Shown piece after piece: positions 1-64,000 of a stretch of DNA of 64,000 bases. Below the pieces are notes generated by a model. That model made no database searches. It saw nothing but the letters and a program-made list of their open reading frames with translations, and had not been told where the DNA came from. The DNA is from Calditrichales bacterium (lineage in GTDB: Bacteria > Calditrichota > Calditrichia > Calditrichales > J004), in the NCBI GenBank assembly GCA_015493745.1, contig WGCN01000036.1:1-64000 (forward strand). The letters are read 5' to 3'. Position 1 is the stretch's first letter. Each line of letters opens with the position of its first letter. A program made the position numbers and the translations under genes.

Positions 1-477
1 CCCCAGGCTCTTCCAAAGGTGAGAGAAATCTGTGGTAAAATTCCGCGCAATGGAAAGTTTCATGTCAATCCGGACGGAACCCTTTGTCTCGGATCACCAC
101 TCAGGCTGTTATGGAAAATAAACAGCGCCCCAAGTCTGACCGGTTTTATAGATACATGTCTCGTGCCGTATCTTTATGCTGTTTCGTATAAACTGAAGCA
201 TGGTGGAGATTTTGTATTTGGTGAGTTGGATCATGGCGTTCAAGGTATTGTGGAGGATTATTCTGTAATTCTGGGTCTGAAAGAAAGGGAACAGATAAAA
301 CGGGCCATTCAGCTGCTGGGAATGAAAAAACGGATTGCAAACAAAAAGCCTTGTCCCTGTGGATGCGGGAAACGACTCGGGATTTGCCCTTTTCACAAAA
401 AATTGAATGAGTTTCGTCAAAAGATTCCTGTCGCATGGTTCAAAGCACATGCTTTTAACTCCTGGGATCAGTTATAG
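1..477 (+). CDS. 5'-truncated protein with E2/UBC-like segment and C-terminal SEC-C-type zinc motif
   Basis: Frame is open through base 1 (PQALPKVREICGKIPRNGKFHVNPDGTLCLGSP...), so the GTG at 19 is probably internal. H-x-N-x-D-G-T-L-C-L resembles the E2-like active-site region. C-terminal CPCGCGKRLGICPFH is SEC-C-like. Confidence 0.5.
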   Translation, partial: PQALPKVREICGKIPRNGKFHVNPDGTLCLGSPLRLLWKINSAPSLTGFIDTCLVPYLYAVSYKLKHGGDFVFGELDHGVQGIVEDYSVILGLKEREQIKRAIQLLGMKKRIANKKPCPCGCGKRLGICPFHKKLNEFRQKIPVAWFKAHAFNSWDQL

Positions 478-623
478 GTCACAATGAAATATCTGAGTAT
501 CATTTCAGAGGGATGCAATCTGTTCTCCCCGGAAGCAAGCCGGGGGTTCATATCCCGCGGGGGCAGGAATTTCTGTCCGCTTGCAACCCCGGGGCTCTCT
601 CTCTTAACAAAAGGAGTATTCCC

Positions 624-1985
624 TTGAGCAAGGAGTCTCAAAACAAGGAATGGAAGAAAAACTGGCAGGATGACTATCTGAAATGGGTTTGCGGCTTTGC
701 CAACGCCCAGGGCGGGCGCATCTATATCGGCAAGGATGATTCGGGCCGGGCCAGCGGTTTGAAAAATGCAAAAAAACTGCTGGAAGACCTGCCGAATAAA
801 ATCCGCGATCAACTGGGACTGATGCCCCAAATCAATCTGTTATATGAGGATGGCGCCCCCTATCTGGAAATCATTGTAGAGCCCTCCTCCGTGCCGATTT
901 CCCTGCGCGGTTCCTATTACTGGCGTTCCGGTAGCGTAAAGCAGGAACTAAAAGGCGCGGCCCTTACTGATTTTCTGCTACGGAAGACGGGCATGACGTG
1001 GGACCGGGTTATTCAGGAAAAGGCAACATTGGATGATATTGATACCGAGGCGCTTGATATATTTAAAAAAGACGCGGCCCGGGCCGGGCGTTTACCGGAT
1101 TTAAACGGACTTTCGGCTGAAGATATTTTAAGAAAACTGCGGCTCCTAACACGGGATGGCCTCACAAACGGAGCGCTGGTTCTGTTTGGCAGGGAACCGG
1201 GCGAATTTTACCCGAATCTCTTTGTTAAAATCGGGCGATTCGGTAAAAGTGTTGTGGAAATGCGTTTTCAGGAAGTCTGCGAGGGCAACCTGATCCGGCT
1301 CCTTGGCGATGTTATGGAGACGCTTGAAAAAAAGTTTCTGATCAGGCCGGTGCGCTTTGAGGGGCTTCAACGCATCGAGGAACTGGAATATCCCGTTGCC
1401 GCTTTACGCGAAATGCTGCTGAATGCGCTGGTACACCGGAACTATTTGGGTAGCATGACGCAAATTAAGGTGTTTGACGATCGACTAAGTATCTGGAATG
1501 CCGGGCTGCTTCCCGGGGAACTTACCATTGAAAAACTCTTCCAATTGCATGAATCGCTTCCACGAAACCCCTTGATCGCGGAAGTATGCTATCGTGCCGG
1601 ATACATAGACTCCTGGGGACGTGGCGTTGAAAAAATTACGGAGGCCTGCAGGCAGGCCGGGCTCGCCAGACCGGTTATAGAGGAGCGGAACGGAGGAATA
1701 GCCGTTGAACTGCTAAAAAAGCGGACCTCCGTAAAAAAGATTTCGGATCGACCGGAGAACGATTTCGGAACGATTTCGGAAAGAGTGCGGAAGGAAATAG
1801 GCATTGAACCGGCCAGAGCCCTTAATGTTATTCGTCGGCATCCGGAATACTCGGCCGCGCAGATTGCCAGGCAACTGGCTAAAACTCCCCGGACAGTTGA
1901 AAACTATATAGCCAAATTAAAAAAGGCAGGCATCATCGTCCGGCGTGGCCCAAAACTTGGCGGATATTGGGAAATAAAGGAATAA
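624..1985 (+). CDS. AlbA_2 (divergent AAA-4/schlafen-like) ATP-binding protein with C-terminal winged-helix domain
   Basis: WVCGFANAQGGRIYIGKDDSGRASGL and ALREMLLNALVHRNY motifs; C-terminal HTH (SAAQIARQLAKTPRTVENYIAKLKKAGII). TTG start at 624 follows AAGGAG at 611-616; the track start at 513 reads through a GC-rich palindromic segment. Confidence 0.85.
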   Translation: MSKESQNKEWKKNWQDDYLKWVCGFANAQGGRIYIGKDDSGRASGLKNAKKLLEDLPNKIRDQLGLMPQINLLYEDGAPYLEIIVEPSSVPISLRGSYYWRSGSVKQELKGAALTDFLLRKTGMTWDRVIQEKATLDDIDTEALDIFKKDAARAGRLPDLNGLSAEDILRKLRLLTRDGLTNGALVLFGREPGEFYPNLFVKIGRFGKSVVEMRFQEVCEGNLIRLLGDVMETLEKKFLIRPVRFEGLQRIEELEYPVAALREMLLNALVHRNYLGSMTQIKVFDDRLSIWNAGLLPGELTIEKLFQLHESLPRNPLIAEVCYRAGYIDSWGRGVEKITEACRQAGLARPVIEERNGGIAVELLKKRTSVKKISDRPENDFGTISERVRKEIGIEPARALNVIRRHPEYSAAQIARQLAKTPRTVENYIAKLKKAGIIVRRGPKLGGYWEIKE

Positions 1986-1987
1986 TT

Positions 1988-4900
1988 ATGGCTGATTTTG
2001 CTATTAATGAAAAGATGACCTCGCAAATACCGGCCCTACGGCTATTGATTGCCATGGGGTATGACTTCCTGACGCCCGCTGAAACGCTTCGTGAACGGCA
2101 GGGCAGAACATCCAATGTTTTGCTGGAAAATGTTCTGCGCAATCAGCTTAAGGAAATTAACCGCATTCATTACAAGGGAAACGAATATCTTTTCAGCGAG
2201 GAAAATATTCAGTCGGCCATTCAGAAATTGAAAAATATAAAGTACGATGGATTGTTACGGACCAACCAAACCGTCTATGACCTGATCACCCTGGGTACGG
2301 CCATGGAGCAGAACATCGAGGGAGACCTGAAAAGTTTTAATATAAACTATATCGACTGGCGCCAGCCGGGACGCAACCGCTTTCATGTCACCGTTGAGTA
2401 CAGCGTTGAGCGCGCCCGCAGCACGGAAACCGCCCGGCCGGACATTGTTCTTTTTGTCAACGGCATCCCGTTTTGTGTGATCGAATGCAAGGCGCCCCGG
2501 GTGGAGGTGGAACAGGCGGTTTCGCAATCCGTCAGGAATCAGAACGACGACTACATCCCCCAACTATTTGTCTACAGTCAATTGGTACTGGCCCTGAATA
2601 AAAACAGCGCCATGTATGGCACGACGGGGACGGCTGCCAGGTTTTGGAGTGTCTGGAAGGAAGAGTACGACAAAGCCGGAGCCTCAAGGATCAACGACTT
2701 GATAAACAAAGTGTTGCCCGGGGAGATTGATGAAAAAATATGCACATCCCTGAACGTCAATAAAAGTATGATGAGGCGCGAGCGCATGGTGACCGGGCAG
2801 GACCGGGCCCTATTTTCCCTGTGTCTCCCGGACAGGCTCCTGGAGCTGGCCTGGAAGTTCACCGTGTTCGACGGGGGTATCAGAAAAGTGGCCCGTTATC
2901 AACAGTACTTTGTCGTTAAGTCCACGCTGAAGCGGGTCAAGCAGTTTGACCGTCCGGAAAGCCATCCGGGGCGTTCACGCAGGGGGGGCGTGATCTGGCA
3001 TACACAGGGCTCCGGGAAATCCCTGACCATGGTGATGCTGACGCGCAACCTGGCCCTGGACCCGGAAATAAGAAATCCGCGAATTGTTCTGGTCACCGAC
3101 CGGGATGATCTGGACAAACAGCTTGGCAATACCTTCGCCGCCTGCGGTCTTGAGGTCAGACGGGCCACATCGGGCAGAAACCTACTGGAACTGGTGGTAG
3201 GGAAAAAAGCAGGTATCATTACGACCCTTATCCATAAGTTTGAAAAGGCATATACCCTGAAAAAGTACCGGGATGAATCGCCCGATATTTTCATTCTTGT
3301 CGATGAAAGCCACCGTACCCAATTCGGTTCCTTTTCCGGCCGCATGAGGCACATGTTTCCCCATGCCTGTTATCTGGGGTTCACGGGCACGCCGCTATTA
3401 AAAAAGGATAAAAACAACTTTACCAAATTCGGTGAATTGGTGGAGCCTCATTACTCCATCAGCCAGGCCGTTGAGGATGGCGCTGTTGTTCCTCTTTTGT
3501 ATGAAGGCCGGCATGTGGAAATGACCCAGAATAAGAAAGCGGTGGATTTGTGGTTTGAAAGGCATACGCGCGGATTAACCCCGGAACAGCAGGCCGATCT
3601 TAAGCGGAAATACGCGCGCGCGGAGATGCTGAGTAAGACCGATCAGGTCATTTACATGACAGCCTTTGACATCAGCGAGCACTTCCGCTCCAACTGGCAG
3701 GGAACCGGGTTTAAAGCCCAGTTGGTGGCTCCGAACAAGGCCTCCGCGCTTAAGTACCATACCTATCTGAATGAAATCGGGGTGGTCAGTTCCGAGGTTG
3801 TTATCTCGCCGCCGGATATGCGCGAGGGCTATGAGGAGACCGACGAAGAAACCACTGACGGGGTTGTGAGGTTCTGGAAAAAAATGATGAAGCGTCACGG
3901 AAGCGAGCAGGAGTATACCAAGCAGCTTATTAACCGCTTTAAGCATGGCGATGATCCGGAGATTCTGATCGTCGTGGATAAGCTGCTAACCGGCTTTGAT
4001 GCCCCCCGGAACGCCGTTCTTTATTTGTGCCGGAAACTCAGGGAACACACCCTGTTGCAGGCAATTGCCCGGGTTAACCGCATCCATGAGGGAAAGGAGT
4101 TCGGGTTTATAGTGGATTATGCCAGCATTCTCGGGGAACTGGATACCGCGCTTACCATGTACAGCGCCTTTGAGGGCTTTGACGAATCCGATCTTGTCGG
4201 CACGCTTTTATCCATCAACCGTGAAGTTGAAAAACTGCCGGGACGCTACTCCGCATTATGGGATTTATTTAAAACCGTAAAGCACTCATATGATGAAGAG
4301 GCCTATGAGATGTTGCTCGCTGATGATGAACTGAGAGAGGAGTTTTACAGCCGTCTTTCAGATTATGCAAAAAATCTGGCGATAGCGCTTTCATCGGATA
4401 AATTTTTGTCTGAAACGGATGAGAAAACATTAAGCAGATACAAGGACGATTTAAGAAGATTTCAATCGCTCAAATCTTCCGTAAAACTGCGGTATGCGGA
4501 GGCTATTGATTACCGGGACTATGAACCCAGAATCCGGAAACTGCTGGATACCCACATTCAGGCCAGCGAGGTTATTCTATTGAATAAGCCGGTGAATATT
4601 TTTGATGACATAATGTTCGATCGGGTGAAGGAAGAACATGGTGTATTTCAAGCCGGGAAAACCACGGCTTCCAAGGCGGATACGATTGCCCACGCCACGA
4701 AGAAGGTCATTACGGAAAATATGGATGAAGACCCTGCTTTTTATGAGAAATTCTCCAGGATGATCCAGCAGGCTATTGAGGATTTCCGGGCTAAAAGGAT
4801 TTCGGATCTGGAATATTTAAACAGGGTTGTAGATATCCGTGACAAAATCGTTAACAAGGTTCATGACGACGTGCCTGAAAAACTCTCCGGCAATGAAGAC

Positions 4901-5194
4901 GCCATGGCCTACTATGGCATTCTTAAACCTTTGCTGGATAATCATGAATTAAACGAGGAAACGCTTGAATCCGTGGTTGCGGATACAGCACTGGCCATAA
5001 ATGGTATTATAGAGAAATATAAAAAGGTTCATTTCTGGGATGATGAGGATGCTCAAAAGCAGGCCGTCAATGAGATTGATGATTATCTTTTTGATGAGCT
5101 GAAAACAAAAAAGGCCGTCGGGTTGTCTCTTGAACAGATGGACATGATTATAGAAAAGGTGATGCTGGTGGCCAGACACAGGAGTTACAAATAA
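1988..5194 (+). CDS. hsdR: Type I restriction endonuclease subunit R (HsdR)
   Basis: PDIVLFVNGIPFCVIECK nuclease motif, Walker A HTQGSGKSLTM, VDESHRTQ helicase motif, GFTGTPL, and LLTGFDAP...LLQAIARVNR. Confidence 0.95.
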   Translation: MADFAINEKMTSQIPALRLLIAMGYDFLTPAETLRERQGRTSNVLLENVLRNQLKEINRIHYKGNEYLFSEENIQSAIQKLKNIKYDGLLRTNQTVYDLITLGTAMEQNIEGDLKSFNINYIDWRQPGRNRFHVTVEYSVERARSTETARPDIVLFVNGIPFCVIECKAPRVEVEQAVSQSVRNQNDDYIPQLFVYSQLVLALNKNSAMYGTTGTAARFWSVWKEEYDKAGASRINDLINKVLPGEIDEKICTSLNVNKSMMRRERMVTGQDRALFSLCLPDRLLELAWKFTVFDGGIRKVARYQQYFVVKSTLKRVKQFDRPESHPGRSRRGGVIWHTQGSGKSLTMVMLTRNLALDPEIRNPRIVLVTDRDDLDKQLGNTFAACGLEVRRATSGRNLLELVVGKKAGIITTLIHKFEKAYTLKKYRDESPDIFILVDESHRTQFGSFSGRMRHMFPHACYLGFTGTPLLKKDKNNFTKFGELVEPHYSISQAVEDGAVVPLLYEGRHVEMTQNKKAVDLWFERHTRGLTPEQQADLKRKYARAEMLSKTDQVIYMTAFDISEHFRSNWQGTGFKAQLVAPNKASALKYHTYLNEIGVVSSEVVISPPDMREGYEETDEETTDGVVRFWKKMMKRHGSEQEYTKQLINRFKHGDDPEILIVVDKLLTGFDAPRNAVLYLCRKLREHTLLQAIARVNRIHEGKEFGFIVDYASILGELDTALTMYSAFEGFDESDLVGTLLSINREVEKLPGRYSALWDLFKTVKHSYDEEAYEMLLADDELREEFYSRLSDYAKNLAIALSSDKFLSETDEKTLSRYKDDLRRFQSLKSSVKLRYAEAIDYRDYEPRIRKLLDTHIQASEVILLNKPVNIFDDIMFDRVKEEHGVFQAGKTTASKADTIAHATKKVITENMDEDPAFYEKFSRMIQQAIEDFRAKRISDLEYLNRVVDIRDKIVNKVHDDVPEKLSGNEDAMAYYGILKPLLDNHELNEETLESVVADTALAINGIIEKYKKVHFWDDEDAQKQAVNEIDDYLFDELKTKKAVGLSLEQMDMIIEKVMLVARHRSYK

Positions 5195-5916
5195 TGGTGG
5201 TATTGAGCGGCGAAAAGCACTCGATCGTCTATGGACGAAAAAACATCGATTTTTTCCTTATTCACTCCGATAGGAAAACGATGGAAATCGCGGTCTATCC
5301 GGATAGCACCATTATTGTCCGGGCGCCGGCGCGGTCTGATTTCTCCTTAATTGAAAAGAAGATTCTCAAAAGAGCGCGGTGGATTCTCCGGCAGTTGAAT
5401 TATTTCAGGCAGTTTACCCCCAAAACCCCTGTGCGATGTTACGTGAATGGAGAAACACATCTCTATCTGGGAAGGCAGTACCGGTTAAAGTCAGTGCATG
5501 GCCCGGAAAATTCAGTCAGGTTGCTTCATGGCTTTTTTCATGTTACTTGTCGTAAGGCGCCCACACCCGTAACCGTAAAAAAACTATTGAATCAATGGTA
5601 TCTGGAAAAAGCAAAATTACAATTTGCGGAGAGCCTGGATCGCTGCTGGAAGAGCTTTGATGGCCTGGGCATTGCCAAACCGGTAATATCCGTCAAGCGT
5701 ATGCGAAAAAGGTGGGGCAGTCTTTCGGACAAAGGCATGGTAACCCTCAATACAGATCTGGTCAAGGCGCCGAGGGAGTGTATTGACTATGTCATTACAC
5801 ATGAATTGTGTCATTTGCTGCATAACAACCATGGCCCGGAATTTTATAAGCTTTTGGAGTCGGTATTGCCGGATTGGGAAAAAATAAAACTTAAACTGGA
5901 ACTGAGGATGATGTAA
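5194..5916 (+). CDS. YgjP-like / DUF45 (SprT-type) metallopeptidase
   Basis: HELCHLLHNNHGPEFYKLLESVLPDW zinc-peptidase motif and RMRKRWGSLSDKGMVTLNTDLVKAP. Confidence 0.87.
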   Translation: MVVLSGEKHSIVYGRKNIDFFLIHSDRKTMEIAVYPDSTIIVRAPARSDFSLIEKKILKRARWILRQLNYFRQFTPKTPVRCYVNGETHLYLGRQYRLKSVHGPENSVRLLHGFFHVTCRKAPTPVTVKKLLNQWYLEKAKLQFAESLDRCWKSFDGLGIAKPVISVKRMRKRWGSLSDKGMVTLNTDLVKAPRECIDYVITHELCHLLHNNHGPEFYKLLESVLPDWEKIKLKLELRMM

Positions 5917-6041
5917 TATGAAAAGGGAGTCCCAATAGTAAGCGTTCCGGATGCCTTCATTATTCTTGTACATGCCCGGGTATATTAAAACCCGACATAT
6001 TATTCTTTGAATCTAATCCGTCTCTTACCCTATCTTCCCCT

Positions 6042-6761
6042 ATGGATTTAAAAAACATTACCATCATCGTGCCGGTGAAGAACGAAGAGCGCAATATCGT
6101 TACCTTTTTGCAAAGCATTCCCCGGCACATTCCGCTCATCGTTATCGATTCCGGCGAGGATCGTACCGCCACGCTGATCCGCATTACCCGTCCCCACAAT
6201 ACCGAAATTATTACCGAAAAATGCAATATACCGCGGGCCCGGCAACTGGGGGCGGAACAGGCCCACAGCCGCTGGCTGCTCTATACGGACGCCGATATTC
6301 GTTTTGCCGATGACTATTTTGAAAGGCTCCAAAACTGGCTGCCGGATTCCGCAACCGGCGCGGTGATGGGCGCCAAGCTGAGCCGGGATAAGTATCGCTG
6401 GTACTACCGCCTGTACAGCTTTTCCATGGGGGTGGGGGCTTTGCTGCGCATCCCCCTGGGCAGCGGTTCCAATATGCTCATCCGTAAACAGGCCCTGGAA
6501 GATGCCGGAGGCTTTGATCCGCGCCTTACCGTCAACGAGGATACCTATATCTTCTGGCAGATACAGAAGGCGGGCTGGCGCGTGCGTTACAAGGGGAGCC
6601 TGAAAGTATATGAAACCGATCACCGCCGCTTGCGACAGGGGGTGTTCAAAAAATACCGTCACAGTATGGGACGTCTTTTCCGGCTCTATACCGGATGGGG
6701 CAAAAGCAGGGTTTTTGAGGATGACGGCGGGTATTGGGATAAGGGGGGAGAGGATGAATGA
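6042..6761 (+). CDS. Glycosyltransferase family 2
   Basis: ITIIVPVKNEERNI start, LLYTDADIRF DxD-type motif, NEDTYIFWQIQKAGWRVRY. Confidence 0.85.
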   Translation: MDLKNITIIVPVKNEERNIVTFLQSIPRHIPLIVIDSGEDRTATLIRITRPHNTEIITEKCNIPRARQLGAEQAHSRWLLYTDADIRFADDYFERLQNWLPDSATGAVMGAKLSRDKYRWYYRLYSFSMGVGALLRIPLGSGSNMLIRKQALEDAGGFDPRLTVNEDTYIFWQIQKAGWRVRYKGSLKVYETDHRRLRQGVFKKYRHSMGRLFRLYTGWGKSRVFEDDGGYWDKGGEDE

Positions 6762-6797
6762 CAAATGACAAATGACAAATGAAATATGACAAATGAG
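6755..6797. repeat. Heptamer-type short tandem repeat (ATGACAA)n, starting within the last codons of the GT2 gene
   Basis: gaatgacaaatgacaaatgacaaatgaaatatgacaaatga read directly; another copy pair (aaatgacaaatgac) near 6931. Confidence 0.8.
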
Positions 6798-7039
6798 TTA
6801 TGATCCGACCGGGCCCGTCATGGCGGGCGTGGCAATGCCATCCCCCGACCAACTCTATTTTGTATTTTTTACTTTGTATTAACCATTTGCTCCCGGCCCG
6901 GCTTAATCCCCTGTGGATAGCGGGGCAGGCAAATGACAAATGACCGGGGGTGGGGGCGTATAGCCGCCGCGTTAATTCTTTTTTGTTCTGACTGCTCCGC
7001 GGCGCTAAATTACACGGCTTTAAATAAAGTGAAAGCAAC

Positions 7040-8143
7040 ATGAATATTTTGTTTATCAATTCCATCTCCGCCGATAAGTTTGGCGGCGGGGAAAAGTGGA
7101 TGACCAAGGCGGCCCGCGGGCTGATGGATAACGGTCATAAGGTGTGGATCGCCAGTAAAAAAAACGCCGAAATCCTCAAACGGGCCGAACAGCGCGGCGT
7201 ACCCACGGAAGTAATCGGTATCTATACCGATTTCAGTCCGGTTAAAACCCGGCAGGTGACCCGCTTTTTAAAGAGCAGGCAGATCGACGTCATGGTCTGC
7301 AACCTGAATAAGGATGTGCGCGTGGCCGGTCTGGGGGCGCGGCTGGCCGGAGATACCGTGGTTATCGCCCGCCACGGCGTGCAGCTTATCGGTAACGAAT
7401 GGAAACACAAAATAACCCTGACCAACCTTACGGACGGTCTGGTGACCAACACCAAAAGCATCAAGGAAACCTATGAGTCTTTCGGCTGGTTTCCGGAAAA
7501 TCATATCCGTGTCATATATAACGGCATTGAGGATAAAAGCGCGGTAACGGCCCATGACTTTAGCGGGGACTATCCGGGGAAGAAGGTGCTGCTGGCCGCC
7601 GGACGCCTCAGTGGGCAAAAGGGTTTTGAATATCTGATTGACGCGGCGGCCCTGATGCGCCAAAAACGGGATGACTTTGTGGTGCTGATTGCCGGAAAGG
7701 GTCGGGAAGAGGCCGCTCTGAAACAGCGCATCGCCGTGAATAATCTGAAGGAGGTGGTTCATCTGCTGGGCTTCCGCGAGGATACGGAAAGTCTGACCAA
7801 AGGCGCCGATCTCTTCGTCCTCAGCTCCCTGTATGAGGGCATGCCCAATGTGGTGATGGAAGCCATGGCCGTGGGCAAGGCGGTGGTGGCCACCGATGTG
7901 AACGGTGTGCGTGAGTTAATGCTGGACGGGGAGAGCGGCTTGATCGTCCCGCCGAAGGACAGCGCCGCCCTGGCCGAAGCAATTCTTAAGGTTCTGGATG
8001 ATCCGCGGACTTTGGAAAAAATGGGGCAAACGGGGCTGGCACATGTACGTAGTCACTTCACCATTCCCGGAATGGTTCAAAAACTGGAAGCTTTTTTCCG
8101 GGAAAAAATAGATGAAAAAAGAGCGCAAAGAAAAACGGCGTAA
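7040..8143 (+). CDS. Glycosyltransferase family 4
   Basis: NSISADKFGGGEKW N-terminal loop; SLYEGMPNVVMEAMAVGKAVVATDVNGVREL donor-site motif. Confidence 0.9.
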   Translation: MNILFINSISADKFGGGEKWMTKAARGLMDNGHKVWIASKKNAEILKRAEQRGVPTEVIGIYTDFSPVKTRQVTRFLKSRQIDVMVCNLNKDVRVAGLGARLAGDTVVIARHGVQLIGNEWKHKITLTNLTDGLVTNTKSIKETYESFGWFPENHIRVIYNGIEDKSAVTAHDFSGDYPGKKVLLAAGRLSGQKGFEYLIDAAALMRQKRDDFVVLIAGKGREEAALKQRIAVNNLKEVVHLLGFREDTESLTKGADLFVLSSLYEGMPNVVMEAMAVGKAVVATDVNGVRELMLDGESGLIVPPKDSAALAEAILKVLDDPRTLEKMGQTGLAHVRSHFTIPGMVQKLEAFFREKIDEKRAQRKTA

Positions 8144-9176
8144 CCAGCGTGCCCGCCGGCGGGATTGGCTTTTAAAGAGCATGCGCGCCCTGATGCGGCC
8201 CCTGCCCGTAAAGAAAAGCTTTGATGGGCCGTTGCTTAAAATCGCCATTCTGGCCCAGGAAAAACTCGGCGACGCCATTTTGCTGACGCCGCTGTTTCGC
8301 GAACTGAAGAAGCTGGCCCCGGAGGTGGAAATCCATGTGGTTTGTCTGGGGCTGAATGCCGGTTTTTTTGAACGTGATGACCATGTGGATCGGGTCTACT
8401 CCGTAAAGACCGATTATCCGGGCTATTTTAAAGCCATCCGGCCTCAATCCTTTGATGTGTTGTTCAATACCAAGGATCATCCCTCCTTTAATTTTTTGCT
8501 GCACACCCGGCTGATACGGGCCCGTTATCGCGTCGGGATACGGCATCCCATGCACGGCGGTTTTTTTAATGTGATGCTGGACTGGCCCTTTCATACCCCC
8601 ATCGTGGAGAAAAACTGCGCCATTCTTTCCTATCTTTTCCCGGAAAGCAAAGTACGCGATTTTCGTCCCTATCTACCGGCCCATAAAAGCCGGGAAGAGA
8701 TATGCCGCGTGGCGGAAACCCTGGGCGAAAAAAAAGGTCTGTTGGTTAACCTGAGTGCCGGGGAAACGGAGCGGGAATGGCCCCTGGAGAAGTGGGCGGA
8801 ACTGCTGGCGAAAATCGACCGGCCGGTCATTGTTCTGGCCATGCCCGACCGCCACGGGGATAAGGAATATCTGGAGAAACATCTGCCCAATGTGATCGGC
8901 GCGCCCCACACCCGGAACATTTATGAAGCGGGTGAACTGATAAAACAGGCGCGGATGATCATCACGCCGGATACTTCCCTGATTCATGTGGCCTCCTGTT
9001 TTAATACGCCGGTGGTAGGTCTCTACCGGGCCGATGTGGAACATCTGCACCGTTTCGGTCCCTATGCCGTGGAGGCGGAGCAGGTGATCTCTCCCTCTTC
9101 ACGGGTGGCCGATATTGCCGTCGGGCAGGTCCGGCAGGCCTGGCAACGCTTAGATCAAAGGCTGGAAGAGCGCTGA
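8112..9176 (+). CDS. Glycosyltransferase family 9 (heptosyltransferase-like)
   Basis: LGDAILLTPLFRELKK, LVNLSAGETEREWPLEKWAELL, ITPDTSLIHVASCFNTPVVGLY. Confidence 0.9.
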   Translation: MKKERKEKRRNQRARRRDWLLKSMRALMRPLPVKKSFDGPLLKIAILAQEKLGDAILLTPLFRELKKLAPEVEIHVVCLGLNAGFFERDDHVDRVYSVKTDYPGYFKAIRPQSFDVLFNTKDHPSFNFLLHTRLIRARYRVGIRHPMHGGFFNVMLDWPFHTPIVEKNCAILSYLFPESKVRDFRPYLPAHKSREEICRVAETLGEKKGLLVNLSAGETEREWPLEKWAELLAKIDRPVIVLAMPDRHGDKEYLEKHLPNVIGAPHTRNIYEAGELIKQARMIITPDTSLIHVASCFNTPVVGLYRADVEHLHRFGPYAVEAEQVISPSSRVADIAVGQVRQAWQRLDQRLEER

Positions 9177-10246
9177 TGCATATTTTATTTTTAAACTCCG
9201 CCCGTCATTGGGGGGGCAATGAAAAATGGAGCCTGATGGCCGCCGCCGCCCTGGCCGGTGAAAACCGCGTAACCGTGGCCTGGCGTGCCCCCGAAATAGG
9301 CGAGCGGATTCCCGGTGCGGTGGGCAGCATGTGCCTGCCCTTTGTCAGCGAGGCGGATATGGTGACCCTGTGGCGTCTTTATCGCTTTGTTAAACGGGAA
9401 AAGGTGCATGTCATCGTCTCCACAAAACGCAAAGATTATGTGACCGGAGCGCTGCTGCATCTGCTGACGGGGGCGGCTCATTTCGTCCGCCTGGGCATTG
9501 TGCGGCCCATCGGAAATAACGCCGTAAACCGCTTTATCTTTAAAAAACACTGTGCCGGTTTTATCGTCAACGCCCCGCAGATAAAGGAGGTGCTTTTGCG
9601 CGGCGGATTTCTTGAGCCGGAGCGCGTACATGTCATCTTTAACGGGCTGGACTTTAAGGAACTGGAGCAGGCGGCCAAAACCCCGGTGGAAAAACCGTTT
9701 CCGGTGATGCTGGCGGCCTCGGGTTTGCTGATCGCCCGCAAGGGGTTCGACATTCTGCTGGCGGGATTTAAGGCCTGGATGGATGAGGGCGGGGAGAAGT
9801 CGGCCGGTTTATGGATTTTGGGTGACGGGCCGGAAGCGGACCGTTTACGGGAACAGGTGCGGGAATACGGGCTGGAGAGGCGGGTCGTTTTTTGCGGCTA
9901 TCAGACCAATCCCTACGCCTATTATGCCGCGGCGGATATTTTTGTGCTGCTTTCCGGGAACGAGGGGATCTCCAATGCTTTGCTGGAAGCCATGTACCTG
10001 AAATGCGCCGTCATTACCACCGCTGCCGGGGGCGCGGAGCAGGTAATTACCAATGGGGAAGAAGGCCTTTTAATCACCAGAGCTCAGCGGTCCTTACATC
10101 AGGCCTTGAAGGAATTGTATGATAGGCCGGCCCTGCGGGATAAATTGGGACAACGGGCCCGGCGGAAGGTGGAAGACATGTTTTCCATGACACGAATGCG
10201 TAACGAATTAACGCGTATTTTCCGGGAGGTCAGTGGTGGCGGTTAA
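9176..10246 (+). CDS. Glycosyltransferase family 4
   Basis: NSARHWGGNEKWSL N-terminal loop; LSGNEGISNALLEAMYLKCAVITTAAGGAEQVI. Confidence 0.9.
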   Translation: MHILFLNSARHWGGNEKWSLMAAAALAGENRVTVAWRAPEIGERIPGAVGSMCLPFVSEADMVTLWRLYRFVKREKVHVIVSTKRKDYVTGALLHLLTGAAHFVRLGIVRPIGNNAVNRFIFKKHCAGFIVNAPQIKEVLLRGGFLEPERVHVIFNGLDFKELEQAAKTPVEKPFPVMLAASGLLIARKGFDILLAGFKAWMDEGGEKSAGLWILGDGPEADRLREQVREYGLERRVVFCGYQTNPYAYYAAADIFVLLSGNEGISNALLEAMYLKCAVITTAAGGAEQVITNGEEGLLITRAQRSLHQALKELYDRPALRDKLGQRARRKVEDMFSMTRMRNELTRIFREVSGGG

Positions 10247-11291
10247 TTTTGAAAAATATCAGGCCATGTTGCGGGCATATTTCCGGGTGCGTTTTTTTAA
10301 AACGGCGCGCGTGGATCAAAAAAAGCTGTTGATCATTCAACTTTCCCCTTTGGGGGATGCCTGCACGCTGATCCCCTTTGTCCGCCAGGCCGTGGAGCAG
10401 GGATATCAGACAGATTTACTGGTAGGGAAGGGGCTGGCGGAGTTGTGGCGCCATTTTACCGGGGTGGAGCGCATATGGGAAGCGCCACATCGGGATTGGG
10501 AAAAGCTGCAGCGCGATCCGGTGGCCACAAAGCTGATGGAGCAGCAATATCATACGGTTATTTCCACCTCCATTCAGCCCCTGGCTGCCTGGTGGGCTTC
10601 CCGGCCTTCCGCTTTAATACGGCTGGGCATGATTGAGAATAACCGCTATTATAAAGGGGCCAGGTCTCTTTATACGGCGGTTTATAACGCTGCGCCGGAG
10701 GAACATGTGACCCGGCGTTTTCAGCAGCTTTTTAAGATGGCCGGAATTAAAACGGAACTTCCCGGAGACGACCCGGCGGTTTCCGGGAAGGGGTATGTGC
10801 TGTTACATCCCGGGGCCAAATGGAAACCCCGTCGCTGGCCCGCGGAACGTTTTTTGCAACTGGCGGAATATCTGGAAACACAGGACTTTGAGGTACGCAT
10901 GCTCATTCATGAGTCGGAGAAAGATATTCTGGATTTTTTCACCCGGGCCCTGGCGGAGAGAAAAGGAACGTCAATATTGCTTACACGGAGTATCGGTGAT
11001 TTGATCCGGGCCATGGAGCATGCCGCCTTTTTTGTCGGTAATGATTCCGGCCCCATGCATCTGGCGGCCCTGATGCGCAAGCCCTCGATTATTTTATGGG
11101 GGCCGGGTAATTTCGAACGTATTCGCCCCATGGGTTCAGGCATGCGGGTGATCCTTCATGAAATTGATTGCCGTCCATGCCGTCAGTATGATAACCGCGA
11201 TGTGTGTGAACGCGGAATTAATGAATGTTTGTTGTCAATTTCTGTCGGGGAAGTGATTAAGGCCTTGAACGCTTTGACCGCGGACCGGTAG
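10233..11291 (+). CDS. Glycosyltransferase family 9 (heptosyltransferase-like)
   Basis: LIIQLSPLGDACTLIPFVRQ, VLLHPGAKWKPRRWPAERFLQLAEYL, FVGNDSGPMHLAALMRKPSIILWGP. Confidence 0.9.
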   Translation: MVAVNFEKYQAMLRAYFRVRFFKTARVDQKKLLIIQLSPLGDACTLIPFVRQAVEQGYQTDLLVGKGLAELWRHFTGVERIWEAPHRDWEKLQRDPVATKLMEQQYHTVISTSIQPLAAWWASRPSALIRLGMIENNRYYKGARSLYTAVYNAAPEEHVTRRFQQLFKMAGIKTELPGDDPAVSGKGYVLLHPGAKWKPRRWPAERFLQLAEYLETQDFEVRMLIHESEKDILDFFTRALAERKGTSILLTRSIGDLIRAMEHAAFFVGNDSGPMHLAALMRKPSIILWGPGNFERIRPMGSGMRVILHEIDCRPCRQYDNRDVCERGINECLLSISVGEVIKALNALTADR

Positions 11292-11348
11292 AATAGGTTT
11301 ATAGCGACAGATTCCGGAAAGACGAAAATTAAAACGCAGGAAAGTATC

Positions 11349-12491
11349 ATAAAAAAGATATATATATTTTCGGAAGATTTCCCGCCCTATAGCGGCGGTA
11401 TTGCCCAGTGGGCTTTGGGGATGGCGCAAAGCCTGGCCGAAGCGGGGCACCGGGTGAGCGTGTTTACCCGGCGGCGGGCCGATTTTCCCGTCCGGGCCAC
11501 GGGCCGGCCGTTTGAGGTCTGTTTTATCGAAGGGCAGAACTGGAAACAGGGGCGCAGTTACTATTGCCGTCAATCCCTGAAGAACCGCTTAAGAAGCGAG
11601 GTGCCGGATATCGTGATCGCCACCACCTGGAATGTGGCCCGCGGCTTGAAGCACCTGTGCCGCCGGCATGGGGTAAAGCTGGTGACGGTCATCCACGGCC
11701 TGGAGGTGACGCGCAAGATGCCGTTGATAAAAAGACGGTGGCTGCAAAGTACGCTGTTGGGCAGCCATAAGGTCATTGCCGTCAGCAGATTCACCCGGGA
11801 GGCAGCTGTCAGTCGCTATAACCTGCCTGAAGAACATTGCCGGGTTTTGCCCAACGGAGTTGATGCCGTCCGTTTTCAGCCGGGAATGGATATATCCCCG
11901 CTGAAAGAGCGTTATGGATTGGCGCAGGACGAAAAAGTGATCCTGACCCTGGCCCGGGTCATCCGCCGCAAGGGGCATGATTATGTGATCCGTGCCCTGG
12001 AGCCGCTGGTTAAAAAATATGCCCCTCTGCGCTATATCATCTGTGGCCCGGGCGATGAAGCCTTTATAAACGAACTCAGGGAGCTTGCCCGGAAACTTAA
12101 GCTGGAGCAGCATGTTACCTTTTCCGGCTATGTGGACAGCGCCGAGTTGCCGGTGTTCTACAATCTGGCCGATGTTTATATCATGCCCAGCCGGGAAATC
12201 GCCGGAGATACGGAAGGTTTCGGTATCACTTATCTGGAGGCCAACGCTTGCGAAAAGCCGGTAATCGGCGGCGCCTCGGGCGGGGTGGTGGACGCCATTG
12301 TGGACGGGGAAACCGGCTATCTGGTGCCGCCAACGGATGTGAAGGCGATTGAGGAACGGCTGGATATCCTTTTGGGTGATAAAGCCCGGGCCCGCAACAT
12401 GGGAAGAGCCGGGCGGGAAAGGATATTGAATGAATATACCTGGCAAGCCCTGGCCGGCCGCCTGATGAAAATTATTGATGAGAAGGAATGA
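11349..12491 (+). CDS. Glycosyltransferase family 4 (apparent non-canonical ATA start)
   Basis: Frame is open upstream of the TTG at 11415 and encodes (I)KKIYIFSEDFPPYSGGIAQWALGMAQSL, a conserved GT4 N-terminus; AGGAAAG at 11338-11344 precedes ATA at 11349; no ATG/GTG/TTG between the stop at 11289 and 11415. C-terminal GFGITYLEANACEKPVIGGASGGVVDAI. Confidence 0.8.
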   Translation: MKKIYIFSEDFPPYSGGIAQWALGMAQSLAEAGHRVSVFTRRRADFPVRATGRPFEVCFIEGQNWKQGRSYYCRQSLKNRLRSEVPDIVIATTWNVARGLKHLCRRHGVKLVTVIHGLEVTRKMPLIKRRWLQSTLLGSHKVIAVSRFTREAAVSRYNLPEEHCRVLPNGVDAVRFQPGMDISPLKERYGLAQDEKVILTLARVIRRKGHDYVIRALEPLVKKYAPLRYIICGPGDEAFINELRELARKLKLEQHVTFSGYVDSAELPVFYNLADVYIMPSREIAGDTEGFGITYLEANACEKPVIGGASGGVVDAIVDGETGYLVPPTDVKAIEERLDILLGDKARARNMGRAGRERILNEYTWQALAGRLMKIIDEKE

Positions 12492-13627
12492 TGGGAATAT
12501 TTAAGAAGAAGATTAAGGTTCGCGGTTTTGATGAGGCGCGGTCACTGCAGAAAATCGACCGGAAGAGCTATATCATCCACCACTATTGTCCGCACACCTT
12601 TAACGCGGGGGATCATTTCGTCATACGCTCTATCAGGCAGCATCTGACCCGTTTTTTACCCGGAGCCACTTTCATTCCCAAGCCCTGCGCTTTTAACCGG
12701 GGGTGGGGAAAGCCGGTGAGGCTGACAGGGGAAAATGTCAATTTCAGCAACCGCTATGCCGATGCCGTTATTGTCGGTGGTTCGGATCAGTACAACAACT
12801 GGTCGCTGAGAATTCTGCCGGATGAGATCAGCAAGTTGCAACCGCCGCTCTATTTTATCGGTCTGGGGGTTTCTTCAAAAAACATAGACGCGCCGCCACA
12901 TATTGAAAAAAAAGAATATTATGAGCATATACGGCTGGCAAATGAGGCAACCCGTCTCTCATCGGTACGTGATAACTACACCCGGGATTTCCTGATAAAG
13001 CTGGGATATGAAAAGGCCGTGGTTACCGGCTGTCCGGCGATGTATCTGTTTGATGCACCCTTTGCACTGAATGAAAGCGACGATGTGGCCATAACTTTTC
13101 CTTTTCCGGTTGTTCGCCGAAACAACCGGGCAGAGTTTGACCGGCTGTTGGAAACGGTACGCCTGATAGTCCGGCTGGTAAGGGCAAGGGGACTCAACCC
13201 CATCATCAGTTGTCATGATGACCGGGATGTTCCTTTGGCCCAAAACTATTTTCCCGAAGAGCGTATTTTCTTTTCCAACTATGTTGATGACTTTTTTTCC
13301 TTTTACCAACAGGTTAAGCTGGTAATCGGTTCGCGTTTGCATGCCTCCATTCTGGCCGCGGGCATGGGAAAGCCGTTTATAAATATAAATCTGGACGCCC
13401 GGGGCAAGGGATTCTCCGATACTTTTGGCTTATCGGATTGGAATCTGGATATTAACGATCCACGGTTGGAAAGGCATTTGCAAGACAGAATGGAACGCCT
13501 GTTGGGAGGCGATTTGTCTCCCCTGCAGGCCTTTTATGAAACAAAGAACGGATATCGCCGGATTTTTCTGAAATTTATGCAAGACGTTAGCCAGGATATT
13601 GCCGGTCGTCTTCCGGGAAAAGGGTAG
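12488..13627 (+). CDS. Polysaccharide pyruvyl transferase family protein
   Basis: HHYCPHTFNAGDHFVIRSI, DAVIVGGSDQYNNW, VIGSRLHASILAAGMGKPFI. Confidence 0.85.
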   Translation: MMGIFKKKIKVRGFDEARSLQKIDRKSYIIHHYCPHTFNAGDHFVIRSIRQHLTRFLPGATFIPKPCAFNRGWGKPVRLTGENVNFSNRYADAVIVGGSDQYNNWSLRILPDEISKLQPPLYFIGLGVSSKNIDAPPHIEKKEYYEHIRLANEATRLSSVRDNYTRDFLIKLGYEKAVVTGCPAMYLFDAPFALNESDDVAITFPFPVVRRNNRAEFDRLLETVRLIVRLVRARGLNPIISCHDDRDVPLAQNYFPEERIFFSNYVDDFFSFYQQVKLVIGSRLHASILAAGMGKPFININLDARGKGFSDTFGLSDWNLDINDPRLERHLQDRMERLLGGDLSPLQAFYETKNGYRRIFLKFMQDVSQDIAGRLPGKG

Positions 13628-13628
13628 G

Positions 13629-14795
13629 ATGATGCGTATTGCCTATCTGAATAAAGTCAAGATGGATGAAGCTCTTCCGGCCGTCAATTTTACCTTTTTT
13701 AACGCGCTGGGGCTGGCTCAGGCCGGGGCGGAAACCCACCTTTTTGTTCAGGCGAACCACCCGGACTTTAGTTGCGGGGATGTGCAGAGCTTGTTTGGCA
13801 TGGATTCACCGCCGCTATTGAACTGGCATATTTTACCGGTACAAAAAAAATGGGGGATACGTTCCAATCAGTGGTTTTACCGTGATGTTATTAAACACCT
13901 GCGGCGCATGCACAATACAACGCCCCTGGATGCGGTTATCTCGCGCGATCCGGGCGCCTTACCCTATTTGGCGCGTCTCCGCTCCCGGCTGGGCATCCCC
14001 GTATTTTATCAGCCGCATAATTTTTATGTCGATCTTTCCCTGCGTCCCGATTTAAATCCCAGGAATGCCCGGAAGTATCATCTACTGGAAAAAAGGTATA
14101 TCGGACGATTGTCAGGCCTGCTTTGTCTGCAGGAGTCGCAGGCTGAACTGTATCGCCGTTACTTTCCCACGTTGCCTGTTATGGCCAGTCCGCCGGGGTT
14201 TGTACGCTTTGAGGATTACGATCCCGGCCGGTTCCGCCGGCGCTTGTTGGGCTATAGCGGGAGCCTGCAACTGAAAAAAGGGGTTAAGGTGCTGATCGAT
14301 GCCCTGGATATCCTCCAAAATGACGGCGGCGACTACCAGGTGATACTCATCGGTGGACGCAATCAGACAGAGATAAAGGAAATAGAGAGCTATATAATCG
14401 CAAAGGGTCTGGAGAGCAGGGTGGAAATAACCGGATGGATATCGTTTAAGGAGGTTAACACACTTTTAAAAAAAATAAGCGTGGGGGTAATGCCTTTGAC
14501 GGATATCTTTTATAACCGCTATCTTACGGCGCCCAATAAACTTTTTGACTATCTCTCGCATACGACGCCGGTTATTGGTTCCGATCTTCCCTCTATTCGG
14601 GATTTTATAAAAAACGGCCATGAAGGAATACTGGTGGAAGCGGAAAACGGCAAGGCCCTGGCCGCGGCCATTACTGAAATATTTGCCGATGAGATGAAAT
14701 ATAAGCAATTTGTTGATGCCTGCCGGCAAACGGGAGAGAAGTATCTGTGGAAAGAGCGCGGGCGGGCTATGCTGAACCTTATACGTGAAAGTTGA
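13629..14795 (+). CDS. Glycosyltransferase family 4
   Basis: LLGYSGSLQLKKGVKVLIDAL, GVMPLTDIFYNRYLTAPNKLFDYLSHTTPVIGSDLPSIRDFI. ATG at 13629 or 13632 preferred over the upstream track start. Confidence 0.85.
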   Translation: MMRIAYLNKVKMDEALPAVNFTFFNALGLAQAGAETHLFVQANHPDFSCGDVQSLFGMDSPPLLNWHILPVQKKWGIRSNQWFYRDVIKHLRRMHNTTPLDAVISRDPGALPYLARLRSRLGIPVFYQPHNFYVDLSLRPDLNPRNARKYHLLEKRYIGRLSGLLCLQESQAELYRRYFPTLPVMASPPGFVRFEDYDPGRFRRRLLGYSGSLQLKKGVKVLIDALDILQNDGGDYQVILIGGRNQTEIKEIESYIIAKGLESRVEITGWISFKEVNTLLKKISVGVMPLTDIFYNRYLTAPNKLFDYLSHTTPVIGSDLPSIRDFIKNGHEGILVEAENGKALAAAITEIFADEMKYKQFVDACRQTGEKYLWKERGRAMLNLIRES

Positions 14796-14803
14796 ATTTA
14801 GAG

Positions 14804-16669
14804 ATGAAATTCTATTTAAGAGTCCTGCAATTTTTAAAGCCGCACTGGAGATTGATCTCCCTTTCCATTCTGTTGACTTTTTTCTATATCATCTTTAACA
14901 GCGCCTCCCTGTGGATTTCCGTGGATTTCATTCGTGAACTGTTTGAACCTCAGGGCATACAGATGGAAAGCCAACCGGAGCAGAATAACCGTTCCGGAAC
15001 CGAGGGGCTTGAAAACCTGCTGGATGGGAAGAATTCTTTTTACAAAGAGATAAACCTCTTCATTAAGAAACTGATTGTACGGGATGATAAGTATGATACG
15101 CTAAAAATGGTGTGTCTGCTGATTCTGGTTACCTTTTTGATGAAAAACATCATTGCCTATTTCAGAAGACTCCTTTTGAATTTTATCGAGCTTAAAATAA
15201 TCGTCGATTTACGCAATGCCCTGAACCGGGCCTTTCTGCACCTGCCGCTTTCATATTTTGAAAAGCATGATTCCGGGGAAGCCACCTCTATTTTGTTTAA
15301 TGACGGCAAGGCCATGAAGGATATGCTGAACAACAGTTTCGGGCGTATGATGCTTGCCCCAATGCAGATCGTGACCAATCTGGTCATTCTGGTGATGATC
15401 AGTTGGAAGCTTTCCCTGATTACGCTGACGGTCGTGCCGCTTATTGCACTGGTGATCGTCAATATCGGTAAGGTGATCCGTCGTCGCAGCCGCCGGGTGT
15501 TTAAACAGATAGCCCAGGTGCTGTCCGTTTTTCAGGAATCGGTAAACGCCATACGCATCGTCAAGGCTTTTACCAATGAAGAGAAAGAGATCGATAAGTT
15601 TGAGAAGGCCAATTACAAGTTTTTTCGCATAAATTTCCGGGCCAACCGCATAGGATATCTCACTTCGCCGCTAAACGAGTCCCTGGTGGTCATCGTCCTG
15701 ATAGCCCTGTTATGGTACGGAGGGGGCATGGTGTACGAAGGAGAGCTGATGGCCGATGATTTCATGCGCTATCTGATCTTTCTGGTTACCCTGTTTCAAC
15801 CTTTAAAGGATGTTTCTCAGATGAACAGTGTCATCCAGGTGGGGATGGCGGCCGCGGAGCGTGTCTTTGGGGCCTTGGATGCCGTTCCCGAAGTCTATGA
15901 AAAGCCGGGAGCGCTGGAAATCCGGGGATTTAAAAAGAATATCGTCTACAATCATGTCTGGTTTCGCTATAATGAAGAGGAAACCTATGCGCTAAAGGAT
16001 ATCAATCTGACCATTGAAAAAGGGCAGTCGGTTGCTTTTGTCGGCCATAGTGGTGCCGGCAAGTCAACGTTGGTCGACATGATCCCACGCTTTTATGATA
16101 CGACACGGGGCACCGTTTCCATCGACGGTATCAATGTTCAGGATATAGCCCTAAAGTCTTTAAGACAGCAGATTGGTATTGTAACCCAGGAATCTATTTT
16201 GTTTAACGATACCATCCGGGCCAATATCGGTTATGACAAGCCGGATGCCAGTGATGAGGAGATCATTGAAGCCGCTAAGATCGCCAATGCCTGGGAGTTC
16301 ATCCGTCGCATGGATCAGGGATTGGATACCATCGTTGGAGAACGGGGCAACAAGCTTTCAGGCGGACAAAAGCAGCGTCTTTCCATTGCCCGGGCGGTAT
16401 TAAAAAATCCTCCCATTCTTATTCTTGATGAGGCGACATCGGCCCTGGATACCGAATCGGAACGCCTGGTTCAAAAGGCCATTACCCGCCTGATGAAAAA
16501 ACGGACCGTTTTGGTCATCGCTCATCGTCTCTCCACCATAACCAATGTGGACAAAATTGTTGTGATGCGGCAGGGGGAGATTGTGGAAACCGGTACACAC
16601 AAGGAATTGCTGGAAAAATCCGGCATATACCGTTCGCTGACACAGTCGCAGTTTATCGAAACGGCTTAA
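14804..16669 (+). CDS. ABC transporter, fused permease/ATPase (MsbA-like exporter)
   Basis: VAFVGHSGAGKSTLVDMIPRFYD Walker A, LSGGQKQRLSIARAVLKNPPILILDEATSALD, multiple TM helices. Confidence 0.93.
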   Translation: MKFYLRVLQFLKPHWRLISLSILLTFFYIIFNSASLWISVDFIRELFEPQGIQMESQPEQNNRSGTEGLENLLDGKNSFYKEINLFIKKLIVRDDKYDTLKMVCLLILVTFLMKNIIAYFRRLLLNFIELKIIVDLRNALNRAFLHLPLSYFEKHDSGEATSILFNDGKAMKDMLNNSFGRMMLAPMQIVTNLVILVMISWKLSLITLTVVPLIALVIVNIGKVIRRRSRRVFKQIAQVLSVFQESVNAIRIVKAFTNEEKEIDKFEKANYKFFRINFRANRIGYLTSPLNESLVVIVLIALLWYGGGMVYEGELMADDFMRYLIFLVTLFQPLKDVSQMNSVIQVGMAAAERVFGALDAVPEVYEKPGALEIRGFKKNIVYNHVWFRYNEEETYALKDINLTIEKGQSVAFVGHSGAGKSTLVDMIPRFYDTTRGTVSIDGINVQDIALKSLRQQIGIVTQESILFNDTIRANIGYDKPDASDEEIIEAAKIANAWEFIRRMDQGLDTIVGERGNKLSGGQKQRLSIARAVLKNPPILILDEATSALDTESERLVQKAITRLMKKRTVLVIAHRLSTITNVDKIVVMRQGEIVETGTHKELLEKSGIYRSLTQSQFIETA

Positions 16670-16687
16670 ATTAAGCGGGAGATTGAA

Positions 16688-17506
16688 ATGAAAACAGTTG
16701 TATTGTTGCTGGGGGTAATGGCCGTTTCTCTTTTCGGCCAGGACAGCACGGCCCATGGGCGATACTTTACACCGGATGCCCTGCCGTTTCAAGACGGCGA
16801 GAAGCTCACCTTTCGCCTGCGTTATGGTTTTATCACCGCCGGTAAGGCCGTAATGGAGGTGCATAAAACGGTGATCCGGGATTCCGTCCCCGTCTACCGG
16901 TTTAAGACCTCGGCCAGAAGCGCCAGCGGCTTCGACTGGATTTACAAGGTGCGTGATGAAGTGAACTCCTATGTCATTCCCGGAAAGTTTTATCCCGTCC
17001 GCTTTGAGAAGAAACTGCGGGAAGGGAACTACAAGGCCGACCTTTTTACCGATTATTTTCCCGGGGATTCCCTGGCCCGGGTTGAAGAAATACGCTATCA
17101 TAACAATATGCGCGTGCGCAGCCGCAAGGTCTATGATGTGAAGGTGCCCCCGTTTGCTCAGGATGTCCTGTCGTCATTTTATTATGTGCGCCTGTTACCC
17201 CTGGAACCGGGAAAACCGCAATATCTGATCAATCATGAAAAGAAAAAAGTCTATGACCTGAAAGTTGAGATTTACAGGCGGGAGACCATCGAGGTGGAAG
17301 CGGGCACCTTTCGCTGTGTGGTCATCGAGCCGAAAATAAAAGGCGAGGGGCTGTTCCAGAAAAAGGGCAATCTAAAAATTTGGCTGACCGATGACAGTTT
17401 GCGTATACCCGTGCAAATGACCAGTGAAATACTTGTGGGGCATATTACAGCGGAACTGATAAAGATCGAGGGTGTGACAGGAACCATTCCGGCGCGTGTC
17501 AAATAA
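16688..17506 (+). CDS. DUF3108 domain-containing protein (secreted)
   Basis: Signal peptide; FQDGEKLTFRLRYGFITAGKAVMEV and ETIEVEAGTFRCVVIEP...LKIWLTDDSLRIPVQM. Confidence 0.8.
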   Translation: MKTVVLLLGVMAVSLFGQDSTAHGRYFTPDALPFQDGEKLTFRLRYGFITAGKAVMEVHKTVIRDSVPVYRFKTSARSASGFDWIYKVRDEVNSYVIPGKFYPVRFEKKLREGNYKADLFTDYFPGDSLARVEEIRYHNNMRVRSRKVYDVKVPPFAQDVLSSFYYVRLLPLEPGKPQYLINHEKKKVYDLKVEIYRRETIEVEAGTFRCVVIEPKIKGEGLFQKKGNLKIWLTDDSLRIPVQMTSEILVGHITAELIKIEGVTGTIPARVK

Positions 17507-17618
17507 ACCTGTTGTGTGAAAAATATCGGTCTAATCGTCAGGCTTTTTTTTAGAACAAAAATATGTTATTGTCGTAAATATTTAAAAAACAACAGGATGT
17601 AAAAAATATAGGTGGTTT

Positions 17619-17634
17619 TGGCACGGATATTGTA
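17619..17634 (+). promoter_or_regulatory. Candidate sigma54 (-24/-12) promoter
   Basis: TGGCACGGATATTGTA versus consensus TGGCACG-N4-TTGCW; one mismatch at the -12 C; upstream of the ORF at 17671. Confidence 0.4.
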
Positions 17635-17670
17635 CATCTATTGTCAAAAAGTTTAACACGAGATAAGACA

Positions 17671-18183
17671 ATGACACAGGAAGCCCGTTACAAAAAATTA
17701 CCCTTAACGCTGGAGCAGGCTTTATCCGGGAAAAGTATAAAAATACAACTGCCCGGAGGGTCAAAGATAAAGCTCAACCTGAAAAAGGGTTTATACGATG
17801 GACAACTGTTGCGCTTAAAAGAGCCCTGCTCCGGACAAGCATCCGGCCGGCAATCCGGTGAGCTCATTTTGCAGGTGAGTTTGCTGGATCATCCCTTTTA
17901 TCAAATCGATCAACTGAACATAAAAGCGGAATTGCCACTCAGTCCGGCGGAGGCTTATTCCGGTTGTGTGCGCACCTTTGCCGGTCCGGACGGAAAGTCC
18001 CTGCGTTTGGAAATTCCACCGCGGACAAAGGATGGTGACTTCCTGCGCATAGAGCAGGGCGGTTTAAAAAAAGGGTCTGAGAGAGGAGACCTGGAATTCA
18101 CAATCCGAATAGATGAAAATATGGCCCTTATCGAGTATATGGCCGTTTCATCCGTCTGGAACCAACCGACACAAATAAATTAA
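17671..18183 (+). CDS. Orphan DnaJ/CbpA C-terminal substrate-binding domain protein without a J-domain
   Basis: LPLTLEQALSGKSIKIQLPGGSKIKLNLKKGLYDGQLLRLKEP...HPFYQIDQLNIKAELPLSPAEAYSGCVRTFAGPDGKSLRLEIPPRTKDGDFLRIEQGG...RGDLEFTIRID follows the DnaJ CTD pattern; no HPD motif or Cys-rich zinc repeats. Confidence 0.75.
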   Translation: MTQEARYKKLPLTLEQALSGKSIKIQLPGGSKIKLNLKKGLYDGQLLRLKEPCSGQASGRQSGELILQVSLLDHPFYQIDQLNIKAELPLSPAEAYSGCVRTFAGPDGKSLRLEIPPRTKDGDFLRIEQGGLKKGSERGDLEFTIRIDENMALIEYMAVSSVWNQPTQIN

Positions 18184-18193
18184 AGGAAACAAA

Positions 18194-18403
18194 ATGAGAA
18201 AAACATATCGGGGTAACTTTTCAAATTTCGGCCAGTCCTTTCCCTGGGTTGGGCTGGGGCTGGTTTTATTTGGTATAACCGTTATTATCTTTCCGAGAAT
18301 ATTAGTGGCCCTAATTGCCATTCCCATCATCTTTTCGGGAATACTTTTCCTGAGCAGATGGTTTTATAACCGTAGCAACCGAAACGGTTTTATAGAATTT
18401 TAA
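18194..18403 (+). CDS. Small hydrophobic membrane protein
   Basis: 69 aa with hydrophobic stretches, spaced 10 bp after the previous ORF. Confidence 0.6.
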   Translation: MRKTYRGNFSNFGQSFPWVGLGLVLFGITVIIFPRILVALIAIPIIFSGILFLSRWFYNRSNRNGFIEF

Positions 18404-18423
18404 AATTATAACAAGGAGATATT

Positions 18424-19044
18424 ATGCCTTTCACTTTACCGGATCTGCCGTATGACTTCAATACGCTGGAGCCGCATATTGATGCCCGCACCATGGAAAT
18501 TCACCATGGCAAGCACCACGCCGGCTATGTAAACAATCTGAACAATGCCATTAGCGGCAATGTGGGACTCGAAGGCAAATCATTGGAGGAGCTTATCGGC
18601 GCTCTGTCCGCCGTGCCTTCGGAAATTCAAACCGCTGTCAGAAATAACGGCGGTGGTCACTGGAATCATTCCTTCTTCTGGAAAATCATGTCCGGTAACG
18701 GTGGCGGCCGTCCCGAAGGTGACCTGGCCAAAGCCATCGATGAGGCTTTCGGGTCTTTCGAAAGTTTTGCCGAAGCCTTTAAAAAAGCAGGGGCGACCCG
18801 CTTTGGTTCCGGCTGGGCCTGGCTGGTGGTTGATGCCGGCGGAAACCTGAAGGTGGGTTCCACCGCCAATCAGGACAATCCCCTGATGGATATTTCGGAC
18901 TTCAAAGGGACACCGGTACTGGGTGTTGATGTGTGGGAACATGCCTACTACCTGCATTATCAGAATCGCCGTCCGGACTACCTGAATGCCTTTTTTAACG
19001 TGATCAACTGGGAAGCAGTTGCTGAAAACTTCAAAAAAGCATAG
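18424..19044 (+). CDS. sodA: Superoxide dismutase, Fe/Mn family (Mn-type by residues)
   Basis: [81 protein letters not shown] upstream. Confidence 0.92.
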
Positions 19045-19061
19045 TGTCTTAATTCTACCTT

Positions 19062-19099
19062 ACACACCCGGTATTTATGCCGGGTGTGTTTTATTCTTT
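19062..19099 (+). terminator. Rho-independent terminator after sod
   Basis: ACACACCCGG-tatttatg-CCGGGTGTGT followed by TTTATTCTTTTT. Confidence 0.9.
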
Positions 19100-19229
19100 T
19101 TGACCTTGCGGCCCGTATAAAAAAAATTACCTCGTATCCCCTTTTATTATATATTAAGGACTGTTCTAAAAATTTGCATAAGCAGGATTGGTAGCTTAAA
19201 TTCAATGCTTGCTTGAAGTTATCGACTTG

Positions 19230-19253
19230 AAGTGGGTTCTGCCCACTTTTTTT
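19230..19253 (+). terminator. Attenuator/terminator-like hairpin in the rimP 5' leader
   Basis: AAGTGGG-ttctg-CCCACTT followed by TTTTT, 15 nt before the rimP ATG at 19269. Confidence 0.65.
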
Positions 19254-19268
19254 GTTTATGGAGTAGCC

Positions 19269-19718
19269 ATGTCCCTCCGGGAAAAAATAGTACCGCTTGT
19301 GGAAAAAGCCTGCGAAAGGCAAGGGGTTATCCTGGTGGATGTTGAAGTGAAAGGTGACGGTAAACGTCCGGTCTACATGGTTTATGCCGATACGGAAGAA
19401 GGTATAACCCTGGATCAGTGTGTTAAGCTTTCACGGGCCTTGCAGGATGAAATTGATATTGATGAAAATTTTCCCGTACAGTACCGGATCGATGTTTCAT
19501 CACCCGGGCTTGACCGGCCGCTGATAAAGGACTTTCAGTACCGGAAGAATATCGGTAGAAATTTAAAAGTGAAGTACAAAGCGGATGAAATAACCGAAAC
19601 GGTTAGCGGAAAACTGATCCGTTTTGATGAGAATGAATTGGAACTGGCGGATAAAAAAAAACGAATGATTATTAACCGCCGGGACATTATAGAAGCAAAG
19701 ATAAAGTTACAATGGTAA
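19269..19718 (+). CDS. rimP: Ribosome maturation factor RimP
   Basis: LDQCVKLSRALQDEID...YRIDVSSPGLDRPLIKDFQYRKNIGR; precedes nusA. Confidence 0.93.
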   Translation: MSLREKIVPLVEKACERQGVILVDVEVKGDGKRPVYMVYADTEEGITLDQCVKLSRALQDEIDIDENFPVQYRIDVSSPGLDRPLIKDFQYRKNIGRNLKVKYKADEITETVSGKLIRFDENELELADKKKRMIINRRDIIEAKIKLQW

Positions 19719-19741
19719 CCTGCTGGAGGTAATCAACCCTG

Positions 19742-20989
19742 ATGAATCTTGAGATTATGGAAGCTATCACACAGATAGCAAAAGATAAAAAAATCGAAAA
19801 AGAAAATCTGCGCGATATGCTGGAAAACATTTTTATCGCCATGATTGAAAAAAAATATGGCAGCGCGGAAAATTTTGACGTCATCGTCAATATTGACAAA
19901 GGCGATATCGAAATCTACCAGGAAAAAACCGTGGTGGAAACGGTGGAAAATCCGGTAACGGAAATTACGCTTGAGGACGCCCTGAAAATCGATGAGGACG
20001 CCGAACTGGGAGAAGAAATCGTTGAAGTTATCGATCCGGAAGAGTTTGGGCGCCGTTTGATCATTTCCGCCAAGCAGAATCTGAATCAGCGTATTCGTGA
20101 TTTTGAGCGTGAAAATATTGTCGAAGAGTATGAAAACCGTATCGGTGAAATCATCATCGGCGACATACATCAAATCCATAAGCGCGGCATTTATATCAAT
20201 GTGGATAAAACCGAGGTCTTTTTACCCCGGGAAGAGCAGATATATAACGAGCGCCTGCGCCGGGGCAATACGGTACGTTCCATCATCAAGGAAGTACGCA
20301 ATGACGGGCGCGGTCCGGAGATCATTGTCAGCCGGGGAGACAGTAAGTTCCTGATCCGTCTGCTCGAGCTGGAAGTCAATGAGATTGATGACGGCATCGT
20401 TATCATACGCAATGTGGTTCGTGAACCCGGTGACCGCGCCAAGGTGGCCGTGGAATCCATTGACCGCCGTGTCGATCCGGTTGGCGCCTGTGTGGGAACC
20501 AAGGGCAGCCGTATTCAGGCGATCGTTCGTGAGCTTAATAATGAAAAGATCGATGTCATCAACTACTCTTCGGAGCCGGAAATCTTCATCATGCGTGCCC
20601 TGACACCGGCCAAGCCGATAAAAATCATCGTGAATCGTGAAGAGAAGATGGCCGTGGCGGTATTGCCGGATGATCAAATGGCTATCGCCATCGGGCGTAA
20701 CGGGCAAAACCTGCGTCTGGCATCGCGATTGACCGGCTATCAGATTGAACCGATCAAGGAGTCGGAATACGATTCCGAAAGCGCGTCGATCGGTATGCCC
20801 ACCGTCGATGAACTTGAACTGGCGGATTCCATCAAGACCAAGTTGATCGATGCCGGTGTGACCGATGTGCAGAAAATTTTAGAATTAGAAATGGAGGGCC
20901 TTTTGGCCCTGCCCGGTATCGGGCCTAAGACAGCAGAAAAAATATGGGAAATTATTCAAGAGTTCGCAACGGATGATGCCGGCGAATAA
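19742..20989 (+). CDS. nusA: Transcription termination/antitermination factor NusA
   Basis: RREPGDRAKVAVES-type S1/KH region, DPVGACVGTKGSRIQAIVRELNNEKIDVI, AIGRNGQNLRLASRLTGYQI, C-terminal HhH. Confidence 0.97.
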   Translation: MNLEIMEAITQIAKDKKIEKENLRDMLENIFIAMIEKKYGSAENFDVIVNIDKGDIEIYQEKTVVETVENPVTEITLEDALKIDEDAELGEEIVEVIDPEEFGRRLIISAKQNLNQRIRDFERENIVEEYENRIGEIIIGDIHQIHKRGIYINVDKTEVFLPREEQIYNERLRRGNTVRSIIKEVRNDGRGPEIIVSRGDSKFLIRLLELEVNEIDDGIVIIRNVVREPGDRAKVAVESIDRRVDPVGACVGTKGSRIQAIVRELNNEKIDVINYSSEPEIFIMRALTPAKPIKIIVNREEKMAVAVLPDDQMAIAIGRNGQNLRLASRLTGYQIEPIKESEYDSESASIGMPTVDELELADSIKTKLIDAGVTDVQKILELEMEGLLALPGIGPKTAEKIWEIIQEFATDDAGE

Positions 20990-21009
20990 TGGATATGTTT
21001 GGAGAATAA

Positions 21010-23679
21010 ATGGCGGCAGCTAAAAAGTATAAACTATTTAAAATATGTAAAGAGCTAAACGTTGGCCATGAAACGGTCAGTCTGTTTTTGCAGGAAAAAG
21101 GCGTAAAGGTCAGCGGGCCGAACTCGTCGGTTTCGGAAGAAGATTATCTGGAACTGGTGGAGCGTTTTGCCACGGATAAAGCAAAAGCGGAAAAACGGCG
21201 TGAGAAGAAAAGCCGGGCCGAGGAAGAAAAAAAGGCCGAAGGTGAAGCTGTCCCGGAAACAGGCAAGGAAAAAGAGGCCGAGTCCGACTATCTTAAAGCG
21301 ATAAAAGAGTCCATTGAGGTGCGGGCCGAAGAACTTTCCCGGCCGGAACCGGAGCCGGAACCTGTGCCCGAACCTGAGGTGGCGCCCGCGCCCAAACCGG
21401 AAAGCACGCCCGGGGAAGAGCCGGAGAAAGTTGTTGCCGTCGCCCCGGAAGAGCCGGGCGAAAAAGAGATTGACAAGCCCAAAGAAGCCGAAAAAACTGA
21501 AAAACCGGTCATCCGCAAACAGGTACCTTATACCGATCCCACCAAAAGAGCTAAACCCGCTCCTGAAAAAGTATCTCCTCCGGCAGCTCCGGTAAAACAA
21601 GAGGTAAAGAAGAAAAAAGAAAAAGGGCATGAAGCCGAAAGTCTTTCCGAGAAAGAAAAGAAAAGACAAAAAGCCCTGGAAATGATCCGCAAGGACGGCA
21701 AGAAGAGAGGCTCGAAAAAGCCCGATCTGCGTGTTCTGGGTATTGATGGCGACGGCGCCGCCCGTAAGCGTAAAAGTAAAAAACAGAAGCGTAAAAATAT
21801 TGATGCCAAGGCCGTTCAGGATACCCTGAAAAAAACACTGGCCTCCCTGGATACCAAGACTAAAAAGCCTAAGCACAAGAAAAAGGTTAAAGAGGTCGAA
21901 GGGGAACTGATTGAAGAGAATATTATTGAGGTGACCGAATTCATCTCGGCCAATGATCTGGCCAATTTGATGGATGTTCCCGTTTCCGAGATTTTAATGA
22001 AGTGCCTTGAACTGGGGCTGGTGGTATCCATCAATCAACGGCTGGATATCGATACGATCCAGTTGTTGGCCGAAGAATACGGTTACAAGGTTGAAGAGCA
22101 CAAGGTCACCGAGTTTGTCGATGACGAGGAAGAAGAAGAAGAGGAAGACCCGGCCCTGCTGGAACCGCGTCCGCCGATTGTAACCATTATGGGACATGTG
22201 GATCACGGTAAAACATCACTTCTGGACTATCTGAGAAAATCGAATGTGGCCGCCGGAGAAGCCGGTGGTATAACCCAGCATGTGGGCGCCTATGAAGTGG
22301 AATACCAGGGCAAGAAAATTACCTTTCTCGATACTCCGGGTCACGAAGCTTTTACGGCCATGCGTGCCAGAGGGGCCCAGGTAACGGATATCGTTATTCT
22401 GATTATCGCCGCCGATGACGCCGTCATGCCTCAAACCGACGAAGCTTTGGATCATGCCAAAGCCGCCGGTGTGAAAATTGTAATCGCCATAAATAAAATA
22501 GATAAGCCCGGCGCCAACTCCGAGCGGATCAAACAGCAACTTTCCGAGCGCAATGTGCTGGTGGAAGATTGGGGCGGCCCTTATCAGTCGGCGGAAATAT
22601 CCGCCAAAACCGGGCAGGGCATACCGGAACTGCTGGAAAAGGTTTTACTGGAAAGCGAATTGCTGGAACTCAAGGCCAATCCCAATAAGATGGCTCAGGG
22701 TTTTGTTATCGAATCCCGTCTGGATAAGGGCAAGGGCCCCATCGCCACGGTGCTGATACAATCCGGAACCCTGCGCGTGGGTGATAATTTCGTGGCCGGG
22801 CAATACTACGGAAAAGTGCGCGCCCTGCTGGACGAGCACGGAAAGAAGCTGAAAAAACTGGCGCCGGGGCAACCGGGTGTCGTGGTCGGCTTTACCGGAG
22901 TGCCGCAGGCCGGTGACAAGTTTGTGGTGCGCAAGGATGAACGCAGTGTGCGGGAAATTGCCACCAAGCGGCAGCAGTTGCACCGTGAGCAGGAAGCCAA
23001 GACCCACCGTCATAAAACACTGGCCCAGATTTCCGAACAGATTAAGTTGGGTGAAACCCAGGAACTCAATATTGTGGTCAAGGCCGATGTGGACGGCTCC
23101 GCCGAAGCCCTGTCCGACGCACTTATAAAGCTGAACACCCAGGAAGTGGAAGTGAATGTCGTGCGTAAGGCCGTCGGGCCCATTTCCGAAGGGGATGTGC
23201 TGCTGGCCTCGGCCTCCAATGCCGTGATTATCGGTTTCCATGTGCGGGCTAATGCCAAAGCCAAGGAACTGGCCGTCAAGGAAGGGGTCGATATACATAT
23301 CTACCGCGTGGTTTACGATGCGGTTAATGACATACGTCTGGCTCTGGAAGGTATGCTACGGCCGGAAGAAAACGAAGTGGTTCTGGGACATCTGGAAGTA
23401 CGCGAGACCTTCAAAGTGTCCCGCGTGGGGACGATTGCCGGCTGTTATGTGACCGATGGTAAAATCCTGCGCCAAAACAAGGTGCGCATCATCCGTGACG
23501 ATGTGGAGATTTATACCGGAAATATCGCCTCTTTAAAGCGGTTTAAAGACGATGTGAAAGAAGTGGCCTCCGGATTTGAATGTGGTGTGCAGATTGAAAA
23601 TTACAATGACCTGAAGGTTGGTGATGTGATAGAATCCTTTGATGTTACCCAAACCAAGCGTAAACTTGAGAATGCATGA
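21010..23679 (+). CDS. infB: Translation initiation factor IF-2
   Basis: PPIVTIMGHVDHGKTSLLDYLRKSNVAAGEAGGITQHVGAYEV, FLDTPGHEAF, NKIDKPGAN; Lys/Glu-rich N-terminus. Confidence 0.98.
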   Translation: MAAAKKYKLFKICKELNVGHETVSLFLQEKGVKVSGPNSSVSEEDYLELVERFATDKAKAEKRREKKSRAEEEKKAEGEAVPETGKEKEAESDYLKAIKESIEVRAEELSRPEPEPEPVPEPEVAPAPKPESTPGEEPEKVVAVAPEEPGEKEIDKPKEAEKTEKPVIRKQVPYTDPTKRAKPAPEKVSPPAAPVKQEVKKKKEKGHEAESLSEKEKKRQKALEMIRKDGKKRGSKKPDLRVLGIDGDGAARKRKSKKQKRKNIDAKAVQDTLKKTLASLDTKTKKPKHKKKVKEVEGELIEENIIEVTEFISANDLANLMDVPVSEILMKCLELGLVVSINQRLDIDTIQLLAEEYGYKVEEHKVTEFVDDEEEEEEEDPALLEPRPPIVTIMGHVDHGKTSLLDYLRKSNVAAGEAGGITQHVGAYEVEYQGKKITFLDTPGHEAFTAMRARGAQVTDIVILIIAADDAVMPQTDEALDHAKAAGVKIVIAINKIDKPGANSERIKQQLSERNVLVEDWGGPYQSAEISAKTGQGIPELLEKVLLESELLELKANPNKMAQGFVIESRLDKGKGPIATVLIQSGTLRVGDNFVAGQYYGKVRALLDEHGKKLKKLAPGQPGVVVGFTGVPQAGDKFVVRKDERSVREIATKRQQLHREQEAKTHRHKTLAQISEQIKLGETQELNIVVKADVDGSAEALSDALIKLNTQEVEVNVVRKAVGPISEGDVLLASASNAVIIGFHVRANAKAKELAVKEGVDIHIYRVVYDAVNDIRLALEGMLRPEENEVVLGHLEVRETFKVSRVGTIAGCYVTDGKILRQNKVRIIRDDVEIYTGNIASLKRFKDDVKEVASGFECGVQIENYNDLKVGDVIESFDVTQTKRKLENA

Positions 23680-23957
23680 TTGTCGGAACGCTTGAGGTAG
23701 AACTCTATCTTTCCGGAAGCGATTCCCTGAAATATAAAAGGATGATCATCCGTTCGTTACGCGACCGGTTGAGAAAGAAATTTAACGTGTCTGTTGCGGA
23801 AACAGACCTGAACGATAAGTGGCAACGGGCCCGATTGGGCATTGCCGTGGTGGGAAATAGCCGGGCTCATGTGGATGAAGTGCTGCAAAAAGCCTTTGTA
23901 CTGATAGACGCCCTGCCCGAAGCGGAAATTGTTGATCACGGATTTGACTATACATAA
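23676..23957 (+). CDS. DUF503 / YlxP-like protein
   Basis: SDSLKYKRMIIRSLRDRLRKKFNVSVAETDLNDKWQRARLGIAVVGN; ATGA overlap with infB. Confidence 0.9.
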   Translation: MIVGTLEVELYLSGSDSLKYKRMIIRSLRDRLRKKFNVSVAETDLNDKWQRARLGIAVVGNSRAHVDEVLQKAFVLIDALPEAEIVDHGFDYT

Positions 23958-24325
23958 TGCAAACAAACAGAAGAGCCACGCAATTCGCGGGCCTGCTTAA
24001 AAGAGAGATTAGTATTATCATCGACCGAAAGGTGCAAGACCCGGATAAGGGCTATGTTACCGTAAGCATGGTAAAGGTGTCCCCGGATTTGAAGATCGCC
24101 AGCGTCTATTATACCGTGTTGGGCGATGAGGAACAGAAAAAAAAGAGCGCGGCTGTTTTAAAGCGGTCGGCGGGCTTCATCCGAAATGAGCTGAAACCCA
24201 GTATCAAGTCCCGCTGGTTGCCCGAAGTGCGCTTTTTCTACGATGATACGATCGATCAGGCGGAAAAAATCAACCAACTGATTCACAAAATCCATGATGA
24301 TTCCGCTGATAACAAAGAGGACTGA
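23957..24325 (+). CDS. rbfA: 30S ribosome-binding factor RbfA
   Basis: LLKREISIIIDRKVQDPDKGYVTVSMVKVSPDLKIASVYYTVLG...RFFYDDTIDQAEKINQLI. Confidence 0.95.
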   Translation: MQTNRRATQFAGLLKREISIIIDRKVQDPDKGYVTVSMVKVSPDLKIASVYYTVLGDEEQKKKSAAVLKRSAGFIRNELKPSIKSRWLPEVRFFYDDTIDQAEKINQLIHKIHDDSADNKED

Positions 24326-25013
24326 TTTCCGGGATCTGGACAAGCTGCCGGGATTTTTAATATTGATTGACAAGCCGGAGGGATGGAGTTCTTTTGACGT
24401 GTGCAAAAAAATCCGTCACATCACCGGCGTGAAAAAAGTAGGACATGGCGGCACCCTGGATCCCTTTGCCACAGGGCTGATGACCATCGGCGTGGGCAAG
24501 GGAACCAAAAGCCTGACAGCGATAACGGCCCGGGATAAACGCTATCTGGCCGGAATCCGGTTTGGCTATGCCACCGACAGTTTTGACATTACGGGTACAA
24601 TCACGGATGAGCTGGCGGATTTTGATCTGTCGCCGGAAGAAATCGCCGGAAAACTGGAGGAGTCTTTTAGCGGGAAGATCATGCAGCTTCCTCCCATGTT
24701 CAGCGCAAAAAAGGTAAAGGGCCGGCGTCTGTATGCCTCCGCGCGAAAAGGGATCGAGGTCGAGCGGCCGGCGGTGGAGGTACATGTGTACCGGGCGGAC
24801 ATTCTGGAGTGGAAATCTCCGCATCTTGTCGTCGATTTCCACGTGTCCAAAGGGACCTATATCCGGGCTTTGGCGCATGATCTGGGCCGGGCCGTAAATG
24901 TCCCGGCGGTATTGGAGAGCCTGAGACGGACGCATATCGGCGACTACGATCTTGAAGAGGCGCTGACCATGGAACAGTTTAACGACTTTTGGAAGCGGCA
25001 GGCAGCAGACTGA
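24294..25013 (+). CDS. truB: tRNA pseudouridine(55) synthase TruB
   Basis: LIDKPEGWSSFDVCKKIRHITGVKKVGHGGTLDPFATGLM; TYIRALAHDLG. Exact start uncertain within the overlap with rbfA. Confidence 0.96.
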   Translation: MMIPLITKRTDFRDLDKLPGFLILIDKPEGWSSFDVCKKIRHITGVKKVGHGGTLDPFATGLMTIGVGKGTKSLTAITARDKRYLAGIRFGYATDSFDITGTITDELADFDLSPEEIAGKLEESFSGKIMQLPPMFSAKKVKGRRLYASARKGIEVERPAVEVHVYRADILEWKSPHLVVDFHVSKGTYIRALAHDLGRAVNVPAVLESLRRTHIGDYDLEEALTMEQFNDFWKRQAAD

Positions 25014-25936
25014 TGAAAATAGTTCACGGATTTGATAAGAAGCTGAGCCCGGATCGCGTTGTTACCATTGGTACTTTCGACGGTGTTCATACCGGTCATT
25101 TGAAAATTTTGCAAACTTTGCGCGCCGAGGCTGAAAAGCACGGGGCGGTAAGTACGGTTTTAACCTTTGAACCGCATCCGCGGGTGGTTCTGGCCCGTTC
25201 CGGCAAAGCGCCGGGGGTACGGCTATTGACCACCTTCGATGAAAAAATGGCGCTGTTGGCGGCGCAAAAGGTGGATGACGTTGTGGTCATCCGTTTTGAT
25301 GAGGCTTTTTCACAGCTGTCATACAAAGCGTTCTTTGAAAAATATATCGTTTCTCAAATGCGGTTGAAAAGTCTGGTTGTCGGTCATGACCACGCCTTTG
25401 GCCGGGACCGGCAGGGCAACTTTGACGCCATCGACGCTTTGAGTAAAACGCAACATTTCGATGTGGTACGTGTCGATGCTTTCCATCTGGACGGCGTGGC
25501 GGTCAGCAGCTCTAAAATTCGCCGTTTACTGGCGGAAGGGCGCGTGGCCGAGGCCAGGCCTCTGCTCGGTTATGCCTATGGCCTTAGCGGTGTGGTGGTT
25601 CCGGGTGACGCCCGGGGAAGACTGCTCAATTTCCCCACGGCCAATGTTAAGCCGGACAACCCGGATAAACTGATCCCCCGGGAAGGTGTTTATGCCGTGG
25701 ATGTGCTGCACAAGGAAGACACGTATAAGGGAATGATGAATATAGGATATCGCCCCACGTTTAATAAAAATGCCTTCGCTCTGGAGGTGCATATCCTGGA
25801 ATTCAGCGAAACGATATATGGAGACACATTGACCATCCGCTTTAAAAAACGCTTGCGTGATGAAAAAAAGTTTGCTTCGAAAGAGGCGCTCATCGAACAA
25901 CTGAACATAGACAGAAAACAGAGTTTAATCTTATAA
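25013..25936 (+). CDS. ribF: Bifunctional riboflavin kinase/FAD synthetase RibF
   Basis: [61 protein letters not shown]...MNIGYRPTF. Confidence 0.96.
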
Positions 25937-25949
25937 TTTTGGAGGAATA

Positions 25950-26219
25950 ATGGCTTTATCAGAAGAAAAAATGAAAGAGCTTATTCAAAAATTTGGTGAT
26001 AATGAAAATGATACGGGTAAAACAGAGGTTCAAATCGCTCTGTTGACCGAACGTATCAAATATTTAACCGAACATCTTAAAACACATAAAAAAGATCATC
26101 ATTCCCGTCGTGGTTTGTTGAAACTGGTCGGACAGCGTCGCCGTTTGTTGCGCTATCTGACAAAAGTGGATATTATGCGCTATCGTAATGTGATCAAAGA
26201 ACTGGGTCTGCGTCGCTAA
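25950..26219 (+). CDS. rpsO: 30S ribosomal protein S15
   Basis: [50 protein letters not shown]. Confidence 0.98.
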
Positions 26220-26242
26220 GCCGTAGTCCACTTGGAGGATAA

Positions 26243-28351
26243 ATGATTCAAAAAAGTATAGAGATAGGTGGCAAGACCATTACGCTGGAAAGCGGAAAAC
26301 TGGCCAAACAGGCCCATGGAGCGGTCACCGTAAGTCTGAATGAAACGGTTGTACTGGTAACGGCCGTTTCCGCGGAAGAGTCGATGAGAGATCCCGGCTT
26401 TTTCCCCTTAAGCGTTGATTACCGGGAGAAGTTCTATTCCACCGGTCGTATTCCCGGCGGATTCTTTAAACGCGAAGGTCGCCCCACGGAAAAGGAGATC
26501 CTCTCCGCCCGTGTCATCGACCGGCCCATTCGCCCCTTGTTTCCGCCCCATTACCGTAACGAAACGCAAATCATGGCCATGGTTCTTTCCATGGATAATG
26601 AAAACGACGCCGATGTGCTGGCCGGTCTGGGCGCTTCCGCCGCTCTATCCATCTCGGATATTCCTTTTTACGGTCCGATTGCCACCGTGCGTATCGCCCG
26701 CGTGGAAGGACAGTATGTTATATTCCCTTCCCTGTCGGAAGTGGAACGTTCCGACATCGAGCTGATCGTTGCCGGGTCGCAGGAATCGATCATGATGGTG
26801 GAAGGCGAAGCCAAAGAGGTTTCCGAGCAGGATCTGCTGGAGACCATCACCACCGCCCATGAGGCTATCAAACAATTGGTGGATGTTATCCTGGAAATGA
26901 AGCAGGAAGCCAATGTGCCCATGCGTGATGTTGAGGAAAAAACATATCCCGAGGGTTTGCAGGAGCGGGTGACCGAATTGGGTAAAAACCTGATCACGGA
27001 CGCCATCCGTCTGACGGAGAAAAAAGAGCGGCGCACGGCCCTGAAAGCTGCCAATACCACGGTTATGGAAGCCTTGGAAGAGGATTTTCCCGAGTGTGAG
27101 GATGACATCAAGGAAATTATGCATGACATCGAAAAAGATGAAGTGCGTAAAATGATCCTTGAAGAAGGCAAGCGTCTCGACGGGCGCGGTCTGCAGGATA
27201 TCCGCTCCATCAGTTGTGAAGTCGGCATATTGCCGCGTACACATGGCTCCGCGCTTTTTACACGCGGCCAGACACAGTCGCTGGGTGTGGTTACCCTGGG
27301 TACCGGTTCCGATGAGCAGATTATCGATGCCATTGAAGGCGAATCCAAAAAAGACTATATGCTGCATTACAACTTTCCGCCTTTCTGTACGGGTGAGGCC
27401 AAGCCTATCCGCGGGGTAAGCCGCCGCGAAGTGGGTCATGGCAACCTGGCGGAACGCGCTTTGCGTCCGGTATTACCCAAGGACGGCAGTTTCCCCTACA
27501 CCATCCGCATCGTATCCGAAGTACTGGAATCGAACGGCTCCTCCTCAATGGCTACCGTATGTTCCGGTTCCATGGCCCTGATGGACGCCGGTGTACCCGT
27601 AAGCAGTGCCGTGGCCGGTATCGCCATGGGATTGGTGAAAGAGGGCGATAAGGTAGCTGTCCTGTCCGATATTCTGGGTGATGAAGACCATCTGGGTGAT
27701 ATGGACTTTAAAGTGGCCGGTACCCGCAAAGGTATCAATGCCGTGCAGATGGATATAAAGATCGACGGTATTTCCCGCGATATCATGGAACAGGCGCTGG
27801 AACAGGCGCGTGTGGGGCGCTTGCACATTATGGATGAAATGGAAAAAGCCATCAGCGAGCCCAGGGAAGATATCAGCCCCTATGCACCGAAGATTTATGA
27901 ATTTAAAATCAAGGTGGATAAAATCGGCATGGTTATCGGGCCGGGTGGTAAAACCATTCGTCACATTATCGAGGAAACAGGCGTTACCATTGATATCGAA
28001 GAAGACGGAACGGTACGCATCGCCGCCGTTGACGGCGAAAGCGCCAATAAAGCGCGCGGCATGATCGACAAGCTTCTCGAAGAGCCTGAGTTGGGTAAGG
28101 CCTACAAGGGTAAGGTGAAGCGTGTTAAGGACTTCGGCGCCTTTGTTGAATTCCTGCCCGGAAAAGAAGGTATGGTGCATATTTCCGAATTGGATCTGGC
28201 CCGTACCAACAAAGTAACGGATATTTGCCAGGAAGGTGATTTTATTGACATCGTAGTGAAGAACATCGCTCCCGATGGGAAAATCGCCCTCAGTCGCAAA
28301 ATGTATCTGATGCGTGAAGAGAAGAAGAAGCAAGACAACGCTTCCGAATAA
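26243..28351 (+). CDS. pnp: Polyribonucleotide nucleotidyltransferase (PNPase)
   Basis: Tandem RNase PH domains (DYREKFYSTGRIPGGFFKREGRPTEKEIL; GDEDHLGDMDFKVAGT), KH (IGPGGKTIRHI), S1 (YKGKVKRVKDFGAFVEFLPGKEGMVHISEL). Confidence 0.98.
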   Translation: MIQKSIEIGGKTITLESGKLAKQAHGAVTVSLNETVVLVTAVSAEESMRDPGFFPLSVDYREKFYSTGRIPGGFFKREGRPTEKEILSARVIDRPIRPLFPPHYRNETQIMAMVLSMDNENDADVLAGLGASAALSISDIPFYGPIATVRIARVEGQYVIFPSLSEVERSDIELIVAGSQESIMMVEGEAKEVSEQDLLETITTAHEAIKQLVDVILEMKQEANVPMRDVEEKTYPEGLQERVTELGKNLITDAIRLTEKKERRTALKAANTTVMEALEEDFPECEDDIKEIMHDIEKDEVRKMILEEGKRLDGRGLQDIRSISCEVGILPRTHGSALFTRGQTQSLGVVTLGTGSDEQIIDAIEGESKKDYMLHYNFPPFCTGEAKPIRGVSRREVGHGNLAERALRPVLPKDGSFPYTIRIVSEVLESNGSSSMATVCSGSMALMDAGVPVSSAVAGIAMGLVKEGDKVAVLSDILGDEDHLGDMDFKVAGTRKGINAVQMDIKIDGISRDIMEQALEQARVGRLHIMDEMEKAISEPREDISPYAPKIYEFKIKVDKIGMVIGPGGKTIRHIIEETGVTIDIEEDGTVRIAAVDGESANKARGMIDKLLEEPELGKAYKGKVKRVKDFGAFVEFLPGKEGMVHISELDLARTNKVTDICQEGDFIDIVVKNIAPDGKIALSRKMYLMREEKKKQDNASE

Positions 28352-28375
28352 TTCTTACCCTTTCCGGCAGAAATT

Positions 28376-29596
28376 GTGTATAAAAAAAGTAAAACCTCTC
28401 AAGGCATTACCGTAATAAGTAATGCCTTGTCTTTTTATCAAAGCGTTACGCTCGGTGTGTGGGTGAAAACCGGCAGCAGGTTTGAGCGTACCGGACAAAT
28501 GGGTATGGCTCATTTTATTGAGCACATGCTGTTTAAGGGCACCCAAAAGCGTACCGGACAGGAAATCGTGCTGACACTTGAACAACATGGCGCCAACCTG
28601 AATGCTTTTACCTCCCGTGAGCAAACCTGTTTTTACATTCAAACACCGGCCTCCTTCCTGGAGCCCGCGGTGGAAGTTTTGGCCGATATGCTTACCGCTT
28701 CCCGTTTTTCCGTGACGGATATTGAAACCGAACGCCAGGTTATTCTGGAAGAGATTGCCGCGGTGGAAGACACGCCGGATGAGTATGTGGTGGATTTGTT
28801 TCAGGAACACCTGTTTCCCGGAAATACCCTGGGGCATCCCATCCTGGGAACACGGGAAAGTGTGGCCGCCCACAGCCGCGCGGGACTCACGGCCTTTTGG
28901 CGTGAAAATTATGTCGCGGAAAATATGGTGGTGGTGGCCGCCGGGCAGTTGGACCACCAGGCCTTGCATGACTGGGTAGAGCGTTACTTTACAGGCGAAA
29001 ACAGGCCGGTGCCCGTTGAGACAGGGATGTCGGCAGCTGTTGCCGACCAGGGCCGCCTCTTTGAACATCAAAGCGGTTTTACCCAGACTCATATCTGTTG
29101 CGGCGCGGCCGTGTGTGCCGCGGCGGATGAACAGCGCTTTGCGCTTGAAGCTCTGCATGTCTATCTTGGTGCGGGCATGAGTTCGCGGCTGTTTCAGCTA
29201 ATGCGCGAAGAAAATGCCATGGTATACAGTGTATACAGTTTTCCGGAATTTTTCTCCGATACGGGCATCTTTTGCATATATTTGGGAACCGATGGTTCCA
29301 AAAGTGTCCGGGCTTTGGATCTGTTAAAAAGCGAACTGGAATGTTTAGTGCGCGATGGCATTGACCGAGATACCCTTGAGAGGGTTAAGCAGCAAATGCG
29401 CGGAAGACTGATGTTGAGCCTGGAAAGTACCTATAACCGGATGATACGTCTGGCCAAAAATGAAATACTTTTCGGCAGGGCCTATGAACCGGAAACCATT
29501 TACCGGCGGATTGACAAGCTCCGTACCGCTGACATCATAAAAACCGCGCACGATTATTTTAATTTTGAAGACTGGATCATTACAAAGCTTCAATAG
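28376..29596 (+). CDS. M16 family zinc peptidase
   Basis: MGMAHFIEHMLFKGTQKRTG (HxxEH) and EEIAAVEDTPDEYVVDLF; GTG start. Confidence 0.93.
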   Translation: MYKKSKTSQGITVISNALSFYQSVTLGVWVKTGSRFERTGQMGMAHFIEHMLFKGTQKRTGQEIVLTLEQHGANLNAFTSREQTCFYIQTPASFLEPAVEVLADMLTASRFSVTDIETERQVILEEIAAVEDTPDEYVVDLFQEHLFPGNTLGHPILGTRESVAAHSRAGLTAFWRENYVAENMVVVAAGQLDHQALHDWVERYFTGENRPVPVETGMSAAVADQGRLFEHQSGFTQTHICCGAAVCAAADEQRFALEALHVYLGAGMSSRLFQLMREENAMVYSVYSFPEFFSDTGIFCIYLGTDGSKSVRALDLLKSELECLVRDGIDRDTLERVKQQMRGRLMLSLESTYNRMIRLAKNEILFGRAYEPETIYRRIDKLRTADIIKTAHDYFNFEDWIITKLQ

Positions 29597-29629
29597 TATC
29601 AGTACGACATAAAAGAAGGCCTCACCATA

Positions 29630-30757
29630 ATGAAATCCGTGGGCGTTGTTAAAGAGATAAAAAATTTTGAACGGCGTGTCAGTCTTTGTCCGGAAGCGGT
29701 GGCATTGCTGACTGAGCAGGACATTCCCGTTTTTGTGGAGCGCGATGCCGGAGAGCCCTCGGGATATAGTGATGAAGCCTATGCCCAGGCCGGGGCCACA
29801 ATCGTTCCCTCCGCGGAAAAGGTTTTTCGCAAAGCGGATATCATGGTGAAAGTGCAGCCCCTCTCTTCGGATGAATGTGAACTGACCCGCGAAGATCAAA
29901 TCTTTTTCTCCTTTATCAACCTCTACCAGCACCCGGATCGCCTGCTGCAACTATTAAAAACCAAAACCATATTTTTTTCGGCGGAACTGTTGACCGACGA
30001 TCAGGGGGAACATCTTGTTCTTAAGGCGATCTCGGAAATAGCCGGCCGTCTGGCCCTGCATGTGGCCGCGAACCTGCTCACCGTCAGTCAGGGGGGAAAA
30101 GGTATACTGCTCTCCGGAATCAGCGGGGTGGTGCCGGCGCGCGTGCTGGTTGTCGGCTCCGGATTGGTGGGTAAGGTGGCCGCGGTTCAGGCCTGGCACA
30201 CCGGGGCGGATGTAACCCTGCTTAGCGTTAAGAACCTGAACGAAGAGGCCATGACCATGGAAAAGGACGGGCTTTCGGTGGAGATGTTCTCCCGGGAACG
30301 CCTGGAAAGCCTGTTACCCGGGACCGATGTGATGATTGTGGCCGTGCAGGCGGTAAAATCGAATCTGCCCGATCTGCGTATTTCCGCGGAACAGGTGGCC
30401 ATGATGGAAAACGGTAGCGTCATTATCGATCTTTCGGTCGAACATTCGCCGATAGTGGAAACTTCCCATGTTACCAGCCTGAGTCAGCCGACATTCGTAT
30501 CACAGGGCGTCATCCATTATGGCGTGCCCAATATCTCGGCCACCATACCCAAAACGGCCACCCGGGTATATGCCCGCACCATTTTACCGTTTATAATCAA
30601 GCTGGCCAGGGAAGGGCTCTCCACCTCGCTGGACAGTTCGCCCGAACTCCTTTCGGCCCTGGCTTCCTACAAGGGCAAGGTGACCAACCGTGTTATATCC
30701 AAGCGTTTTGACACCGCTTTCTTTAATATTTTTGACCTGTTGGAATTAAAACTGTAA
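29630..30757 (+). CDS. Alanine dehydrogenase / PntA-fold family protein (divergent, possibly not an alanine dehydrogenase)
   Basis: VGVVKEIKNFERRVSLCPEAV, ADIMVKVQP, ILLSGISGVVPARVLVVGSGLVGKVAAVQAWHTGA, VIHYGVPNISATIPKTAT. Catalytic positions differ from Ald (see findings). Confidence 0.8.
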   Translation: MKSVGVVKEIKNFERRVSLCPEAVALLTEQDIPVFVERDAGEPSGYSDEAYAQAGATIVPSAEKVFRKADIMVKVQPLSSDECELTREDQIFFSFINLYQHPDRLLQLLKTKTIFFSAELLTDDQGEHLVLKAISEIAGRLALHVAANLLTVSQGGKGILLSGISGVVPARVLVVGSGLVGKVAAVQAWHTGADVTLLSVKNLNEEAMTMEKDGLSVEMFSRERLESLLPGTDVMIVAVQAVKSNLPDLRISAEQVAMMENGSVIIDLSVEHSPIVETSHVTSLSQPTFVSQGVIHYGVPNISATIPKTATRVYARTILPFIIKLAREGLSTSLDSSPELLSALASYKGKVTNRVISKRFDTAFFNIFDLLELKL

Positions 30758-30761
30758 ATCC

Positions 30762-31580
30762 ATGCTAACACCTTCCATCCCGATCCTGGCCTATCACAAA
30801 ATTGATGACCGTCCGGATTTTGGTATCACCTCCCGTAAAATTGCCCACTTTAAAGAGGACCTGCGGCTGCTTGAAGCGCGGGGCTATCACAGCATCACCT
30901 TCAAAGATCTGGATGCCGGAATATCCGTGCCGGAAAAGGCGGTGATTATCACCTTTGACGACGGCTATGCCTCTTTTCATGACCTGGCCCTGCCCCTGTT
31001 GCTTGAGCGGGGCTTTCGCGCGGTGGTTTTTATTCCCACGGCCTATGTGGGGCGCGAGAACAGTTGGGATGTGCAATGGGGACAACACCATTATAAGCAC
31101 ATGGATGTTGAACAAATCGTAGCCTGTCACCGTGCCGGAATTGAAATAGGTTCCCATTTGGTGCAGCATCTCTTTCCGGGCCTGTTGAGCGACGCCGTTC
31201 TGGAGTATGAGATGGCGGCCAGTAAAAAACAACTGTCGGAATGGACGAATGAGGAGGTGATCTCACTCAGCTATCCGTTTGGCAAGTATGATCCGCGAGC
31301 CATCAGGGCCGCCCGCGGACACTATCGCTACGCGGTCGGGCAAAGCAGCCCCGCTTTTCCCGGGGAAGAGCTGAGCGCGCTGTTCCTGCCGCGTATAAAT
31401 GTTTACCGGATGGACAGCTCGGCGCGCATCATCAAAAAGATGGAGCAAGCCGTACAAGGGCACTTTTCCCTGAGGGACCGTTTAATCCAAAAAGGGGCCT
31501 GGGCCACCGTGGCCCTGCAATATTTGAAATTCTCACAGAAAAATGTAAGGAAGATTAAGAGACATGCGGAAATTAACTAA
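30762..31580 (+). CDS. Polysaccharide deacetylase family protein
   Basis: ILAYHKIDDRPDF, AVIITFDDGYASFHDLALPLLLERGFRAVVFIPTAYVG, EIGSHLVQHLF, LSYPFGKYDPRAI. Confidence 0.93.
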   Translation: MLTPSIPILAYHKIDDRPDFGITSRKIAHFKEDLRLLEARGYHSITFKDLDAGISVPEKAVIITFDDGYASFHDLALPLLLERGFRAVVFIPTAYVGRENSWDVQWGQHHYKHMDVEQIVACHRAGIEIGSHLVQHLFPGLLSDAVLEYEMAASKKQLSEWTNEEVISLSYPFGKYDPRAIRAARGHYRYAVGQSSPAFPGEELSALFLPRINVYRMDSSARIIKKMEQAVQGHFSLRDRLIQKGAWATVALQYLKFSQKNVRKIKRHAEIN

Positions 31581-31908
31581 GTGGCTTCCGTTTATGGCCC
31601 TTATGGCCACCATTGCCGGCAGTTCCCTCTATCTGTTTTTCGGTGGAGGAAACGGCTATTATAAACCGGCGACGGCCGATCCGGCGGTAATCTACCGGCA
31701 GGCCTGCGTTGAGTGCCACGGAAAGCGTGGCGAGGGAAAAGGAGTGCTTTATCCCGCTTTTGACAAGTATATGGATGAAGAAGATGTCTTGCGTGAAATC
31801 AGGGAAGGCAACTGGCGCATGCCCGCTTTTCGTTATATCCGGGGAGATACCCTGATGATACTGGCCCGTTTTATCGCCGATCACGGATATCTTAAGCATA
31901 AAGAATAA
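31564..31908 (+). CDS. Small membrane-anchored/secreted c-type cytochrome
   Basis: N-terminal hydrophobic segment, CVECH heme-binding motif, WRMPAFRYIRGDTLMILARFI. Confidence 0.85.
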   Translation: MRKLTKWLPFMALMATIAGSSLYLFFGGGNGYYKPATADPAVIYRQACVECHGKRGEGKGVLYPAFDKYMDEEDVLREIREGNWRMPAFRYIRGDTLMILARFIADHGYLKHKE

Positions 31909-32016
31909 GCAAAGGTCTGTTTAATGTCCGGTATCACACATAGATTCATATAAATCTAATTAAATTTTTTGAGCTACCGAAATAAGCTAACGATGTATCT
32001 GTTTGGAGTACCATAA

Positions 32017-32919
32017 ATGAGATTAGTTACGCGTGGGGATTTTGACGGTTTGGTCTGTGGCGTTATTTTAACGATTGCCCGGGATATCGATGCCTTTCTT
32101 TTGGCCAAGCCCCATGAGATACAGGAAAATATTTTTACCTTTTCCAAAAACGACATCATCGCCAACCTGCCGTACCATTCGGATTGCGGTTTATGGTTCG
32201 ATCACCATATCAACGAAGTAAAGCTGGCCGCTGAAATTCAGTTTGAGGGAGCTTTTAAAGTAGCTCCCAGTTGCGCGCGCGTGGTGCTGGACTATTATCT
32301 GAAAGACATTCCCGAACTGGAGCGCTTCGAAAAGATTGTTCAGGTGGCCGATAAAATAGACTCTGCCCAACTGAGCCTGGAAGATATTAAGAATCCTCAC
32401 AAATGGTTTATTATCGAGCGTACCCTGCATGCTTATGATCCCGCCGGACGGCTGGGCAATTTTCAGGAATACTTTACCGATATGATCGAATGGATCAAAA
32501 CCTATCCCCTGAGTACGATCCTGATGATGGATGAAGTGCAAAGCCGCATAGAACACGTCCGCTCCGAACATAAGATATTTATAAACGCTCTCCGGGAAAG
32601 TTCCCATGCCGAGGAGAATGTGGTGCTTACCGATACCCGGAGCTATGACTATTTCCCCAACGGAAACCGCTTTCTAATCTATACGCTGTTTCCGGAGCAG
32701 AATGTCTCCTTAAGCATCTTTAATGCCCGCGGCTCCCACCAAAGTGTTATTTTTTGCGGTCACAATATCTTTAATAAAACCTGCGCGACCGATGTGGGCG
32801 AACTGATGAAAAATTATGGCGGCAGCGGGCGCCTTTCCGCCGGAAGCTGTGTTGTGGATCAATCCGAGGCGGATACGGTTTTTCAGGAAATCTGCGATAC
32901 CCTCAAGAAAAACGGATAA
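32017..32919 (+). CDS. DHH-type phosphoesterase family protein
   Basis: LVTRGDFDGLVCGVIL, CGLWFDHHINEV, YGGSGRLSAGSCVV. Confidence 0.8.
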   Translation: MRLVTRGDFDGLVCGVILTIARDIDAFLLAKPHEIQENIFTFSKNDIIANLPYHSDCGLWFDHHINEVKLAAEIQFEGAFKVAPSCARVVLDYYLKDIPELERFEKIVQVADKIDSAQLSLEDIKNPHKWFIIERTLHAYDPAGRLGNFQEYFTDMIEWIKTYPLSTILMMDEVQSRIEHVRSEHKIFINALRESSHAEENVVLTDTRSYDYFPNGNRFLIYTLFPEQNVSLSIFNARGSHQSVIFCGHNIFNKTCATDVGELMKNYGGSGRLSAGSCVVDQSEADTVFQEICDTLKKNG

Positions 32920-32924
32920 ACGGA

Positions 32925-33572
32925 ATGAAAATATTTCTCAGCCTGCTGGCGCTTTTCGTCCTTTTGGCCGGTGGCGCCTGGTATTATTTTGACAGCACCA
33001 TGCACTACCTGCCGCCGGATGTGGAAACCATGCAAGAGGTACGACCGGAGGATTTTCATCAACAGGCGCGGCAGATCAAAAAACGTATGTCCCGGGAATT
33101 AAAAGCCGGCGGGCAAACCTCTGTTTCCGCCGGGGATATTGAAAAAATCACCTTTGCCGCTATTGCCCGTAAAAGTAAAATTCCCCCGGAAGAGCTGATT
33201 AAAAGATATAAAGTGGATATTCAGCCCGAGGGTGTGCGCCTTTCGGCTCTGGTCGACCTGCGAAAGGTGCGCCAACTAAGGCTGCCGGCCAAAATGCGAA
33301 CGGCCCTGGAAACCGTTACCGGTTTTATTCCCGATGACATGTTGGATGAGGTCTATGTTTCGGTTAACGGCTTGCCGCAAAGGGTCGGGGATAAGGTGGC
33401 CTTCAGTGATGACGCCCGCGTTCAGATCGGTGGCTGGAGCAGAAAACTTAACGACCTGATGGATGATGCGCGTATCATTTTGGGGCGTGATATTTTCCAA
33501 AAGCTGTCATTCAATACCATCCGGATCGAAAAAGACCGCGTGATTATAAAACGGCAGGACAACCGTCCCTGA
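32925..33572 (+). CDS. Hypothetical protein with N-terminal transmembrane anchor
   Basis: ORF with MKIFLSLLALFVLLAGGAWYYF anchor, 6 bp after the previous gene. Confidence 0.65.
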   Translation: MKIFLSLLALFVLLAGGAWYYFDSTMHYLPPDVETMQEVRPEDFHQQARQIKKRMSRELKAGGQTSVSAGDIEKITFAAIARKSKIPPEELIKRYKVDIQPEGVRLSALVDLRKVRQLRLPAKMRTALETVTGFIPDDMLDEVYVSVNGLPQRVGDKVAFSDDARVQIGGWSRKLNDLMDDARIILGRDIFQKLSFNTIRIEKDRVIIKRQDNRP

Positions 33573-33680
33573 AACCCACAGGCCGGTCATTCCGCATATT
33601 CACGGGACACAGTTTGGCAGTTTTTTTATAAGTGTTGTATTAACAGGGGGTTATGTAATTCCACAAAGCCTAAATGATGG

Positions 33681-33710
33681 TTGATTTAGAAAAATCAAAG
33701 TTGTAACTTT
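33681..33710. promoter_or_regulatory. Two adjacent inverted repeats upstream of arcC (possible operator)
   Basis: TTGAT-TTAGAAAA-ATCAA (33681-33698) and AAAGTT-GT-AACTTT (33697-33710). Confidence 0.35.
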
Positions 33711-33742
33711 TAAGTCTTTAATATTTTTGGACGGAGCCGAAA

Positions 33743-34687
33743 GTGTCAATAAAAACCTATGTGGTTGCTCTTGGCGGAAATGCCATTACCCGTGAATCCG
33801 AAGAGGGGAATATTACCGAGCAGTTTGAGAATACGCGCCGCAGCCTTTCCGGGGTTGTTCATTTAATCGGCCAGGGGCACCGGGTGATCATCACCCATGG
33901 AAACGGCCCCCAGGTGGGTAATGCCCTGATCCGTGTGGAAGAAACCCGGGGGATCGTTCCTCCCTTGCCACTGGGTGTGATTGTCGCCGATCTGGAAGGC
34001 GGCATGGGCTATATGATCGAACAGTGCCTGCAAAATAAGCTCAGCGATGCTCGTCTGCACCGTGAAGTGACGACGGTTTTAACACAGGTGGTGGTGGACC
34101 CCGGGGACCCTTCCATAAAAGAGCCCAGCAAGTTTGTGGGCCCTTTTTTCAAAAAGGAACAGGTCGAAGAATTGCAGAGAACCCGCGGCTGGATAATGAA
34201 GGAAGATAAAGGACGCGGATACCGGCGGGTGGTGCCTTCGCCGTTTCCCCGTGAAATCGTGGAAAAAAATGTGATCAAGACCCTGCTGGAAGCGGGCGGG
34301 GTGGTGGTGGCCGCCGGAGGTGGCGGCATACCGGTTTACCGGGATAAACGCGGCTGGCTGGAAGGGGTGGATGCGGTCATCGATAAAGACCTGGCCTCGG
34401 CACTGCTGGGTAACCAGGTGGGTGCGGATATTTTGATGATTTTGACGGGGGTGGATAAGGTGGCCGTGAACTTCGGCACACCGCAGCAAAAAGAACTGGA
34501 CAGTCTTTCCGTTGATGAGGCGCGGCGCTATCTGGAGGCCGGAGAGTTCCCCAAAGGCAGCATGGGTCCTAAAATCGAAGCGGCAATCAATTTTATCCGC
34601 GGCGGCGGCCAGGAGGTCATTATCTCTTCCATAGAAAATGCCGTTTCCGCCCTGGAAGGAGAAACCGGAACGCGCATACATCCCTGA
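33743..34687 (+). CDS. arcC: Carbamate kinase
   Basis: VVALGGNAITRESEEGN, ITHGNGPQVGNALIR, VVAAGGGGIPVYRD...GVDAVIDKDLASALLGNQVGADILMILTGVDKV, GSMGPKIEAA. Confidence 0.95.
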   Translation: MSIKTYVVALGGNAITRESEEGNITEQFENTRRSLSGVVHLIGQGHRVIITHGNGPQVGNALIRVEETRGIVPPLPLGVIVADLEGGMGYMIEQCLQNKLSDARLHREVTTVLTQVVVDPGDPSIKEPSKFVGPFFKKEQVEELQRTRGWIMKEDKGRGYRRVVPSPFPREIVEKNVIKTLLEAGGVVVAAGGGGIPVYRDKRGWLEGVDAVIDKDLASALLGNQVGADILMILTGVDKVAVNFGTPQQKELDSLSVDEARRYLEAGEFPKGSMGPKIEAAINFIRGGGQEVIISSIENAVSALEGETGTRIHP

Positions 34688-34868
34688 TCCCGACCGTTTC
34701 CGGAACATGGAACCGTCCGGAAGCATCGAAAACGGGATGGCTGTCTTTGCGGAAAAGAGACCTGAAAACAGCATGGTTTTGATATATAAACACTGTGTTT
34801 AATTAACGATTAAAGGGTGATAACCGAAATAGGGGATACCCATAAACATATCAATTTAGGAGAGCCTT

Positions 34869-36029
34869 ATGAATATTCATGAATATCAGGCTAAAGAAAT
34901 TCTGAAAAAGTACAACGTACCCGTACCGCAAGGATATCCCGCATTTTCGGTGGACGAGGCTGTTGAAGCCGCCAAAAAGCTGCCGACGGAAGTATGCGTG
35001 GTTAAAGCGCAAATCCATGCCGGGGGCCGGGGCAAGGGGGGCGGTGTCAAGATCGCCAAAACAAAAGCGGAAGTAAAAGACCTGGCCGAACAAATTCTCG
35101 GAATGAATCTGGTGACCCATCAGACCGGGCCGCAGGGCAAAGTGGTTCATAAGCTTTTGGTGGAGCAGGGCGTGGACATAGCCCGCGAGCTCTATCTGGG
35201 TATGGTGCTGGATCGTGGTTCCTCGCAATTCGTGATGATGGCCAGTACGGAAGGCGGCGTGGAAATTGAGAAAGTTGCCGCCGAAACACCGGATAAAATA
35301 TTAAAGGTGTGGATTGATCCCGGCGTCGGTCTGCAACCGTTTCAGGCGCGACAACTGGCCTTTGGCCTGGGAATGGAAGGCAAGCAGGTGGGTAAAGCCG
35401 TGAAATTCATGATGGCCCTTTACAAGGCTTTTATGGCCAATGACTGCTCGCTGGCGGAAATCAATCCCCTGGTCGTCACCGGTGACGGGGATGTTCTGGC
35501 TCTGGACGCCAAGATCAATTTTGATGACAGTGCCTTGTACCGTCATCCCGAAATCACCGAGCTGCGCGATCTGGATGAGGAAGACCCGCTGGAAGTGGAA
35601 GCGTCCAAATACAATCTGAACTACATCAAGCTGGACGGGAACGTCGGCTGCATGGTTAACGGCGCCGGTTTGGCCATGGGAACCATGGATATCATCAAAC
35701 TGGCCGGCGGAGAACCGGCAAACTTTTTGGATGTGGGCGGCGGCGCCAATGTGGAAACGGTGCGCAATGGTTTTAAAATCATTCTCGGCGATCCGAATGT
35801 CAAGGCCATTTTAATAAATATCTTTGGCGGCATCGTGCGTTGTGACCGTGTGGCCCAGGGTGTAATTGAAGCGGTGAAAACCATCGACGTTAATGTTCCT
35901 GTTGTGGTGCGCCTCGAAGGAACCAATGCCAAAGAGGCCAGTGTGCTTCTTAAAGAATCCGGTATGGATTTTATTGTTGCCAGTACCATAGAAGACGCTG
36001 CTGAAAAAGTAGTTGGCGCTATTAAATAG
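34869..36029 (+). CDS. sucC: Succinate-CoA ligase beta subunit
   Basis: [60 protein letters not shown]. Confidence 0.98.
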
Positions 36030-36049
36030 CGATAACCGAGGAGAAAAAA

Positions 36050-36925
36050 ATGAGTGTACTATTAAATAAAAATACAAAAGTCCTGGTTCAGGGTATCACC
36101 GGTTCCGAAGGTTCCTTCCATGCGGGTCAAATGTTGGAGTATAACACCCAACTGGTGGCCGGGGTTACCCCGGGCAAAGGCGGCCAGACCTTTAATGGCA
36201 GCGTGCCTGTTTTTAACACCGTCCGTGAAGCGGTTGCCGCCACCGGCGCCAACGCCTCGGTGATTTTCGTACCGCCGCCCTTTGCCGCGGATGCCATAAT
36301 GGAAGCCGCCGAAGCGGGTCTGGAACTGATCGTCTGCATTACTGAAGGTATACCCGCCGGGGATATGGTTTCCGTTTATGATTACCTGAAAGATAAAAAT
36401 ACCCATTTGGTGGGCCCCAACTGTCCGGGGGTTATTTCTCCGGGAATCGGAAAGATGGGCATCATGCCGGCCTTTATTCATAAAGAGGGGCATGTGGGGG
36501 TTATCAGCCGTTCCGGTACCCTGACCTACGAAGCGGTGGGGCAGCTTACCGCCAGAGGCATCGGACAGTCGACCTGTATCGGCATAGGCGGGGATCCCGT
36601 GATCGGGACGCGTTTTATCGATGCCCTGAAGCTGTTTAACGAAGATGACGATACCCATGCCGTGGTCATGATCGGAGAAATCGGCGGAACAGCCGAAGAG
36701 GAAGCCGCCGAATGGATTAAAGAGAATTTCAAAAAACCGGTGGTGGGTTTTATCGCCGGGCAAACCGCTCCTCCGGGAAGGCGCATGGGACATGCCGGCG
36801 CCATTATCAGCGGGGGACAGGGGACGGCCAGGGATAAAATGGCCGTGATGGAAGCGGCCGGTATCCATGTATGCAAAAGTCCGGCGGATATTGGAAAAAC
36901 AATGGAATCTGTACTTAAAAAATAG
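36050..36925 (+). CDS. sucD: Succinate-CoA ligase alpha subunit
   Basis: [65 protein letters not shown]. Confidence 0.98.
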
Positions 36926-36936
36926 AAGGAGAAGAA

Positions 36937-37362
36937 GTGAGCGAAAGGACATTGGCAATCCTTAAACCGGATTGCGTGCAAAACAACCATATCGGTAATG
37001 TACTTGACCTGCTGTTAAAGGCCGGTTTTAAAATTGTGGCGATGAAGATGACCAGGCTGACACGGGAAGTGGCCGGCGCTTTTTATGAAGTGCATAAGGA
37101 ACGTCCTTTTTATGGGGAGTTGGTTGATTTTATGACCGAAAGCCGTGTCGTGCCTTTGGTTCTGGAACGGGAAAACGCCGTGGCGGAACTGCGCAAGGTG
37201 ATCGGCGCCACCGATCCCGCGGAAGCCGAAGAGGGAACCGTGCGTAAGCTTTATGCCGAAAGCAAGGGGCGCAATACCATTCATGCCTCGGACTCCGATG
37301 AGAATGCCCGGCGTGAAATCGGTTTTTTCTTCGCCGAGTCGGAAGTGATTGCCAACGGTTAA
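36937..37362 (+). CDS. ndk: Nucleoside diphosphate kinase
   Basis: [52 protein letters not shown]. Confidence 0.97.
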
Positions 37363-37386
37363 TCCTGTTAAGGGGAAAATAATTTC

Positions 37387-37414
37387 AGGTCGCCTGAAAG
37401 GGCGGCCTTTTTTT
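37387..37414 (+). terminator. Rho-independent terminator after ndk
   Basis: AGGTCGCC-tgaaag-GGCGGCCT followed by a T tract. Confidence 0.85.
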
Positions 37415-37424
37415 GTGCTTTAAT

Positions 37425-37453
37425 TTGAATTGCAGTAGCTAGTTTTTTATATT
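37425..37453 (+). promoter_or_regulatory. Candidate sigma70 promoter for the DUF177-rpmF-plsX-fab operon
   Basis: TTGAAT-N17-TATATT just downstream of the ndk terminator and just upstream of the next start. Confidence 0.5.
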
Positions 37454-37464
37454 CGACGATTCTA

Positions 37465-37959
37465 ATGAAAATACTAATTGCCGGTCTTAAGCAAGGCCTG
37501 ACTCATCTCTCTGAAGAAATCAACCCGGATTTTCTTGAATCCCGCTGGCACGAGTTTTATCCCGAGCCCATAAAGTGCGAAGTGGATGTGGATCGTTTTC
37601 TCAGGGAGCTCAGGGTGAGAATCACGTTGAGCACCACAGGGCACTATTCCTGTGACCGTTGTCTGGAAAAGTACAGCACGGGGCATAGCGCCGAATATGA
37701 GCAGATTTATAAAATCGGTGAAGGGCCGGACGCCGTTGATGATGAGGTTATTCAACTGCCCGCGGATACGGTGGAAATCGATTTAAGAGAATTGATACAG
37801 GAGATACTGATCCTGCATCATCCGTTGAAAATGTTATGTAAGGAAGACTGCGCCGGTATTTGTGCCGGGTGTGGGGTGGATTTAAACAAAGAAGCCTGCA
37901 CCTGCCGGGATGATGATGATGATCCTCGCTGGGCGCGGTTAAGAAAACTGATAAAATAG
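37465..37959 (+). CDS. DUF177 / YceD family protein
   Basis: [41 protein letters not shown]; immediately upstream of rpmF. Confidence 0.93.
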
Positions 37960-37970
37960 GAGAAACTAAA

Positions 37971-38159
37971 ATGGCTAACCCGAAACGTAAAATTTCAAAA
38001 TCTAAACGCGATCACCGCCGTGCACACTGGATGGGTGGTTTAAGCGCCTCTAACCTGGCGGAATGCCCCAATTGTGGTGAAAGCATGATGAGTCACCATG
38101 TATGCCCCTCCTGTGGGTATTATAAGGGTGACAAGGCCATAAAGGTTGATAACGCTTAA
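37971..38159 (+). CDS. rpmF: 50S ribosomal protein L32
   Basis: [20 protein letters not shown]...[22 protein letters not shown]. Confidence 0.97.
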
Positions 38160-38182
38160 ACTCATTTATAGGTTACATATAC

Positions 38183-39202
38183 GTGCGTATTGCTTTGGAT
38201 GCCCTGGGAGGGGATCACGGACCACATTATACGGTGGAAGGGGCTTATCAATTCCTGCAGCATAATCCCGGTCATACGGTTGTCCTTGTAGGTGACCGGG
38301 CCCAGATTCAGGAGGAACTGAATCATATCCCGCCAAAATATCATACCTTTTTACCCATCGTTCATGCTCCGGAGAACATCGGCATGAGCGAAGCGCCCAC
38401 GGAAGCGGTCAAAAAAAAGAAAAACTCTTCGATGGTGGTTGGCCTTAAGATGCATGCCAACGCCGAAGTGGACGCTTTTGTCTCCGCCGGGAGTACCGGC
38501 GCGCAACTGGCGGCCAGTTTTATTCATTTAAAACGTATTAAGAATGTCCGTCGTCCGGCTATCGGCGCCTTTTTGCCCTCGGAGCGCGGCATGGTATACC
38601 TGGTGGATGTGGGGGCCAATGCCGAGGCCCGGCCGGAGCACCTTTTGCAATTTGCCATCATGGCCGAGATTTTTGTCTCACATGTTTTCGAATCCGGCCA
38701 TTTAAAGGTGGGCTTGCTGTCCAACGGATCGGAGCCTTCCAAAGGTAATGAGATGACCGTTCAGGCCCATAAATTGTTGAGCCGTGAATTGCCCAACTTC
38801 GCCGGCAATGTGGAAGGCTATGATATTTTTAAGGGAAAAACCGATATCATCGTTTGTGACGGCTTTACCGGCAATATCCTGCTCAAAATGGCCGAAAGTG
38901 TTATGCATGTTATACTGAACCAGATACGGACCAACATCGGAAAAAATATCATCAAAAATTTTGGCGCCATGCTGGTTAAACCGGCCTTCCGTGCCTTAAA
39001 GCAGAGTTTTAACTATGAGGAATACGGGGGGGTGCCTTTGTTGGGAGTTAACGGTATCTCCATTATTTGTCACGGTAAGTCCTCTCCACTGGCTATCCGC
39101 AATGCTTTGAAGGTGGCCATGCAGATGAAAGAGAAAGATGTCAACAAACATATTGAACAACAACTTATGATTGAGGAAAAGATTAATGAGCCCGCGAGCT
39201 AA
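38183..39202 (+). CDS. plsX: Phosphate acyltransferase PlsX
   Basis: MRIALDALGGDHGP, VSAGSTGAQLAASFIHLKRI, VCDGFTGNILLKMAE. Confidence 0.97.
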   Translation: MRIALDALGGDHGPHYTVEGAYQFLQHNPGHTVVLVGDRAQIQEELNHIPPKYHTFLPIVHAPENIGMSEAPTEAVKKKKNSSMVVGLKMHANAEVDAFVSAGSTGAQLAASFIHLKRIKNVRRPAIGAFLPSERGMVYLVDVGANAEARPEHLLQFAIMAEIFVSHVFESGHLKVGLLSNGSEPSKGNEMTVQAHKLLSRELPNFAGNVEGYDIFKGKTDIIVCDGFTGNILLKMAESVMHVILNQIRTNIGKNIIKNFGAMLVKPAFRALKQSFNYEEYGGVPLLGVNGISIICHGKSSPLAIRNALKVAMQMKEKDVNKHIEQQLMIEEKINEPAS

Positions 39203-40187
39203 GATTAGTGCTGTTGCGCACTATGTACCGGATAAGGTTTTGACTAATTTTGATTTGGAAAAGATGGTGGATACCAGCGATGAGTGGATACGCAGCCGGA
39301 CCGGAATAAGCGAGCGTCGGATTTTGGAAGATGGCAGGGCGACATCCGATATGGGCGCCGAAGCGGTAAAAAGGCTGTGCGAACAGCGGGGCATCCATCC
39401 GGATGAGATTGATCTGATCATCGTAGGGACGGTTACGCCGGATATGTTTTTTCCCAGTACCGGAAACCTGATTCAGGAAAAGGTGGGAGCTAAAAACGCC
39501 TGGTCTTATGATGTGGCAGCCGCCTGTTCCGGCTTTTTATACGCCCTGGCTTCCGGGGCGCAGTATATCACTTCCGGGATGCACAAAAAGGTGGTGGTGG
39601 TCGGTGGAGACAAAATGAGCTCCATTGTAAATTACAAAGACCGCAATACCTGTGTCATTTTCGGTGACGCCGCCGGAGCGGTTTTGCTGGAACCGGATGA
39701 CGAATACGGCATTATGGATTTTATTTTACACTCCGATGGCAGCGGCGCGGAGTATCTGCGTATGAAGGCCGGAGGAAGTCTCTACCCGGCCAGCCTGGAA
39801 ACGGTGACACAGGACTGGCACTTTTTATATCAGGATGGCAAGCAGGTGTTTAAATTTGCCGTGACCAAGATGGCCGAGGTATCGGTTCAGATTTTAGAAA
39901 AAAATAATCTCACGGGTAATGATTTATCGCTATTTGTACCCCATCAGGCCAATCTGCGCATTATAGATGCCGCGGTGAAACGGTTGGGAATCGACTATGA
40001 GAAAGTGATGATCAATATCAATAAATACGGGAACACCACGGCGGCAACCATTCCGCTGGCCCTGTCGGAAGCCTATCAGCAAGGTAAGCTGGAGAAGGGT
40101 GATCTGGTATTGTTTGCCACCTTTGGAGGAGGTTTTACCTGGGGCAGCACATTGTTGAGTTGGGCGCTGGACAAGCCGTCTGTTTAG
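39186..40187 (+). CDS. fabH: Beta-ketoacyl-ACP synthase III
   Basis: DTSDEWIRSRTGISERRI, AAACSGFLYAL, FVPHQANLRIIDAAVKRLGI, GNTTAATIPLAL; ATG at 39186. Confidence 0.97.
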   Translation: MSPRAKISAVAHYVPDKVLTNFDLEKMVDTSDEWIRSRTGISERRILEDGRATSDMGAEAVKRLCEQRGIHPDEIDLIIVGTVTPDMFFPSTGNLIQEKVGAKNAWSYDVAAACSGFLYALASGAQYITSGMHKKVVVVGGDKMSSIVNYKDRNTCVIFGDAAGAVLLEPDDEYGIMDFILHSDGSGAEYLRMKAGGSLYPASLETVTQDWHFLYQDGKQVFKFAVTKMAEVSVQILEKNNLTGNDLSLFVPHQANLRIIDAAVKRLGIDYEKVMININKYGNTTAATIPLALSEAYQQGKLEKGDLVLFATFGGGFTWGSTLLSWALDKPSV

Positions 40188-40252
40188 TTTTCGGGAATCC
40201 GGCAGGGATGAGTCCCGACGGATGATAATATGGAATTGAATTTGAGCAGGAT

Positions 40253-41188
40253 ATGAACAATCAGGATTTAGCATTTGTTTTTCCGGGACAGGCCTCCCAA
40301 TATGTGGGGATGGCTGCCGATTTTATAGAAAATTTTGAACTGGCCCGCGACTATTTTAAACGCGCCAATGACATAATGGAAATGGATCTGCAACAGGTCT
40401 GTTTACACGGCCCGGAAGAGGAGCTGAAAAAAACATTTATCACACAACCGGCTATTTTTGTACACAGTGTTATTGCGGCCACCTTGCTGGAAGAGCACGG
40501 CATACAACCGGTAGCCGTTGCCGGACATAGTCTGGGTGAATACAGCGCCCTGGTGGCGGCGGGTGTTCTTGACTTTGAAAGCGGTTTAAAGCTGGTTAAG
40601 CAACGCAGCCGTCTGATGTTTGAAGCCGGTCAAAAACGACCGGGATCCATGGGGGCCGTTATCGGTCTGGAACGGGATGTGGTGCTTGGCATTTGCGAAT
40701 CATTGAAAGATGAGGGCATTATTCAGCCGGCCAATTTCAATTCACCGGGGCAAATTGCCTTGTCCGGAGAAAAAGAGGTGTTGCTCAAAGCCTTGCAACT
40801 GGCCCGTGAAAAAGGAGCGCGTAAGGCCGTGGAGCTCGTTGTTTCCGGCGCTTTTCACTCGCCCCTGATGCAAGCGGCGGAAGAGGGGCTGGCTCAGGCT
40901 TTGCAACAAACCGAATTTGCCGATTCGGCCATCCCTTTTTATTCCAACGTCACCACGGAGTCCAACACTTCCGGTGAGGCCATTAAAGAGTTGCTGTTGC
41001 ATCAATTAACCAAGCCGGTGCGCTGGGAAGGGATCATAAAGAATATGGCCACGGACGGTTTTGTCCATATGGTTGAGGTGGGGCCCGGAAAGGTACTGAA
41101 AGGTTTAATCAAACGCATTGACCGTTCGGTGACCTGTGAACTGTGCGGGACTGTGGATCAATATAAAGCAGTAACAGGAGAAAGCTGA
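40253..41188 (+). CDS. fabD: Malonyl CoA-ACP transacylase
   Basis: LAFVFPGQASQYVGM, VAGHSLGEYSALVAAG, GAFHSPLM. Confidence 0.97.
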   Translation: MNNQDLAFVFPGQASQYVGMAADFIENFELARDYFKRANDIMEMDLQQVCLHGPEEELKKTFITQPAIFVHSVIAATLLEEHGIQPVAVAGHSLGEYSALVAAGVLDFESGLKLVKQRSRLMFEAGQKRPGSMGAVIGLERDVVLGICESLKDEGIIQPANFNSPGQIALSGEKEVLLKALQLAREKGARKAVELVVSGAFHSPLMQAAEEGLAQALQQTEFADSAIPFYSNVTTESNTSGEAIKELLLHQLTKPVRWEGIIKNMATDGFVHMVEVGPGKVLKGLIKRIDRSVTCELCGTVDQYKAVTGES

Positions 41189-41931
41189 TGTCCTTGAGTG
41201 GAAAAGTCGTGATCGTTACCGGTGCCTCGCGCGGTATTGGCAAGGCCATAGCCGCAATGTTTGCCGGTGAAAATGCCCATGTGGCCATTACCGGCCGGAA
41301 TATGTCGGCCCTGCAAGAAACGGCTGCCGGGCTGAGCCGGTTGGGAGAGGGAACCATTGTGCCTCTCAGTGGGGATGTGGCCCAACCCGCCGCCGCCGCG
41401 GATATGGTGAAGGCGGTAGTGGATCAGTTTGGCAAAGTGGATGTTTTGGTAAATAATGCCGGTATTACGCGGGATAACGTTTTGCTGCGTATGAGCGAAG
41501 AGCAGTGGGATGAGGTTCTGGACACCAACCTGAAAGGGGCTTTTAACTGCATCAAGGCGGTTACCCGGCCGATGATGAAAAAACGCAGCGGATGTATTAT
41601 TAACATTACCTCCGTTGTCGGGCAAATGGGAAATGCCGGTCAGGTAAACTATGCCGCTTCAAAGGCGGGAATGATCGGTTTGACAAAGTCGGTAGCCAGG
41701 GAACTGGCGGGAAGAAATATCCGGGTTAATGCCGTGGCTCCCGGTTTTATTGAAACGGATATGACCGCGGAGCTGCCGGAAAAGGCCCGCGAAGAACTTA
41801 TAAATGGTATTCCGCTCGGTACATTGGGGCAGCCCGATGATGTGGCCGGATTGGTTTTGTTTTTATCTTCCGATAAAGCAAAGTATATTACAGGGCAGGT
41901 CGTCAATGTAGACGGCGGAATGGTAATGTAA
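41188..41931 (+). CDS. fabG: 3-oxoacyl-ACP reductase
   Basis: VVIVTGASRGIGKAIA, NNAGITRDNVLLRM, YAASKAGMIGLTKS, GFIETDMT. Confidence 0.97.
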   Translation: MSLSGKVVIVTGASRGIGKAIAAMFAGENAHVAITGRNMSALQETAAGLSRLGEGTIVPLSGDVAQPAAAADMVKAVVDQFGKVDVLVNNAGITRDNVLLRMSEEQWDEVLDTNLKGAFNCIKAVTRPMMKKRSGCIINITSVVGQMGNAGQVNYAASKAGMIGLTKSVARELAGRNIRVNAVAPGFIETDMTAELPEKAREELINGIPLGTLGQPDDVAGLVLFLSSDKAKYITGQVVNVDGGMVM

Positions 41932-41970
41932 ATAAACTTAACATGATAAACATTGGAGAAGGAGGTTCTC

Positions 41971-42204
41971 ATGTCAGTAGAAGCACGTGTGAAGGAAATT
42001 ATTATCGATCAATTAGGTGTGGATGAGGGACAGGTTAAACCGGAGGCGTCGTTTATTGACGATCTGGGCGCCGATAGTTTGGATACCGTTGAACTGGTAA
42101 TGGCCCTGGAAGAAGAATTTGATATCGAAATCCCTGATGAAGAGGCCGAGAAGATTCAATCCGTGGGCGATGCCATCAAGTATGTTGAAAAAGCAACCAG
42201 CTAA
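41971..42204 (+). CDS. acpP: Acyl carrier protein
   Basis: [40 protein letters not shown]. Confidence 0.98.
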
Positions 42205-42228
42205 TAGATTTTACAACAGACCTAACTT

Positions 42229-42268
42229 AAGAATAAGCAATTCGGCGTACCGGGTTGCTTATTCTTTT
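42229..42268 (+). terminator. Strong hairpin terminator after acpP
   Basis: AAGAATAAGCAA ... TTGCTTATTCTT perfect 12-bp stem then TT; outer CCTAAC (42221) / GTTAGG (42280-42285) can extend it. Confidence 0.75.
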
Positions 42269-42355
42269 AAATGACCCGGGTTAGGCCAAAACTTTTGTCT
42301 CTTGGGAAATTGTCAAAATAGTTTTAAATAACCGAAGACCATGAGAATGGTTTTA

Positions 42356-42430
42356 TGCCGGGAAATATCCGGCAGTAAGACTTTTTTGACCGTTTCATCA
42401 CGGTATAGGCCGGGTGTGTTTTTCACCCGG
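42356..42430. promoter_or_regulatory. Structured 5' leader of fabF (two hairpins)
   Basis: TGCCGG...CCGGCA (42356-42374) and CCGGGTG-tgttttt-CACCCGG (42410-42430). Confidence 0.4.
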
Positions 42431-42464
42431 AACCCATGTTAAATAGAAAGAACAGGAGATATAC

Positions 42465-43709
<1,245 letters not shown>

Positions 43710-43717
43710 TAAAACGA

Positions 43718-44491
43718 ATGCTTCGGAGTATACTGCAATATTTTCGTCCTGCTCAAAAGGAAAAGGAGTATCCCATAGATATTGAGCGATTGCAGAAAAC
43801 AATCGGTTATACCTTTGACCGGCCGGAACAATTGATAAAGGCCGTGAGCCACCGTTCCAGCTTTGCCCGTTCGTCTACGCAAACGCGTTATTCCAATGAG
43901 CGGCTGGAATTTTTGGGAGACGCCGTGCTGGGGCTCATTGTCACCCGTTATCTTTATGACAATTTCCGGGATGAAAATGAAGGGGTTCTTTCCCAGAAAA
44001 AAGCAATACTGGTCAGCCGTAAAGTTTTAGGGAAAATTAGCGATGATCTGAACTTTGGCGAATTTCTCATCCTGAACAAGGGCGAGGAAAAAACGGGAGG
44101 ACGCAAGAAACTCTCTAACCTGGCCAACCTGTTCGAGGCCCTTCTTGGCGCGATCTATTTGGACGGCGGATACGAAGCCGCCGAAAAATTTGTCCATAGC
44201 CATGTTTTGCAACAGACGGAGCGGTTTTTAAACGAAGAACGTTTTTTTAACTATAAATCTCATCTGCTGGAATTCTCACAGGGTAAGGGTTGGGGCGTCC
44301 CAAAATATTCGATCATTGATGAAAGCGGTCCGGATCACCAAAAGGTTTTCCGGGTGAAAGTGGAAGTAAAGGATGAATATGAGGGAATCGGTGAAGGCAG
44401 TAACAAGAAAAATGCCGAACAGCACGCCGCCCGTGACGCCATCGCCAATATGAGCAGTAAATATCCTGAAATTAACCTGAAAGAGAATTGA
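43718..44491 (+). CDS. rnc: Ribonuclease III
   Basis: NERLEFLGDAVLGL, NLFEALLGAIYLDGG, C-terminal dsRBD (GEGSNKKNAEQHAARDAI). Confidence 0.97.
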   Translation: MLRSILQYFRPAQKEKEYPIDIERLQKTIGYTFDRPEQLIKAVSHRSSFARSSTQTRYSNERLEFLGDAVLGLIVTRYLYDNFRDENEGVLSQKKAILVSRKVLGKISDDLNFGEFLILNKGEEKTGGRKKLSNLANLFEALLGAIYLDGGYEAAEKFVHSHVLQQTERFLNEERFFNYKSHLLEFSQGKGWGVPKYSIIDESGPDHQKVFRVKVEVKDEYEGIGEGSNKKNAEQHAARDAIANMSSKYPEINLKEN

Positions 44492-44497
44492 GAAGAT

Positions 44498-45592
44498 ATG
44501 AAGATTATTAATGTGGTGGGCGCCCGTCCGAATTTTATGAAAATTGCACCGATTCAACGCGTTATGGATGCCACGGAAGGTATCGAGCCCTTTCTGGTTC
44601 ATACCGGCCAGCATTATGATGAGCGCATGTCCAAGTTTTTCTTTGACGACCTGCAACTGCCGCAACCGGATGTTTATCTGAATATCGGCTCCGCCAGTCA
44701 TGCCGTGCAAACGGCTAAAATCATGATCGAGTTTGAACAGGTGCTTCTTAAGGAGAAACCGGATGCCGTACTGGTGGTGGGGGATGTTAACTCTACCGCC
44801 GCCTGCAGTATTGTCGCTTCCAAAATGGGTATAAAGATTATCCATGTGGAGGCGGGGCTGCGTTCCAATGACCGCCGCATGCCCGAGGAGATTAACCGGA
44901 TTCTGACCGATTCCATATCCGACCTGCTGTTCATCACCGAACAAAGCGGCCTTGACAACCTGAAACGGGAAGGCATTCCCGATGAGAAGGTGCATCTGGT
45001 GGGCAATGTGATGATCGACTCGCTGATTTTTTTCAAGGAAAAGGCGGCGCAATCAACCATGCTGGACGATTTGGGGCTGGAAAAACAGTCCTATGCCTTA
45101 ATCACGCTTCACCGTCCCAGTAACGTGGATGATCCGGATGTCTTCCGGCGGCTGATTTCTACCTTTCAAAAGATCGAAAAAGAGCTTAAATTGATTTTTC
45201 CGATACACCCGCGCAGCCGCAAGCGGATATCCGAGTTTGGCCTGGACGAGATGATCGCTTCCATGCCTAATTTGAAACTGCTCGATCCGCTGGGGTATCT
45301 GGATTTTATGAACCTGATGCATAACGCGCGCGTATTACTGACCGATTCCGGCGGCATACAGGAGGAGACCACCTATCTGGGGATTCCCTGCATCACCATG
45401 CGTGAAAACACCGAACGGCCGGTAACCATGGAGGTGGGTACCAATGTGCTGGTGGGCAGCGATACGGATATGATCTACGAAGAATTTAAAAAGGTGATTA
45501 ACGGCCGGGCCAAAAAGGGCAGCATTCCGCCGATGTGGGACGGCCACGCCGCGGAACGGATTGTGGATATTATAAAGAAGGAATTGATGTGA
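44498..45592 (+). CDS. wecB: UDP-N-acetylglucosamine 2-epimerase (non-hydrolysing)
   Basis: VVGARPNFMKIAPI, FLVHTGQHYDERMSKFFFDDL, VEAGLRSNDRRMPEEINRILTDSIS, LLTDSGGIQEE. Confidence 0.95.
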   Translation: MKIINVVGARPNFMKIAPIQRVMDATEGIEPFLVHTGQHYDERMSKFFFDDLQLPQPDVYLNIGSASHAVQTAKIMIEFEQVLLKEKPDAVLVVGDVNSTAACSIVASKMGIKIIHVEAGLRSNDRRMPEEINRILTDSISDLLFITEQSGLDNLKREGIPDEKVHLVGNVMIDSLIFFKEKAAQSTMLDDLGLEKQSYALITLHRPSNVDDPDVFRRLISTFQKIEKELKLIFPIHPRSRKRISEFGLDEMIASMPNLKLLDPLGYLDFMNLMHNARVLLTDSGGIQEETTYLGIPCITMRENTERPVTMEVGTNVLVGSDTDMIYEEFKKVINGRAKKGSIPPMWDGHAAERIVDIIKKELM

Positions 45593-46839
45593 TTAGGTTA
45601 CTTCTATTAGTCCTTATTTTTTCCTCCTTTCTCTGGGGGCAAACACAATCTATTTTATACATACCTTCTGCATCTGAACAGGGGCAAAAGAAAACCAATG
45701 CCCTGGACTTGATGTACCAAAAGCGTTCTTTAATTGACAATATACCGGTAACACAGGTACTGGAGGCTGAGTTAGAAAGCTCAAATTATAGGGTTGGCCC
45801 GGGAGATACCTTTAAATTTATATTCTTTGACCAGACAGGAACAAGTTTTAAATTCACCATATCACCGGAAGGTAATGTAATGATACCTACGGTGGGGGCC
45901 TTCCACCTTTCCGGGATGACTTTACAAAAGGCCAAGGAAACTTTAAATAAAGAAGTAGCTAAATTTTATGATCGTGAGCAGTTTGCTATTAACCTGGATC
46001 AATTAAGAAAATTTCGTGTCTATTTAACCGGTGAGGTAAGAGCCCCGGGTACATATTTTGTTCAAGGTTCTGATCGTCTGGCAGATGTTTTGGAGGCATC
46101 CATAATTCAATCCTTGTCATCCAAAGAGGCATCTTCCAGTTTAACTGATTGGGCTGATAATTCAAGAATTGAGATACGTCATAAAGACTCAACGGTAAGT
46201 ATTATAGATATATCATCCTTTTATAAAGAAGGAAAAGAAGAGCAAAATCCGTATCTGCAAGGCGGGGATATTATCTTTGTCCCTTCAATTGACCTTTCAA
46301 AGGACTATGTTGTTATTGAGGGTAATATTGGTTTTCAGGGATTGTATGCCCTGAAAAAGAATGAAACCCTTTTTGCTTTTTTAACACGTGTTTCGGCCTT
46401 AAGTAAAAAGTCTAACCTTCAAAACATAGTGCTTGTCCGGGATGGTAGGAGGCAGGTGCTTGATGTTTTAAATCAGGAAGATATTCGAAACTCTTTCCTT
46501 TTACAGAAGGGTGATAAAATTATCATACCAACGATATACGAAAATGTATATGTCAGAGGTGAGGTGAGAAGGCCGGGCGCATTCCCGTACAAAGCAAATT
46601 ATACGGCAAAGGATTATATCGGTGAGGCTGGGGCAATGGACTCTGCGGATGATATGGAATCCATTATTGTCCTGCGGCAGGGTGGCGATGAAATTGCATT
46701 AGGACCTGATATTATTATTCATAAAGGGGATACGATAATTTTACCGCGTCGTGCCCGTGAAGTGTTTAAAGATTATATCCGCATTTTACTGCCGATTCTA
46801 AGTTTAGGGATTTCTGTTTATTCCATAGTGACCCGGTAG
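45589..46839 (+). CDS. SLBB-domain polysaccharide export protein (Wza-like)
   Basis: YRVGPGDTFKFIFF, GNVMIPTVGAFHLSGMTLQKAKETL, VYVRGEVRRPGAFPYKANYTAKDYIGEAG; GTG at 45589 in a GTGA overlap with wecB. Confidence 0.9.
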   Translation: MIRLLLLVLIFSSFLWGQTQSILYIPSASEQGQKKTNALDLMYQKRSLIDNIPVTQVLEAELESSNYRVGPGDTFKFIFFDQTGTSFKFTISPEGNVMIPTVGAFHLSGMTLQKAKETLNKEVAKFYDREQFAINLDQLRKFRVYLTGEVRAPGTYFVQGSDRLADVLEASIIQSLSSKEASSSLTDWADNSRIEIRHKDSTVSIIDISSFYKEGKEEQNPYLQGGDIIFVPSIDLSKDYVVIEGNIGFQGLYALKKNETLFAFLTRVSALSKKSNLQNIVLVRDGRRQVLDVLNQEDIRNSFLLQKGDKIIIPTIYENVYVRGEVRRPGAFPYKANYTAKDYIGEAGAMDSADDMESIIVLRQGGDEIALGPDIIIHKGDTIILPRRAREVFKDYIRILLPILSLGISVYSIVTR

Positions 46840-46873
46840 TCTGTAATTTTCATTTCAACACTGAGATTTTAAT

Positions 46874-48118
46874 ATGACAAACGATCGTCAAGAGAAGGTT
46901 GATGAGCTAAGTATTCTTGATCTGCTTAGTACTTTGATTAAACACAGAAAACTTATCATTACCTGGATAGTATCAGTTACCTTATTCATGGTAGTATTCA
47001 GTCTGATTATGCCTGAAACCTATAAAGCCCGTGCCGTACTTTTACCATCTTCATCTGAAACCAGTTTTTTTGACGGAATAACCCAATCTCTGGGAATTGA
47101 AGGAGTGGGGGACCTGTTAGGCGCTGGTGGAAGTGACCAGTCCTATCGTTTAAAATCCATTCTTGAAAGCCGGACTATGGCTGAAAAGGCTATTGCAAAG
47201 TTTAATCTCCAAGAGCGTTATGGGGAGTTTTTACTTGATGATGCTATTAATGTTTTTGCCGGGCGCATAGACGTTTCGATCAATGAGGACGGGACAATGA
47301 GCATTGTTGCCAGTGCCAAAACGAAGTACTTTTCTTTTGGATCGGAAAGTCGGGAAACGAGTAAGCTCTCTGCGGATATTGCTAACTTTCTTGTAGATCA
47401 GTTAGATTTTTTGAACAAAGAGTTGAAATTGCAGAAGGCCCGCAATGAAAAGAAGTTTATTCAGGGAAGATTTGATAAAACAAAACATGATCTCGATAGT
47501 GTTTCCCTAAAACTTAAAGATTTTAGTGAAAAACATGGACTAATATCTCTGCCAGATCAAGTAAAAGCACTGGTAGAGATATCGGCGCAACTGGATGCAC
47601 AGATTTTAATTAAAGATGTAGAATTAACAACCCTGAAGAGTCAGCTAAATAATAAACACCCCATGGTTCTTCAACTGGAAAATGAAATAGAGAAATTGCG
47701 AAGAAAACTGAATGAGTTAAAAGGTGATGTAAACTCTACAGACATGGGTACACTTCTTCCTGGTTTTAAGGCCGTTCCTTCTCTTGCCATGCAGTTTTTT
47801 AATCTTAAGCGTGATGTTGAGGTACAAGGATTATTATATAAATTTTTAGTACAGCAATTAGAGCAAACAAAACTGCAGGAAGCACGCAATACACCAACTA
47901 TTCAGGTATTGGATTATGCGCGTGTCCCTCAAAGACGTACCAGCCCCTGGCGTACTCTGATGGTATTGATTGCCGTTTTTGTGGGTGGCATATTTGGGGT
48001 AAGCCATGCTCTTCTCAGAAATAAAATACAGTTTTTGCAGGATTCGGGAGATAAGAGTTATCTAAACCTGAAAAATACACTTGCATCTATGAAGACTGGT
48101 TTTTTCAAAAAAAAATGA
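46874..48118 (+). CDS. Wzz/GNVR-family polysaccharide chain-length/co-polymerase protein
   Basis: N-terminal TM (LIITWIVSVTLFMVVFSLIMPETYKARAVLLPSS), coiled coil, C-terminal VPQRRTSPWRTLMVLIAVFVGG. Confidence 0.88.
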   Translation: MTNDRQEKVDELSILDLLSTLIKHRKLIITWIVSVTLFMVVFSLIMPETYKARAVLLPSSSETSFFDGITQSLGIEGVGDLLGAGGSDQSYRLKSILESRTMAEKAIAKFNLQERYGEFLLDDAINVFAGRIDVSINEDGTMSIVASAKTKYFSFGSESRETSKLSADIANFLVDQLDFLNKELKLQKARNEKKFIQGRFDKTKHDLDSVSLKLKDFSEKHGLISLPDQVKALVEISAQLDAQILIKDVELTTLKSQLNNKHPMVLQLENEIEKLRRKLNELKGDVNSTDMGTLLPGFKAVPSLAMQFFNLKRDVEVQGLLYKFLVQQLEQTKLQEARNTPTIQVLDYARVPQRRTSPWRTLMVLIAVFVGGIFGVSHALLRNKIQFLQDSGDKSYLNLKNTLASMKTGFFKKK

Positions 48119-48224
48119 ATAAGTAAATATCAAAATTTTTAAGAGAAAACTTTTCAATGAACGATAGCAATTTCCTTTCGGCCATTGTTATATACAAACA
48201 AATAGCTTAAAAGTTATCTGAACA

Positions 48225-49736
48225 ATGACTCTTGCTCACAAAGCTTTATCCAAACTTTCCATCCAGGCTGTTTCTCTTTCGATACAGGCTATTTTTCAAA
48301 TTATTACATTAACTGTTTATGCCAGATACATAAAACCGGAGGCCTTTGGTGTTTTCGCTATTGCCGGCTTAGTCCAAAACTTTGCGGAAATGTTTTCCAG
48401 TACAGGCATTTCTTCTGCCCTGGTTCAACGAAAAAAAATTACCGGTGGACATATTTCGTCGGCACTTTATAGTGTCAGTCTGCTTAGTATTTTTTTCTAC
48501 CTTCTTATCTATTCCTTTTCCGGGTCTATATCCGAGTTTTATCAAAGCAAAGAGTTAGAGAGTGTTCTGAAAATGGCTTCACTCTCATTGATTATTCTTA
48601 GTATAAGCAGTGTACCCCGGTCTATATTGCAAAGGTCACTTCGTTTTAAGGAAATGATGATCTCGGATATTATACCTTATTTTATAGGTTATATCCTGTT
48701 AGGGATTTATTTGGCAATGAATGGATTTGGTGTTTGGACACTCGTTTATGCTATTTTACTAACTTCAACTTTAAAAATGTTTTTTCTGTTTTATTTTGCC
48801 CGTATAAAAATTTCATTTAAACGATTAGTTGTTTCGGCAAAAGAATTGGTATCTTACAGTGGCGGTATTACCTTGCTGAACTTGACAAATTCCCTTGCGC
48901 AATATATGGATAAAATCATTATCGGGCGGTTGCTCACAATGGAGCTGTTGGGTTTATATGAACGTATTTCTCATATTGTACTATTAATGAGTAAATATTT
49001 GGGGAATACATTTGACTCCGTTTTATTTCCGCTTCTTTCGGGCATACAGGATGAAAAAAAGCGTGTACAGTCTGCATTTCTTAAAGCCTCTGAAGCACTA
49101 AATGTTTTAATCCTGCCATTAACTGTTTTTATGATATTCTATAGCAGAGATATTTTACTTCTTGTTTTAGGTGAAGCATGGCTGCCTGCGAATATGGCTT
49201 TTAAAATACTGCTACTATTACCGGTTATTCGTTTAATTACCCGATTGTCGGATTCACTTGTCCGTTCACTTGGTGCTGTATATAAAAGTGTTTTTAGAAA
49301 AACAGGGTTCTTGTTGACAATTGTGATCAGTTTATTTCTTGGAGCCAGGTATGGCCTAACTGGTACTGCCTTTGGAGTATTGGTTGCCGTTATTGTTCAT
49401 TATCTTTTGATGCTTACACTTTCTTTATCCCTAATAGATATTTCATTTGTACGCTTTATAAGGATCTATGTGCATGGTATAGTTTTGGGAGCAATAGCAA
49501 CTATCTTGTCGCTTATATCGTTTGGGGTAATTCAAATGATGGAAAGCTGGGATCACAAATATAATCTCTTTGTTTTGTTTCTTGACATTGTTTTATATCT
49601 CATTATTATCTACAATTTCCCAAGGTTGTTAGGGGAGAATGTGATAAAGATTCTATATACTTTATTATTAAAAGTACCCCTTAAAGGGTCTGCTTATAAT
49701 AAGCTGAAAAAACGTTTAGAATTAACAGAAATATAA
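48225..49736 (+). CDS. Oligosaccharide flippase (Wzx/MOP superfamily)
   Basis: Polytopic; YIKPEAFGVFAIAGLVQNFAEMFSSTGISSALVQRKKITGGHISSALYSVSL. Confidence 0.9.
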   Translation: MTLAHKALSKLSIQAVSLSIQAIFQIITLTVYARYIKPEAFGVFAIAGLVQNFAEMFSSTGISSALVQRKKITGGHISSALYSVSLLSIFFYLLIYSFSGSISEFYQSKELESVLKMASLSLIILSISSVPRSILQRSLRFKEMMISDIIPYFIGYILLGIYLAMNGFGVWTLVYAILLTSTLKMFFLFYFARIKISFKRLVVSAKELVSYSGGITLLNLTNSLAQYMDKIIIGRLLTMELLGLYERISHIVLLMSKYLGNTFDSVLFPLLSGIQDEKKRVQSAFLKASEALNVLILPLTVFMIFYSRDILLLVLGEAWLPANMAFKILLLLPVIRLITRLSDSLVRSLGAVYKSVFRKTGFLLTIVISLFLGARYGLTGTAFGVLVAVIVHYLLMLTLSLSLIDISFVRFIRIYVHGIVLGAIATILSLISFGVIQMMESWDHKYNLFVLFLDIVLYLIIIYNFPRLLGENVIKILYTLLLKVPLKGSAYNKLKKRLELTEI

Positions 49737-49740
49737 TATT

Positions 49741-50721
49741 ATGCCGGTATTATTTCTTGGGGACTTTTTTGTATCTCAACCAATAAAATGTGAAATCCCG
49801 TTAGACACATTTATTTTAAACCTGGAAGCACCAATTACCGGCAAGGGCCAACCGGCAAAAAATAAAATCAATTTGTGTTTTAATTCCGATTTTGATTTTA
49901 TAAAGTTTATCGGTAGAAATCCCCTGGCTGTGAACCTGGCCAATAATCATATTCTTGATTTCGGAACCGAAGGCCTGCTTGAAACAATACGCTTTCTTGA
50001 GGAAAAGAAGATTCATTTTTTTGGAGCAGGTAAGGAAAAAGATAATTATAACAACCCTTACCTGTTTAAATACAAAAACAATACTATTGCCATGTTAGGT
50101 TATGTTAGCTCCGAAACAAATCCAATTTCCGGAGACCCGAAAATTGCTGACTGTGCTCTCTTTTCAGGTGAAAGAGTGAAAAATGACATCCAAAGCTGTC
50201 GCGGTCGTGCGGATATTATTGTGGTTAATCTGCATTGGGGAGACGAAGAGATACCCTTTCCCAGACCAGATGCAGTATCCGTGGCACATAAAATTGTGGA
50301 TTGGGGAGGACATTTGGTGGTTGGACATCACGCACATGTAATTCAAAGTGTTGAACACTATAAAAACGGACATATTTATTATGGACTCGGGAATTTTGCT
50401 TTTAGTGATCTGGATGTACCCTATATGTTTGATGGGGTAAGGTATAATGGGCGTTATATAAAAAAATTAGACAAGTCTAATAAATACTCCATTGTCGTTG
50501 CGTTAGAGTATGATGGTGGTATTACCCATGCAACAACTTATTTTAATGGAGAATCCGTTGTTTTTAAAAAGAAACCTATTCCGTCCTGGATACCTGAGAC
50601 CTTTTTACTTTATAACTTTGCAAAATGGTTCCAACTACGCAAACGGATGCTGTACCGCTTTTTAAAATCACCTAAGAGAATAAATAGGTCTCATGTTAAA
50701 TATTTTATCCGGGGAAAGTAA
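49741..50721 (+). CDS. CapA-family metallophosphatase-like protein
   Basis: FLGDFFV, NLEAPITGKG, AVNLANNHILDFGTEGLLETIRFLEEKKIHFFGAG, VVNLHWGDE, VVGHHAHVIQSVE, IYYGLGNFAFSD. Confidence 0.9.
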   Translation: MPVLFLGDFFVSQPIKCEIPLDTFILNLEAPITGKGQPAKNKINLCFNSDFDFIKFIGRNPLAVNLANNHILDFGTEGLLETIRFLEEKKIHFFGAGKEKDNYNNPYLFKYKNNTIAMLGYVSSETNPISGDPKIADCALFSGERVKNDIQSCRGRADIIVVNLHWGDEEIPFPRPDAVSVAHKIVDWGGHLVVGHHAHVIQSVEHYKNGHIYYGLGNFAFSDLDVPYMFDGVRYNGRYIKKLDKSNKYSIVVALEYDGGITHATTYFNGESVVFKKKPIPSWIPETFLLYNFAKWFQLRKRMLYRFLKSPKRINRSHVKYFIRGK

Positions 50722-52079
50722 TGGACGGCCTCCAAAAAGCCTTGAACTATCTGTTTACAGACAGGAAGAAAGCACGTTTTCAGATTTACCGTCGTCTGTT
50801 AGAAGATCAATTTGCGGAACCTCGAAAGCAGGAGACAATGCTAAAGGAGAATATTCGCACATTGCTGGATCATAGTTTTAGTCATGTGCCCTATTATAAA
50901 AAAATAATTAAAAATATGGATGTTAAAGCCACAGAATGGCAAACAGACCCTATTCGTTTTTTAAAGAACTTTCCAATTTTATCCCGACAGCAAATACATA
51001 ATAACCGGAACGAGTTGCTATCCACAGACTATCAAAAGCGCAATCCATATCCAAATGCCTCCGGCGGTTCCAGTGGTATGCCGGTTCACATTATTCAGGA
51101 TGAATTTTTTTTTGAAAATGGGATCGCCCATCAACTTCTTGCAAATCATTGGCATGGAATGGATCCTTTTGACAGTATCGTTAAAATATGGGGAGCTGAA
51201 AAGGAGACATACAGCGGACGTAAACCTTTACTTTCATTTATCAAGGATTTCCTTAGAAATCGGTACGTGCTAAATAGTTTTGACTTGTCTCCATCACGGA
51301 TGTATGAGATAATTAGGATTTTAAATAAAAAAAAACCAAAACTTATTTTAGCATATGTGGATTCAATTTATCAAATCGCCCGCTTTGCACGGGAAAAAAA
51401 TATTAGGGTTAAACCACAACAAGCCATTCACTGCGGTGCCGGAACCCTGTATGATTTTATGCGGAAGGAAATAGAGACAGTATTTCAGTGTCCGGTTTAT
51501 AATCATTATGGTACAAGAGAAATGAGTTCAATTGCCTCTGAATGCAGGGAAAAACATGGTTTGCATTTGTTTGTTCAAAATGTTTATACAGAGATAGTTG
51601 ATTCTAAAGGGAATCCTTGCCCGCCAGGCAAAGAAGGGCGGATTCTGGTAACGGGGTTAAATAATTTTTCCATGCCGCTTATTCGTTATGAGATAGGAGA
51701 TATTGGTGTTTTGGAAAACAGTGGAACATGCTCCTGTGGCTGTACCTATCCTAAAATACGAAAGGTAATCGGTCGAAGTACAGAGTTAATCAAAGCTGCA
51801 GATGGTAAAATTATAATACCAGAGTTTTTTATCCATTTAATTGGTGTAAGCTGCAATGATGGCAGTATTCATTCGTTTCAGGTTATTCAAAAAGATTTGA
51901 ATATAATAGAGGTGAAAATTGTAAAACATGAACCTTTTAAAGATTCGATTTTGAATAAAATAAAGTCAAAAATTAAAATTGTAATGGGGTCAGAATGTAA
52001 AGTGATTTTCAATTTTGTTGAAAATATTCCCAAAACCCCAACAGGTAAATACAAATACGTTATAAATGAAATGGTCTGA
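50721..52079 (+). CDS. PaaK/CapK-like AMP-dependent ligase family protein
   Basis: ASGGSSGMPVHIIQ, NHYGTREMSSIASEC, GRILVTGLNNFSMPLIRYEIGDIG, KVIGRSTELIKAADGKII. Confidence 0.88.
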   Translation: MDGLQKALNYLFTDRKKARFQIYRRLLEDQFAEPRKQETMLKENIRTLLDHSFSHVPYYKKIIKNMDVKATEWQTDPIRFLKNFPILSRQQIHNNRNELLSTDYQKRNPYPNASGGSSGMPVHIIQDEFFFENGIAHQLLANHWHGMDPFDSIVKIWGAEKETYSGRKPLLSFIKDFLRNRYVLNSFDLSPSRMYEIIRILNKKKPKLILAYVDSIYQIARFAREKNIRVKPQQAIHCGAGTLYDFMRKEIETVFQCPVYNHYGTREMSSIASECREKHGLHLFVQNVYTEIVDSKGNPCPPGKEGRILVTGLNNFSMPLIRYEIGDIGVLENSGTCSCGCTYPKIRKVIGRSTELIKAADGKIIIPEFFIHLIGVSCNDGSIHSFQVIQKDLNIIEVKIVKHEPFKDSILNKIKSKIKIVMGSECKVIFNFVENIPKTPTGKYKYVINEMV

Positions 52080-52080
52080 T

Positions 52081-53169
52081 ATGACAATGAAACGTATTGT
52101 TTTTTTTATAAATTCTTTAAAAACCGGGGGGGCTGAAAGGGTTTGTGTGACTTTAGCAAACAATTTTGTGGAAAAAGGTATACATGTTGTAATTATTGTA
52201 TTACACTTAAAAGATTCTATCCTTAAGTCTGAGTTAGATCCGAGGGTTGGAGTTATCGATCTTAAATCTGACCATGCCAGATATGCCATATTTCGATTGT
52301 ATAGATGGATTTGGAAGCTTAATCCCTCAAAAATTATTTCCTTTAGCTCTCAATTAACGGCGCTATTGGTTTTAGTTCGTTGGATTAGCCGCAATTCCTT
52401 TAAGATAATTTCACGAAATGTAACCAATCTTTCAAAGGCAAGAGGGCTACAAAAAAGTGTATGGCATAAAAATATAGTCTTTTTTTTCTTAATGAGAACA
52501 TACGCATATGTGGATAAATATATTGCGCAAACAGAAAAGATGAAGATGGATATGGTGAGAACGTTTTCGTTAAACCCGCAAAAAATAGTTGTGATACATA
52601 ACCCCGTAAATCCTAATTTACTGAAGCAATATGGAAGTAATGTGACTCGAAATAAGGAAATCTTATTTGTAGGAAGACTTTGTTCAGAAAAAGCTATTGA
52701 TGAACTGTTAAATATTTTTAAGGATTTTCATAAAGTTTTGCCTGAGTATAAGTTACGTATAGTGGGGGATGGGCCCTTGAAAGAAAGCTTACAGCAATTA
52801 GCGAGCACGCTGGGTTTTGAAGATGCTGTTATTTGGGAAGGGGCTCAAATAAAATTAGCCCCGTATTATCAACAGGCGAGGGTTGTGGTTTTGACTTCTA
52901 TTTACGAGGGGTTTCCCAACGTGCTTATCGAATCAGTCTCACTGGGCACTCCTGTTGTTGCCTACGATTGTATCAGCGGGCCATCGGAAATTATTATCGA
53001 TGGTCTGAATGGTTACCTTATTGAGAACCTAAATAAAAAAATGTTTAAGGAAAAACTTCTACAAGCTGTAAATGATAATTGGAATTATGAACTCGTAAAA
53101 GAAAGCGCCAAGGAGTTCTCTGCGGATAAGATCGCTACGGTTTATTTGAAAGAAATACAGAATGCATAA
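52081..53169 (+). CDS. Glycosyltransferase family 4
   Basis: FINSLKTGGAERVCVTLANNF, LFVGRLCSEKAIDELL, TSIYEGFPNVLIESVSLGTPVVAYDCISGPSEII. Confidence 0.92.
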   Translation: MTMKRIVFFINSLKTGGAERVCVTLANNFVEKGIHVVIIVLHLKDSILKSELDPRVGVIDLKSDHARYAIFRLYRWIWKLNPSKIISFSSQLTALLVLVRWISRNSFKIISRNVTNLSKARGLQKSVWHKNIVFFFLMRTYAYVDKYIAQTEKMKMDMVRTFSLNPQKIVVIHNPVNPNLLKQYGSNVTRNKEILFVGRLCSEKAIDELLNIFKDFHKVLPEYKLRIVGDGPLKESLQQLASTLGFEDAVIWEGAQIKLAPYYQQARVVVLTSIYEGFPNVLIESVSLGTPVVAYDCISGPSEIIIDGLNGYLIENLNKKMFKEKLLQAVNDNWNYELVKESAKEFSADKIATVYLKEIQNA

Positions 53170-54436
53170 TGAAAAGTTAAGTTTAACAGATATTTTGTCA
53201 CTGAATATCATCTCTGTGATAATTCCTGTTTCTCTCATATTATTTACATTTGGCACCGATACGAGTTTATTTTATATAAACTGGGTTGTTGGTGTTTTGG
53301 TTTTGGGCTCGGTAACCATAAGCATATTATTTATAAAGCTTAAGATTAATAAAACCAGCCTAAAGGTATTTATATTTATGAATATGTGGTTGATTTATGC
53401 TATTATTATTACACCTGTGGCTAAGAATCTCTCTTATCATATATCTTTCATTTTGTTAACAATTTTTTACAATGGATTAGGATTATACTTTATAAATAAA
53501 ATAATCGAATCTCCTCAGAGATTTGCATTAACTATTGTCGGACTTAATATATTGTGGGTGTTTATAAATACCTTTGCCATGATATTTTTTTTCCTTACTT
53601 CCGTAAATCAGGCAGATCAATCTTTTTCCGGTATTTTCGCCAATAGGAATCAGTTTGCTGTAGTTACTACTCTTCTGTTTACCTTTACGTTGTTTTATAA
53701 AAAGTATTTTCGGAGCAGCATTCCTGTTAATATTTTAATGATTATTAATATCATCATGATTTTTACCAGCTTATCGAGGAAAGGATTCATTGGAATAATA
53801 CTGATCCTGTTTTTATATAATTGGCAACGATTAAAAAGGGTTAAGAAGCTAATGGCAATCTTTGCCATTTCTATTCTGATAATTGTTACATTTATAACAG
53901 ACAATCCTCTGAAAGAAAGGTTTAAGCTCGTAAAGGAAAAAACACCCGCCTTTACTTCGGAAAGGGTTGAGTTAAGTGCTTTTGAACGTATGTGGTTGTT
54001 GATTAATGGGACAAAGTTGTTCCTTGAACATCCATTGACAGGGGTAGGTGTTAATAACTCTCTGGTTTACCTAGAAACGCCTATGCAAAAATTAGAGCGG
54101 GCCCAGGGAGACAAAATGGACAAAGAGGGCAAATATACTCATATCAATTATCTGGAAATGTTGGTAAATGCAGGCATTCCAGCCTTTATATTATACTATG
54201 TCCCAATTTTACTTATTTTTGGACGTGTTATTTCAAGAACTAAAGAATCCGATAGATACAGTATGATAGCTATCCTGCTTATTTATAAGTTATTTTTAGA
54301 TATGGCGATGGTAAGCTATTATGATTTTGCACACTCATTACTGCTGGCCTATGTGTTTTTAGCTTATTTAAAAGCGAAGCCTAATAGTGAAAATATACCC
54401 CGTCTAAATTCAACAGGTGTCCTTGCCGGTGAATAA
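53162..54436 (+). CDS. O-antigen ligase/polymerase-like membrane protein (Wzy-type)
   Basis: Polytopic; FSGIFANRNQFAVVTTLLF, SLSRKGFIGIILILF, HPLTGVGVNNSLVYLE, YTHINYLEMLVNAGIPAFILYY. Confidence 0.85.
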   Translation: MHNEKLSLTDILSLNIISVIIPVSLILFTFGTDTSLFYINWVVGVLVLGSVTISILFIKLKINKTSLKVFIFMNMWLIYAIIITPVAKNLSYHISFILLTIFYNGLGLYFINKIIESPQRFALTIVGLNILWVFINTFAMIFFFLTSVNQADQSFSGIFANRNQFAVVTTLLFTFTLFYKKYFRSSIPVNILMIINIIMIFTSLSRKGFIGIILILFLYNWQRLKRVKKLMAIFAISILIIVTFITDNPLKERFKLVKEKTPAFTSERVELSAFERMWLLINGTKLFLEHPLTGVGVNNSLVYLETPMQKLERAQGDKMDKEGKYTHINYLEMLVNAGIPAFILYYVPILLIFGRVISRTKESDRYSMIAILLIYKLFLDMAMVSYYDFAHSLLLAYVFLAYLKAKPNSENIPRLNSTGVLAGE

Positions 54437-55529
54437 AATAAAAATACTTCATTTCTTCTCTTCCTGGGAAAAGGGGGGTGCTGAAATATGGTTGCTTAGA
54501 TTTCTGGAAAAATTTATTAAAGACAATCGTTTTGAAAACCATGTCGGTGCTTTATATGCCAAGGGTGTCCTGAAGGATAAATTTAAAGCATTGGGCCTGC
54601 CTGTAATTAATCTAAATATGAAATATCTTTTCGACCCGAAAGGAATCAGTGATTTAAAGAGGTTATTAAGAACGGAACAATATGATATAATACATACACA
54701 CCTGTTAAAAACAGATTTAGTATTTCAATACGCGACCCTTAATGGAGGGGCTAAGCTTGTAACAACCAAGCATAATAATTTCTATAAAGCTGGATTTTTA
54801 AATTCGATTATCGAGAATAAAATAAACAGGAATTTTGATTATATTTTTTGTGTAAGCCGTGATGTGTATCAGGCTGTAACTCAGGCCATACGCGTTCCGG
54901 AAGAGAAAATAGGCATAGCTTATCCGATTCCTGTATCTAAGGAATCCATTCCGGTAAAGCGGTTAACTAAAGATAAGACCAGCCTGATTATAGGAACTTT
55001 GGGAAGGCTTCATCCGGTTAAAGGTTTAAAATATCTATTAGAAGCCTGGCCTCTTGTGCTAAAGAAGGCTCCACAGGCAAAGCTGTTAATTGCCGGGCCG
55101 GATAGCTATAATTATAAAAAGGTGTTGTTAAAAAAAATACAAGATAAATATATAACCGAAAGCATCAGTTGGTTGGGGGAAATTGAGGATATCCCGGCAT
55201 ATTTCTCTAAAATTGATATCTTTTGCACTCCTTCCATATCCGAAGGCTTTCCTCTTAGTGTTATCGAGGCCATGAGTGCCGGAAAACCGGTCATTGCTTC
55301 TGAAACTGGAGGCATTCCCGAGCAGGTTATACATATGCAAAACGGACTATTATTTAAAGTTGGTGATATAAATGCCATTGCAGATGCTGTTTTGTATTTT
55401 GCCAATAATCTATATAAAATAGAAGAGATGGGAAAAAAATCCATTGAGCGGGTAGTCGAAAATTTTAATATTGAAAATAGTATTGAAAAAATAAAACAAG
55501 TTTACTTGAATCTTTGCCCCGGGGAATAA
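54417..55529 (+). CDS. Glycosyltransferase family 4
   Basis: KILHFFSSWEKGGAEIWLLRFL, GTLGRLHPVKGLKYLLEAW, TPSISEGFPLSVIEAMSAGKPVIASETGGIPEQVI. Confidence 0.92.
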   Translation: MSLPVNKIKILHFFSSWEKGGAEIWLLRFLEKFIKDNRFENHVGALYAKGVLKDKFKALGLPVINLNMKYLFDPKGISDLKRLLRTEQYDIIHTHLLKTDLVFQYATLNGGAKLVTTKHNNFYKAGFLNSIIENKINRNFDYIFCVSRDVYQAVTQAIRVPEEKIGIAYPIPVSKESIPVKRLTKDKTSLIIGTLGRLHPVKGLKYLLEAWPLVLKKAPQAKLLIAGPDSYNYKKVLLKKIQDKYITESISWLGEIEDIPAYFSKIDIFCTPSISEGFPLSVIEAMSAGKPVIASETGGIPEQVIHMQNGLLFKVGDINAIADAVLYFANNLYKIEEMGKKSIERVVENFNIENSIEKIKQVYLNLCPGE

Positions 55530-55533
55530 GACT

Positions 55534-56703
55534 CTGAAAAACATAAAAATAATCCGCATTCAATCGCGCATTGTTATTGGCGGCCCCTCTTTGCAAACTA
55601 TTCTGCTTAGTAAATACTTTAACAATGATCATTATACTAGTTTATTGGTTGGTGGCGGTGAGGATACCGATGAAAAAAGTATGCGTCTGATTTTGGAAAG
55701 GGAGCAGATACCCTATCTGATACTTCCTGATATGGGAAGGGATGTGTCTCCATTTTCTGATATAGTGTCCTTATGGAAAATCTACCGGCTGTTGCGCCGT
55801 GAAAAACCTGATATTGTTCATACGCACACTGCAAAGGCAGGAGCAATTGGCCGGATGGCTGCTTTTATGGCAGGTGTGCCTGTAATTATCCATACCTTTC
55901 ACGGGCATATTTTTCATTCATATTTTCCTAAGTGGAAAAGCCGCTTGTTTTCTCAGGTAGAACGTTTCTTGTCAAAGCTATCCAATGCTATTATTGTAAT
56001 CAGCAAAAGGCAGTATAATGATATTGTCAACATTTTTAAGATTGCACCTGCACAAAAAGTATATACCATTCCATTAGGTTTTGACTGGGATGCATTTGAT
56101 AAAGAAGAAGCAGAAATAGATATCAGGAAAAAGTATAATATCCCGGAAAATAAAAAAATCATTACCATTATTGGTCGTCTCGTACCGATAAAAAATGTTT
56201 CAGCTTATATTAGGATTGTTCGTAAGATCGAAGAATTGGCCCCGGACTCTTTTCATTTCCTGATTATTGGTGATGGTGAACTTCGTGGTGACTTAGAGTT
56301 GCTAGCCCGTCAGGAAGGAATAAGTGATCATCTTACATTTACGGGTTGGTTGCATCTTTCAGCATCAGTCTACCATCAGCTTGATCTGGTTATGTTAACC
56401 TCGCTCAATGAAGGCACACCGGTAACGTTAATTGAGGCTCTCGCTTGCGGTATTCCTTGCCTGGCTACAGATGTAGGTGGTGTTGGTGATATTTTTGAAC
56501 TTTACAATAGTAAGAGTTTTATTGATCTCAACGCGCCCGGGCAGGTAGCGAAGCACGTTATTGATATATTAAAAACCGGAGAAAAACCCGATAGTGTAAA
56601 ACAATCCCGGATTCGATCTTTTTATTCAGCCAAAAGATTGGTGGTGGATATTGAAAACCTCTATCTGAAACTATTGAGTCATAATAATCAGCGGGGGAGA
56701 TAG
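55534..56703 (+). CDS. Glycosyltransferase family 4 (apparent CTG start)
   Basis: Frame open upstream of the TTG at 55591 encodes (L)KNIKIIRIQSRIVIGGPSLQTILLSKYF; GGGGAA at 55521-55526 precedes CTG at 55534. C-terminal TSLNEGTPVTLIEALACGIPCLATDVGGVGDIF. Confidence 0.85.
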   Translation: MKNIKIIRIQSRIVIGGPSLQTILLSKYFNNDHYTSLLVGGGEDTDEKSMRLILEREQIPYLILPDMGRDVSPFSDIVSLWKIYRLLRREKPDIVHTHTAKAGAIGRMAAFMAGVPVIIHTFHGHIFHSYFPKWKSRLFSQVERFLSKLSNAIIVISKRQYNDIVNIFKIAPAQKVYTIPLGFDWDAFDKEEAEIDIRKKYNIPENKKIITIIGRLVPIKNVSAYIRIVRKIEELAPDSFHFLIIGDGELRGDLELLARQEGISDHLTFTGWLHLSASVYHQLDLVMLTSLNEGTPVTLIEALACGIPCLATDVGGVGDIFELYNSKSFIDLNAPGQVAKHVIDILKTGEKPDSVKQSRIRSFYSAKRLVVDIENLYLKLLSHNNQRGR

Positions 56704-58419
56704 GTGCTTAGTTCGGTAAAAAAAATATTTCATCTAGTAATATTATTTACTTTTTTCCTATCAACATCATTCCTATTTGCTCAAAACCCGGCTTCCGTGG
56801 CGGTGCATCACCCCGTTTACGACTTTATCGACCGCATGGAAGCCCTGGACGTAACCGGTAACCTGTTAAGCGGCGCGCGGCCCCTCTCCCGGGGAAGGAT
56901 TGCCGCGATTCTCGGTGAGGTCGATAAAAAGCGCTCCATGCTTACAGCCATCGATCGCCGGAGGCTGGATGACTATCTGCTCGACTTCCGCTATGAAATC
57001 GACGCCCATAAAAAATATGATCTGATCCCCGAAGGCCAGACATGGTACAGCACATTGGCCTCCTGGGAGAACTTTAAAAAGGATGTGCGCCGCAATCTGA
57101 GTCAACCCTATCCCGAGGAGGAAAATCATCTCTTTATCTGGGAACAGGGCGACAGCAGCTTTTATATGGACTATCGTCAGCTTTTTAGCTATGACGGTCG
57201 CATCAATGGCCCCTCGCGCAACGCCAATGAGCAAACCTACCAATTCCGGGGCACGGTCGGTAACTTTTCCTTTCAATGGCAGCTCAGCACACAGGCCATT
57301 CGCGGCGCTGATCTGGAATACCGTCGGCAAGACCCCCTGCTTAAGGGCACCTTCAGTCAGGAAAGCGAAAGCGGGGCTACCACCTTTGCCGACCGTACCG
57401 GTGGTGAGCTGGCCTGGCATACACGGGCCTTCGACGTCTCCTTTGCTCAACAACCCCTGCGCTGGGGGGCGGGAGCCTCGGGGCAGTTGACTCTCTCCGA
57501 TTGGGCCGAACAGTATCCCTATATCAGTATTAATAAAAATTGGGGATGGGGGCGCTTTACCATGATCCACGGAAAGCTGCAATCCTTTCAACAGGGCGCC
57601 CTGGAAGACGGTACCCGTCTCTATCCCGATAAGTGGCTGGCCGCCCACCGGCTGGAAATTAGTCCTTTCGGCAACTTCTCCTTTGCCCTGAACGAAATGT
57701 TTATCTATGGCAACCGCTATGCCGACTGGAGCTATCTTTTTCCTCTCAATTTCTACCGCGCCGTGCAACACAAACTGCGCGACCGGGACAATGCCACCAT
57801 TGCCCTGGACGCTAAATGGATAGTCCTGCCCGGTGTTAAACTATACGCAACCATTTTTCTGGATGAAATGAAGTTCGATAGCCTGGGCACCAACTGGTTC
57901 GGCAACAAGCAGGCCCTGCAAACGGGACTGGATTGGTATGACCCCCTGGGCTGGGCCAACAGCCGCTTCACCGCCGAATATGTGGCTATCATGCCCTGGG
58001 TTTATACCCATAGGTTTGCCGTTAATCGTTATGAGTCCGATGGACGCTCCCTGGGGTACTGGGCGGGGCCCAACAGTGAGGTGCTCTACTTTAAACTGGA
58101 AAACGAGCCCCATGCCCGTTTACGGCTGGGGGTAAGCTGGCGGCAGTTAAAAAAAGGGCACAACACGGAAAATGAAAATATAGGCGGCAATATCCTGCAG
58201 GGGCGCAGCCTGTTACTGGGCACGCAAACCGAGCCCCGGGAAAAGCGCTACTTTCTGGAAGGTGATCTGGAAATACGCCGCGAACTGACTTTGATGGCCC
58301 GGTATGAAATTTTCAACGATTTATATCTGTCCGCTTCGTATATTTTTACCCACGGGGAGCGGAAACAGATCAACGAAAACTATCAGTCCCTGCACTTCGG
58401 TTTCCTGTTTGATTACTGA
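56704..58419 (+). CDS. Outer-membrane beta-barrel, capsule-assembly Wzi-like protein
   Basis: Signal peptide; HHPVYDFIDRMEALDVTGNLLSGARPLSRGRIAAIL; aromatic-rich alternating strands; terminal LHFGFLFDY. Confidence 0.75.
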   Translation: MLSSVKKIFHLVILFTFFLSTSFLFAQNPASVAVHHPVYDFIDRMEALDVTGNLLSGARPLSRGRIAAILGEVDKKRSMLTAIDRRRLDDYLLDFRYEIDAHKKYDLIPEGQTWYSTLASWENFKKDVRRNLSQPYPEEENHLFIWEQGDSSFYMDYRQLFSYDGRINGPSRNANEQTYQFRGTVGNFSFQWQLSTQAIRGADLEYRRQDPLLKGTFSQESESGATTFADRTGGELAWHTRAFDVSFAQQPLRWGAGASGQLTLSDWAEQYPYISINKNWGWGRFTMIHGKLQSFQQGALEDGTRLYPDKWLAAHRLEISPFGNFSFALNEMFIYGNRYADWSYLFPLNFYRAVQHKLRDRDNATIALDAKWIVLPGVKLYATIFLDEMKFDSLGTNWFGNKQALQTGLDWYDPLGWANSRFTAEYVAIMPWVYTHRFAVNRYESDGRSLGYWAGPNSEVLYFKLENEPHARLRLGVSWRQLKKGHNTENENIGGNILQGRSLLLGTQTEPREKRYFLEGDLEIRRELTLMARYEIFNDLYLSASYIFTHGERKQINENYQSLHFGFLFDY

Positions 58420-58439
58420 CATACGGGTAGATACGTCTT

Positions 58440-60893
58440 TTGGAGCCATCTAACTACTATATCATCGCGCTTGTCTTTGCCGCGGGCACCCTCGTTTCGC
58501 TTGGGTTGACACGGCTGGTGCGGGCCTGGGCCATACAGCGCCGGATCGGTGTTTTCCCCAACGAACGCATGGTTCATACCGGTTTTATACCACGCATGGG
58601 CGGTATCGGCATCATCGGCGGCTTTTTGGTCGCGCTTATCCTGTCGGCTTTGCTGTTTCACAGTTATCTGCAATGGGAATGGCCGTATGTGCTGATTGTT
58701 AGCGGAGCCCTGCTGATGGGCGGGCTGGGCATCTATGACGACCGTTACGGACTGAATGCGCCGCAGAAATTTGCAGGTCAGTTTTTGGCCGCCACCCTGG
58801 TCATTCTGGGCGGCTGCCGCATAGATGTGCTGGTGAATCCCTTTGGTCTGGATCTGAATCTGGGTTGGTTCTCCATACCGCTGACCTATCTATGGCTAAT
58901 AACCGTTACCAACGCGGTTAATCTGCTGGACGGGCTGGATGGACTGGCCGCCGGCGTCAGTTTTATCGCCGCCCTGGTGTTTGGTTTGATCGCCTTTCTG
59001 CATAACAATATGATCATCGTTGTTTTTAGCGTAAGCCTGATGGCCGGTCTGTTGGGCTTTTTACGCTATAACCGTCATCCGGCTTCTATTTTTATGGGGG
59101 ATACCGGGTCGCTTTTCCTGGGTTTTCTGTTGGCCGCCCTTAGCCTTAAGGCCTTTACCACGGCCGGAAATCATATCGAGATGCTGTTGCCGGTTATTGT
59201 GCTGGCGGTGCCCATCGGCGATACCACCGTGGCTTTTTTCCGCCGCTTGAACAACGGACGGCACCCTTTTAAACCGGACAAGGATCATTTGCATCATCGC
59301 CTGCTTTACCTGGGGCTTACCCACCGGCAGGCCGTGCAGATCATCTACTTTGCCGCCGCCGCATACGGCCTGGCTGCGATAATACTGGTGCTGGAAGCGG
59401 AAATCAGCGGACTGATATTGCTGCTTCTGGTTATTGTCCTTTCCGTTTTCGGCTTAAAGCGCCTGGGCTATCTGGAGGCGCGCAAGTTCAAAACCGTTAC
59501 CGGCAGCGAGGATTTTTTACGCATCCAAAAGGAATTGGCGCCCATATCCATCAAGCGTTTTCTGCACCGGCTTCTGCTGGGTCTCAGCGATGTGCTAATG
59601 GTTAACCTGGCCTTGTACGTTTATGTCTGGTTACGTCATCACTATCATATCGGTCAGGGCGGCGTATTGGACCCGGGCGAGATCCTGACCCCCGTTCCCA
59701 TGCTGATCGTTACCCTCTACTGGATCGTGCTGTTTATTTTAAACGATCTGTACAGTATGCGCTGGGACATCTCCCGTTTTGACAAGATGCGCCGTATCAG
59801 CAAAACCATTCTTGTGGGTATTTTGCTTTGGTTTATCATCACCTGGGATGGCGCCCTGTCCATCTCCGAAGGACGCATGGCCATTCTGCTCTATGCCGGT
59901 CTGTTACTGCTTTTTGTCAATGCGGGGCGTCTGCTGGTGATCAGCGTGGAAAAGCGATGGCGCATTCTGGAATACGCGCCGCAAAACACCCTGTTGATCG
60001 GCGCCACATCCCGGGGGCACAAGCTGCTTAAGGATATCCGTAAAAATCCACACCTGCTCTATAATGTGGTGGGTTTTGTAACACAGGACGGCCGACCGGA
60101 GCGCTTCAGCAACCTGAGCTGCCTGGGTACCTATGAGGATATACCATCGCTCATCCGCAACCGGGGCATACATGAGGTGATCATCGCCATAAACGAGCAA
60201 ACCCACGATGAACTGATCGGTTTGATCGCCGCCATCGATGACATGAAGGTGGTGTTAAAGATTGTGCCGCAATATTACGATATTCTTTCCGGCCATAAAA
60301 CCGAGGAGATTACCGGCCATCCGCTGATACGCCTTTTTCCAGATCATATGCGTATGTGGCAATGGCTGCTTAAACGCCTGGCCGATATTGTCCTGTCCCT
60401 GTTTTTTCTCACGCTCTTTTTCCTGCCGGCCCTGCTTTTGGCCCTGTTGTTAACGCTTACCGGGGTTCATCCCCCGTTAGTTATCGAAAACCGTATGGGC
60501 AAGAACGGCCGGGTTTTCGGACAGCTTAACTTTAATGTGCAGGGGCGTTCCCCCTTGCAGCGCTGGTTGTACAAAACCAATATCTACAAACTGCCGGAAC
60601 TGATCAATATACTTCTGGGCTCCATGAGCTGGGTGGGGCCGCGTCCGGAAAGTCCGGACAAAGTGGAACGCCTGCGCAGCCGTATAAAATTCTATAACCG
60701 CCGTTTTCAGATACGGCCCGGGTTAACCGGCTGGGCGCAGGTGCGTTACCGTTACGATGATTCCATGCGTTCGCATCGGGATCAGCATAAACAGGATCTC
60801 TTTTATCTGGAAAATATGTCCCTTACATTTGATTTGCGTATTTTATTGCGTTCGCTGGTCATCTTCTTTTTTAAACGATCAAAAAGTAAATAG
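58440..60893 (+). CDS. Fusion: WecA/MraY-type polyprenyl-phosphate glycosylphosphotransferase + WbaP-like region ending in a degenerate Bac_transf domain
   Basis: PNPT motifs intact: VHTGFIPRMGGIGIIGGF, GIYDDRYGLNAPQKFAGQ, NAVNLLDGLDGLAAG, FMGDTGSLFLGF, DHLHHRL. C-terminal: LLIGATSRGHKLLKDI, NIYKLPELINILLGSMSWVGPRPES, IRPGLTGWAQVRY. Confidence 0.88.
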   Translation: MEPSNYYIIALVFAAGTLVSLGLTRLVRAWAIQRRIGVFPNERMVHTGFIPRMGGIGIIGGFLVALILSALLFHSYLQWEWPYVLIVSGALLMGGLGIYDDRYGLNAPQKFAGQFLAATLVILGGCRIDVLVNPFGLDLNLGWFSIPLTYLWLITVTNAVNLLDGLDGLAAGVSFIAALVFGLIAFLHNNMIIVVFSVSLMAGLLGFLRYNRHPASIFMGDTGSLFLGFLLAALSLKAFTTAGNHIEMLLPVIVLAVPIGDTTVAFFRRLNNGRHPFKPDKDHLHHRLLYLGLTHRQAVQIIYFAAAAYGLAAIILVLEAEISGLILLLLVIVLSVFGLKRLGYLEARKFKTVTGSEDFLRIQKELAPISIKRFLHRLLLGLSDVLMVNLALYVYVWLRHHYHIGQGGVLDPGEILTPVPMLIVTLYWIVLFILNDLYSMRWDISRFDKMRRISKTILVGILLWFIITWDGALSISEGRMAILLYAGLLLLFVNAGRLLVISVEKRWRILEYAPQNTLLIGATSRGHKLLKDIRKNPHLLYNVVGFVTQDGRPERFSNLSCLGTYEDIPSLIRNRGIHEVIIAINEQTHDELIGLIAAIDDMKVVLKIVPQYYDILSGHKTEEITGHPLIRLFPDHMRMWQWLLKRLADIVLSLFFLTLFFLPALLLALLLTLTGVHPPLVIENRMGKNGRVFGQLNFNVQGRSPLQRWLYKTNIYKLPELINILLGSMSWVGPRPESPDKVERLRSRIKFYNRRFQIRPGLTGWAQVRYRYDDSMRSHRDQHKQDLFYLENMSLTFDLRILLRSLVIFFFKRSKSK

Positions 60894-62974
60894 TGATGTT
60901 GCCTGAAATTTCAATAATTATCGTCAACTACAATGTCCGGGATTTTCTGGAACAGTGCCTGCTTTCCCTGAGGCGGGCCCTGGCTCATATCCCCTCCGAG
61001 ATCTGGGTGGTGGACAATAATTCCGTGGACGGCAGCGTGAACATGCTCCGGGAACGTTTCCCCGAAGTGCGGCTGATCGCCAGCAAAAGCAATCTGGGCT
61101 TTTCCGGCGGGAACAATCTGGCCCTGAAACAGGCGCGGGGACGTTTTATCGTGCTGCTCAACCCGGACACGGTGGTGCAGGAGGATACCTTTAGCAGCCT
61201 GCTGCGGTTTTTTGAGGAGCATCCCGATGCTTCCGCCGCCACCTGCAAAATTCTGAATCCCGACGGTAGTTTTGCCGTGGATTGCCGCCACAGCATTCCC
61301 ACACCCAGTACCGCCTTCTGGAAGCTGTTGGGGCTGAATCGCCTTTTTCCCAAAAGCAAAATCTTCGGACGCTATAACCTCACCTATCTGGATGAGAACG
61401 ACACCTATCCGGTGGAGGCCATTTCCGGCTCTTTTATGATGATCAAAAGGGAAGTGGTGGAACAGGTGGGGCTTTTGGATGAAACTTTTTTCATGTATTG
61501 CGAGGATATCGACTATTGCCACCGTATCAATCAGGCCGGCGGTAAAATCTACTATACCCCCCAAACACAGATTGTTCATTATAAAGGGGAAAGTTCCAAG
61601 GCCAATAACCTCGATTATGTAATCACCTTTAACCGGTCGCTTTATCAGTTCTATAAAAAACATTACCAGCAAAAATACATCTATCCCTTTAAATGGCTGA
61701 TCTTACTGGGGGTAATCCTGCGCGGCGCCTTTATTTACATGCGCAATGTACTGCGTAAATATTTTACGGTGCTTATGGATGTGGCCATGCTTAACCTGGT
61801 GCTGCTGTTTACCTTTTGGCTGCGTTTTGAGATGAAAGGCGGCTTTTCCTGGGACAGTTTCTTCAGTCAGTATATCATCATCCATCTGCTGACCACGGTA
61901 ACCTACCTGTTCAATGCCTTGCTGTTTGATATGATCAAGCAGGATCGTTTTTCGCCGGAAAAAGTGCTGAAGGTACTGGGGGCCACCTTTCTCTTTGTAT
62001 CGGCCCTGACTTTCTTTTTTAAGCAGTTCGCCTTTTCCCGTCTGGTGGTGGCCATGGCCGCCATCGGCGGATTTCTGGCCATTGTGGGTTGGCGTTTGCT
62101 GTTTAACCGCTACGGGGCCAAATATTCCGGTGCGCTGGAAAAAGAGTTCTTTCATAAACGGGCGCTGATCGTGGGCGATGACCAGGAGACCGTGGAACTA
62201 CTTAAAAAACTGGATCGCCAGCCCCTGGCCGGCATGAAGGTGGAAGGGGTGGCCGCCATAGACGATGACCGTATCGGGCATAAACTGGATGCCTATCCCA
62301 TTGTTACCTCGATCGGTCAAATCGATGAATACGCCCGTCTGAAGCGCGTTAATCTGATTATTTTTTCCACCCACAACATCGCCTATGAACGTATTCTGGA
62401 AACCATGACCCGTCTGCATGATTTAAACGTGGAGATAAAAATGGTGCCCGGACATCTGGAATATATGATCGGCAAGTCGAATATCGAGCGTTTTGAAAGC
62501 GTACCGCTGGTGGAGATTGATTATGCCTATAATAAGCCGTTTAACCGCTTTATCAAGCGGTTTATGGATATCGGGCTGACCCTGACTCCCGTACTGATCC
62601 TGACCGTGCCGGTACTGTTTGCCTTACCCTTTAACCGGCAAAAATATTTCCGCCGCCAGTTAGCGCCCAGGCTGGGCAAAAAATTCCATTTTCTCGATTA
62701 CCGGGAAAAGGGTCTGTTTCGTTCCTGGGCGCGTCTCTTTTCCGTGCTTTTGGGCAGAATATCCCTGGTAGGCGCCCCGATACAGGACGATCCGGTCGCC
62801 TCGCCCCTGTTTTACAAACCCGGACTGACCGGTATTGTCCAACTCTATCCCGAAAGGGTAGCGCGCCTGGGTAACAGCCATGAACTGGAACTGAGCTATT
62901 TAAAAAACCATTCGCTTTTTCTTGATATGGAACTGTTGTTGAAATCCCTGTTTCGAAAGGGACGCGGGGAATAA
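60893..62974 (+). CDS. Fusion: GT2 glycosyltransferase + WbaP-like region ending in a degenerate Bac_transf domain
   Basis: GT2: ISIIIVNYNVRDFLEQCLLSL, VVDNNSVDGS, NLGFSGGNNLALKQARGRFIVLLNPDT. C-terminal: ALIVGDDQETVELLKKL, RLFSVLLGRISLVGAPIQ, YKPGLTGIVQLYPE. Confidence 0.85.
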   Translation: MMLPEISIIIVNYNVRDFLEQCLLSLRRALAHIPSEIWVVDNNSVDGSVNMLRERFPEVRLIASKSNLGFSGGNNLALKQARGRFIVLLNPDTVVQEDTFSSLLRFFEEHPDASAATCKILNPDGSFAVDCRHSIPTPSTAFWKLLGLNRLFPKSKIFGRYNLTYLDENDTYPVEAISGSFMMIKREVVEQVGLLDETFFMYCEDIDYCHRINQAGGKIYYTPQTQIVHYKGESSKANNLDYVITFNRSLYQFYKKHYQQKYIYPFKWLILLGVILRGAFIYMRNVLRKYFTVLMDVAMLNLVLLFTFWLRFEMKGGFSWDSFFSQYIIIHLLTTVTYLFNALLFDMIKQDRFSPEKVLKVLGATFLFVSALTFFFKQFAFSRLVVAMAAIGGFLAIVGWRLLFNRYGAKYSGALEKEFFHKRALIVGDDQETVELLKKLDRQPLAGMKVEGVAAIDDDRIGHKLDAYPIVTSIGQIDEYARLKRVNLIIFSTHNIAYERILETMTRLHDLNVEIKMVPGHLEYMIGKSNIERFESVPLVEIDYAYNKPFNRFIKRFMDIGLTLTPVLILTVPVLFALPFNRQKYFRRQLAPRLGKKFHFLDYREKGLFRSWARLFSVLLGRISLVGAPIQDDPVASPLFYKPGLTGIVQLYPERVARLGNSHELELSYLKNHSLFLDMELLLKSLFRKGRGE

Positions 62975-63165
62975 ATCCCGAAACCTATGAGCCTAAGAGC
63001 CGGTGTTCAACCCGGACCGTCATCTTCTGTCTTTTATTGTTACCCAGGTTTTATCTCTGGCAAATACCGTCCGGGAAAATAAATCCTCCTCCGGGTAACT
63101 TTCGGTTAAAAACTTCATCAAACCGGCTGCTTTACGCATAACACGCCTTTTGTGGAGAAAATTCA

Positions 63166-64000
63166 ATGGAAGACCTGATTTTATACCACCGTCTGCAATT
63201 TGCCTTTACCATTTCGTTTCATTACCTCTTTCCCCAACTGACCATGGGACTCTCGGCGCTGATTGTCTGGTTTAAATGGCGCTACATCCGTACCGGAGAT
63301 GAACTCTATAACCGTTCATCGCTCTTTTGGGCAAAGATATTTGCCGTCAATTTTGTATTGGGCGTGGTAACGGGGATTCCCATGGAGTTTCAGTTCGGCA
63401 CCAACTGGGCTAAGTTTTCGGAGCTTACGGGCAATGTCATCGGCCAAACCCTAGCCATGGAGGGGATGTTCTCCTTTTTCCTGGAGTCTACCTTTCTGGG
63501 GCTGTTTTTATTCGCCGAAAAGAAAATGTCCAAAAAGTTGCACTTTTTGATGGCCCTTATGGTCTTCACCGGTACACAGGCCAGCGGTCTGTTCATCATT
63601 GCCACCCATTCCTGGATGCAGCATCCGGTGGGTTATGAGATTCTTGAAAATGGAAAATATGTTTTAAATAATTTTGCCGCCTTATTCTACAACTCATGGT
63701 TGTGGCCCTCTTATTTGCACAATCAGATGGCTTCCATGGTTACCTCGGCCTTTGTCATGACCGGTGTGGGTGCGTTTTATATGCTGAACAAAAAGAACAG
63801 GGATTTTGCCGGGCTTTTTATAAAAACAGGTGTGGTGGCCGGGGTTATTTCATCCACGCTGGTCATCGTTCCTTTTGGTGACATGCTGGCCCAGCAGGTG
63901 GCCACCCATCAGCCGGTAACCCTTTCGGCCATGGAGGGCTTGTTTAAAACGCAGGAAGGGGCGCCCATGGTGCTCATCGGGCAACCCAATATGCAAACCC
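63166..64000 (+). CDS. cydA: Cytochrome bd ubiquinol oxidase subunit I (truncated by window end)
   Basis: MEDLILYHRLQFAFTISFHYLFPQLTMGLSALIVWFKW...NFVLGVVTGIPMEFQFGTNWAKFSELTGNVIGQTLAMEGMFSFFLESTFLGLFLF. Open to the window end, so absent from the ORF track. Confidence 0.95.
   Translation, partial: MEDLILYHRLQFAFTISFHYLFPQLTMGLSALIVWFKWRYIRTGDELYNRSSLFWAKIFAVNFVLGVVTGIPMEFQFGTNWAKFSELTGNVIGQTLAMEGMFSFFLESTFLGLFLFAEKKMSKKLHFLMALMVFTGTQASGLFIIATHSWMQHPVGYEILENGKYVLNNFAALFYNSWLWPSYLHNQMASMVTSAFVMTGVGAFYMLNKKNRDFAGLFIKTGVVAGVISSTLVIVPFGDMLAQQVATHQPVTLSAMEGLFKTQEGAPMVLIGQPNMQT

Follow-up and report, generated by a model that had tools for sequence, protein, structure and literature searches.

The two superfamilies of phosphoglycosyltransferases (PGTs) catalyse the same reaction although they are unrelated, and the joining of both in a single protein raises the question of why a cell would keep the pair, particularly where one partner has lost its catalytic residues. 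Such a gene is found at positions 58440–60893 of the forward strand in the window, i.e. the whole 64,000 nt stretch of contig WGCN01000036.1 from a Calditrichales bacterium that was analysed. The gene has a TTG start and a TAG stop and encodes 817 amino acids. Its first part, a PNPT half of the WecA type (58440–59489; residues 1–350), is followed by the TM region of a large PGT (59565–59954; approximately residues 376–505), whose boundaries are approximate and are drawn from a TIGR03025 match that begins at residue 383 and from helices in the structure model. A CoA_binding_3 match (PF13727) lies at 59745–60269 (residues 436–610; 53.8 bits, E 3e-14), and the second half of this match corresponds to the DUF that large PGTs have in the cytoplasm. 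The last part is a PHPT domain (PF02397, Bac_transf) at 60372–60866 (residues 645–809). By profile search the large-PGT layout is therefore complete in the fusion protein, with TM bundle, CoA_binding_3/DUF and PF02397. A preliminary description of the sequence had placed two initiating PGT classes in one polypeptide, and the HMM scan bears this out: PF00953 scores 143.7 bits (residues 85–237, E 6e-42) and PF02397 118.9 bits, both against a cut-off of 27.

The PNPT half has the sequence features expected of an intact enzyme of its class. The motifs GIYDD, NAVNLLDGLDGLA, IFMGDTGSL and KDHLHHRL are unbroken, and the DD, NAxNxxDGxDGL and HxHH motifs are unbroken in all 30 aligned Calditrichota loci, in keeping with the earlier claim that the N-terminal half has all the WecA/MraY-type motifs. 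The predicted structure of this half resembles MraY (Foldseek TMt 0.7–0.8). The sole other PF00953 protein of the source genome is MraY itself (TIGR00445, 399 bits), and the fusion protein is therefore the only WecA-type PNPT detected there; it should be pointed out that the genome is 94% complete, and thus a second WecA could be absent from the assembly. Judged by its motifs, the PNPT head is probably active as a UDP-HexNAc : Und-P transferase.

The PHPT half presents a different picture. In phmmer alignments with PglC of C. concisus (8g1n) and with WbaP (8t53), the residues Tyr716-Lys717 (60585–60590, codons TAC AAA) align with the catalytic Asp-Glu dyad of LDELPQLFNVL, and the substitution sits inside an otherwise recognisable motif, NIYKLPELINILLGSMSWVGPRP. 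The sequence GQLNFNVQ (60519–60542) replaces the TIYKFRSM-type segment. GPRP and RPGxTG are retained, and so, it appears, is the re-entrant helix. These results uphold the preliminary description, which had reported the Tyr-Lys pair, the replaced segment and a well kept IRPGLTGWAQV region downstream. A canonical standalone large PGT is encoded on another contig of the source genome (C54, IDELPQLMNILKGDMSF).

Is the loss peculiar to this sequence? The fusion is present in 37 of 41 Calditrichota genomes, and in all 24 that are of good quality (>=90% complete, <=5% contaminated). Thirty loci of the phylum were aligned and 25 distinct sequences tabulated, and at the dyad position these read YK in 24 and NR in one. 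Not one has DE, as opposed to 52/52 standalone large PGTs from Calditrichota and other phyla. One might suspect a sequencing error, a chimeric assembly or decay that is recent and local, as most of the sequences come from metagenome-assembled genomes, but an identical architecture and a lost dyad in 25 distinct orthologues, together with low dN/dS values, leave such an explanation with practically no chance of being correct. Sequencing error and local decay are both rejected, given that orthologues with a substituted dyad are found across the phylum.

Other parts of the active site have been lost with the dyad. The KFRSM Lys is present in at most one of the 25 Calditrichota fusions vs 52/52 standalone large PGTs, and the window protein reads LNFNV. 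The loop from KFRSM to the dyad, canonically ~35 residues, has 17–22 residues in 16 of the 25 fusions, and the conserved D-x-R-I-T of this stretch is gone. On the other hand, 23/25 orthologues have the DX12P of the re-entrant helix in register; in the window protein (D649, P663) the Pro is shifted by one residue towards the C-terminus. A different phosphosugar chemistry supported by Tyr-Lys, e.g. with a tyrosine nucleophile, would account for the near invariance of YK (24/25) and for the kept Arg of GPRP. However, the KFRSM Lys and D-x-R-I-T are lost too, as is a large part of the loop preceding the dyad in most members, and a living C-terminal half is thus very improbable. A substitute conserved acidic pair within the dyad motif was not seen in the orthologues, and the structure model is too poor to be read at the active site. 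The models have pLDDT values of 63.6 for the fusion protein (12-row alignment) and 59.9 for the neighbouring GT2 protein (11-row alignment), with most of the dead domain of each below 60. A counterpart of the swap hairpin of WbaP was sought in the dead module, but no clear match was established. Calditrichota also have another family of ~660–700 aa proteins with a partial PF02397 match (positions 34–178; G006:C1:4023214-4023672, G011:C36, G016:C219 and others).

Purifying selection on the dead domain is strong in spite of its catalytic degeneracy, and matches that on the PNPT half: between the window sequence and its nearest relatives dN/dS is 0.06–0.17 for the dead domain and 0.08–0.12 for the PNPT half. 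A retained function of the dead module is favoured by the low dN/dS, by the near invariance of YK and by the preservation of GPRP, RPGxTG and, in most members, DX12P. The earlier proposal of a pseudo-PHPT module kept on an intact PNPT is in accord with these data, in that the dyad is lost phylum-wide and the remaining fold is conserved under purifying selection.

Relatives in other phyla provide insight into the origin of the fusion. Full or near-full PNPT-PHPT fusions are present in two of nine genomes of one other phylum and, in a second phylum, in 17 of the 100 genomes sampled. Those tabulated have DE in 18/18 and keep KFRSM, and the PNPT motifs are intact in most. Orthologues with DE, the finding that would have pointed to local decay or error, are thus confined to genomes outside Calditrichota, and their presence there indicates that the dyad was still intact in the ancestral fusion. 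In some of these proteins (L100–L102 and L115–L126, from two other phyla) both active sites are intact by sequence, and they are apparently two-headed initiating enzymes. Four others (L127–L130) are the mirror image of the Calditrichota proteins: the PHPT half is intact and the PNPT half is degenerate, with DD, NAxN and HxHH lost and a PF00953 score that, at 23–25 bits in the three members scanned, falls short of the 27-bit cut-off. The checked genomes of other phyla mostly have two further PF00953 proteins each. Several other groups contain ~600 aa proteins (L096, L105, L107–L112) that match the PNPT half and the CoA_binding_3 region and have no PHPT match.

In trees of the large-PGT half, all fusions fall on one side of a branch, with support of 99 in the first tree and 99/98 in a more careful one, and the Calditrichota fusions are likewise set apart (100/99). 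A quick tree of the PNPT half places the full fusion set on one side of a branch with 96 SH-aLRT, and a one-clade test on the fusions minus the pseudo-PNPT rows gives p-AU 0.099. The simplest account is that the fusion arose once and that either head was lost later; the PHPT head would have been lost in Calditrichota and the PNPT head in the L127–L130 lineage, both from one two-headed ancestor. The fusion may also have passed between phyla by transfer.

The gene that follows has a similar construction. It is found at 60893–62974 on the same strand, has a GTG start that overlaps the preceding stop by 1 base, and encodes a 693 aa protein. This begins with a GT2 domain with an NPDT motif (60911–61468; residues 7–192; PF00535, 88.8 bits), continues with a CoA_binding_3 domain (61976–62449; PF13727, 66.5 bits) and ends with a second, more degenerate PHPT domain (62732–62950; residues 614–686; PF02397, 34.8 bits). 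In this PHPT domain DE is found in 0/24 orthologues, the GPRP Arg is lost and the loop before the dyad position is nearly absent. The gene adjoins the fusion in 34 of the 37 genomes, and the remaining three are contig edges. One Calditrichota metagenome-assembled genome has two such pairs (G017:C17; L005, L034), one of them ~99–100% identical to that of the window and possibly on a contaminating contig. Two genomes (G041 and G047) have a GT2-type homologue without any PHPT domain.

Outside Calditrichota, 21 GT2-type homologues were read and all are without DE. Of 34 genomes searched in one other phylum, 33 have such a homologue, some with and some without the PNPT-PHPT fusion, and in G093 the fusion and the GT2-type gene are on separate contigs; the pairing is therefore not obligatory everywhere. 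The GT2 protein is possibly a rhamnosyltransferase, as RmlD is encoded near GT2-type homologues in four other genomes and the protein has a weak TIGR01556 match.

The genomic setting is that of polysaccharide synthesis. Pfam searches reveal, on the forward strand at 44498–58419, genes for a UDP-GlcNAc 2-epimerase (44498), Wza-like (45535), Wzz (46874) and Wzx-like (48225) proteins, three GT1s (52066, 54417 and 55591), and Wzy-like (53162) and Wzi-like (56704) proteins. The fusion gene closes this Wzx/Wzy-type locus, and no further PGT was found within it. The locus also has, at 49741–52079, genes for a PGA_cap capsule-synthesis-like protein and an AMP-binding (adenylation) protein.

The fusion protein would thus be expected to start an EPS or capsule repeat unit. 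The N-terminal WecA-type head would move HexNAc-1-phosphate onto undecaprenyl phosphate, and the C-terminal half, a complete but dead large monotopic PGT inherited from a two-headed ancestor, might serve as a membrane, oligomerisation or regulatory platform, which is close to the scaffold or regulatory role suggested previously. As a whole, this reading of a PNPT initiator with a retained dead module is considered probable.

How the platform might work is less certain. Large PGTs are dimeric through the DUF (PMC10942596; also PMC12802240), and the dead module may dimerise in the same way as WbaP. WbaP forms a homodimer by swapping its DUF and is inhibited by UMP; in isolation, its DUF gains stability from UMP, UDP and UTP (PMC10942596). 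By analogy, the module could be a self-contained regulator that brings about a DUF-mediated PNPT homodimer with nucleotide (UMP) feedback, the neighbour having no special role. That no other part of the window protein is as well conserved in its closest relatives as the DUF (98% identity) agrees with such a regulator, but the idea leaves the dead module on the next gene, present in 34/37 genomes, without explanation, and seems rather unlikely. Perhaps the dead modules of the two proteins pair instead, with Und-PP-HexNAc passing directly to the GT2; this is put forward tentatively, though with less hesitation than the self-contained regulator. Somewhat more speculative is the broader proposal that the dead large-PGT modules of the PNPT initiator and of the GT2 are a matched pair which, in Calditrichota, links the first step of repeat-unit synthesis to the second, and that they derive from a two-headed PGT with reciprocal head loss between phyla.

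Loss of a different head in each lineage represents a natural experiment on the non-catalytic roles of large-PGT accessory domains, and makes it possible to test whether the re-entrant-helix part and the DUF serve as platforms for dimerisation, regulation or hand-over. A literature search of partial coverage found no description of polytopic-monotopic fusions or of pseudoenzyme PGTs, and the Calditrichota proteins offer a pseudoenzyme case for the superfamily.

Compared with known systems, the N-terminal half of the fusion protein resembles WecA, a polytopic PGT (PNPT, PF00953), in that every recognised motif is present and the predicted fold is like that of MraY. Unlike WecA, the protein bears a 450-residue monotopic PGT module; against the WecA model TIGR02380 it scores 135.9 bits, under the cut-off of 326. 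With WbaP/WcaJ-type large monotopic PGTs (PF13727 + PF02397, TIGR03025) the module shares RPGxTG, GPRP and the same order of TM bundle, DUF and re-entrant-helix domain, but has lost the Asp-Glu dyad and KFRSM as well as some of the active-site loop, and the TIGR03025 score of 244.6 bits is under the cut-off of 295.55. The fusions of two other phyla (L100–L102, L115–L131) have the same domain order and form one clade with the Calditrichota fusions in trees; they differ in that the dyad is intact, with the PNPT half degenerate instead in L127–L130. Also comparable are the bifunctional monoPGTs (Bi-PGTs), described in PMC10942596 (citing O'Toole et al. 2021), in which a monoPGT catalytic domain is fused to another functional domain. 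The likeness is in the joining of a monoPGT domain to a second function, but the Calditrichota protein stands apart, in that the monoPGT domain is joined to a PGT from the other superfamily and is itself the inactive part.
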